Shown piece after piece: positions 1 through 30,022 of a stretch of DNA of 30,022 bases. Every line of letters starts with the position of its first letter. The first letter of the stretch is position 1. The translations under genes were made by a program, and so were the position numbers. The notes beneath the pieces are model-generated. The model was not told the origin of the DNA, did no database searches, and worked only from the letters and a program-made list of their open reading frames with translations. The DNA comes from a virus: positions 1 to 30,022 of the IMG/VR virus record IMGVR_UViG_3300031977_002656, one strand, 5' to 3'.

Positions 1-10
1 ACCAACAACA
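1..10. repeat. left copy of 10-bp terminal direct repeat (candidate cos end)
   Basis: The first ten bases, accaacaaca, are identical to the last ten of the window (30013-30022). Such a short exact repeat is what filled-in single-stranded cohesive ends would leave after linear phage DNA is end-repaired and sequenced. The small terminase gene lies only about 90 bp inside the other end, the usual place for cos. Chance, or an assembly overlap, remains possible. Confidence 0.5.
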
Positions 11-52
11 GTCCCCCCGGGGTCCCAGCCAGTGACATGGCCCTCCGCGCGG

Positions 53-379
53 TCATTGACCCCCCGCCTTGACGACCCGGTCGGACCAGGTGACCGCGGC
101 GTCCCCGCCCCACAGGGCCCAGGCTACGCGACCCGGCGAAGGGTAGCCCCGCTCCCCAGGCTGGAAGCCCTCGGCCTGCTTGTTCCGTCGATGCCGGGCC
201 AGCCAGGCGCGCATCTTCACCGCCTTCTCCAGGCTAATGCGCTCGCCGTTCGCCAGCCGTCGAGCCCAGGCGACGGTCTCGGGCTTCAGCCCGTCACCGC
301 TCCGTCCGCTCTCATGCCATCGCAGTCCGCGCTCCAGCTCGGCGACGACGCCGGCAGGCGCGTGTCGAACGTCAGCCAT
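53..379 (-). CDS. small conserved phage protein, PSPGRVAWALWGGD-type domain
   Basis: This 108-residue protein has no known function. Its second half (about residues 35-100) carries a pattern I recognise from many tailed-phage proteins: a charged helix rich in Arg and His (AWLARHRR), then GYPSPGRVAWALWGGD and a Trp-Ser ending. In other phages the domain stands alone or is attached to head-maturation proteins, so a structural or DNA-linked role is possible, but none is shown. The ATG at 379 overlaps the stop of the upstream gene (372-374), so the two are probably translated together. It is the last minus-strand gene before the left end of the window. Confidence 0.75.
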   Translation of the reverse strand: MADVRHAPAGVVAELERGLRWHESGRSGDGLKPETVAWARRLANGERISLEKAVKMRAWLARHRRNKQAEGFQPGERGYPSPGRVAWALWGGDAAVTWSDRVVKAGGQ

Positions 380-737
380 CCGTCACCTCCACGACCTCAG
401 CGTCGAGCTCCCGAGCCCAATCCTCGACCCACTCGCCGACGCTGTAGGCATCATAAGCCCTCACCGGGTAGTGAGCCGCGCCATCGGGCGACCGACGACG
501 GAGCACGCATCGAACCAGCCGGTCGCAGTTGGGGACCAGGACCTCCCCTCGCCAGACGACAGGCAGACCCCATCGGTCCCCCTGCGCCAGGTCCTGCGCG
601 GTCGTCGAGGTGTACCAGCGACCGTCGACGCGGAAGCAGAAGGCGAGGGCGTCCAGGCTCGGGCCGGCGAGCAGCTGGCCCAGGACGTCGGTCCTGTCGG
701 TGACGACGGCGAGCAGGTGGAGGTCGGTGTCGGTCAT
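372..737 (-). CDS. hypothetical protein, 121 residues
   Basis: I do not recognise this protein. It is acidic at the C terminus (EWVEDWARELDAEVVEV) and has a central beta-rich stretch (FRVDGRWYTST, LPVVWRGEVLVPNC). The ATG at 737 was chosen because AAGG lies six bases upstream on the minus strand. A longer reading to 800 would run through the T-tract and the divergent control region. It is the first gene of a two-gene unit that runs to the left end, and its transcript diverges from the plus-strand gene at 812. Confidence 0.7.
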   Translation of the reverse strand: MTDTDLHLLAVVTDRTDVLGQLLAGPSLDALAFCFRVDGRWYTSTTAQDLAQGDRWGLPVVWRGEVLVPNCDRLVRCVLRRRSPDGAAHYPVRAYDAYSVGEWVEDWARELDAEVVEVTDG

Positions 738-811
738 GGGCGGCCTTCGTTTTTTTTGAAATGAACCGCAGACGGTGCTCGTACAGCAGACATCCAACAA
801 CGGAGAGCACC
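738..811. promoter_or_regulatory. divergent control region with early leader motif
   Basis: This 74-bp gap separates two divergent genes. It holds a run of eight T (plus strand, about 750-757) and, just before the ATG at 812, the leader CAACAACGGAGAGCACC found before other plus-strand early genes. The bases acagcagac before it recur before the gene at 7920. TTGAAA (757-762) and TACAGC (783-788) could be -35 and -10 boxes, but their 20-bp spacing is poor, so the exact promoter is not settled. Confidence 0.45.
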
Positions 812-997
812 ATGCTGAGCAGCCACCCCGCCATCGTCGAACTTGCCGAAACCGCCTACTTCTCGGGCTTCGAGCTCGCCGACGCGCCCATCACCGACGC
901 GGACGTCGAATACCTGACGCAGGATCGCGGCGTCGTCGCCAGCCGCGACGCCATCCTCGCCGCCTATGCCGAGGCTTACGCGGCGGCGTCGCACTGA
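812..997 (+). CDS. small acidic hypothetical protein with early leader
   Basis: This 61-residue, Ala-rich and acidic protein (one probable helix at each end) matches no family that I know. It looks real because its ATG follows the early leader motif with GGAGAG at normal spacing, shared with the genes at 7920, 10374 and 10700. Its 3' end overlaps the end of the opposing cytosine methyltransferase gene by 22 bp (976-997). Small early phage proteins with their own promoter often act on host functions, but that is only inference here. Confidence 0.65.
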   Translation: MLSSHPAIVELAETAYFSGFELADAPITDADVEYLTQDRGVVASRDAILAAYAEAYAAASH

Positions 998-1959
998 GCC
1001 TCCTGCTCGGCGGCCAGGACCGCCAGCGCCAGCAGGCGCGATAGCTGACGGTCGACGCCATTACCCAGAATCCGATATGCCGCCGTCGTCGACACCAGGT
1101 CGAGGGCGGCGTCGTAGCATTGGGGCGCGTTCATCAGCACGCGGCACTCCTGGACGGTCAGACGTCGCCGGTTCTGCGTATCGGTGCCGTGCTGAATCCA
1201 CGGCCCTCGGTTTCCAACCTGCTCAGCCGCCAGCGTGATGCAGGGCTCGGCGGTCAGGTCGCGAAAGTTTCGCAGGTGCGCGACGTCGGCAGACTGCGGG
1301 TTGCGACCGCCGCCAATCGCGCGGAACCCGATCAGCCCCAGGGCCTCGCCCATGCTTCTCCAGGGCTTCGTCCACAGGTCGCCGCCCTCGCTGTGCGTCG
1401 GTGCGGGCCAGCTGATGCGACGAGGACCGGCGACGATGAACAGCCGCCGACGGTGCTGGGGTGTCCCGAAGTCGGCGCTGTTCAGGACGCGACAGTCGAC
1501 CCACTCGAAGCGCTCCCGCAGCTGGGGCAGGATGACCCCGTCGAGATAGCAGCGCGGGCAGTCGTCAGGCTTGGGCCTCGCGCCTTGGTCGCAGTCGGCC
1601 TCGCCTCGATGGAAGGTGAGGCCGCGGACGTTCTCGGCGATGAACCAGCGAGGACTCACCGCGTCGATCCAGTCGACCGTCCAGGGCCAGCCGTTGCGCT
1701 CGTCCTGCGCGCCGAGGCGCTTCCCTGCCGTGCTCCAGGCTTGGCAAGGGAACGAGGACCAAAGCAGACCAGGTCGGCGGACGGTCGCTCGGAGCTCCGG
1801 GTCGCGGACGTCGCCCTCGATGACGTGGGACAGGCCCGTCGCCTGGGCGACCTTGACGGCGTCGGCCTCCCACTCGACGCCGAGCAGCAGGTCCAGGCCC
1901 GCCTCTTCGAGGCCGTGGCAGGCGAGGCCACCTCCAGCAAACAAGACGACGCCGGTCAT
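976..1959 (-). CDS. C5-cytosine DNA methyltransferase
   Basis: The 327-residue protein should transfer a methyl group from S-adenosylmethionine to carbon 5 of cytosine in a short DNA target. Motif I (LFAGGGLACHGLEEAG, residues 6-21), the motif IV catalytic PCQ (71-73), ENV of motif VI (109-111), QHRRR of motif VIII (168-172) and GNGV of motif X near the C terminus are all present and in order, so the enzyme should be active. A Cys cluster (C123, C134, CPRC) sits in the middle. The start at 1959 gives an ATGA overlap with the upstream gene; an ATG at 1980 is also possible. No restriction enzyme lies nearby, so an orphan anti-restriction role is likely. It is the last gene of the replication operon. 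Confidence 0.93.
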   Translation of the reverse strand: MTGVVLFAGGGLACHGLEEAGLDLLLGVEWEADAVKVAQATGLSHVIEGDVRDPELRATVRRPGLLWSSFPCQAWSTAGKRLGAQDERNGWPWTVDWIDAVSPRWFIAENVRGLTFHRGEADCDQGARPKPDDCPRCYLDGVILPQLRERFEWVDCRVLNSADFGTPQHRRRLFIVAGPRRISWPAPTHSEGGDLWTKPWRSMGEALGLIGFRAIGGGRNPQSADVAHLRNFRDLTAEPCITLAAEQVGNRGPWIQHGTDTQNRRRLTVQECRVLMNAPQCYDAALDLVSTTAAYRILGNGVDRQLSRLLALAVLAAEQEAQCDAAA

Positions 1960-2504
1960 CGCTGGCACTCCTTCGCCCATCGGCTGATGAGCTCGGGCCT
2001 CGGGTCAAGCTGAACGCAGGGTCGGCCCGTCGCATCAAGGACCGTGTCGGCGTGCTTCCACGCCAGGTCGGCGAGGGTGTTCCAGTTGACCCAGCTGGGG
2101 GAGATGGCGTAGTGCTGACCGCGGGGGCAGTCGCAGGTCGCGGCGAACTCCCGCAGCTCTCGGCGCTGCTGGTCAGCAGGCTTGCCGAGGGGCTCTCGAC
2201 GCAGGACGGCGACGATCCGCCGGCCCGTCTCCGAGCAGGCATCGCAGCCAGCGGGCAGCCTGGACGCATCGGAGACCGTCGACCGCTTCGAGGCCATCAG
2301 CCGGATCTGGGCAGGCTTGGGGGGCGGTCCCTCCTCCTCCATCAGCCAGCGGTGGACCGCGGAGGCGACGTCGGAGTCCGAGCAGTTCTGGAGGACGCTG
2401 AACCAGACGTCGATGGTCCTCGGGTCGTCCGCGCTCTTCCGCAGGCTGCTGTAGGCCGCTCCAAGGTTGGCAAGGGCTTCCTGGATGCCGTGTCGCGTCG
2501 CCAT
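1956..2504 (-). CDS. probable helicase-loader-type replication protein
   Basis: This 182-residue protein follows the initiator gene with a 1-base TGATG overlap, the place where lambda P-type and related helicase loaders sit. The N-terminal half has a pattern typical of small phage replication or loader-inhibitor proteins: a short helical domain with DVWFSVLQNCSDSDVASAVHRW, then an acidic stretch and PPKPAQIRLMA (about 30-72). A Cys group follows (CDACSETGRR about 90, CDCPRGQH about 125), which could bind zinc. There is no Walker motif, so it is not a DnaC-type ATPase. The function is inferred from position and shape; it would bring the host replicative helicase to the origin. Confidence 0.55.
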   Translation of the reverse strand: MATRHGIQEALANLGAAYSSLRKSADDPRTIDVWFSVLQNCSDSDVASAVHRWLMEEEGPPPKPAQIRLMASKRSTVSDASRLPAGCDACSETGRRIVAVLRREPLGKPADQQRRELREFAATCDCPRGQHYAISPSWVNWNTLADLAWKHADTVLDATGRPCVQLDPRPELISRWAKECQR

Positions 2505-3475
2505 CAGGCCAGCCCCATCATCTTCGCGTACTCGGGATCGTGCTTCGCGGTCTCGCGGATCCGCTCCATGAGCTCGGCCTGCTCGCGCTCGTAGGCTTCG
2601 CGCTTCAGCCGCCGCTCCTCTTCCCAGCGTCCCATGCTGGTCACCGGCGGGGGGACCGGGCTGGGCTTCGAGGGCGTCGACGTGTCAGGCCGCCCCTGCT
2701 CATCCCACCGCTGCGCACGGTCGACGCGCTGGCTCCACTTGTCCGCCTTGTAGAGGGTCGCGCAGCCGGTGTAGACCGTCTGCTGGTCGTTCTCGCCTCG
2801 AAAGTAGGCGGCATCCGGGGCGAGGTGGACCCAATCCGCCACCAGCAGGCAGGTCTCCAGGTCGTCCTCGGCGAGGCGTCCCCGGATCTTGCGGGCGTCC
2901 GCCTCGCGCAGCTTCCGAGCTCGGGGGTGATACTGCTTCCAATGGAGCCAGACCTGCCTCGCCGGGCTCACTTCGTCAGGCTTGCCTGACAGAGAGTCGT
3001 CTGGGGTTGTAGGTTGGGGTTGTAGGTTGGGGTTGGTATATTTGTCCCCCGGCGTGTCCCCCGACGTGTCCCCCGACGTGTCCCCCGGTGTGTTTCCGTT
3101 CACGTCCTGAGCCTGCTCAGATGGCGGATCGACGTGTCCCCCGAGGTGTCCCCCGACGTGTCCCCGGAGGTGTCCCCGGAGGTGTCCCCCGGAATTAACG
3201 CGGACCCGGCGGCTTCTGGTCCGGTCTCCCGCGGTCTCGATGGCGACCTGGCCCGCCTCGACCAGTCGAGCCAGCAGCGCCTCGGACTGCTTCCGCGAGT
3301 CCATGCACCACAGCTGCTGGAGGTAGCGGACGGCGCAGGCGAAGGGCCGATGCCGCAGGTGGTCCGAATGGATAAAGAGCAGCGCCACCGCGCCGCGTTC
3401 CTGGGTCGTCTCCGCGCAGTCGAGGGCATCCCAGGGAATGCGGACGTGCGACACGCGGACCTCTCGGTCGTTCAT
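2504..3475 (-). CDS. replication initiator with origin iterons in its gene
   Basis: The 323-residue protein has a winged-helix-like N-terminal part (about 1-95, from NDREVRVSHVRIPW to RRVRV), a low-complexity middle made of 4-residue repeats (GHLRGHLRGH, then GDTSGDTSGD), and a C-terminal domain (about 180-265) with the pattern VWLHWKQYHPRARKL, RGENDQQTVY and KADKWSQRVDRA. That C-terminal pattern is common in phage and plasmid replication initiators. The middle is encoded by 12-bp DNA repeats that are probably the origin, as in lambda O. The ATG at 3475 follows AGGAAGCAGAAGC; the ORF is open further upstream but only through the structured RNA region. The tail is a charged helix (RWEEERRLKREAYEREQAEL). 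Confidence 0.75.
   Translation of the reverse strand: MNDREVRVSHVRIPWDALDCAETTQERGAVALLFIHSDHLRHRPFACAVRYLQQLWCMDSRKQSEALLARLVEAGQVAIETAGDRTRSRRVRVNSGGHLRGHLRGHVGGHLGGHVDPPSEQAQDVNGNTPGDTSGDTSGDTPGDKYTNPNLQPQPTTPDDSLSGKPDEVSPARQVWLHWKQYHPRARKLREADARKIRGRLAEDDLETCLLVADWVHLAPDAAYFRGENDQQTVYTGCATLYKADKWSQRVDRAQRWDEQGRPDTSTPSKPSPVPPPVTSMGRWEEERRLKREAYEREQAELMERIRETAKHDPEYAKMMGLA
3003..3046. repeat. 13-bp tandem repeat and TA-rich patch beside the iterons
   Basis: The 13-bp unit ggggttgtaggtt occurs twice head to tail, followed by a partial third copy (ggggttgg). Next comes the TA-rich ggtatatttgt, beside the first iteron. In phage and plasmid origins a helically weak patch next to iterons is where the strands open, so this may be the unwinding element. 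It also encodes the Pro/Gln/Asn-rich linker of the initiator. Confidence 0.45.
3042..3193. repeat. ten 12-bp iterons in two blocks, candidate replication origin
   Basis: On the plus strand the unit is close to cGTGTCCCCcGa. Block 1 has five units starting about 3042, 3054, 3066, 3078 and 3090; the outer two are degenerate. Block 2 has five units with GTGT starting at 3134, 3146, 3158, 3170 and 3182. The last unit of block 1 and the first of block 2 start 44 bp apart, so the blocks are read in different codon frames of the initiator gene. The same DNA unit is kept although the encoded peptides differ, which argues for a DNA-level role, most likely initiator binding. Confidence 0.7.
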
Positions 3476-3504
3476 GCTTCTGCTTCCTGTTTTAGCCACC
3501 AGCC

Positions 3505-3629
3505 CCGTGCAACCGGCCCGGAGCAACTCGGGCCGGCGGGCCGAAGCCCAGCACAGGAAGATGGCAGTGTGCAGCCCCGAAGGGCTGGGGGGAGAGTAGG
3601 CCAGCGGGCCCAGCTCGTCAAGGCTCGAA
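3505..3629 (-). ncRNA. structured RNA element, copy A (upstream of initiator)
   Basis: Read on the minus strand, the element begins with TTCGAGCCTTGACGAG (3629 down), then a pyrimidine-rich stretch, a CAGCCC-UUCG-GGGCUG hairpin (3587-3572), and a three-way junction. The junction has an outer stem CUGUGC (3556-3551) with GCACGG (3510-3505), a GGGC-UUCG-GCCC hairpin (3549-3538), and a hairpin CCGGCCCG/CGGGCCGG (3536-3513). A second copy lies at 3718-3839: its first 56 bases are 55/56 identical, while the last stem differs on both sides and still pairs. The outer stem holds only on the minus strand, through a G-U pair. It ends 30 bases before the initiator ATG. No known RNA family is claimed. 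Confidence 0.65.
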
Positions 3630-3692
3630 CCGTTTCCGTTTTGGAATGGGTTTGCGACCCGAATGTACTTCGGCCTTATCAATCTCAGTCAT
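3618..3692 (-). CDS. candidate 24-residue basic peptide between the RNA elements
   Basis: This short ORF starts at an ATG (3692) with GGAAA about seven bases upstream. It encodes 24 residues: an acidic start (MTEIDKAEVH) and a basic end (RKPIPKRKRFEP). Its last three codons and stop (FEP, TGA) are the same as those of the preceding gene ending at 3828, because both lie in the copied RNA element. Its DNA is much richer in A and T than its surroundings. It could be a leader peptide or a small product, or a remnant of a longer gene whose end was copied. Confidence 0.4.
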   Translation of the reverse strand: MTEIDKAEVHSGRKPIPKRKRFEP

Positions 3693-3717
3693 GTCTGTTT
3701 CCGTCTGTAGCGCCGGC

Positions 3718-3839
3718 CCGTGCAGCCCACCCCGGGATCAGCGGGGTGGGGGGCCGAAGCCCGCACGGAAACGACGTGTTGATGCCCCGAAGGGCTGGGG
3801 GGAGAGTAGGCCAGCGGGCCCACCTCGTCAAGGCTCGAA
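3718..3839 (-). ncRNA. structured RNA element, copy B
   Basis: This is the second copy of the element at 3505-3629, with the same order on the minus strand: TTCGAGCC..., a GCCC-UUCG-GGGC hairpin (3795-3784), outer stem CCGUGC (3768-3763) with GCACGG (3723-3718), a GGGC-UUCG-GCCC hairpin (3762-3751), and a last stem CCCACCCC/GGGGTGGG (3750-3726). The last stem has a different sequence from copy A but the same 8-bp length, a sign of compensatory change. Its first 12 bases are the final codons of the upstream gene, which ends at 3828. Confidence 0.65.
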
Positions 3840-4262
3840 GCCCGGAGCGAACTCCAGCGCCAGCAGCAGGGCCTCGGCCTCGGTCGAGACCTGGACGCCC
3901 AGAATGGAGAAGTCCCCGGCGGTGATGTCCCAGCCACCAGCGACGCCGTCGTCCTCGCCCTCATGGTAGGTGGCGGCGAGCGTGTCGTCCTTCCACGCGG
4001 CGCGGACCAGGGCCAGCATCGCGCCCGAGGTCGTCGGGTGGACCAGGTTGGGCAGGACGACCCGCGACCCGCCGGTCTGAACCTCCTCGACCGACCCGCC
4101 GGCGCTCCACAGGTCCACCATCGGAGGGCCGACCCACTCGCTACCCGGCGGCGTGACGTAGACGACGAGCTCGTCGTCGAGCGTCCTCATGCCTTCGACC
4201 CACCTCCAGCCAAGGCAAGCGATAGCCCGCTCCCCCAGGCGCTTCAGCTTGTCGCGGTCCAT
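3828..4262 (-). CDS. hypothetical protein, 144 residues
   Basis: No family is recognised with certainty. The N terminus is a basic helix (DRDKLKRLGERAIACLGWRW) followed by beta-rich segments (ELVVYVTPPG, VDLWSAGG). The end (GVQVSTEAEALLLALEFAPGFEP) resembles the last helix of many small phage proteins of unknown role. The ATG at 4262 shares one base with the stop of an upstream reading frame, but no strong ribosome site is visible. The frame stays open upstream to 4451, through a tandem repeat. It is the first clear gene of the replication block, and its last codons lie inside RNA element B. Confidence 0.65.
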   Translation of the reverse strand: MDRDKLKRLGERAIACLGWRWVEGMRTLDDELVVYVTPPGSEWVGPPMVDLWSAGGSVEEVQTGGSRVVLPNLVHPTTSGAMLALVRAAWKDDTLAATYHEGEDDGVAGGWDITAGDFSILGVQVSTEAEALLLALEFAPGFEP

Positions 4263-4413
4263 CACAGCTTCTGCACCTGTTGGCCATTGGGCAGAAGATG
4301 AGAACAGGTCCTGGCCTGCCACTCGCGGATCTCGCAACCACGCTGTATGATAAACACGCGGCCAGGAAGGAGCCGAGGCGATCGGCGGAAGGAACGCCGT
4401 CGGAATCGCCCAG

Positions 4414-4513
4414 AGTCTCGGCCTGGCCGTGTTACGTTCAAGGCGGAACAAAAAGAGCCCGCCAGTCTCGGCCTGGCCGTGTTACGTTCAAGGCGGAACA
4501 AAAAGAGCCCGCC
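4414..4513. repeat. perfect 50-bp tandem duplication
   Basis: The bases 4414-4463 are repeated exactly at 4464-4513. Each copy holds gttcaaggcggaac, two GTTC/GAAC arms that could form an operator, and a ggcgg...ccgcc pair able to fold. The length of 50 is not a multiple of three, so the copy shifts any reading frame. Full identity suggests a recent event. Confidence 0.9.
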
Positions 4514-4660
4514 GGACAGATCAGGGCCGGCTACCTCTCGCGGAAGATGCGCCGAACGCGAGCGGGAACGCAGTAAACCGGAGGCCGAGCGCAGTAGGCC
4601 GAAGGCGTCGCGAAGGAGTCCGTCACCGTGCGGCCTGGAGACGAGCAGTTCAGCGGTGCC

Positions 4661-4686
4661 AGCCCCCGGGGACTTCCCCGGGGGCT
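4661..4686. other. perfect 11-bp hairpin, G+C only stem
   Basis: AGCCCCCGGGG and CCCCGGGGGCT pair fully around a 4-base loop (actt on plus, aagt on minus). There is no T-run on either side, so it is not a standard terminator. It lies in the leader of the replication block, about 55 bases after the putative start at 4741, and could slow or pause the polymerase or protect the RNA end. Confidence 0.6.
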
Positions 4687-4764
4687 GTTGCTCTGGCCTA
4701 CGAGGGCTGACCGCGTGTCGGTGCCCGCTTTGTAGTCTCATCGTGTGCTCTCCTTGTTGGTGTC

Positions 4765-4810
4765 AAAAATGCCAGAAATGCCAGAACCGGTCTTTCTGGC
4801 ATTTTTGGCA
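4765..4810 (-). terminator. strong intrinsic terminator after the adenine methyltransferase
   Basis: On the minus strand TGCCA (4810-4806) and AAATGCCAGAA (4804-4794) pair with TTCTGGCATTT (4786-4776) and TGGCA (4774-4770): 16 pairs with one A/C mismatch, loop AGACCGG. Five T follow (4769-4765). It starts three bases after the stop of the methyltransferase gene. The next leader motif begins right after the T-run, so any read-through would feed the replication genes. Confidence 0.8.
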
Positions 4811-4812
4811 AG

Positions 4813-6045
4813 TCATCCGAAGAGGCCGACCTGGACCGCGGGCCGCCACCTCGGCGCCTCGCTCATCGTCAGCCACTCGGCCTGTTGCTTCGAGAAGGTG
4901 CGCTTCTGCCCCTTGCGCGTGCTGGTGATGTCCAGGGCGTGCCAGCCCTCGGCCATGAGCTCGGGGAGGGCTTCCTGCTCGCTGATGCAGACGAGGGCGC
5001 CGGCGTCCTTCCATCGGCGGGCCATCTCGACGACCGCAGCTCGGGGCAGGTCGTGACCGTAGCCGGTCGTTCCGACGTAGGGCGGATCGATGAACACGAC
5101 CGACCCGGCGGGCAGGTCGGGCGGATCAATCTCGCGGGCGTCTGGGGCGACGGTGACCGCAGGCAGACACGGCATCGCATCCATGCGACCTGCAACCCAC
5201 CCGCGCGGTGCAGGTGCCCACCCATGAGAGCCCTCCGATCTAACGATGTCGTATTGACCATCGGGCCGAGTCTGCGCTTGAACCTGCGCCCACCGAGCCA
5301 CCTCCCCCGCCTCGCCGCTCCGTATCGGCCCCTCGGCCTTCAGCCGCTCCCACAGCTCGCGCGGGTCCTCGTCCGCCCAGCCTCGGATGATCTCGGCGGC
5401 CTCGCGCAGCACCTCGGGCTGGCCATAGGCTCGCAGGAGGGCGCTGCACCCTGGGTCGGGCTCGCACCAGAGGAAGCGTTGCGCCCCTTGGCCCTGACGC
5501 AGCCCGCAGGCCCACAGGATCGCCTCGGCATAGCCTCGCTTGTTGCCCATGCGCGAGACAGGCGGGCGGGCGTGGCGGCCTCCCTGGAGGACCAGCGACA
5601 CCGACGCCAACCCGGCGCACAGCTCGACGAACAGGGGGCAGGCGCCCGAGCGGGCGGCGGGTAAAGTCAGCATGTCGAGGCGCTTTGCCGAGTCGCTGAC
5701 CTCTGTCTTGTCGGCGGGGTGTTTTGTCCCATCTTGTCGCCACCGACACGAAACCGCGCCCCAATTGCCGTAGCCCTTCTCCGCCTCCCACCGGATGCCG
5801 TCGTATCGGATGGCAGCGCCGGCCTGCTGGACATGCTGTAGCGTGACCCATCGCGCCACCTCGCGCGGCCATTCGACATCAGACACGGCATCGATCCTCC
5901 CCGCCAGCACCTCGGCATCGGTGCAGAAGTCGAGGCTGAAGCAGTAGCCCCCGTGTCCGGTGTTCGACCAGGTCACCGGGTCGGGGTTCACCAGCCGGTT
6001 GCTGCTGACGATCCGCAGCCATCGGGCGAGCTCCCGCGCGTCCAC
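4813..6045 (-). CDS. D12-class (Dam-like) N6-adenine DNA methyltransferase
   Basis: The 410-residue protein should methylate adenine N6 in DNA with S-adenosylmethionine. Motif I is FVELCAGLASVSL (139-151), the catalytic motif IV is DPPY (320-323) in FIDPPYVGTTGYGH, and MGNKR (166-170) is typical of the D12 class, where it sits near the DNA-reading part. About 135 residues before motif I form an extra N-terminal domain that I do not recognise. The GTG at 6045 is three bases after the stop of the previous gene; no better ATG is in frame. No endonuclease is nearby, so it is probably an orphan enzyme that shields phage DNA or controls gene timing. A terminator follows at once. Confidence 0.88.
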   Translation of the reverse strand: MDARELARWLRIVSSNRLVNPDPVTWSNTGHGGYCFSLDFCTDAEVLAGRIDAVSDVEWPREVARWVTLQHVQQAGAAIRYDGIRWEAEKGYGNWGAVSCRWRQDGTKHPADKTEVSDSAKRLDMLTLPAARSGACPLFVELCAGLASVSLVLQGGRHARPPVSRMGNKRGYAEAILWACGLRQGQGAQRFLWCEPDPGCSALLRAYGQPEVLREAAEIIRGWADEDPRELWERLKAEGPIRSGEAGEVARWAQVQAQTRPDGQYDIVRSEGSHGWAPAPRGWVAGRMDAMPCLPAVTVAPDAREIDPPDLPAGSVVFIDPPYVGTTGYGHDLPRAAVVEMARRWKDAGALVCISEQEALPELMAEGWHALDITSTRKGQKRTFSKQQAEWLTMSEAPRWRPAVQVGLFG

Positions 6046-6048
6046 CGC

Positions 6049-6393
6049 TCACCGTCGCCTCGGGTAGCCGTTGGCCTCGGCGTGCTCGTCGACGTGGCGC
6101 ATGACCTCGCGGCGGATGGCCTCCCACTCGGGCGAGGCCAGCCACAACGCCAGACAGCCGGGGCAGTCCCCGAGCTCGGCGAACTCAGCCCCGAGCAGCT
6201 GGCCAGGGTTGGCAGGTTGTCCACAGGATGCGGACACCCCATCGCGCGACCAATGCCACGTCGAGGGCTTGCGGGCTTTCCCGATGGTGCGGGCGGCTTC
6301 CTTCTGGCGCATGACCCACGCCTCCTTGCGGCGGCGGGCTCGAAGCCGGCCAGGTGAGAGGCAGAACTGCCCGAGGGCGTCGCGGTACTTCAT
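6049..6393 (-). CDS. small probable zinc-binding protein
   Basis: This 114-residue protein has H47 (in WHW), C57 and a CPGC pair (C77, C80), a set that could hold one zinc ion, and Arg-rich stretches near residues 17-42 and at the C terminus (NGYPRRR). DNA or RNA binding is therefore possible. No named family is recognised. The ATG at 6393 forms an ATGA overlap with the end of the GNAT gene; another ATG at 6405 is four codons upstream. It is part of the early minus operon. Confidence 0.65.
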   Translation of the reverse strand: MKYRDALGQFCLSPGRLRARRRKEAWVMRQKEAARTIGKARKPSTWHWSRDGVSASCGQPANPGQLLGAEFAELGDCPGCLALWLASPEWEAIRREVMRHVDEHAEANGYPRRR

Positions 6394-6830
6394 AGGGCCT
6401 CCCATCGGAGCTTCTGCTGGAGGGGGTGAAGGTCAACGCGGGGACGGTCACGCCTTGACCAAGACCCCCCGCCAGCCTCGCCAACGCAGCGCCATCCAGC
6501 CCCGCGCAGCGACGCGCCGCCCTCCTCGGGCAGCGTGTAGGTGATGAGGCGGCGGAACCCCAGCGCCCGAGCTGCCCGCCATGCTGCGCCGTAGAGCTTC
6601 GAGCAGGCGTTCCGCGTCCCATCGGTTGCGACGCGCGAGACCTCCGCGGTCCAACCATCGTCAAGCCGGCGAGCTACCGGGCGCGTGATGATGGCCACGC
6701 CGACGACCTCGTCGTCCTGGGCGACCGCGACGCAGAAGCGGCAGCCCCGAGCCGGCTGATGGTGGCGGTGGTGCTGCTCGACGAAGCGGTTCGCCTCGCG
6801 CAGCGTGATTGGAACGAGCTCCAAGCTCAC
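6390..6830 (-). CDS. GNAT-fold protein of the XF1762 type (Mom-like?)
   Basis: The 146-residue protein matches the pattern I know as the XF1762 family, which has an acyl-CoA N-acyltransferase (GNAT) fold: FVEQHHRHHQP near residue 20, VGVAIITRPVAR, EVSRVATDGTRNACSKLYGAA and ITYTLPEEGGASLRGAGWR. The order of these blocks resembles Mom-type GNAT proteins that modify adenine in phage DNA, but Mom activity is not shown. The GTG at 6830 overlaps the RusA stop (GTGA). Its neighbours are a resolvase and a DNA adenine methyltransferase, so a DNA-modification role is plausible. The substrate is unknown. Confidence 0.8.
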   Translation of the reverse strand: MSLELVPITLREANRFVEQHHRHHQPARGCRFCVAVAQDDEVVGVAIITRPVARRLDDGWTAEVSRVATDGTRNACSKLYGAAWRAARALGFRRLITYTLPEEGGASLRGAGWRCVGEAGGGSWSRRDRPRVDLHPLQQKLRWEAL

Positions 6831-7261
6831 AGCTCCTCCAGGGTCTCGATGGTGACCTTGACGCGGGGGAGGCCGTCCTTCTCGGCGTAGAGGCTGCGGC
6901 ACTCGACGAGGGCGACCTGCTGGTCCCCGGTGACGATGCCCGCGGTCTCGATGGCGTCCAGGACGATCTTCAGGACGTTGTCGGCGTCGGGCTTGGTCGT
7001 CCGCCACATCAGCCCCTCGGGGTCACTCTTCCGGGTCAGCCGTTGCGGGCGGGACTTGATCGCCTTCACGGTGACCTTGACCGGCCCGACGAGGGGCGGG
7101 CGACCTTTCCACCACCAGACGAGCACGCGGACGGCGTACCGTTCCCACTCGCGGGTCTTCTGCGGGGTTACCCCGCGCACGTTCCCCGACTTCGTCCTGA
7201 CCACGCGGGGGCGTCCCTTCCCGATGGGCTCGCCGGCGATGAGCACGGTGAGCGGGGTCAT
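6827..7261 (-). CDS. rusA: RusA-type Holliday junction resolvase
   Basis: RusA enzymes cut four-way DNA junctions made during recombination or replication fork repair, using metal bound by Asp residues. In this 144-residue protein the core PDADNVLKIVLDAI (91-104) gives D92, D94, N95 and D102, and D113 follows in VTGDQQV, as expected for the active site. The N terminus (IAGEPIGKGRPR) is also typical. Length matches the family. The ATG at 7261 forms an ATGA overlap with the preceding gene. It fits with the ERF protein on the other strand as part of phage recombination. Confidence 0.92.
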   Translation of the reverse strand: MTPLTVLIAGEPIGKGRPRVVRTKSGNVRGVTPQKTREWERYAVRVLVWWWKGRPPLVGPVKVTVKAIKSRPQRLTRKSDPEGLMWRTTKPDADNVLKIVLDAIETAGIVTGDQQVALVECRSLYAEKDGLPRVKVTIETLEEL

Positions 7262-7482
7262 CGGTGGGCCTCGTCGCGGAGAGCTCGACGGAAGACCTCC
7301 AGGTCCTGCTGCTGGGTCGTGACCTGTCGGCGGGCCCATTGGATGCCGAGAGCATGACCGGGCAGGCTGGCGAGGCGCAGCACCTCCTCGGCGTGCGTCA
7401 GCTGCTCCAGGCAGGTCTCCAGGTCGCGGAGGGCCATCGCCGCGGCGACGTCCTGCACGCGCTGTCGGTCGGTGGCGCTCAT
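7258..7482 (-). CDS. small helical hypothetical protein
   Basis: This 74-residue protein is predicted by eye to be almost wholly helical and amphipathic (LRDLETCLEQLTHAEEVLRL, RRQVTTQQQDLEVFRRALRDEA), so a helical hairpin or dimer is likely. No family is recognised. It overlaps both neighbours by ATGA junctions, so it belongs to the early operon and is translated with RusA. Confidence 0.7.
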   Translation of the reverse strand: MSATDRQRVQDVAAAMALRDLETCLEQLTHAEEVLRLASLPGHALGIQWARRQVTTQQQDLEVFRRALRDEAHR

Positions 7483-7562
7483 CGGGAAGCCCCGCCGACC
7501 CGCTGACCGATGACAACGGAGCGAGCCGCAGCCAGCGGGCGGCGGGACCAGGTCGAGGCCAT
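7479..7562 (-). CDS. candidate 27-residue basic peptide
   Basis: This ORF exactly fills the gap between the HTH gene and the next gene. Its ATG shares one base with the HTH stop (TGATG at 7564-7560), and its stop overlaps the next ATG (ATGA at 7482-7479). The product is basic (MASTWSRRPLAAARSVVIG...). Both junctions are the kind used across this genome, which is the main support. It could also merely carry ribosomes across the gap. Confidence 0.4.
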   Translation of the reverse strand: MASTWSRRPLAAARSVVIGQRVGGASR

Positions 7563-7804
7563 CACGCGGCCTCCAGCGAGCGGATCGCCAGCATCGTCAG
7601 CCAGGACGGGTCGACCTCCAGCGGGGGGGCGAGCTGGACAACATCGAGCAGCGAGGGGATCCGGTCCCCGGTCTCCAGCTGGGAGAGCTTCGCCTGGGAA
7701 AAGCCGCAGGCGTTGGCGAGCTCCTGCTGGCTTAGACCTCGGGCTCGACGCTTCTCGCGGACGGCTGCGCCGAAGGGTGTTCGGGGTGTCTTGTCGGCGG
7801 GCAT
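7562..7804 (-). CDS. small XRE-family HTH regulator
   Basis: The 80-residue protein has a Cro/CI-type helix-turn-helix (about residues 11-65): GAAVREKRRARGLSQQELA, then ACGFSQAKLSQLETG. It has no C-terminal peptidase or dimer domain, so it is Cro-sized rather than a full CI repressor. The ATG at 7804 has a perfect AAGGAGG (7815-7809). It heads the early minus operon and sits across a divergent control region from the plus early genes, so it probably binds there and switches one or both directions. No integrase is present, so a role in lysogeny is doubtful. Confidence 0.85.
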   Translation of the reverse strand: MPADKTPRTPFGAAVREKRRARGLSQQELANACGFSQAKLSQLETGDRIPSLLDVVQLAPPLEVDPSWLTMLAIRSLEAA

Positions 7805-7823
7805 GGGGCCTCCTTGGGCGGCA

Positions 7824-7852
7824 TGGTTACCCGTGCGGCGGATATCCGTCAA
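7824..7852 (-). promoter_or_regulatory. promoter for the early minus operon, with palindrome
   Basis: On the minus strand TTGACG (7852-7847) and TAACCA (7829-7824) are spaced 17 bp, a fair sigma-70 pair. The perfect 10-bp palindrome CGGATATCCG (7839-7848) overlaps the -35 box and spacer, a good place for an operator of the HTH protein. The predicted start would give a very short leader, beginning almost at the ribosome site. Confidence 0.5.
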
Positions 7853-7867
7853 GAGCATAGAATAGAC

Positions 7868-7919
7868 CTTGCGGGTTATGCGTAGGGTGTATAGTGGACA
7901 GCAGACAACGGAGAGCAAC
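7868..7919 (+). promoter_or_regulatory. early plus-strand promoter and leader
   Basis: TATAGT (7890-7895) is a good -10 box, with TTGCGG or CTTGCG 15-16 bp upstream as a weak -35. The transcript would start near 7902 and carry the leader gacaacggagagcaac before the ATG at 7920. The leader is shared with the genes at 812, 10374 and 10700. Confidence 0.55.
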
Positions 7920-8126
7920 ATGCCCTACTACCAGATCGTTACCTTCGGTTCGCCCAGCTACGGCAGCCGCCGCGCCTTCTACCGCAGCTTCGACAGCGCC
8001 GTCAGCGACGCCCGCACGCTCGGCGGCGGGTGCCTGACCAGCGTCCGCGTCGTCAAGTGCCTGAGCCGCGCCGACGCGCTCGACGCGGACATCAGCGATG
8101 ACCGCCCCGTCATCTGGAGTCGCTGA
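7920..8126 (+). CDS. small hypothetical early protein
   Basis: This 68-residue protein (MPYYQIVTFGSPSYG...) is basic in its first half and acidic at the end. It has the beta-helix-beta look of many tiny phage proteins (YYQIVTF, FDSAVSDARTL, SVRVVKCLS). No family is recognised. It is the first gene after the early promoter, with GGAGAG seven bases upstream. The next gene starts three bases after its stop. Confidence 0.7.
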   Translation: MPYYQIVTFGSPSYGSRRAFYRSFDSAVSDARTLGGGCLTSVRVVKCLSRADALDADISDDRPVIWSR

Positions 8127-8129
8127 CCG

Positions 8130-8588
8130 ATGCCTAAGCAGCGTCGCAACTTCCGCCCCATCGCCGGCTTCCCCGGCGGTCAATGGTTCGACCAGGTGTG
8201 CGGCTACTGCTTCGGCAGGGCCGACAACTGGTGGAAGTGTTCCGGCAAGTCGAACCACTCCCAGACCGTCCGCTGTCAGCTGCTCCCGCCCATCGGCGAG
8301 GTCGTCCCCGTTCCCTTCGACGGCGACTTCTCGACCATCGAGAGCTGGGGCAAGAGCCGCGACGGGCATCCCGAGCACTGCGGTCAGCCCTCGATGCTGA
8401 TGGCGGACTCCCGGCCCTGGTTCCAGATCTACCGCGGCCCCGCTTGGTACTGCTCGGAGTGCGAGGCCGTCAGCCTGACCTCGCGGGGCTTCACCTGCAC
8501 GCCTCGCGGCGAGTACGTCCGCAGCTGGCGGACGACGCCACCGAAGGACGAGGACCGCAACCCCATCACCTTTAAGGTGACCCCGTGA
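8130..8588 (+). CDS. Cys-rich hypothetical protein, possible zinc fold
   Basis: The 152-residue protein has many Cys and His: CGYC (24-27), C37, C49, HPEHC near residue 83, CSEC near 110 and C122. Together with many Trp and Tyr (DNWWKCS, RPWFQIYRGPAWYC), this suggests two zinc sites. The family is unknown and the role cannot be stated. The second gene of the plus early operon, it overlaps the next by GTGA. Confidence 0.7.
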   Translation: MPKQRRNFRPIAGFPGGQWFDQVCGYCFGRADNWWKCSGKSNHSQTVRCQLLPPIGEVVPVPFDGDFSTIESWGKSRDGHPEHCGQPSMLMADSRPWFQIYRGPAWYCSECEAVSLTSRGFTCTPRGEYVRSWRTTPPKDEDRNPITFKVTP

Positions 8589-9070
8589 ACGGTCGCCGGT
8601 GTCCGTCCCGCTTCCGCCTGCGTCGATGGGCGAACGAGCTCCGCGAGGACCCCGAGATGACGCTGACCGAATTGGGCGAGCGCGAGGGCTACCGGCCCGA
8701 TGCCCTGGCCCGATGGCTGACCAGCGTCGACTACATTCACGCCGAGGTGACCCGTCAGCGGCTGGTCGACCGTCTGGAGGCCGGTGTCGCCGTCCTCGAA
8801 GCCGGCGGCCAGGTCCAGGAGGCGGCGGACGCCGCGGACATGGGGGCGGCGAACTTCTGCCGCTCCATCCGTCGAAATTACGGCGTCACGCCGACCCAGA
8901 TCCGCCACCTCTGGCTGACGAAGCGCGTGTCCTGCCTGCTGAGGCTGGGGCATGACGCGACGACCGCCGCGGGCATCCTGGGCTGGTCGAGGCAGACCGT
9001 CCGCCGCATCGCCGCTCGCGATGGCTGGCGATTCAACGGGATGGAATGGGTCCAGGTAAAGGCGGCATGA
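8585..9070 (+). CDS. DNA-binding protein with AraC-like and second HTH
   Basis: This 161-residue protein has a stretch (about 78-110: VQEAADAADMGAANFCRSIRRNYGVTPTQIRH, quoted here in part as the family pattern) like the second helix-turn-helix of AraC regulators. A second helix-turn-helix-like stretch lies near 125-145 (AAGILGWSRQTVRRIAAR). An N-terminal part (about 24-48) also looks HTH-like (TLTELGEREGYRPDALARWL). It lacks a ligand-binding domain, so it may act as a switch or a DNA-organising protein. The GTG start overlaps the previous stop. Confidence 0.7.
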   Translation: MNGRRCPSRFRLRRWANELREDPEMTLTELGEREGYRPDALARWLTSVDYIHAEVTRQRLVDRLEAGVAVLEAGGQVQEAADAADMGAANFCRSIRRNYGVTPTQIRHLWLTKRVSCLLRLGHDATTAAGILGWSRQTVRRIAARDGWRFNGMEWVQVKAA

Positions 9071-9276
9071 CCGACCTCGACCGCGACCGACTCGCCTTTC
9101 TCGTCCAGGCGTCCTCAGACCTCCGCTGCATCATGCACAGCCTGGACGAGCTGCTGGAGGCTGACCGGCCCCAGGCTGACCGAGAGAGCATCCACCGACA
9201 AGCCCGATGGCTCGCCGAGACCATCGAGGACCGGCTGAACACTTATCAACGACAGGAGCGATCCCAACATGAGTAA
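9067..9276 (+). CDS. small acidic helical protein
   Basis: The 69-residue protein is helical and strongly charged (LDRDRLAFLVQASSDL, SLDELLEADRPQADRES), with no known family. The ATG overlaps the previous stop (ATGA), and its last bases overlap the start of the ERF gene, so it may be translated with that gene. Confidence 0.65.
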   Translation: MTDLDRDRLAFLVQASSDLRCIMHSLDELLEADRPQADRESIHRQARWLAETIEDRLNTYQRQERSQHE

Positions 9277-10048
9277 CCTCACCACCAGCCCCGAGATCGG
9301 GGAGCTCGCCGCGGCCCTTGCGAAGGCGCAAGGGGAGATGACCGTCGCCTACAACGACGGCAAGAACCCCCACTTCCGCTCGACCTACGCGACGCTAGCC
9401 AGCATCCACCAGGCCGCCGTCGGTCCCCTCGCGCGCAACGGTCTCGCCGTCGTCCAGGCTCCCGGCCTCGTCGACGGGACCGTCACCCTGACGACCCGCC
9501 TCATCCACAGCTCGGGCCAGTGGATGGAGTGCCAGATGGCCGCGGCGTCGAAGAACATGGGCCCCCAGGCCATCGGGTCAACCGTGACCTACCTGCGCCG
9601 CGGGGGCCTCGCGGCGATGGTCGGGGTCGTGTCCTCGGATGACGTCGACGACGACGGCGAGGGCGCCGAGGGTCGAGGCCAGCGGCGGGACGTGCCCAAC
9701 GCGCCCCAGGCCCGAGCCAACCCCGGCAACAACCCCCACCGGGGCCGGCATCACCACCCCACCTGGGAAGCCGAGGCCGGTCGCTTCAAGGCGTTCGCGT
9801 TCGCCCTCTGCTACCCCGATGAGCCGATGGGCACCGAGTCGGAGCAGGAGGCGGCGTATCAGGATCTGCGCGAGTTCCTTCGCAGCTTCCCAGGCACCGA
9901 GGGCATGGGCTCGCCGAGCAGCTGGGCACCGCCTGACCGGCAGGCCCTCGCGCGTGACCTGAAGGCGAGCAGCCCCATCGGCGAGGCCTTCGCCGCCTGG
10001 TGGTCGACGCGGCTGGCGAAGCGTCAGCGCAAGGGCGGTGCCGCATGA
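9269..10048 (+). CDS. erf: ERF-family single-strand annealing protein
   Basis: ERF proteins bind single-stranded DNA and anneal complementary strands in phage recombination and in making circles or concatemers. The first 130 residues fit: LAAALAKAQGEM, then NPHFRSTYATLASI (34-47), GLAVVQ, TTRLIHSSGQWMECQM (about 75-90) and STVTYLRRGGLAAMVGV (103-119), followed by an acidic DDVDDDGEGAEG linker. The remaining 120 residues form a less familiar C-terminal part (WEAEAGRFKAFAFALCYP to KRQRKGG). AGGAG lies upstream of the ATG. With RusA it makes a simple recombination set. Confidence 0.88.
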   Translation: MSNLTTSPEIGELAAALAKAQGEMTVAYNDGKNPHFRSTYATLASIHQAAVGPLARNGLAVVQAPGLVDGTVTLTTRLIHSSGQWMECQMAAASKNMGPQAIGSTVTYLRRGGLAAMVGVVSSDDVDDDGEGAEGRGQRRDVPNAPQARANPGNNPHRGRHHHPTWEAEAGRFKAFAFALCYPDEPMGTESEQEAAYQDLREFLRSFPGTEGMGSPSSWAPPDRQALARDLKASSPIGEAFAAWWSTRLAKRQRKGGAA

Positions 10049-10134
10049 TCTCGGTCATGCTCGCCCTGTGCGTCGTCCTGCTACTGGTGCTGGGCCTCGT
10101 TCAAGATCGCCGCTGGCGAGACGAGGACCGATGA
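10045..10134 (+). CDS. 29-residue single-helix membrane peptide
   Basis: The tiny ORF encodes MISVMLALCVVLLLVLGLV and then a charged tail (QDRRWRDEDR). The first 19 residues would make one membrane helix. The ATG overlaps the ERF stop (ATGA), and its stop overlaps the next ATG (ATGA), as expected for a real gene in this operon. Its role is unknown; small early membrane proteins can affect the host envelope. Confidence 0.6.
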   Translation: MISVMLALCVVLLLVLGLVQDRRWRDEDR

Positions 10135-10328
10135 GCGACGCGCCCGTCGTCCGGTCCTGCCTCGGCTGCGGCGTCATCTGGCGCAGCTCGTCGACTCAGT
10201 GCAGCCGCTGCCCTGACGTCGGCGAGCCGCTGCCCGACGATCACCCGGAGGCCATCAAAGACCGCTACAGGCGCCAGGGCGACCGCAATCTGGAGGTGTT
10301 CGAAAAAAACGCGGAGAGTCTGCAATAG
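10131..10328 (+). CDS. small zinc-ribbon protein
   Basis: The 65-residue protein has C10, C13, C24 and C27 (CLGC ... CSRC), the knuckle pair of a zinc ribbon, and then a charged helical tail. Such proteins bind nucleic acid or RNA polymerase, but no family is certain. Its 3' part holds a run of seven A (10303-10309) that seems to serve the next promoter. The last gene of the plus early operon. Confidence 0.7.
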   Translation: MSDAPVVRSCLGCGVIWRSSSTQCSRCPDVGEPLPDDHPEAIKDRYRRQGDRNLEVFEKNAESLQ

Positions 10329-10373
10329 GTTCGCGGGCCTCGCGTATCACCTGCACCAACAACGGAGAGCACC
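10303..10373 (+). promoter_or_regulatory. repeated promoter/leader module, copy 1
   Basis: The 49 bases 10321-10369 match 10644-10692 at 47 positions. Both copies have an A-tract upstream (here 10303-10309), tgcaataggt, a cgcgggcctcgcg inverted repeat, gtatcac as a likely -10 region, and the leader caccaacaacggagag before the ATG. No clear -35 box is seen; the A-tract may act as an UP element. Conservation in front of two unrelated genes points to a promoter. Confidence 0.6.
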
Positions 10374-10580
10374 ATGAGCATCAGCGACATTATTTTCAGC
10401 GTCCGCCTCGCCGCAAAATCTGCCAAGGAAAAGGGAATGGGTCACAGTGCCCCCGAAGTTGCTGACCTGGTGTGCGGCTGGTTTGATCGAGTAGGGATGA
10501 ACCCTCACGACCTCAGCGAACGCAACTGGGATCGCGTTTGCAGGGCTGCTGAAAAAGCTCTGCGAGAAGAGAGGTGCTAA
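10374..10580 (+). CDS. small hypothetical protein, own transcription unit
   Basis: The 68-residue protein is helical and basic at both ends (FSVRLAAKSAKEKGMGHS, NWDRVCRAAEKALREERC), with a conserved-looking VADLVCGWFDRVG core. No family is recognised. It has its own promoter/leader copy and its own terminator, so it is a single-gene unit. Its DNA is less GC-rich than that of its neighbours. Confidence 0.7.
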   Translation: MSISDIIFSVRLAAKSAKEKGMGHSAPEVADLVCGWFDRVGMNPHDLSERNWDRVCRAAEKALREERC

Positions 10581-10590
10581 CAGCCGCGCA

Positions 10591-10614
10591 GGGTCGCCCT
10601 CGGGCGGCCCTTTT
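10591..10614 (+). terminator. intrinsic terminator after 10580
   Basis: GGGTCGCC pairs with GGCGGCCC around CTCG (8 bp, one T-G), followed by TTTT. It is nearly identical to the terminator at 10996-11019. A run of nine A (10625-10633), part of the next promoter module, follows. Confidence 0.75.
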
Positions 10615-10624
10615 GCGTTGCCCC

Positions 10625-10699
10625 AAAAAAAAACGCAGGGGCGTGCAATAGGTCCGCGGGCCTCGCGTATCACCGGCACCAACAACGGAGAGAGCAGCC
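10625..10699 (+). promoter_or_regulatory. repeated promoter/leader module, copy 2
   Basis: This is the second copy of the module at 10303-10373: A-tract of nine (10625-10633), tgcaataggt (10644-10653), the same cgcgggcctcgcg and gtatcac, and the leader caccaacaacggagag before the ATG at 10700. Only two of 49 core bases differ. Confidence 0.6.
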
Positions 10700-10972
10700 A
10701 TGACCATCAACCTTTTCAACGCCCGCACGGGCAAGGAGTCTGCGATGACTGATCGCTTTACGCTCTCTCTCTCTTCCGTCGTTTCTGGCCAGCTGGTGAC
10801 GTGTCACAACGTCAAGACCTTCGTCGGCGGCATTATGACTGCCCGCGTGCTTGATGATGCTCAGATGCATCGTCCAGCTCGCGAAGGTATGGCCTGGGTC
10901 AGGCAGACCGGGCTTGATGTTGACCCCCGTCATGCGTGGGTCACCGAGTGGCCGATCAAGTGGATGTCGTAG
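10700..10972 (+). CDS. small hypothetical protein, own transcription unit
   Basis: The 90-residue protein (MTINLFNARTGKESAMTDRF...) is not recognised. A second ATG at residue 16 is possible, but the first has the leader motif. It has a beta-rich core (FTLSLSSVVSGQLVTCHNV, FVGGIMTARVL) and a Trp-rich end (HAWVTEWPIKWMS). Like the gene before it, it has its own promoter copy and terminator and lower GC. Confidence 0.65.
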   Translation: MTINLFNARTGKESAMTDRFTLSLSSVVSGQLVTCHNVKTFVGGIMTARVLDDAQMHRPAREGMAWVRQTGLDVDPRHAWVTEWPIKWMS

Positions 10973-10995
10973 ACTCCGCTTCATCAAGCCGCCCA

Positions 10996-11019
10996 GGGTC
11001 GCCTCCGGGCGGCCCTTTT
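10996..11019 (+). terminator. intrinsic terminator between convergent units
   Basis: GGGTCGCC pairs with GGCGGCCC around TCCG, with TTTT after it. It ends the plus-strand early transcript eight bases before the stop codon of the convergent lysis-region gene (11028). No T-run is seen for the minus strand. Confidence 0.75.
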
Positions 11020-11027
11020 GCGTTCAC

Positions 11028-11420
11028 CTACTCCAGGTCGATGTCGAGCTCGCGGGCGATCACGTCGAGCTTGTGATCGATGTCGGCCAGCTCGGCAGCC
11101 AGCCGCTGCTCCTGGGCCAGCATCTCGATCTGCCGGTCCTTCTGGAGGTCGGCCCTCAGCCGCTGCTCCATCTCGTCGAGTTCGTCCTGATGCACGACGT
11201 CAGGCCCGCCGAGAAGCATCGCCGAGAAGCCAGCGCCGCCGCCGCCTGACAACAGCAGCAGAAGGGTGCCGACGCCGCCCAGCTGCCCGATGGTCAGGCT
11301 CGACACCCAGCTGCCGCGAGGGGCTGGGGCAGGGGCTGCACCTGGTGCAGGGTCGAGGGTCACCGAGGCAACAGACGAAGGATCGGCGGTCGGCTCGACA
11401 GGCGGCGCAGGGCTGGCCAT
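11028..11420 (-). CDS. one-helix membrane protein with coiled coil, probable lysis protein
   Basis: The 130-residue protein has a Pro/Ala-rich N terminus (1-36), one membrane helix (about 45-70: GVGTLLLLLSGGGGAGFSAML), and a long charged coiled coil to the end (DELDEMEQRLRADLQKDRQIE...). It follows the endolysin by one small gene, the usual place for a holin or spanin-type protein. One helix and a long coil would suit either; the Gly-rich helix is unusual. The ATG overlaps the previous stop by one base (TGATG). The exact lysis role is inferred. Confidence 0.5.
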   Translation of the reverse strand: MASPAPPVEPTADPSSVASVTLDPAPGAAPAPAPRGSWVSSLTIGQLGGVGTLLLLLSGGGGAGFSAMLLGGPDVVHQDELDEMEQRLRADLQKDRQIEMLAQEQRLAAELADIDHKLDVIARELDIDLE

Positions 11421-11635
11421 CAGTCGGTCAGGGCCTCGGCGACGACCGCGCGCAGCTCGGCGACTTCCGCGTGGATGGCGGCAGCCTCGGCGGCATCGAG
11501 CTGCCCGTCGACGAGGGCGTCGGTGATGACGTTCACGACGTCCAGCACCTCGAGGGCGATCAGCACCGCCTCGGCTCGGTCGATGCTGGTGTCGCGGTTT
11601 TGGAACCGGTCGCGAAGGGCTCGAAGCTTGTCCAT
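11420..11635 (-). CDS. small acidic helical protein in the lysis cassette
   Basis: The 71-residue protein has a basic start (MDKLRALRDRFQNRD), a long hydrophobic helix (AEAVLIALEVLDVVNVITDAL) and an acidic end (DGQLDAAEAAAIHAEVAELRAVV). The helix contains too many acidic residues for a clear membrane span. It sits between endolysin and the one-helix protein, so it may belong to lysis, but no family is certain. Confidence 0.6.
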   Translation of the reverse strand: MDKLRALRDRFQNRDTSIDRAEAVLIALEVLDVVNVITDALVDGQLDAAEAAAIHAEVAELRAVVAEALTD

Positions 11636-11643
11636 GATGGGCC

Positions 11644-12234
11644 TCAGTTCAGCACAGCGCTGTAAAAGGTTTCATACCGGTCGAGGATGGCCTCGCGGCT
11701 TTCCAGGGTCAGCGAGCCCTCGGGCCAGGTGCCGCCCCAGTTGCGAGCATTCGGCACCGAGCAGGACCGCGAGCCGATGCCGTTGACGCCGAAGCCGTTG
11801 TTCGCCTCGAGGAAGGCGAAGCCGCGACCGTCCTCGTCGCGACAGCAGCGCAGAAAGCTGGCATGCCCGCGCGAGCCGTTCCAGCCTTGCACGATGAGCC
11901 ACTGCCCAGGCTTTAGGCCTCGAGGCAGGCCGTGCAGGAAGCGCGACGCCAGCCCCAGGCGAACCGCGACCTCGACGCCGCCGGCTGCGCCGAGCTCTTC
12001 GATCATCCATTCTGACCAGTCGCTGACGGAGAACCGGAAGCCCTGCCGGCCCAGATAGTAGGCACCCCAGAGGGTCGCCTTCGCCTGGAACGTGCTGCAA
12101 TTCCAAGCGCTCGAGGTGGGCAGGGTCGCGGTGCCCATCGGGTTGCCTGCGACAGGGCCGCCGCCGCCACCGTACGGCGCCTCGCGCCAGCCTGGCGCGC
12201 TGGCCAGCCGCAGGAGGATATCCCAGGCCGGCAT
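11644..12234 (-). CDS. endolysin, probable NlpC/P60-like cysteine peptidase
   Basis: The 196-residue protein has the layout of a papain-like NlpC/P60 or CHAP peptidase that cuts peptide cross-links in the cell wall: Cys46 in WNCSTF at the start of a helix, His124 in GHASFLRCC, and a polar third site in LEANNGFG (142-149). No signal peptide or wall-binding repeat is seen. It lies right after the last tail gene (TGATG overlap) and before two small lysis-region genes. A role at the tail tip during entry cannot be excluded. The sequence is too distant to name the exact family. Confidence 0.65.
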   Translation of the reverse strand: MPAWDILLRLASAPGWREAPYGGGGGPVAGNPMGTATLPTSSAWNCSTFQAKATLWGAYYLGRQGFRFSVSDWSEWMIEELGAAGGVEVAVRLGLASRFLHGLPRGLKPGQWLIVQGWNGSRGHASFLRCCRDEDGRGFAFLEANNGFGVNGIGSRSCSVPNARNWGGTWPEGSLTLESREAILDRYETFYSAVLN

Positions 12235-12956
12235 CAGTCGAGCCCGTAGTGCGCGAGCAGTTGGAACTGGACCTTCAGATCACTCAGCGTGCCGTTGTAG
12301 GTTCCATCGGCCTTCGCCGACTGGTTACCGATGCCCACCAGTAGATACTGGTTGTTGTCGGCCATGGCGGTGCCAGGATCGACGCTGCGGTTCTGCCCTG
12401 CCCGAATCGACAGATCGCTGTTGGCTGACTGACCGACCGAGCCATCCTGCCGATCGCTGCGGTAATTGATCATGCCGCCGAGATAGCGCGCGCCATCGGT
12501 CACGTTCTGGTTGAAGGATGGGTTCACGCCGTAGTCGTTGCCTCCTACCGATGCGCCTGTCGCTTTCAGCTGCGTCGCCAGGTAAACGCCGCCATCAGAC
12601 ACAGGCGTCGAGTCGTTACCTACTCCCAGGTATAGCTCCCATACGCCCGGTAGCGCCCCACCCCAGGACGCGCGAACAGCGACGCCGAAGTGCTTCGCGC
12701 GGTCGAAGTCGGTCAGCTGGACCGTGAAAAAGAGCCCGTCCATCGTATCCATGCGCCCGTGGTTGACGCCGTTCAGCACGATGGTGCTGATGGTGCCGAG
12801 GCTCGAGCCGCTCGAGGTGTACAGGCTCTGGGCGTCGTTCATCGTCGCGCTGCCGAGGTTGACGTCGGTCCAGGGCGACGCGGCGACGCTGCCGCCGCCG
12901 ATGGCAGGAACGATGGTCGGAGAGGCCGGCGAGAAGCCAGGGCGAGCGAGGGCCAT
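12234..12956 (-). CDS. tail-associated protein, possible receptor-binding fold
   Basis: This 240-residue protein starts at ATG 12956 (ALARPGFSPASP), three bases before the stop of the previous gene. It is beta-rich, with Ser/Thr/Gly and aromatic residues (HFGVAVRASWGGALPGVWELYLGVG, shown in part), like lectin-type or fibre-tip domains. The last 60 residues include RSDRQDGSVGQSANSD and LKVQFQLLAHYGLD. It lies between tail genes and the endolysin. A role in binding the host is likely by place but not proven. Confidence 0.55.
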   Translation of the reverse strand: MALARPGFSPASPTIVPAIGGGSVAASPWTDVNLGSATMNDAQSLYTSSGSSLGTISTIVLNGVNHGRMDTMDGLFFTVQLTDFDRAKHFGVAVRASWGGALPGVWELYLGVGNDSTPVSDGGVYLATQLKATGASVGGNDYGVNPSFNQNVTDGARYLGGMINYRSDRQDGSVGQSANSDLSIRAGQNRSVDPGTAMADNNQYLLVGIGNQSAKADGTYNGTLSDLKVQFQLLAHYGLD

Positions 12957-12958
12957 CG

Positions 12959-13333
12959 CTACCAGCCCACGGTCGCGTGGTAGATGGTGACGACCGTCGA
13001 GTCGCTCGCGCTGTCGACCTGGCTGCGATGGTAGAGCGTGCCGGTCGAGCTGTAGCCGGTGACGCCGCCTGTGATGGCGTTGTCGCAAGTCGAGGCGGCG
13101 GTATCGTTCTCGAGGATCACGTTCGCGCCGCTCGGCGCGGTCGCGTTGCCCAGGATCGGGTCGACGGTCGACCCGCTGCCGGCGGTGATCTGGCAGATTT
13201 GCCGATGGATGCGGAACTTCTGCACGCCCAGGTCGATCGTCGCCTCGGAGGTCGAGGCGGCCTCGGTTTCCGAGATGGTGACGCGGATCTCGCCGCCCTT
13301 GCGGTCGACGGTGACGGTTGCGGCGTAGGCCAT
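12959..13333 (-). CDS. small beta-rich tail-region protein
   Basis: The 124-residue protein is Thr/Ser-rich and beta-rich throughout (YAATVTVDRKGGEIRVTIS, VTGYSSTGTLYHR, STVVTIYHATVGW). AGGAGAACCCA precedes the ATG. It is probably a minor structural part of the tail tip, because it lies between the tail-tip protein and the candidate receptor binder. A GACTGACTGACTGA tetranucleotide run lies in its 58-bp leader (13334-13391). Confidence 0.6.
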   Translation of the reverse strand: MAYAATVTVDRKGGEIRVTISETEAASTSEATIDLGVQKFRIHRQICQITAGSGSTVDPILGNATAPSGANVILENDTAASTCDNAITGGVTGYSSTGTLYHRSQVDSASDSTVVTIYHATVGW

Positions 13334-13391
13334 TGGGTTCTCCTCAGTCAGTCAGTCGGTCTGGAGATGCCGCCATCCTATCAGCGGCGTC

Positions 13392-15248
13392 TCAGTCGCG
13401 CACCACAGGATCGAGCAGGGTGACCTGGATGCGGCAGGATCCATCGGTGTAGTCCTGCACCTCCGACACCAACCCGAACACGTTGCTCAGGCTGAGCTCG
13501 CTGTCGGTCAGCTGCACGCCGCAGCCTTCCTCAAGCCAGCCGAAGGCCTGCGGGCAGAGGTAGTTGATGCGCCTGACCGGCAGGGCGTGCCGCAGCGCCG
13601 CCTGGTAGGCGACTGCCGCAGCCGTCGAGCGATCCCAGACAACGGAGGTCTGCAGCTCGACCGGGATCTCGCCGTATCGCGCGACCGAGACGCGGGTGAT
13701 GCGGCTCGAGGCGCTCGTCGACCCGTTGTCGATGCGGTCAGGTGCGCCATGCAGCAGATAGGCGGCTCGATGGTCGCCCGTCCTGCTGTCGACGGCGTAG
13801 GATACGCGAATCGTGTTCGCCAGCTCGCCGTGTAGGGTGCTCGAGGTTTCGACGACACCCATTCGCACGATGTCGCCGTCATCAGCGTTCAGCGACTGGA
13901 CGAGCGAGCCCTGCTCATCCTCGATGACCGACCGCCAGACGACCGGGTAGAGGCCTGACGGCCCGTAGCGAATCGAGATTGGCAGGATGGGCAGCAGGTT
14001 GCCCTGGATCCATTCCCAGACGCCGACCGGATCGTCGATGTAGCAGTCGATGAGGTAGCCCTGCAGGAGCTCGGCAGCGGCAGCGGTGCGCCCTCGGTCG
14101 ACGTTCAGCGTCGAGGCCTGGAACAGGTGCTCGAGGACGTCGCCGGCAGTCCTCAGCACCGAGGTGCGCGTTCGGTTCAAGATGCCGCCGCCGCCGGTCC
14201 AGCAGATCTGCACCTGACCATCGAGGACCGGACGAACGACCGCTTCGTCCAGGTGACCGGGCGCAGCTGGCAGGCTGCTGCCGTCGAACTGCTCAACGCG
14301 CGCGCGACCCTGCGAGCCGCCGAGGCTGTAGTCGCTGTTCCAGCGTGTGATGATGAACTCGACGCCGCGCAGGGCAGCGGTCGCCGTCGTGAAGCTGAAC
14401 TTGCCCACGTAGCCCCTGTAGAAGCCGTCCTCTGTCTCGCCTGCATCGGCGCCGCTGATGGGCGCAAAGAAGTCGACCGTGCTGCCTGAGCTGTGCGCGG
14501 TCCACGTTTCGCCGGTCATCGTGATCGTCGAGACGGTGCGACCTCGCCCGTCGGTCGTCTTGTCGACGTCGACGCTGATCCACTTTTCGGGATCGGCTTC
14601 CTCCAGGTAGGAAACCTTGGAGGCCTGCACCTCGCCGTCGCAGATCAGCACCGTGCCGGCGGCGACGCTGACCACCAGACCGGGCGACCCGTGGTAGCGC
14701 GTCGAGCCGATGAGCCCAGGCTGACCGATGACGATCGGGTAGTTCCGGCCCTCGGCGTGCTCATGGGCGTTCGGCCAGGTGTCCGCGTCGACGATCGCCG
14801 TCGGCGGCAGGATCTGCCCTCGGTCCTGCATGGGGTGATTCTTGAGGGTGAACGCCAGCGGCTCGCCTCGAGCGCCATAGGTGGGCGCGTCGAGCAGGCC
14901 GGTCAGGATGATCTGCCGGTCCTCCCAGGTGCGGCCTGGGATCCATTCGCTGAGCTCGCCGACGCCCGCCGCGAGGTCGTAGCCATCAGCGACGATGGCG
15001 GCCCAGTCCTCTGCCTCGGTGATGATCGACATCGACACTGACCGCAGGGGCACCGTCGTCTGCTGGATCTGGAGCGCCCTCGTCGCGTCGATGTCTGCGA
15101 TCAGGCCGGCGGCGACGGAGATGAACGACCCATCAGCCTGCACGATGTCGAGCGCTTCGTGCGAGAAGTGCAGAACCCTCGAGCCAAGCGTCAGGGTCAC
15201 CACGTAGTGCCGTTGACCGGCCAGCAGATCCGCGCGCGACCAGGGCAT
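13392..15248 (-). CDS. tail tip / baseplate-like protein
   Basis: The 618-residue protein starts with beta-rich segments (HYVVTLTLGSRVLHFSHEALDI) like distal tail proteins, then has many alternating strands and a middle part rich in D and G (WISVDVDKTTDGRG). The C-terminal third (VRRINYLCPQAFGWLEEGCGV, LSNVFGLVSEVQDYTDGSCRIQVTLLD) has the look of tail-hub proteins. No catalytic motif is seen. Its place, two genes after the tape measure, supports a hub or tip role. The name is a class, not a proven family. Confidence 0.6.
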   Translation of the reverse strand: MPWSRADLLAGQRHYVVTLTLGSRVLHFSHEALDIVQADGSFISVAAGLIADIDATRALQIQQTTVPLRSVSMSIITEAEDWAAIVADGYDLAAGVGELSEWIPGRTWEDRQIILTGLLDAPTYGARGEPLAFTLKNHPMQDRGQILPPTAIVDADTWPNAHEHAEGRNYPIVIGQPGLIGSTRYHGSPGLVVSVAAGTVLICDGEVQASKVSYLEEADPEKWISVDVDKTTDGRGRTVSTITMTGETWTAHSSGSTVDFFAPISGADAGETEDGFYRGYVGKFSFTTATAALRGVEFIITRWNSDYSLGGSQGRARVEQFDGSSLPAAPGHLDEAVVRPVLDGQVQICWTGGGGILNRTRTSVLRTAGDVLEHLFQASTLNVDRGRTAAAAELLQGYLIDCYIDDPVGVWEWIQGNLLPILPISIRYGPSGLYPVVWRSVIEDEQGSLVQSLNADDGDIVRMGVVETSSTLHGELANTIRVSYAVDSRTGDHRAAYLLHGAPDRIDNGSTSASSRITRVSVARYGEIPVELQTSVVWDRSTAAAVAYQAALRHALPVRRINYLCPQAFGWLEEGCGVQLTDSELSLSNVFGLVSEVQDYTDGSCRIQVTLLDPVVRD

Positions 15249-15250
15249 CG

Positions 15251-18200
15251 CTATACCTCTTCCGACAGCTCGACGTTTAGCAGCCGCATCACCTCGGTGC
15301 TCGATTCGTCGCCGAGCACCGTCTCGACGCGCACAGGCGTCGTCATCCGGCAGTAGACCGAGGCAGCTCGCTGCGGGTATTGCGCGAAGTCGCTCGGGCC
15401 TCGCGCGATGGCCGGCACGTAGACGAGCGGCGTCGATGCACCGTTGATTTCAGAGAGGACGCCCGACAGGAGCAGCGGCGTATCGTAGGGCGTGCCGATG
15501 GGCTGGGCGCCGCCGGTCGACGTGCCGGTGATGTAGTCCGGTATGGCCCCTGAGCCGGTCGAGCTGAACGTCGCCGAGGTGTCGACGCCCTCCGACCAGG
15601 AGAAGGACACCAGCCGCCGAGGATCGCCCAGGCCTCGCGCGTAGCGCGTGCCGTCTCGGGCGGTTGTGAGCTCCACGTTCGCCTGATGGTCGATCACCCT
15701 GCCCCAGGAGTAAGACGTTCCGAAGAGGGCCAGCGGGCCCAGGACGCAGGCCCCGATCTCGAAGTACCCGTCAGCGGTCGTCTGCGCGTCGATCCTGAGC
15801 CTGAGATACCGATAGTCGCCGACGTTGTGAGCGACCGCCAGCAGGCGCGGCGACCAGATCGCACCGTCGCCGCTCGTCGGGTCGCTGTCGGTGACGCCCT
15901 CGAGGAACAGGGTCGCCCGCCTGGTCAAGCTGTTCGAGAACGCGCCCTCGGTGTGCCGGGTGATTCGCCGGATCACTGAGGTCGACGAGGCGAACGATCC
16001 GCCGGCGAACTCGTTTCGCTGGAGGTACTGCGCGGCATTGACCGAGCCAGCCAGGTTCGGGCCGATGGCGTCACCTGTGCGGGTGTACGCGAGCGGCTGC
16101 ATCCCTGACGCCGCGTCCAGATCGCCCAGCTTGACCCAGCTGCCGCCGTTCGCCTTGCCCCACAAGCTGCCCGTGCGCCAGTTGATGCCGCCCAGATAGA
16201 GGCCCAGGGTCGTCGAGCCGTAGCGCGCATCGGCAGCCAGCCCGTGCAGATCCCAGACGAGATCCTGCTGCGTCTCGCCGGTCGTTCGCCAGCGACGGCG
16301 AGGCGAGGGTGCGATCGCAGGGTCGAGGTGTTCGACGCTGTAGTCATAGCGGGTGTCGATGTTCCACGTCTCAGCCTCCCGCCCAGGCCCGTCGATGGCG
16401 GCCACCTTGACGCCGCCATCGATGCCGATCGGGTGACGCGACAGCGGGCGAGCGAACAGGTCGGTCGGGTTCGAGAAGCCGTCATACAGCGGCGAGGCGG
16501 TCGCCGGCAGCTCGCCGACGAGGAACAGACGCCAGAACGAATCACGCCCTGCGCCTGTGGTCGCCAGGTGGCCCCACTCGACCGCGTTGTTCGTGATGGG
16601 CGGCAGCGACGGCGAAGCAGTCAGCGTGCCGGCAGGGCCTGCGGTCCAGCTGCGGGCGTTGTCGCTTGCCGTGCCGGTCAGCCGATACCAGGTGCGGACC
16701 TTCTCAGCGGTGACGGATACGAGCACCTGCACGCTGTTGGTCGTGTCCAGGCCTGACGACTGCCCCAAGGTCGTGCCGCCGTAGCCGTCAACGACGGCGA
16801 AGCCATCGTTCGAGAACCGGATGTCTGCGCGGTACTGGTCGGTGCTGTTCGCGGCGTGGACTTGAAAGCCCACCTCGGTCGAGGTGCCGACCGCTGCCGA
16901 CGCCTGCACGTCGAGCTCGGCAGTCACGACGATCTGCAGCGTCGGATCGGCGGTCATGTTGTAGAGGTACTGCACCGACGTAGATGCGCCCGTCTCGATG
17001 CGGAAGCCGCCAGAGGTCAGCGTCTCGGTCGGCGAGCCGGTCGCGCTGCGCGTCCATGAGGCGACATCACCAGGCTTCTCGATGTCCGTCCAGGTCTGGC
17101 GATACGCCATCTGGTTCGCGTCTCGACGGAACGCCGCCGACGAGGGCAGGGTGACCGTCGAAGAGCCGCCGCCGTAGAGGCACAGGATGCTCTCGTCGTC
17201 CTTCGTGCCGGTCGCCGTCAGGAACTTGCACACGACGATCATGCGGCCCTCGAGGGCGGTCGCCGAGAACTCCCGAATGCTGAGCATGGTGTTCGCGTCG
17301 TTCGCATGCCAGAAGGCCTCGGCATTCGTGCTGTCGTCGTCGAGGTGCGTCCAGTTCAGCCCATCGTCGACCGAGCGCACGATCTGCACGGCGTCGGTGA
17401 CGTTGTACCAGAGCAGATAAAGACTCTGGTCCTCGTCTCGGAAACAGTCGATCACCTCCGAGCCTGCCGTCAGGCCGGTCATCGAGGTCGTGCCGGCATC
17501 GGTCAGCGCCTCGTATGCGCTGCTCAGCCTGTACATGCTGGTCCCTGAGCCAAGGGCGTCAGCGACAAACACGATGAATCCGCCGGCCTGGGCTGCCAGC
17601 ACCGAGGGCTGCTGTCCGTTGTTGACGTCAGGCACCCAAGTCTCGACGTGCGAGAAGGTGATGCCCTCGTCGTCGCTGGCCCACTGCGTCAGGACGTCGG
17701 GCGTCGTCACCCCACCATCGCGGCTGACGAGCTCCGCGACGAGCAGGATCTGCCCTGCGCTGCGCGCTATGCGAATGCGCCCTAAGTAGTAGCCGGTCGC
17801 GGCGCTGCTGATGTCGATCGACGTCTCGAGGCAGGCGGTCGACCCCAGCGTCCAGGTCGCGCCGCCGTCGTCGCTGTACTGCATCTGCACCTGAGCGACG
17901 TTCGCCGTCGTGTCCGACGTCCAGTAGTACAGGGCGACGCGACCACCAGGCAGCACCAGCAGACACGGATTCATGTCCGAAGCGGCCAGCGCCGAGGGCG
18001 TCGGATCGAGGTCCGCAGCGACCGCCCAGGCGTTGCCGGGTGTCATCGTGCGAATGCGGATCTGCGAGCCGGCGAGCGCGGTGCGGTGATGGTAGGCCGC
18101 CATGACGCTGCCGTCCTCGAGGCGAACGACGTGCGGGTCATCGTTGTCGTCGGTGCCGACGCTGTTGTCGACGTATTCGAGGAACTCGCGCCCGCTGATC

Positions 18201-18511
18201 ACGTTGTAGACGTCGGCGCCATACCAGTCGACATCGCTCTCGAGCTTCCACAGGCCGCCAGCACCTCGCGCGTCGGTGCCGGGATAGCCGCCGGCTCCGA
18301 TCCTCAGCCGCAGCTGCTGACCGGCGGCCTGGTTGCCCGACGTCTGAAAGACCATCGCGCTGCGAGGGCTGTTCTGATCCTCCGGCACCCCAGGGCGAGG
18401 GCTCGCCTGGGTGTAGCTCGATTCGGCGGCGTCAAGGTTCGCCGTCTTGATTCGAGGGTCATGCAGGATGAGCCCGCGCAGGTCGTCGGTCGTGCTGACG
18501 TCGTTCGCCAT
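15251..18511 (-). CDS. large tail protein with sialidase-type Asp-box repeats
   Basis: The 1086-residue protein lies just after the tape measure gene. Its first 450 residues contain Asp-box (BNR) motifs: SDDGGATWT, a close SDDEGITF and SVDDGLNW, each between beta strands, as in the blades of sialidase-like beta-propellers. The second half has jelly-roll-like stretches (LTASPSLPPITNNAVEWGHLA) and tail-like domains. Such propellers bind or cut surface sugars, so host recognition is a good guess, but no sialidase catalytic set (Arg triad, Tyr-Glu) was identified. The ATG at 18511 overlaps nothing and lies 2 bp from the tape measure stop. Confidence 0.65.
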   Translation of the reverse strand: MANDVSTTDDLRGLILHDPRIKTANLDAAESSYTQASPRPGVPEDQNSPRSAMVFQTSGNQAAGQQLRLRIGAGGYPGTDARGAGGLWKLESDVDWYGADVYNVISGREFLEYVDNSVGTDDNDDPHVVRLEDGSVMAAYHHRTALAGSQIRIRTMTPGNAWAVAADLDPTPSALAASDMNPCLLVLPGGRVALYYWTSDTTANVAQVQMQYSDDGGATWTLGSTACLETSIDISSAATGYYLGRIRIARSAGQILLVAELVSRDGGVTTPDVLTQWASDDEGITFSHVETWVPDVNNGQQPSVLAAQAGGFIVFVADALGSGTSMYRLSSAYEALTDAGTTSMTGLTAGSEVIDCFRDEDQSLYLLWYNVTDAVQIVRSVDDGLNWTHLDDDSTNAEAFWHANDANTMLSIREFSATALEGRMIVVCKFLTATGTKDDESILCLYGGGSSTVTLPSSAAFRRDANQMAYRQTWTDIEKPGDVASWTRSATGSPTETLTSGGFRIETGASTSVQYLYNMTADPTLQIVVTAELDVQASAAVGTSTEVGFQVHAANSTDQYRADIRFSNDGFAVVDGYGGTTLGQSSGLDTTNSVQVLVSVTAEKVRTWYRLTGTASDNARSWTAGPAGTLTASPSLPPITNNAVEWGHLATTGAGRDSFWRLFLVGELPATASPLYDGFSNPTDLFARPLSRHPIGIDGGVKVAAIDGPGREAETWNIDTRYDYSVEHLDPAIAPSPRRRWRTTGETQQDLVWDLHGLAADARYGSTTLGLYLGGINWRTGSLWGKANGGSWVKLGDLDAASGMQPLAYTRTGDAIGPNLAGSVNAAQYLQRNEFAGGSFASSTSVIRRITRHTEGAFSNSLTRRATLFLEGVTDSDPTSGDGAIWSPRLLAVAHNVGDYRYLRLRIDAQTTADGYFEIGACVLGPLALFGTSYSWGRVIDHQANVELTTARDGTRYARGLGDPRRLVSFSWSEGVDTSATFSSTGSGAIPDYITGTSTGGAQPIGTPYDTPLLLSGVLSEINGASTPLVYVPAIARGPSDFAQYPQRAASVYCRMTTPVRVETVLGDESSTEVMRLLNVELSEEV

Positions 18512-18512
18512 C

Positions 18513-20417
18513 TCATCGCCTCCTGCGGCTGTGGCCAGGTGGACCGCTTCGTCGGTTTAGCGCATTCGTCAGGGGTCCGCCTGCGCTCAGCGAGTCGGCG
18601 ATGAACGAGTTGAATACGCGGTGCTCATAGACCATCTGCACGACCATCTCGCCGCCTGGCATGCGCCCATTGTTGATCGCGTCGACCCCTGACGGGCCCA
18701 GCCGATCGACCGCCGAGCGGTTCAGCACCGCCTCTCCTGGCTGCGCGGCGATCAGCTGGTGATCGATGCTCGGCGAATCCATGCTCGGCACGATGCCGCC
18801 CATCGGGAATTGCGGCTTCTGCGAGGCGATGAGGGCGGCGGCGGCACCTGTCTGCGCGGTCGCAGCGGCGGCGGCTGCGAGGCCCGCAGGCCAGCCAAAC
18901 TGACCGAAGGCCTTCGAGACAGCCATCGCGCCATCAATGATGACGGAGACGATCGCGAGAGACTTCTGGATGTTGAACATCTGCTCTGCCTCGGCGCGGC
19001 CTGCGGCGGTCGTTGTGTCGATGTTCTGCAGCCGCGCCTGGAGCAGCTGGTCGCTCGAAGAGATCAGCGACTGCGTGAGTCCGACAGCATCATCGCGCTG
19101 CTGCACCGCCGAGGCCTTCGCCTTCGCATCGTCGGCGGCTCGAAGCTGCTCTAACTGCGCGTAGTATTCGGCCTCGACCGCGAGGCGCGAGGCTGCGGCA
19201 GCCTGCTGGATCGCGTAATTCTCCTGATGCGCCGTCGACAGCTCTTCAATCGCGAGCAGTTGCTCGGCGTATTGCAACTGCAGGGCCTGCTCGGCGGTCA
19301 GCTGCGACTTGCGCGCGGCGGTGCCGATGGCGGCGACCTGCTCGAGGGCTTTCTGCTCGGCCTCGAGGGCCTTCTTAAAGCTGGCGAGGTTTCCCTGCGT
19401 CAGCGCTTCGATCTCGGCGTCGAGATCCTTCGTCGAGGTCTGCACGCTCTTCTGAGTCGTGTCGACTTCCTCGAGGGTGCCGATCAGCTCGCGGGCGCGG
19501 TCGGTGTAGTTGCCGTAGCCGTCAGCGATGTCGAGGGCAACGCCAGCAGCACCCATCAGGGTGCTGGTGTTCAGCTGCCCGCGCAGCTGCGTCATCGCGT
19601 CGACCGCTTCGTTCAGCTTGCCTGCGAGTTGGTCCTGACCGGCGGCCTCGGCGACGAGCGCCAGCCCCTGCACGACCGTGCCGAGCCCCTTGGCGAAGTG
19701 ATCGATCGGGCCCAGCACCGCGTCGATGATCGTGTCGCCGACGACCTGGAACACGTCGATCGCGTCGACGAATTGCTTGAGCATGTCGAGCGCGGCCAGG
19801 TTGAGCGCGACCATGCCGACCGCTGCATTCTCAAGGGCAGGGGCGAACTCGCCGCCGATCGTGACCGTCGCTTGCTTTGCGATGGCGACAACGGCATCGA
19901 GCGAGCCGTTGACCGTCTCGATGGCTTCGACCTGATCGGCGGGCAGGAGCTCGAAGCCCTCCAGGCCCTGAAGCTCCTTCAGGTCGTCGATGAAGTCGTC
20001 GGCGGCGAAGACTGCCGCCACCATGCCCGCGGCCAGCCCGGTCACCGCTGCGGTCATGGCGACCGCGGCAGCTGTGCCCGCTCCCAGCGGGGTCGCGAGG
20101 GCGGCGACCGACTGCCCGAGGGCCTCGACGCGCCCGGCCATCTCGCCGGTTTTCCCGCCGACGGCCTGGGCCATGCGCTTCAGGCCCTCGCCGGTCTTCT
20201 CAGCGCTCTCGTCGATCTCCTTCGCGGCTTTCTTGAAGGACTTCCCCTGGACCTTTGCGGCCTTCTTCGCGGCCTTCTCGGCGGTCAGGAAGGACTTCCG
20301 CAGCTGGCGGACAGCCTCTTTCGCCTCCTTCTCGGTCATGCCGGGGATGCTGGCCAGGGCCTGCTGCATCCCGGACAAATTGGCTTCGAACTCCAGAACG
20401 ACCTTTTCAGCGGCCAT
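18513..20417 (-). CDS. tail tape measure protein
   Basis: Tape measure proteins fill the tail and set its length. This one has 634 residues, which by the usual rule of about 0.15 nm per residue means a tail near 95 nm (inference). It begins with a helical region (MAAEKVVLEFEANLSGMQ...), has Lys/Ala-rich coils (AEKAAKKAAKVQGKSFKKAA), a hydrophobic Ala/Gly stretch (about 108-140), long coils, and a C terminus with GGIVP...PGEAVLNRSAVDRLGPSGV, a well-known ending of these proteins. The ATG at 20417 has the start context; a TTG two codons upstream is less likely. It overlaps the previous gene by 11 bases. Confidence 0.88.
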   Translation of the reverse strand: MAAEKVVLEFEANLSGMQQALASIPGMTEKEAKEAVRQLRKSFLTAEKAAKKAAKVQGKSFKKAAKEIDESAEKTGEGLKRMAQAVGGKTGEMAGRVEALGQSVAALATPLGAGTAAAVAMTAAVTGLAAGMVAAVFAADDFIDDLKELQGLEGFELLPADQVEAIETVNGSLDAVVAIAKQATVTIGGEFAPALENAAVGMVALNLAALDMLKQFVDAIDVFQVVGDTIIDAVLGPIDHFAKGLGTVVQGLALVAEAAGQDQLAGKLNEAVDAMTQLRGQLNTSTLMGAAGVALDIADGYGNYTDRARELIGTLEEVDTTQKSVQTSTKDLDAEIEALTQGNLASFKKALEAEQKALEQVAAIGTAARKSQLTAEQALQLQYAEQLLAIEELSTAHQENYAIQQAAAASRLAVEAEYYAQLEQLRAADDAKAKASAVQQRDDAVGLTQSLISSSDQLLQARLQNIDTTTAAGRAEAEQMFNIQKSLAIVSVIIDGAMAVSKAFGQFGWPAGLAAAAAATAQTGAAAALIASQKPQFPMGGIVPSMDSPSIDHQLIAAQPGEAVLNRSAVDRLGPSGVDAINNGRMPGGEMVVQMVYEHRVFNSFIADSLSAGGPLTNALNRRSGPPGHSRRRR

Positions 20418-20904
20418 TGGCAATCCTCACAATGTCGTCCCGCAGGTCCTCGATGAGCTGCGCCTTCATCTTACGCACTGGCCTGCGGACCAGGTCGACG
20501 ATGGGCGACCGCTTAGGCTTGTTGTCGCGCACGCGGAGCGTCAGGTCGTCCAGGTCCTCGCCCTGCCGCTTCTCGCTGATCTCCAGCTGCTCGCGTTGCG
20601 AGAGGCCCGTCAGGTGAGACCGGATGAAGTAGACGTAGCGGGCGCTGTTCTCGAAGCGGACGGAGATCCGCGACGGGCGGACCTCGACGATGACGTCGGT
20701 GAACAGGTCGCGGCTGTGCGTCTTCCGCGTGGGCTGGCCGTCCTTGAAGCGACGCGCGACGGGCCAGCGCTCGCGGGCCTCGTCGCGCAGCTTCGTCGAC
20801 TCGGCCACCAGGCGGTCCACCAGCGGCTTGTAGGTGGGCATCTGGAGCAGCCGGGCGACGTACTTCTCCAGCGCGGGGTCGACCTTGATGGTGAAGTCCG
20901 CCAT
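20407..20904 (-). CDS. minor tail or neck-type protein
   Basis: The 165-residue protein lies between the tail chaperones and the tape measure, with a TGATG overlap at its start and an 11-base overlap at its end. It is charged, with strands (DVIVEVRPSRISVRFENSARYVYFIR) flanked by helices, and a basic C terminus (KPKRSPIVDLVRRPVRKMK). The shape resembles HK97 gp10-type neck proteins, but the place is unusual for one. The family is uncertain. Confidence 0.5.
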   Translation of the reverse strand: MADFTIKVDPALEKYVARLLQMPTYKPLVDRLVAESTKLRDEARERWPVARRFKDGQPTRKTHSRDLFTDVIVEVRPSRISVRFENSARYVYFIRSHLTGLSQREQLEISEKRQGEDLDDLTLRVRDNKPKRSPIVDLVRRPVRKMKAQLIEDLRDDIVRIANGR

Positions 20905-21424
20905 CAGTCCGACGTCATCCAGAAGTCCCGTCCGCGCTTCGTCGTCTTGGGCGTCTCGGCGTTGTGACGGATGCGCCAGTCGGCGAGCAGGACGACCCGC
21001 TCCCGATGCTCCAGCTCGTAGAACCATCGAGGGGGCTGGGCGTACTCTCGGCAGATGGCGAGCACGACGCGGTCTAAGGCGCCGCCTCGCCTGAGCCATT
21101 TCCCGCCTCGACGACCTCGTCCTCGGTCATCAGCCCCTCGGACAAGACCGTGAAGGCCAGCGCCCCAATGCCGGCGATCTGGTCGAGGGGGACGCCGCGG
21201 CCCAGGAGCTCGTCCAGGACGGCGCCGGCCCATCGTCCGACGTTCCACGAGTGGCGCTCGAGGGTCGCCGCAGGCTTCCCCGGTCCCTTCCAGCAGACGG
21301 CGAGGGCCGCCGCGGAGGCCCGCAAGCTGCTGTGCGCTCCGAGGCTGAAGACTTCCCATCGGACGGCCATGCTGCGGGGTGGAACAAGGGTGATTGAATG
21401 CTGACCGATCTGGTGATGGTCCAT
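20904..21424 (-). CDS. tail assembly chaperone GT-type frameshift product
   Basis: If ribosomes slip -1 at GGGAAAT (21104-21098), the first 109 codons from 21424 join a second frame that runs to the TGA at 20906-20904, giving 173 residues. The added part (WLRRGGALDRVVLAICREYAQ ... DWRIRHNAETP) is rich in helix and has no good start of its own. This matches lambda G/GT and many siphoviruses, where the long form binds the tape measure protein. It directly precedes the neck-type and tape measure genes. Confidence 0.75.
21074..21424 (-). CDS. tail assembly chaperone (G-type, short form)
   Basis: The unslipped product is 116 residues (MDHHQIGQHSITLVPPRS...). Its C-terminal half is helical (DELLGRGVPLDQIAGIGALAF, TVLSEGLMTEDEVVEAG), as expected for tail chaperones, and it lies after the major tail protein gene. 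The ATG at 21424 has AGGAGAG upstream. It ends in EAGNGSGEAAP, right after the slip site. Confidence 0.75.
   Translation of the reverse strand: MDHHQIGQHSITLVPPRSMAVRWEVFSLGAHSSLRASAAALAVCWKGPGKPAATLERHSWNVGRWAGAVLDELLGRGVPLDQIAGIGALAFTVLSEGLMTEDEVVEAGNGSGEAAP
21098..21104 (-). promoter_or_regulatory. -1 programmed frameshift heptamer GGGAAAT
   Basis: In the zero frame the ribosome reads GCG GGA AAT; after slipping it reads GGG AAA TGG. This is the X XXY YYZ pattern, one base away from the lambda G/GT site (GGGAAAG). The zero-frame stop (TAG, 21076-21074) lies seven codons after the slip, and the other frame continues 64 codons. Confidence 0.75.
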
Positions 21425-21451
21425 TGTGCTCTCCTACGGTGTCGCTCGCCG

Positions 21452-21943
21452 TTAGGTCATGACCGGGTCGGCGTAGCTGGTGAAGCTGATGCTGATGCTG
21501 TCGGGCTCGCCCTCGGAGACGTCCGCGGTACAGGCGCAGTCGTCCAAGACGATGGTGTGGTCGGCGCTGTCGCCGAGGTCGGTTCCCTCGATGGTCAGCG
21601 TGATCTTGATGGTGTAGACGTCGCCGCTGCCCGAGGTGCTGGCGTTCGCGCTGTAGGCGTTCGTCTTTCGGATGAAGTCGAGCAGGGCGCCCGCGCTGGC
21701 GTCGCTGACGTCGGCCAGCATCGCCGAGAAGCTGCCGGTAACGAAGGTCTTCTCGCCCTTGCGGAGGGTGTGCAGGGTCCCGCGCGACTGGTAGACGTTG
21801 ACGGCCTTCTGCGACTCCTGGAGACCGCTGATGCTGAAGTCGCCCTGCGAGAAGGGGACGGTCAGGGTGACCGGCGTACCGGTGCCATCGGCGAGCTCGA
21901 TGGTCCCGTCGGTGAAGTGCTTGATGACGGTAGAAACAGCCAT
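21452..21943 (-). CDS. major tail protein
   Basis: The 163-residue protein is beta-rich and acidic-to-neutral (AVSTVIKHFTDGTIELADGTG, VTLTVPFSQGDFSISGLQ), with a single long helix (VSDASAGALLDFIRKTNAYS). The pattern fits the tube-forming major tail protein family, in which many copies stack around the tape measure. Its position between the tail-end completion gene and the tail chaperones is standard. It has AGGAGACCCTC upstream of the ATG. Confidence 0.8.
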   Translation of the reverse strand: MAVSTVIKHFTDGTIELADGTGTPVTLTVPFSQGDFSISGLQESQKAVNVYQSRGTLHTLRKGEKTFVTGSFSAMLADVSDASAGALLDFIRKTNAYSANASTSGSGDVYTIKITLTIEGTDLGDSADHTIVLDDCACTADVSEGEPDSISISFTSYADPVMT

Positions 21944-21955
21944 GAGGGTCTCCTG

Positions 21956-22396
21956 TCAGGCCAGGGCGAGCCGGTGGATGGCCCGGAAGGTGAGGGTGGT
22001 GAAGCAGAACTCCGACGCCGGGGAGAGCTCCCGCCGGGCGCCTTCGTAGAGGATATGCAGGTCGGTTCGGCTGATGCCCTCGACAGCGACGACGGCGGAC
22101 GCCTCCAGGGTCAGCAGGGTGTCCATGTCGGCGCGTTGCGCGTCGGGCCGGTAGCGACCCGCGACCTTGACCTGGACCGCGGTGTTCGCCATCAAGCCCT
22201 CCGAGGTCTTCTGTCGCTGAACCGCGCCCGTGTTGAGGTTGGTCGTCGGGACGTCGACCGCAAAGCTGCCATGCATGACCTGGCGGGGGTCGCTGCCGAA
22301 GATGTAGCCGGTGAAGCGACTCCGACGGAACCCCGCGGTCGCGTTGAGGGCGTTGTCCACGCGCTCGCGGACTTGCTTAGGGCTCAGGGCAGCCAT
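21956..22396 (-). CDS. probable tail terminator / head-tail joining protein
   Basis: The 146-residue protein begins with a helix (SPKQVRERVDNALNATAGFRR), then has beta segments (VQVKVAGRYRPDAQRADMDTLLTLE, quoted in part), as in tail terminator (gpU-type) proteins that cap the finished tail. It sits just before the major tail protein, where that gene is usually found. It overlaps the previous gene by 13 bases. The assignment rests on place and shape. Confidence 0.55.
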   Translation of the reverse strand: MAALSPKQVRERVDNALNATAGFRRSRFTGYIFGSDPRQVMHGSFAVDVPTTNLNTGAVQRQKTSEGLMANTAVQVKVAGRYRPDAQRADMDTLLTLEASAVVAVEGISRTDLHILYEGARRELSPASEFCFTTLTFRAIHRLALA

Positions 22397-23133
22397 CGGG
22401 TCCCGCCTCGGCCTCCCAGCCAGACCGTCGGGTCCGCTGCGGTGCGGTGGTGCGGATCGTCAGCGAAGCCGTCCTCGTCGTCGTCCATCAACGCCTTGAC
22501 CTCTTTCCAGGCGCTGCGGTACTGCTCGCGGTACTGCTGGGCGCGGAGCTCATAGGCTTCGTTCAGGCGCGTCGAGAGGTCCTCGAAGATGAGGGCCAGC
22601 GTCAGGTATAGGTGGCACTCGCGGAAGCTGTAGGGGCTCAGGACCAGGTTAGGCCGGCGCCCGCTGTTGACGATGCGGTTGGTGATCTCGACCCACGCCT
22701 CGTCGATGTAGTCCTGATAGTTGGACAGGCTGGTGATGACCGTCGAGCTCGACGGGTCCAGGCTGGAGGCCCGCCGGAACAGATCCAGGTCGGTCACCAC
22801 CGGCCACAACTGCCGGCGGACCAGCGCGGCGTCGTTGATCGGGTTGATGACCTGCCCGCCGACGGTCGCGGTCCACTTGATGGACCAGCCCTGCCCCAGG
22901 GACAAGTTCGCCGTCGTCGCCGCGGGGATGGTGTAGCTGGCCACGCTGGCCGACACGGTCGCGGCCTGGGCGTCGACGACCGCGGTCTTGTTCGCGTCAT
23001 ACACCGACACGGTCACCGCTGACGGGGTCACCAGGGACCCGTCGCGGTAGACGCGCAACTCGATGGTCTCGGCGACGTTTCGGACGATGAAACGAGGCCC
23101 AGGGAACCGAGCGGTGTAGACGGCGTCCTGCAC
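22384..23133 (-). CDS. head completion / connector-type protein
   Basis: The 249-residue protein has an N-terminal beta domain of about 100 residues (ETIELRVYRDGSLVTPSAVTV: Ig-like) and then a helical domain (NYQDYIDEAWVEITNRIV, LYLTLALIFEDLSTRLNEAY, AQQYREQYRSAWKEVKAL) typical of adaptor proteins that join portal and tail. An acidic DDDEDG follows. The GTG at 23133 is the only plausible start; the ribosome site is weak (AGGTA). Joining the two folds in one protein is less common. Confidence 0.55.
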   Translation of the reverse strand: MQDAVYTARFPGPRFIVRNVAETIELRVYRDGSLVTPSAVTVSVYDANKTAVVDAQAATVSASVASYTIPAATTANLSLGQGWSIKWTATVGGQVINPINDAALVRRQLWPVVTDLDLFRRASSLDPSSSTVITSLSNYQDYIDEAWVEITNRIVNSGRRPNLVLSPYSFRECHLYLTLALIFEDLSTRLNEAYELRAQQYREQYRSAWKEVKALMDDDEDGFADDPHHRTAADPTVWLGGRGGTRWLP

Positions 23134-23136
23134 TAC

Positions 23137-23583
23137 CTACGCGCCCGCGATGGGCAGCTGGTTGTAGATGACGGTGATGCGGATCGTTCCGGCGTTGAGC
23201 GTGCTGCTGCTGCCGTCGCCGAAGTTGGCGCCCGTCGCGGCGAAGGTGCCGATGATGTCGGTGCCAGCGTTCATGACCCGCTTGTTAGAGAGCGCGGTCT
23301 TCTGCGTGTAGCGGGTCGCCGCGGTGGCGGTCCCGTCGAACATGGACAGCGTCTCGAAGAAGGCGGTCGTGGTCCCGCTGATGCCGACCTTCAGCGTCAC
23401 GTTGGTGATGCCCGAGGCGGCGTTGTAGGGAGCGATGACGTCGACGAAACAGTCCTGCACCACCGCGCCCGCGGGCAGGTTGAACAGGGTCTGCGTTGAG
23501 GCGGTCGAGGCTTCCTTCAGGACGCTGAACGGGACGACGGCGTCGGCGCGGAGCAGGTTGCGCCCGATCTGGGACTTAGCCAT
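23137..23583 (-). CDS. beta-rich head protein, possible decoration or stabiliser
   Basis: The 148-residue protein is full of strands with Thr/Ala/Gly (FNLPAGAVVQDCFVDVIAPY, SGITNVTLKVGISGTT, IRITVIYNQLPIAGA), like a jelly roll. Its place among head genes, after the capsid gene, suggests a decoration or head-stabilising protein. The ATG at 23583 overlaps the end of the previous small gene by eight bases (ATGGCTAA). A longer reading to 23616 is out of keeping with this overlap. Confidence 0.6.
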   Translation of the reverse strand: MAKSQIGRNLLRADAVVPFSVLKEASTASTQTLFNLPAGAVVQDCFVDVIAPYNAASGITNVTLKVGISGTTTAFFETLSMFDGTATAATRYTQKTALSNKRVMNAGTDIIGTFAATGANFGDGSSSTLNAGTIRITVIYNQLPIAGA

Positions 23584-23734
23584 TGGTGGTCTCCTTCGCC
23601 GACTGGCGGCGGTCAATGTAGAGGGCAGTCTGGCGGGCCTTCTCCCGCGCCTTGTCGGGGCTCATGCCCTCGCGGCGCAAGCGGCCCTCGAAGCGTTCCA
23701 TCTTCCGCCGGATGTCCTCGCGCTCGCCGCTCAC
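23576..23734 (-). CDS. 52-residue basic helical protein
   Basis: This short gene was found in the gap between two larger ones. It starts at GTG (23734) in a GTGA overlap with the previous stop and ends at TAA (23578-23576), eight bases into the next gene. The product is a single charged helix (SGEREDIRRKMERFEGRLRR, then SPDKAREKARQTALYIDRR). Its role is unknown, but it could bind DNA or a capsid partner. The fit of both overlaps makes it likely to be real. Confidence 0.7.
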   Translation of the reverse strand: MSGEREDIRRKMERFEGRLRREGMSPDKAREKARQTALYIDRRQSAKETTNG

Positions 23735-24381
23735 TTCGAGCTCCTGCGGCGGGAGGTGGCGGGCTTCAGCGCGGCCTCGGCGGCCTTCTCGAAGGTGTCG
23801 ATGTCGGCCTGGATGGCCTTCAGGGACGACGCGGCGTAGGGGTTCACGTCAGCCCGGCCAGCAAAGCGGTCGCGCTGCTTGTGAAGGTCCTCGCGCATGG
23901 CCTCCAGGCCGGCGGCGTCGATGGCGGGGAGCAGGCCCCGCTCCACCAGGGACCAGCGCCAGGCGGCCCAACCGGCCTCGTCGATCTGACGGGTCCAGCG
24001 GTCACCGGCGCCGCTCCAGCTGACCCAGGCGTGCTCATGGTGCGTTCCACGCTGGCCAGGGTACGCGCGGACGTAGCCGGCGCCGTTGTCGGGGGTGTCC
24101 GTCGAGGTGGCCGCTGTCGGAGGCACGATCACCCATCCCTTCTGCTGCTGACGGGCGAGGGCGTAGGTCGCGTCGCCGTTCTTGCGGACGTTGTTCACGC
24201 CGGGCGCGTGGGGGAACTCGGCCAGCAGCGGGACGAAGCGCCCGTCGATCAGTTCATAGCCGCGGTTGGGATGCCAGCAGAGGCTGAACATCGGGCGGCT
24301 AATGCCCCGGACCTTAATGCGGTGCGCCGGTCCCGCGGTCGATTGCTGGACCGGGATGCTGGGTCGAAGGGTGACGGCCAT
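23731..24381 (-). CDS. head-region hypothetical protein
   Basis: The 216-residue protein has a beta-rich first half (IKVRGISRPMFSLCWHPNRGYEL, shown in part; GWVIVPP), a Trp-rich middle (HAWVSWSGAGDRW, WAAWRWSLVERG), and a Lys/Arg-rich helical end (DTFEKAAEAALKPATSRRRSSK). It follows the capsid gene and has AAGGAGAGCAC before its ATG. No family is recognised; a minor capsid or head-associated protein is likely by position. Confidence 0.65.
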   Translation of the reverse strand: MAVTLRPSIPVQQSTAGPAHRIKVRGISRPMFSLCWHPNRGYELIDGRFVPLLAEFPHAPGVNNVRKNGDATYALARQQQKGWVIVPPTAATSTDTPDNGAGYVRAYPGQRGTHHEHAWVSWSGAGDRWTRQIDEAGWAAWRWSLVERGLLPAIDAAGLEAMREDLHKQRDRFAGRADVNPYAASSLKAIQADIDTFEKAAEAALKPATSRRRSSK

Positions 24382-24468
24382 GTGCTCTCCTTGGGAAAAG
24401 TGAGAGGGCGAGCTGCTGGACCGGAGAGCACCAATCGCAACAGCTCACCCCCTCGGGGGGGGGACGTC
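24382..24468 (-). other. intergenic stem-loops after the capsid gene
   Basis: Right after the capsid stop the minus strand reads ACGTCCCCCCCC with GAGGGGG able to fold back. Next, GAGCTGTTG pairs with CAGCAGCTC (9 bp, one T-G), and CACTTTT comes later. It may be a partial terminator or a 3' protecting structure that lets capsid mRNA build up. The ribosome site AAGGAGAGCAC for the next gene is at the end. Confidence 0.4.
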
Positions 24469-25392
24469 TTAGGCGTCGGTCTCGATCAGGACACCCATCG
24501 CATCCTGGAGCTCAGCAACGCCGAAGTAGGCGTTACCGATCAGGTCGGTGGTGTCACCGTGCGTGCGGTCGACGTCGATGACGACCGGACCGTTCGCCTG
24601 GACCTGGCCAGCCAGCATCGGGTTGGGAGCCATCCGGCCCTCGGCGTAGCCGATGGCGCCACGGACGAACATCGCGCCCTGGCGGCCCGTGCTGGTCGCG
24701 ACCTTGTCGGACTTGAAGATGTCCACGCCGGCGAACTCGCCGATGTAGCCCTGGCCCTTCGCCTCCAGCATGGCCTGGGTAGCGGGGACGAACTGAAGCG
24801 CCCCGCCCTCCTGCCGGATGCTGTTCTGGAGGTCGGAGACCTGGACCGGAGCGAGGACGGCCATCGGGCGACCGTTCACGTTGGACTGCTCCAGCTGGAA
24901 GATGGCGGCGAAGAAGTCGTCGACCGAGAGGTCCACGGTCGCGGTGCCGACGCTGTTGGAGAAGCTGCCGAAGAGGGCGCAGATCTGGCTGGTGACGGTC
25001 ATCTCGAAGGCGCCGGCGAAGTCGCCGACCAGCATGTCGAGGCTGGGGCCGCCGCCGGAGTTGGTCATGGCGGCGAGGTCGGAGAGGCCACGGTGGAGGA
25101 CGTAGCGGGCGACCGTAATCTCAGGCGCCAAATAGGTCAGATCGGTCTCGGAGAGCGGCGAGGTGGACTCGTTGCGGCTGCTCATCGTGTCGTAGCCGTC
25201 GATGCCCAGCAGGGGGACGCGAATGGTCTCCGAGCCGCTGCCGGCGATGTTGCCGTAGTTGACGATGGCCGGGTGGTTGTAGAGGCTCGCACGGTCGGCC
25301 AGCAGCAGGCTGACCTCGTTGTGGAGAATGGCCGCCAGACGGAGGTTTCCGTCCATCGAGGCAAAGGTGTACGGGGATCCGATAGTCGCCAT
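24469..25392 (-). CDS. major capsid protein
   Basis: The 307-residue protein is the probable shell subunit. It is the first large gene after scaffold, with mixed alpha/beta content and mostly acidic or neutral residues, and has typical capsid stretches (LAAILHNEVSLLLADRASLYN, ETIRVPLLGIDGYD, LSDLAAMTNSGGGPSLDML, ATQAMLEAKGQGYIGEFAGVD; each quoted in part). The end (DLIGNAYFGVAELQDAMGVLIETDA) fits a capsid P-domain closing strand. No N-terminal delta domain of HK97 length is seen, so a separate scaffold is used. The gene has its own likely promoter. Confidence 0.82.
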   Translation of the reverse strand: MATIGSPYTFASMDGNLRLAAILHNEVSLLLADRASLYNHPAIVNYGNIAGSGSETIRVPLLGIDGYDTMSSRNESTSPLSETDLTYLAPEITVARYVLHRGLSDLAAMTNSGGGPSLDMLVGDFAGAFEMTVTSQICALFGSFSNSVGTATVDLSVDDFFAAIFQLEQSNVNGRPMAVLAPVQVSDLQNSIRQEGGALQFVPATQAMLEAKGQGYIGEFAGVDIFKSDKVATSTGRQGAMFVRGAIGYAEGRMAPNPMLAGQVQANGPVVIDVDRTHGDTTDLIGNAYFGVAELQDAMGVLIETDA

Positions 25393-25513
25393 GAGGAATC
25401 AGCTCCAAAGCATGAGGGGGGGACGTTCTGATGCTTCGAGCCTGTACGCGTTTAACGGGGAGCGACCCGATCGGCTCTGTTGAGCGGTAGCCTACTCAGG
25501 CAGCGCGGACGCG
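25393..25513 (-). promoter_or_regulatory. capsid gene promoter and structured leader
   Basis: On the minus strand TTGACG (25517-25512, overlapping the end of the scaffold gene) and TAGGCT (25494-25489) are spaced 17 bp. AAGCAT and ATGCTT around the CCCCCCC tract can pair in the leader, before GGAG and the ATG at 25392. This would allow capsid to be made in excess over scaffold and portal. Confidence 0.5.
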
Positions 25514-26062
25514 TCAACCCTTCCCGAGCGTCTTCAGGACCGCCTCGCGGTGCTGCCGGTAGAGGTCGAGGTCCATGCTGGCCACGTTCAGCGACCCGTT
25601 GGCCTCGGGCTGGCGCAGGGCGCCGGCGTTGCTGTTAGGCATCGGCGGGGCCGCGGGCTGGGGCGCTCGGAGATGAGGACGCAGGGCCACCGGAGCGGCG
25701 TCGGGGTCACCGCGCCAGGCGGCGACGGCATCACCGAAGGCCGGTCGGCCCTCGGCGGGCAGGCGGTCGTAGCACCAGCGGACCAGGTCGCGGAGCTCGG
25801 CGTCCCCAATGCCATGCTGGGCCAGGACCTCGACGGTCTGGCGCTCCGTCCGCTCCGCTTGGAGAGCCTGGGACAGCTGCTCGACCTGACCGAGCACGGG
25901 GACGACCTGCTCCAGCTGAGACCGGAGCTCGGCGATCTGCGCCTCGGCCTCGCGGCGGGCCTCGTTCACCGCGGAGAAGCGGTCGTAGCTGACCTGCTGC
26001 TCGGTTGCGGGGGCTGCTTGGGCGGGCGGCGGGCTGGTCGGGGTCGTGTCGTCGGTGCTCAT
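25514..26062 (-). CDS. scaffold protein
   Basis: The 182-residue protein is rich in Pro/Ala/Gln at the start (TPTSPPPAQAAPATEQQ), then a long coiled coil (NEARREAEAQIAELRSQLEQ, LSQALQAERTERQTVEVLAQ), then a Pro-rich linker, and ends in a short helix (YRQHREAVLKTLGKG), the part that usually holds the capsid subunit. It lies directly upstream of the capsid gene. Scaffolds guide assembly and leave or are cut out; no protease is in the window, so exit without cutting is likely. AAGGAGAGCATT precedes the ATG. Confidence 0.75.
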   Translation of the reverse strand: MSTDDTTPTSPPPAQAAPATEQQVSYDRFSAVNEARREAEAQIAELRSQLEQVVPVLGQVEQLSQALQAERTERQTVEVLAQHGIGDAELRDLVRWCYDRLPAEGRPAFGDAVAAWRGDPDAAPVALRPHLRAPQPAAPPMPNSNAGALRQPEANGSLNVASMDLDLYRQHREAVLKTLGKG

Positions 26063-26072
26063 AATGCTCTCC

Positions 26073-26408
26073 TTAGTAGCTGGGCAGGGCGTCCGCGGTG
26101 CGCTGGACCCAGCGCTGGACCGCAGGGCCCCCTCGTCGATGGTGCTCGGACTCAGGCCGGCGTCGGAACCAGGCCGCCAGGGTCCGAACGCGGGACCGGC
26201 TGATCTCGTCGCCGAGCTCCGCGCGCAGGGACGGCGGGACCTGGACGCGTCGCCCGCCCTCGCGGCGCTCGATGGCCCGGCCCTGGGCCTCGGCGCGTCG
26301 GCGGGCCGTCCGCTTCGAGGTGACCGAGCCGCGCAGGTAGTAGTACCGGGTCTGGTCGCCCCATTGGTAGTAGGGCCCCGTCGCGTCAATGCCCGCGCGG
26401 ACAGGCAT
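26073..26408 (-). CDS. small basic phage protein with WGxxTRYYY motif
   Basis: The 111-residue protein begins PVRAGIDATGPYYQWGDQTR and goes on with SKRTARRRAEAQGRAIERRE. This Trp-Gly...Tyr-Tyr, then Ala...QGRAI pattern is found in many small or C-terminal phage domains near portal and prohead genes. Its role is unknown; the many Arg (RRRAEAQGR, RRRPESEHHRRGG) suggest nucleic acid contact. The ATG overlaps the portal stop by one base (TGATG). Confidence 0.65.
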   Translation of the reverse strand: MPVRAGIDATGPYYQWGDQTRYYYLRGSVTSKRTARRRAEAQGRAIERREGGRRVQVPPSLRAELGDEISRSRVRTLAAWFRRRPESEHHRRGGPAVQRWVQRTADALPSY

Positions 26409-27991
26409 CAGTAGCCGCCGCCCTCGGCGACGTCCTCGGCCAGCTGCTGGTCGAGCAGGCGCAGGCCATGATCAAGGCTCGCGCCCATTAGGCGCAGGCG
26501 GGCCGCGTGGGCGTCGTCGATGCGGTCCACCAGGTCGAAGAGCTCCTCCCGCGCAGCGCGGATCTCGTCGATGGCGTCCGCCCTGCCCTCGATGGCGTCG
26601 AGGGCTCGCCCGGCCTGGACGCGGCTGATGCCGGGGTTCAATCGGGCGTAGGCCCCGACCCGGCTGATGAGCCCCTTGTCCAGCAGCTCGAAGACGTCCT
26701 CTCGGCGGCTGCGGATCTCCTCGGGGGACAGCGGGACCTCCTTGTAGATGACGCGGTAGCCGCTCTCGGGCAGGTCGAGACCCAGGGCCCGGTTCAACAT
26801 GGCCGCGGTCTTCCCCATCAGCTCCTCGTCGCCGACCCGGAAGCTCGACCTGTAGGCCCGTTGCGCAGCCCGCTTGCCCTCGTTGGTTAGGCTGATGGCG
26901 ACGCCCGAGCGGGCCGTCCCGCCGAGTCGCTGGATGTCGGAGGCGGGGACGCCCGACTCCTGGGCCAGCCGGGCGACGATGTTCGACAGCGTCTCCTCCA
27001 GCTTCTCGACGTCAGCCCCCGCGTCCCACTGGCCGACCATCGGCTGCCCGGCGTCTTCGAGCTCCCGAGCCTGCCGCAGGATGAGCAGGGTCGCCGGGTC
27101 GGTCACGATCTCGCGGCGGGTCTGACCGGGCTGGCCAGTGACGTCGAGCGATGCGGGCTCCAGGTTGGCGACCCACCGCTGAGGCCAGCTGGCCTGTCGG
27201 AAGGTGTGCATCAGCATCTGATGCAGGACCGCGGCGTCCAGGCTGCCCTCGGCGAGCTCGCTCAACCGGTAGGGGTCGAAGAGGCGGTCCCCGACGCGCT
27301 CGGCGTGGTAGAGGACATAGGGGAGGAACGGGGACCCGTCGGCATAGCGGTAGGGGTAGCCCTCGCCCTCGTAGGTCTGGCCCAGGTACTGGACGGTCAG
27401 GTCCTCGCCGAGGCCATCGCCGTCCGCGCGGTGGATGCGGTAGTAAGGCTCGCCGATGATGGACAGGCACTCGACGGTCCAGATCTCCTCACCCGTGTGA
27501 GGGTCAAGCCGCAGCCGGTACTCGCGGATCATGACCGGCTTCGAGGGGTTCGCCGGCAGGGCCTGGGCCAGGACGAGGTCGACGTAGACCGGGCGGTAGT
27601 TCAGCGTCGGCGACACGTCGACGCGGACGAAGCATTCGCGCTGCCCGAGGACGTACTGCTGGACCCGCGCCATCATCGGCCACAGGCCCGCCTCCTCGGC
27701 GACCAGCGCGACCGCAGCCTCGGGGGCGTCATCGTGCAGGACCTCGGGGCTGTGCGAATAGAGGACGGACAGCTCTCGGATGATGCTGGCGAAGGGGTTC
27801 AAGGCCAGCGAGATCGGCCCCCAGGCCGAGGCCCTGACCGACCCGAGCTGGTTAGCCAACCGCTCCCGCAGGTCCTCCCTCCAGGTCCCGTCAAGCTGCC
27901 GACGGCGTCGGGAGCTCTCCTCCCACCGCTTGACCTCGTAGGGGTCGGAGGGCATCGGGGGGCTGGGGTTGGTCGGGTTGCGCGGGAACAT
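26408..27991 (-). CDS. portal protein
   Basis: The 527-residue protein should form the 12-fold ring through which DNA enters and leaves the head. It follows the large terminase, as usual. The ATG at 27991 (MFPRNPTNPSPP) is 12 bases after the terminase stop, with AAGG nearby. The sequence has typical portal features: NPFASIIRELSVLYSHSPEV, a beta wing (VYVDLVLAQAL), a helical crown, and late SGYRVIYKEVPLSPEEIRSR with LNPGISRVQAGRALDAI, as in portals of this kind. No fused MuF domain is seen. Confidence 0.82.
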   Translation of the reverse strand: MFPRNPTNPSPPMPSDPYEVKRWEESSRRRRQLDGTWREDLRERLANQLGSVRASAWGPISLALNPFASIIRELSVLYSHSPEVLHDDAPEAAVALVAEEAGLWPMMARVQQYVLGQRECFVRVDVSPTLNYRPVYVDLVLAQALPANPSKPVMIREYRLRLDPHTGEEIWTVECLSIIGEPYYRIHRADGDGLGEDLTVQYLGQTYEGEGYPYRYADGSPFLPYVLYHAERVGDRLFDPYRLSELAEGSLDAAVLHQMLMHTFRQASWPQRWVANLEPASLDVTGQPGQTRREIVTDPATLLILRQARELEDAGQPMVGQWDAGADVEKLEETLSNIVARLAQESGVPASDIQRLGGTARSGVAISLTNEGKRAAQRAYRSSFRVGDEELMGKTAAMLNRALGLDLPESGYRVIYKEVPLSPEEIRSRREDVFELLDKGLISRVGAYARLNPGISRVQAGRALDAIEGRADAIDEIRAAREELFDLVDRIDDAHAARLRLMGASLDHGLRLLDQQLAEDVAEGGGY

Positions 27992-28002
27992 CGGCAGGAC
28001 CT

Positions 28003-29448
28003 TCAGTAGAGGTGCAGGCGCTGGGGCTTGTAGGCGTCCCGCGTCGTGCGGAACACGTACCGCTGGAGAGCATAACGCAGCGCGTCGATGGGGTCCTTGA
28101 AGTCCGAGTCCGAGTAATCCCACCGGTCGAGGGCCTCCAGCAGGCGAGCGCAGCGGGGATGGACGAAAAAGTGACCGGGCCGGACCATCGCCTGATGGAG
28201 ATACCGGCAGCCGGCGTTGACGGAGCCTCGGCCTCGTCCCTTGCCTCGCTTGACCGTGCGGATCATGGGCGACAGCGAGCGGTGAGGCACACCGACCAGC
28301 CGGGCGATCTCGCGGACCAGGTCAATGTTGCTCTTGCGGTCCACCGCGCCGCGCATGTAGAGGCGGTCTCCGTGCGCGTGGTCCAGTTGCTTCCACTGCA
28401 TGCTGTTGCGGGACAGCATGGCCAGGATGCCGCGGGCGTCGTCGGAGACGCTGCCGTTCTCCGCGCCGACGTACTCGTCGACGACCCAGATCCGGTCATG
28501 GTCGCCCGAGTCGTCAACCAGCACCAGCAGCGCGACCTCCTTTCCGACCTTCGAGCCGTGATCAATGCCCAGGCAGACCTTCCACGTCCCGCCGTAGGGG
28601 GCATCGCCGCGGACCATCGTCGTCTCGTCCCAGGCCGTGAAGACACGACCGACGACCCGCTGCTCCCACTCGCCGTCAATGACGACGGGGACGGCGTAGG
28701 GCAGCGTGTTCGCCCTCAGCTCGTCAATCCATGCCTGGTTCATGGGCTGGCCCGAGGGCAGGCGCAGGGGCTCGGACTCGCCGACGGGGACCAGCTCTTC
28801 CGCGGTCAGCGGTCGGTGAATGTCCGCAATCTGGCCAGCCTCGACGAGCTCCCGTAGCCAGTCGGTCGGCGCGTTGATGGGGGTCAGGCACAGCAGCAGG
28901 CAGCCCCCGCCCTTGCCTCGGATCAGGCGCTTCCGCACCTCCTCGAAGATGCGAGGGGACGCGGGGGGCTCATCGAAGAGCGCGACGTCGATGGTGGCGC
29001 CGGCGAGGTCCAGGCCCGACTGCTGCGTCGTCTTGAAGCGGACGATGGAGCCGTTGCGGTAGCGGGCTGTAGGCCGGTTGGCATGGTAGCCGTTGACCGA
29101 GCAGAAGCGGGTGTCCTCGACGAGGTGAGCCTGCGCGATGGCGTGGAACTTCCCCTGGATGGCCAGGGACTGAGACCAGGACGCGCACAGGATCCACGCC
29201 TCGATCGGGGGCTCGGCGACCTCCTGGAAGGGGTGAGCCCCGAGGGCTCGAAAGTGGACCTCCGACAGGCCCGCGGTCGTCTTCCCCAGCGACTGGTTGC
29301 CCGCGCGAAACAGCTTTACCCGCGAGGGGTTCGACAGGAAGGCGTGCTGCCCCGGTAGCCAGGCCATCCACGCGGACGGGTCCGCCTCGACCTGGGCGGC
29401 CAGGGCCTCCAGCTCGGCGAGGGTCCGCGATGCCTCGGCCAGGTTCAC
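28003..29448 (-). CDS. terL: large terminase subunit (TerL)
   Basis: TerL is the motor that pumps DNA into the head and cuts it. This 481-residue protein has a Walker A at GNQSLGKTT (50-58), a Walker B ending in DE (159-160, VALFDEPP), and a nuclease part with CLGIDHGSK (D296) and a late DPIDALRYAL, all needed for action. Length is normal. The GTG start overlaps the TerS stop (GTGA). It should act with TerS at cos or pac. Confidence 0.93.
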   Translation of the reverse strand: MNLAEASRTLAELEALAAQVEADPSAWMAWLPGQHAFLSNPSRVKLFRAGNQSLGKTTAGLSEVHFRALGAHPFQEVAEPPIEAWILCASWSQSLAIQGKFHAIAQAHLVEDTRFCSVNGYHANRPTARYRNGSIVRFKTTQQSGLDLAGATIDVALFDEPPASPRIFEEVRKRLIRGKGGGCLLLCLTPINAPTDWLRELVEAGQIADIHRPLTAEELVPVGESEPLRLPSGQPMNQAWIDELRANTLPYAVPVVIDGEWEQRVVGRVFTAWDETTMVRGDAPYGGTWKVCLGIDHGSKVGKEVALLVLVDDSGDHDRIWVVDEYVGAENGSVSDDARGILAMLSRNSMQWKQLDHAHGDRLYMRGAVDRKSNIDLVREIARLVGVPHRSLSPMIRTVKRGKGRGRGSVNAGCRYLHQAMVRPGHFFVHPRCARLLEALDRWDYSDSDFKDPIDALRYALQRYVFRTTRDAYKPQRLHLY

Positions 29449-29930
29449 CCGATGGACCGGCGCAGGCTGGCCGGCAGTCGCGAGACCAGCGCGGACATGC
29501 GGGCCTCCAGCTCCTCGGCGCTGGTGGAGACCTCGTCGGGCCGCTCGGCGTTGCGGAGGTCGTGGAGGTCGACGGCGACCGAGCGGATCTCGCGGTACGC
29601 AGCCACGCGCGCGGTGTCTCTCATGTCGCCGGCTTCGAGCTCACCGGCGAGGCGCTGGAGCAGCCAGCCGTAAACGTCGAGCAGGGACGCCGAGCTGAGG
29701 TCAATCGAGGCCACCGCGGGACGAGGTGGCGGGGCCAACTGGACGACGGGCGCGTCAGGCTGACGCCCGCGGCGCTCGGTGATCTTGGCGCGGTCGTTGA
29801 ACAGCGTCCGACGCGAGCAGCCCAGACGGTCGGCCAGCTTCTGGACCTCGTGCTCGTTCCATCGGCCTGACGCGATGAGCTCGGCGACCAGCGCCCGGCG
29901 CTCGGTTGGAGTGCTTCGAGTGTGCGGCAT
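29445..29930 (-). CDS. terS: small terminase subunit (TerS)
   Basis: The 161-residue protein has an N-terminal helix-turn-helix (about 8-50: PTERRALVAELIASG, HEVQKLADRLGCSRRTLFNDRA) and a helical central part (LLDVYGWLLQRLAGELEAG, ARVAAYREIRSVAVDLHDLR, quoted in part), as TerS proteins that ring-bind DNA. It lies directly upstream of TerL and next to the right end. The nearby TGCAAA repeats may be its binding sites. AGGAGAG precedes the ATG at 29930. Confidence 0.8.
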   Translation of the reverse strand: MPHTRSTPTERRALVAELIASGRWNEHEVQKLADRLGCSRRTLFNDRAKITERRGRQPDAPVVQLAPPPRPAVASIDLSSASLLDVYGWLLQRLAGELEAGDMRDTARVAAYREIRSVAVDLHDLRNAERPDEVSTSAEELEARMSALVSRLPASLRRSIG

Positions 29931-29940
29931 GGGCTCTCCT

Positions 29941-30004
29941 TTTGCATGGGTGCAAAGTATCCCCGTTCACCTTTGCACGGATTTTGAGAGTGTCTCGCGC
30001 GAGA
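29941..30004. repeat. TGCAAA repeats and 12-bp palindrome, candidate cosB
   Basis: Between TerS and the right end, three related sites lie close together: ttttgcat, tgcaaag and ctttgca (29941-29977), in inverted pairs (TTTGCA...TGCAAA; TGCAAAG...CTTTGCA). A perfect 12-bp palindrome TCTCGCGCGAGA (29993-30004) follows, nine bases from the last 10-bp repeat. Such sites fit terminase binding near cos, but could also serve a promoter for the late block. Confidence 0.45.
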
Positions 30005-30012
30005 AAATCGAC

Positions 30013-30022
30013 ACCAACAACA
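30013..30022. repeat. right copy of 10-bp terminal direct repeat (candidate cos end)
   Basis: The last ten bases repeat the first ten exactly (accaacaaca). Its first nine bases also occur in the early gene leaders (accaacaacgg), so part of the match could be a shared motif. Together with TerS next door, a cos end is the simplest reading. Confidence 0.5.

Follow-up and report, generated by a model that had tools for sequence, protein, structure and literature searches.

Two copies of a structured RNA on the minus strand of a virus record (IMG/VR; 30,022 bp, the whole of it hereafter called the window) probably act as bistable translational leaders, gating the operon of a putative phage replication initiator by switching between two folds. 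Each copy would be a leader RNA, probably preceded by its own promoter. In the first fold (state A), a 5′ hairpin (P0) and a three-way junction (P1/P2/P3) would form and the Shine-Dalgarno sequence (SD) of the next gene would be free; in the second (state B), P0 and P3 would stay, P1 and P2 would open, and an anti-SD strand on the 5′ side of P1 would pair with the SD. State A would form first because its parts are transcribed ahead of the SD. After the SD has been transcribed, the predicted stabilities favour state B in three of the four copies compared here; young transcripts would thus yield a pulse of initiator translation that is then shut off, and a bound factor holding state A would prevent this shut-off. 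We infer the promoter, the transcript start site, the kinetic timing, any ligand, and the initiator function of the gene.

The minus strand carries most genes of the window, and the order along it is a 144-aa gene (3828–4262), copy 2 of the RNA, a 24-aa ORF (3618–3692), copy 1, a 323-aa gene (2504–3475), and a 182-aa gene (1956–2504). The 144-aa gene has no assigned function, and its C-terminus (FEP*) lies within copy 2. The codons TTC GAG CCT TGA close both ORFs upstream of the copies (3618–3629 and 3828–3839); the duplicated unit therefore takes in the end of the upstream gene. The 24-aa ORF, MTEIDKAEVHSGRKPIPKRKRFEP when read directly from the sequence, lies 3′ of copy 2. Pfam and PHROG searches with the 323-aa gene gave no match. 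Nine 12-bp iterons (TGTCCCCCGRCG) are located at 3043–3209, within its coding sequence, and are likely the replication origin. Replication initiators with an internal origin carry iterons in their coding sequence, and we term the gene initiator-like because of these iterons; the 182-aa gene that follows, with a weak helicase-loader match (phrog_2289, E-value 0.027), is also consistent with this assignment. Single-sequence structure models of two initiator-like proteins had mean pLDDT values of 44 and 50 and were unusable.

The first-pass annotation had described the two minus-strand copies at 3505–3629 and 3718–3839 as a duplicated three-way-junction RNA, and both the coordinates and the content proved correct. 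A 56-nt part (3574–3629 and 3784–3839) is nearly identical between the copies (98% identity), and the parts downstream of it share one fold on the minus strand, consisting of P1 (CYGUGC/GCACGG), P2 (GGGC-UUCG-GCCC), and a 9-bp P3. In copy 2, the 5′-terminal hairpin P0, (G)CCC-UUCG-GGGC, occupies 3783–3796, and the junction occupies 3719–3767 (P1, 3767–3763 with 3723–3719; P2, 3762–3751; P3, 3750–3726). In copy 1, P0 (AGCCC-UUCG-GGGCU) occupies 3573–3586 and the junction 3506–3555 (P1, 3555–3551 with 3510–3506; P2, 3549–3538; P3, 3537–3512). The last stem, P3, had been said to differ fully between the copies and yet to pair in both; the pairing holds, but in the correct register only three of the nine pairs differ, each on both sides. 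On the plus strand, each G-U pair in the aligned fold (three in total: two from copy 1 and one from a third copy, in contig L003) would become an A-C mismatch, and the UUCG tetraloops can be read only on the minus strand. The fold energies of the two copies are unremarkable for their composition (z of −1.3 and −2.2), and the case therefore depends on comparison.

Further copies were sought in viral contigs. An exact 18-mer scan found L003, a 5.6-kb contig from a close relative of the window phage, with a single copy whose P3 sequence differs from both of those in the window. The motifs GUGC, GGGC-UUCG-GCCC, and GCAC, required at suitable distances from one another, occurred in 18 contigs. One of these, L035 (99,775 bp), comes from a phage otherwise unrelated to the window phage and carries its copy at one end. 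The L035 copy has the whole architecture. Features that the search pattern did not require are also present: a perfect P3, the ACAC linker, the 5′ hairpin AGCCC/GGGCU, the TACTC box, and a start codon at the same distance. In a covariance-model test with L035 held out, a model built from the window copies and L003 (R2) scored L035 at 50.5 bits (E-value 1.7e−7 in 644 kb, somewhat flattered because the pattern by which L035 was selected shares P1 and P2 with the model), and the next best score, among approximately 80 control loci, was 17.5 bits. The same annotation had regarded a lack of further copies with compensatory changes as evidence against a functional RNA; L003 and L035 are two such copies. 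Its proposal that the transcript running into the initiator gene holds a functional RNA is supported by homologs equally placed in two other phages, by covariation, and by wobbles and loops that fit the minus strand only.

Wider searches added no copies. Of the 13 contigs from a further viral pattern scan, L035 was again the sole true copy, and the remaining pattern matches in viral and bacterial genomes had no score under a second model (R1). The 50 matches of a P0+P1+P2 pattern in a genome scan were all due to chance, a pattern search of 346 genomes gave a match rate similar to that of the reversed control, and blastn searches of phage and plasmid collections gave no homologs. R1 found nothing in 294 genomes of one phylum, a result that says little because the filter scores few candidates per genome. 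The best plasmid match, in Streptomyces NBC_00015, covered P2–P3 only (14 bits) and was rejected. As the first-pass annotation had supposed, the RNA belongs to no known class: no Rfam 15 family reached its gathering cut-off, and the window had no match; cold-seep-1 RNA (14.8 bits against a cut-off of 125.8) and mir-3138 (21.8 against 90) were chance matches. The best reading is that the element is an RNA family new to Rfam that works by a known kind of mechanism.

In all four cases, the element separates an upstream gene from the beginning of a putative replication-initiator operon, and neither the window nor the L035 contig has a copy elsewhere. A short ORF (16 aa in L003 and 18 aa in L035), placed like the 24-aa ORF of the window, lies 3′ of the element in both contigs and has an ATGA overlap with the start of a larger gene, which suggests translational coupling. 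This larger gene contains internal repeats in both contigs (11-bp iterons in L035, with GTCCCCACCGA at 1260–1377 of its initiator-like gene) and is followed by a gene of approximately 200 aa. Between L035 and the window, the genes in the initiator and loader positions have no detectable sequence similarity, and the same is true of the initiator-like proteins. Between L003 (4227–5102) and the window (2504–3475), the C-terminal half of the initiator is common (95% DNA identity) and the N-terminal half is unrelated, which is, judging from the DNA comparison, a domain swap directly behind the leader. Therefore, the leader has been kept while the initiator has changed.

When the RNA was folded over its length between the putative 5′ end and the start codon, the minimum-energy structure in three of the four copies was not the three-way junction. 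In this second fold, the strand just 5′ of P1, which also overlaps it, pairs with the SD of the next gene, P3 is retained, and the 3′ strand of P2 additionally pairs, in three copies, with the GGGC just behind P1. The pairs are CUUCCUGU (3553–3560)/ACAGGAAG (3483–3490, the SD of the initiator gene) in copy 1, GUUUCCGU (3765–3772)/ACGGAAAC (3697–3704) in copy 2, GUCCUCGGU/ACCGAGGAC in L035, and UUCCUG/CAGGAA in L003. The anti-SD strand of copy 2 has CGU in common with P1, and states A and B are mutually exclusive because the GUGC of P1 begins with bases that also belong to the anti-SD. The leader is therefore predicted to have two mutually exclusive folds, one of which masks the SD, and one of the four copies (L003) prefers the open fold. 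The first-pass annotation missed the second fold because its span ended before the SD and start codon; its interpretation is thus incomplete, and the RNA is likely a translational switch.

The contiguous anti-SD/SD match is 8 nt in copies 1 and 2, 9 nt in L035, and 6 nt in L003. At geometry-matched sites in these phages, matches of at least 8 nt occurred at 0.9% and of at least 9 nt at 0.14%; the 6-nt match of L003 alone is unremarkable. The anti-SD strands match their own SD best; copy 1 and L003 share one linker, which matches copy 1 best. Dinucleotide shuffling gave p values of 0.02–0.06 in three copies and 0.36 in L003. The anti-SD duplex energies are ordinary for this GC-rich DNA, and duplex energy was abandoned as a statistic because GC-rich control sites often reach it.

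Covariation was assessed in a hand-made alignment (A6), which was fitted to the structures, with gap positions padded with N and all letters verified against the sequences. Because of this fitting, the pair counts lean towards the structures; moreover, the four sequences include two from one phage and a third (L003) from a close relative, so that three of them are closely related. In state A, 98.9% of cells were paired and four pairs had changed on both sides; in state B, 97.3% were paired and eight pairs had changed on both sides; and in the anti-SD/SD helix, 97% were paired and five of the nine pairs had changed on both sides (eight such cells). None of 500 shuffles reached the covariation score in any of the three cases. 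When the partners were slid by 1–3 columns, pairing fell to about 30–60% (about 40–53% for the anti-SD helix). The partner of column 36 is column 88 in state A and column 109 in state B, and it fits both in all four copies (UG, CG, UA, and GC with the P1 partner; UA, CG, UA, and GC with the SD partner). The inner four pairs of P1 and the whole of P2 are invariant in all copies, and covariation neither supports nor contradicts them; the invariant parts are stems only, four sequences being too few to define an aptamer core. At the level of sequence, this comparison shows that the four copies are homologous and share their position, that P3 and the anti-SD/SD helix covary, and that the two predicted folds exclude one another.

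The energies and the order of folding rest on computation only. Up to the start codon, the energies of states A and B were calculated as −55.9 and −56.4 kcal/mol for copy 1, −48.7 and −58.8 for copy 2, −52.5 and −52.2 for L003, and −57.1 and −62.7 for L035. In transcripts ending just before the SD, the junction (P1) had a predicted probability of 0.97–1.0 in all four copies; when the SD was included and the transcript reached the start codon, the anti-SD/SD helix had a probability of 0.99–1.0 in copies 1 and 2 and L035, and the full L003 transcript favoured state A (anti-SD/SD, 0.06). The computed barrier between the states was 13–19 kcal/mol (direct-path values, hence upper bounds), suggesting that the fold is chosen during transcription or with help and not by free exchange. 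An RNA thermometer was considered but is not supported, since the fold shares hardly moved in silico from 20 to 55°C.

The 56-nt part, which the first-pass annotation counted as RNA, may instead be a promoter. Tentative −35-like (TTGACG) and −10-like (TACTCT) boxes lie at 3826–3831 and 3803–3808 in copy 2, 17 nt apart, with the −35 box overlapping the TGA stop of the upstream gene (TTGAC-N18-TACTCT pattern, 3803–3831), and at 3616–3621 and 3593–3598 in copy 1. TTGACG-17-TACTCT occurs in three copies and TTGCCG-17-CATACT, at a similar distance to the hairpin, in L035; TACTC is kept in both L003 and L035. Within the identical 56 nt, the 5′ hairpin begins 7 nt beyond the boxes, and the spacing to the −10 box would place the transcript starts at A3796 (copy 2) and A3586 (copy 1). 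A strict sigma-70 consensus scan did not call the promoter. If present, it would explain why sequence is kept there and structure elsewhere. A hairpin over the promoter region (UGGGCC/GGCCUA) was rejected because it is absent from L035. No terminator-like site (a GC hairpin with a T-run), as an intrinsic terminator or attenuator would have, was found on the minus strand at 3473–3839.

Several other explanations were weighed against this model. In one, the junction would serve as a receptor that recognises a metabolite or a protein of the host or phage; once this is bound, state A would persist and the initiator would be translated, and in the unbound RNA the SD would be masked. Such control is a sub-case of the two-state model and not its opposite, and we consider it possible but rather doubtful. 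The same RNA precedes initiators without detectable similarity, and that of L003 has a different N-terminal half, making a signal other than the initiator itself plausible; the core of P1 and P2 are invariant in all copies; and given the computed barrier, a bound factor could decide the fold during transcription. However, the junction has no conserved unpaired nucleotides that could form a pocket, and the P2 loop is different in L003 (CUUGC). It is unlikely that the RNA is a plain structured leader, a 5′ stabiliser and fixed translation damper of which one fold matters in cells, with the SD match incidental. The 5′ hairpin at the inferred start does resemble mRNA-stabilising hairpins, the anti-SD energies are ordinary, and L003 hardly forms state B, but double-sided changes in five anti-SD/SD pairs, together with a column that covaries with both of its partners, speak against this reading.

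The strong stems and the iterons nearby in the initiator gene would also suit hairpins that act in DNA, such as part of a replication origin or a protein-binding palindrome. This is very unlikely, as three wobble pairs and the UUCG loops fit one RNA strand only, the pairing extends to the SD and start codon, and the orientation follows transcription in all copies. Hardly credible is a mobile or recombining repeat (REP/ERIC-like, or an integron attC-like cassette end) that regulates nothing: although the duplication extends into the upstream gene, so that both ORFs end in FEP*, as in a cassette duplication, the position before the initiator operon is constant in three phages, other copies are absent from the window and the L035 contig, and pairing is kept while the sequence diverges.

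The bistable leader has counterparts among known systems. In plasmid rep-gene leaders such as R1 tap/repA, a structured leader RNA and a coupled short ORF precede the gene of the replication initiator. The window leader likewise has RNA structure and a short ORF before an initiator-like gene, with the ATGA stop-start overlap in L003 and L035, but its structure is different and it belongs to a phage, not a plasmid. As in translational riboswitches with an anti-SD, it has an expression platform in which one strand is contested by an upstream helix and the SD; unlike them, it has no recognisable aptamer with conserved unpaired bases and no Rfam match. In the RNA phage MS2, a transient fold of the maturation-gene leader permits translation until a cloverleaf closes (PMC6733600). 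A similar course is predicted for the window leader, with the SD accessible at first, masked once the final fold has formed, and the timing set by folding; MS2, however, has an RNA genome, whereas this leader occurs in a double-stranded DNA phage, forms a compact three-way junction, and takes its anti-SD strand from P1. The phage lambda cIII mRNA leader adopts two alternative conformations (PMC4166951, citing Altuvia 1989), shifts its fold with temperature, and governs an early decision. Like the window leader as modelled here, it belongs to a phage mRNA with two folds that exclude each other, one of them blocking the ribosome-binding site. The two leaders differ in sequence and fold, however; the computed shares of the window leader barely move from 20 to 55°C, and it precedes a replication-related gene and recurs in front of initiators that are unrelated to one another. 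The proposed mechanism is nearest to the lambda cIII and MS2 maturation leaders, and differs from them in fold, gene, phage type, and carriage before dissimilar initiators.

The timing and amount of the replication initiator in DNA phages are commonly attributed to promoters and repressors. If a two-state leader is conserved before dissimilar initiators, it would constitute a separate, RNA-level control of the onset of phage replication. A bolder reading, which we consider less likely than not, is that the element is a portable RNA timer or receptor placed before initiators of no detectable similarity, and that the fold change, not the initiator itself, sets the start of replication. With approximately 115 nt and four natural variants, the leader offers a compact system for testing timing by folding, and the covariance model can be used to find more copies.

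Other features of the window were also recorded. Relatives retrieved via the terminase covered structural genes only, and the terminase alignment gave no relatives among bacterial genomes. Upstream of the 144-aa gene, a perfect 50-bp tandem repeat at 4414–4513 contains a hairpin-like GGCGG..CCGCC flanking a T/A run. Operator-like intergenic inverted repeats of TGCCAGAAA lie at 4761–4810, near a perfect 13-bp hairpin at 4660–4687. The contigs of four relatives, from different records, stop at exactly base 30022 of the window, one of them a base earlier, and these shared ends suggest that the genome itself ends there, close to the terminase genes.
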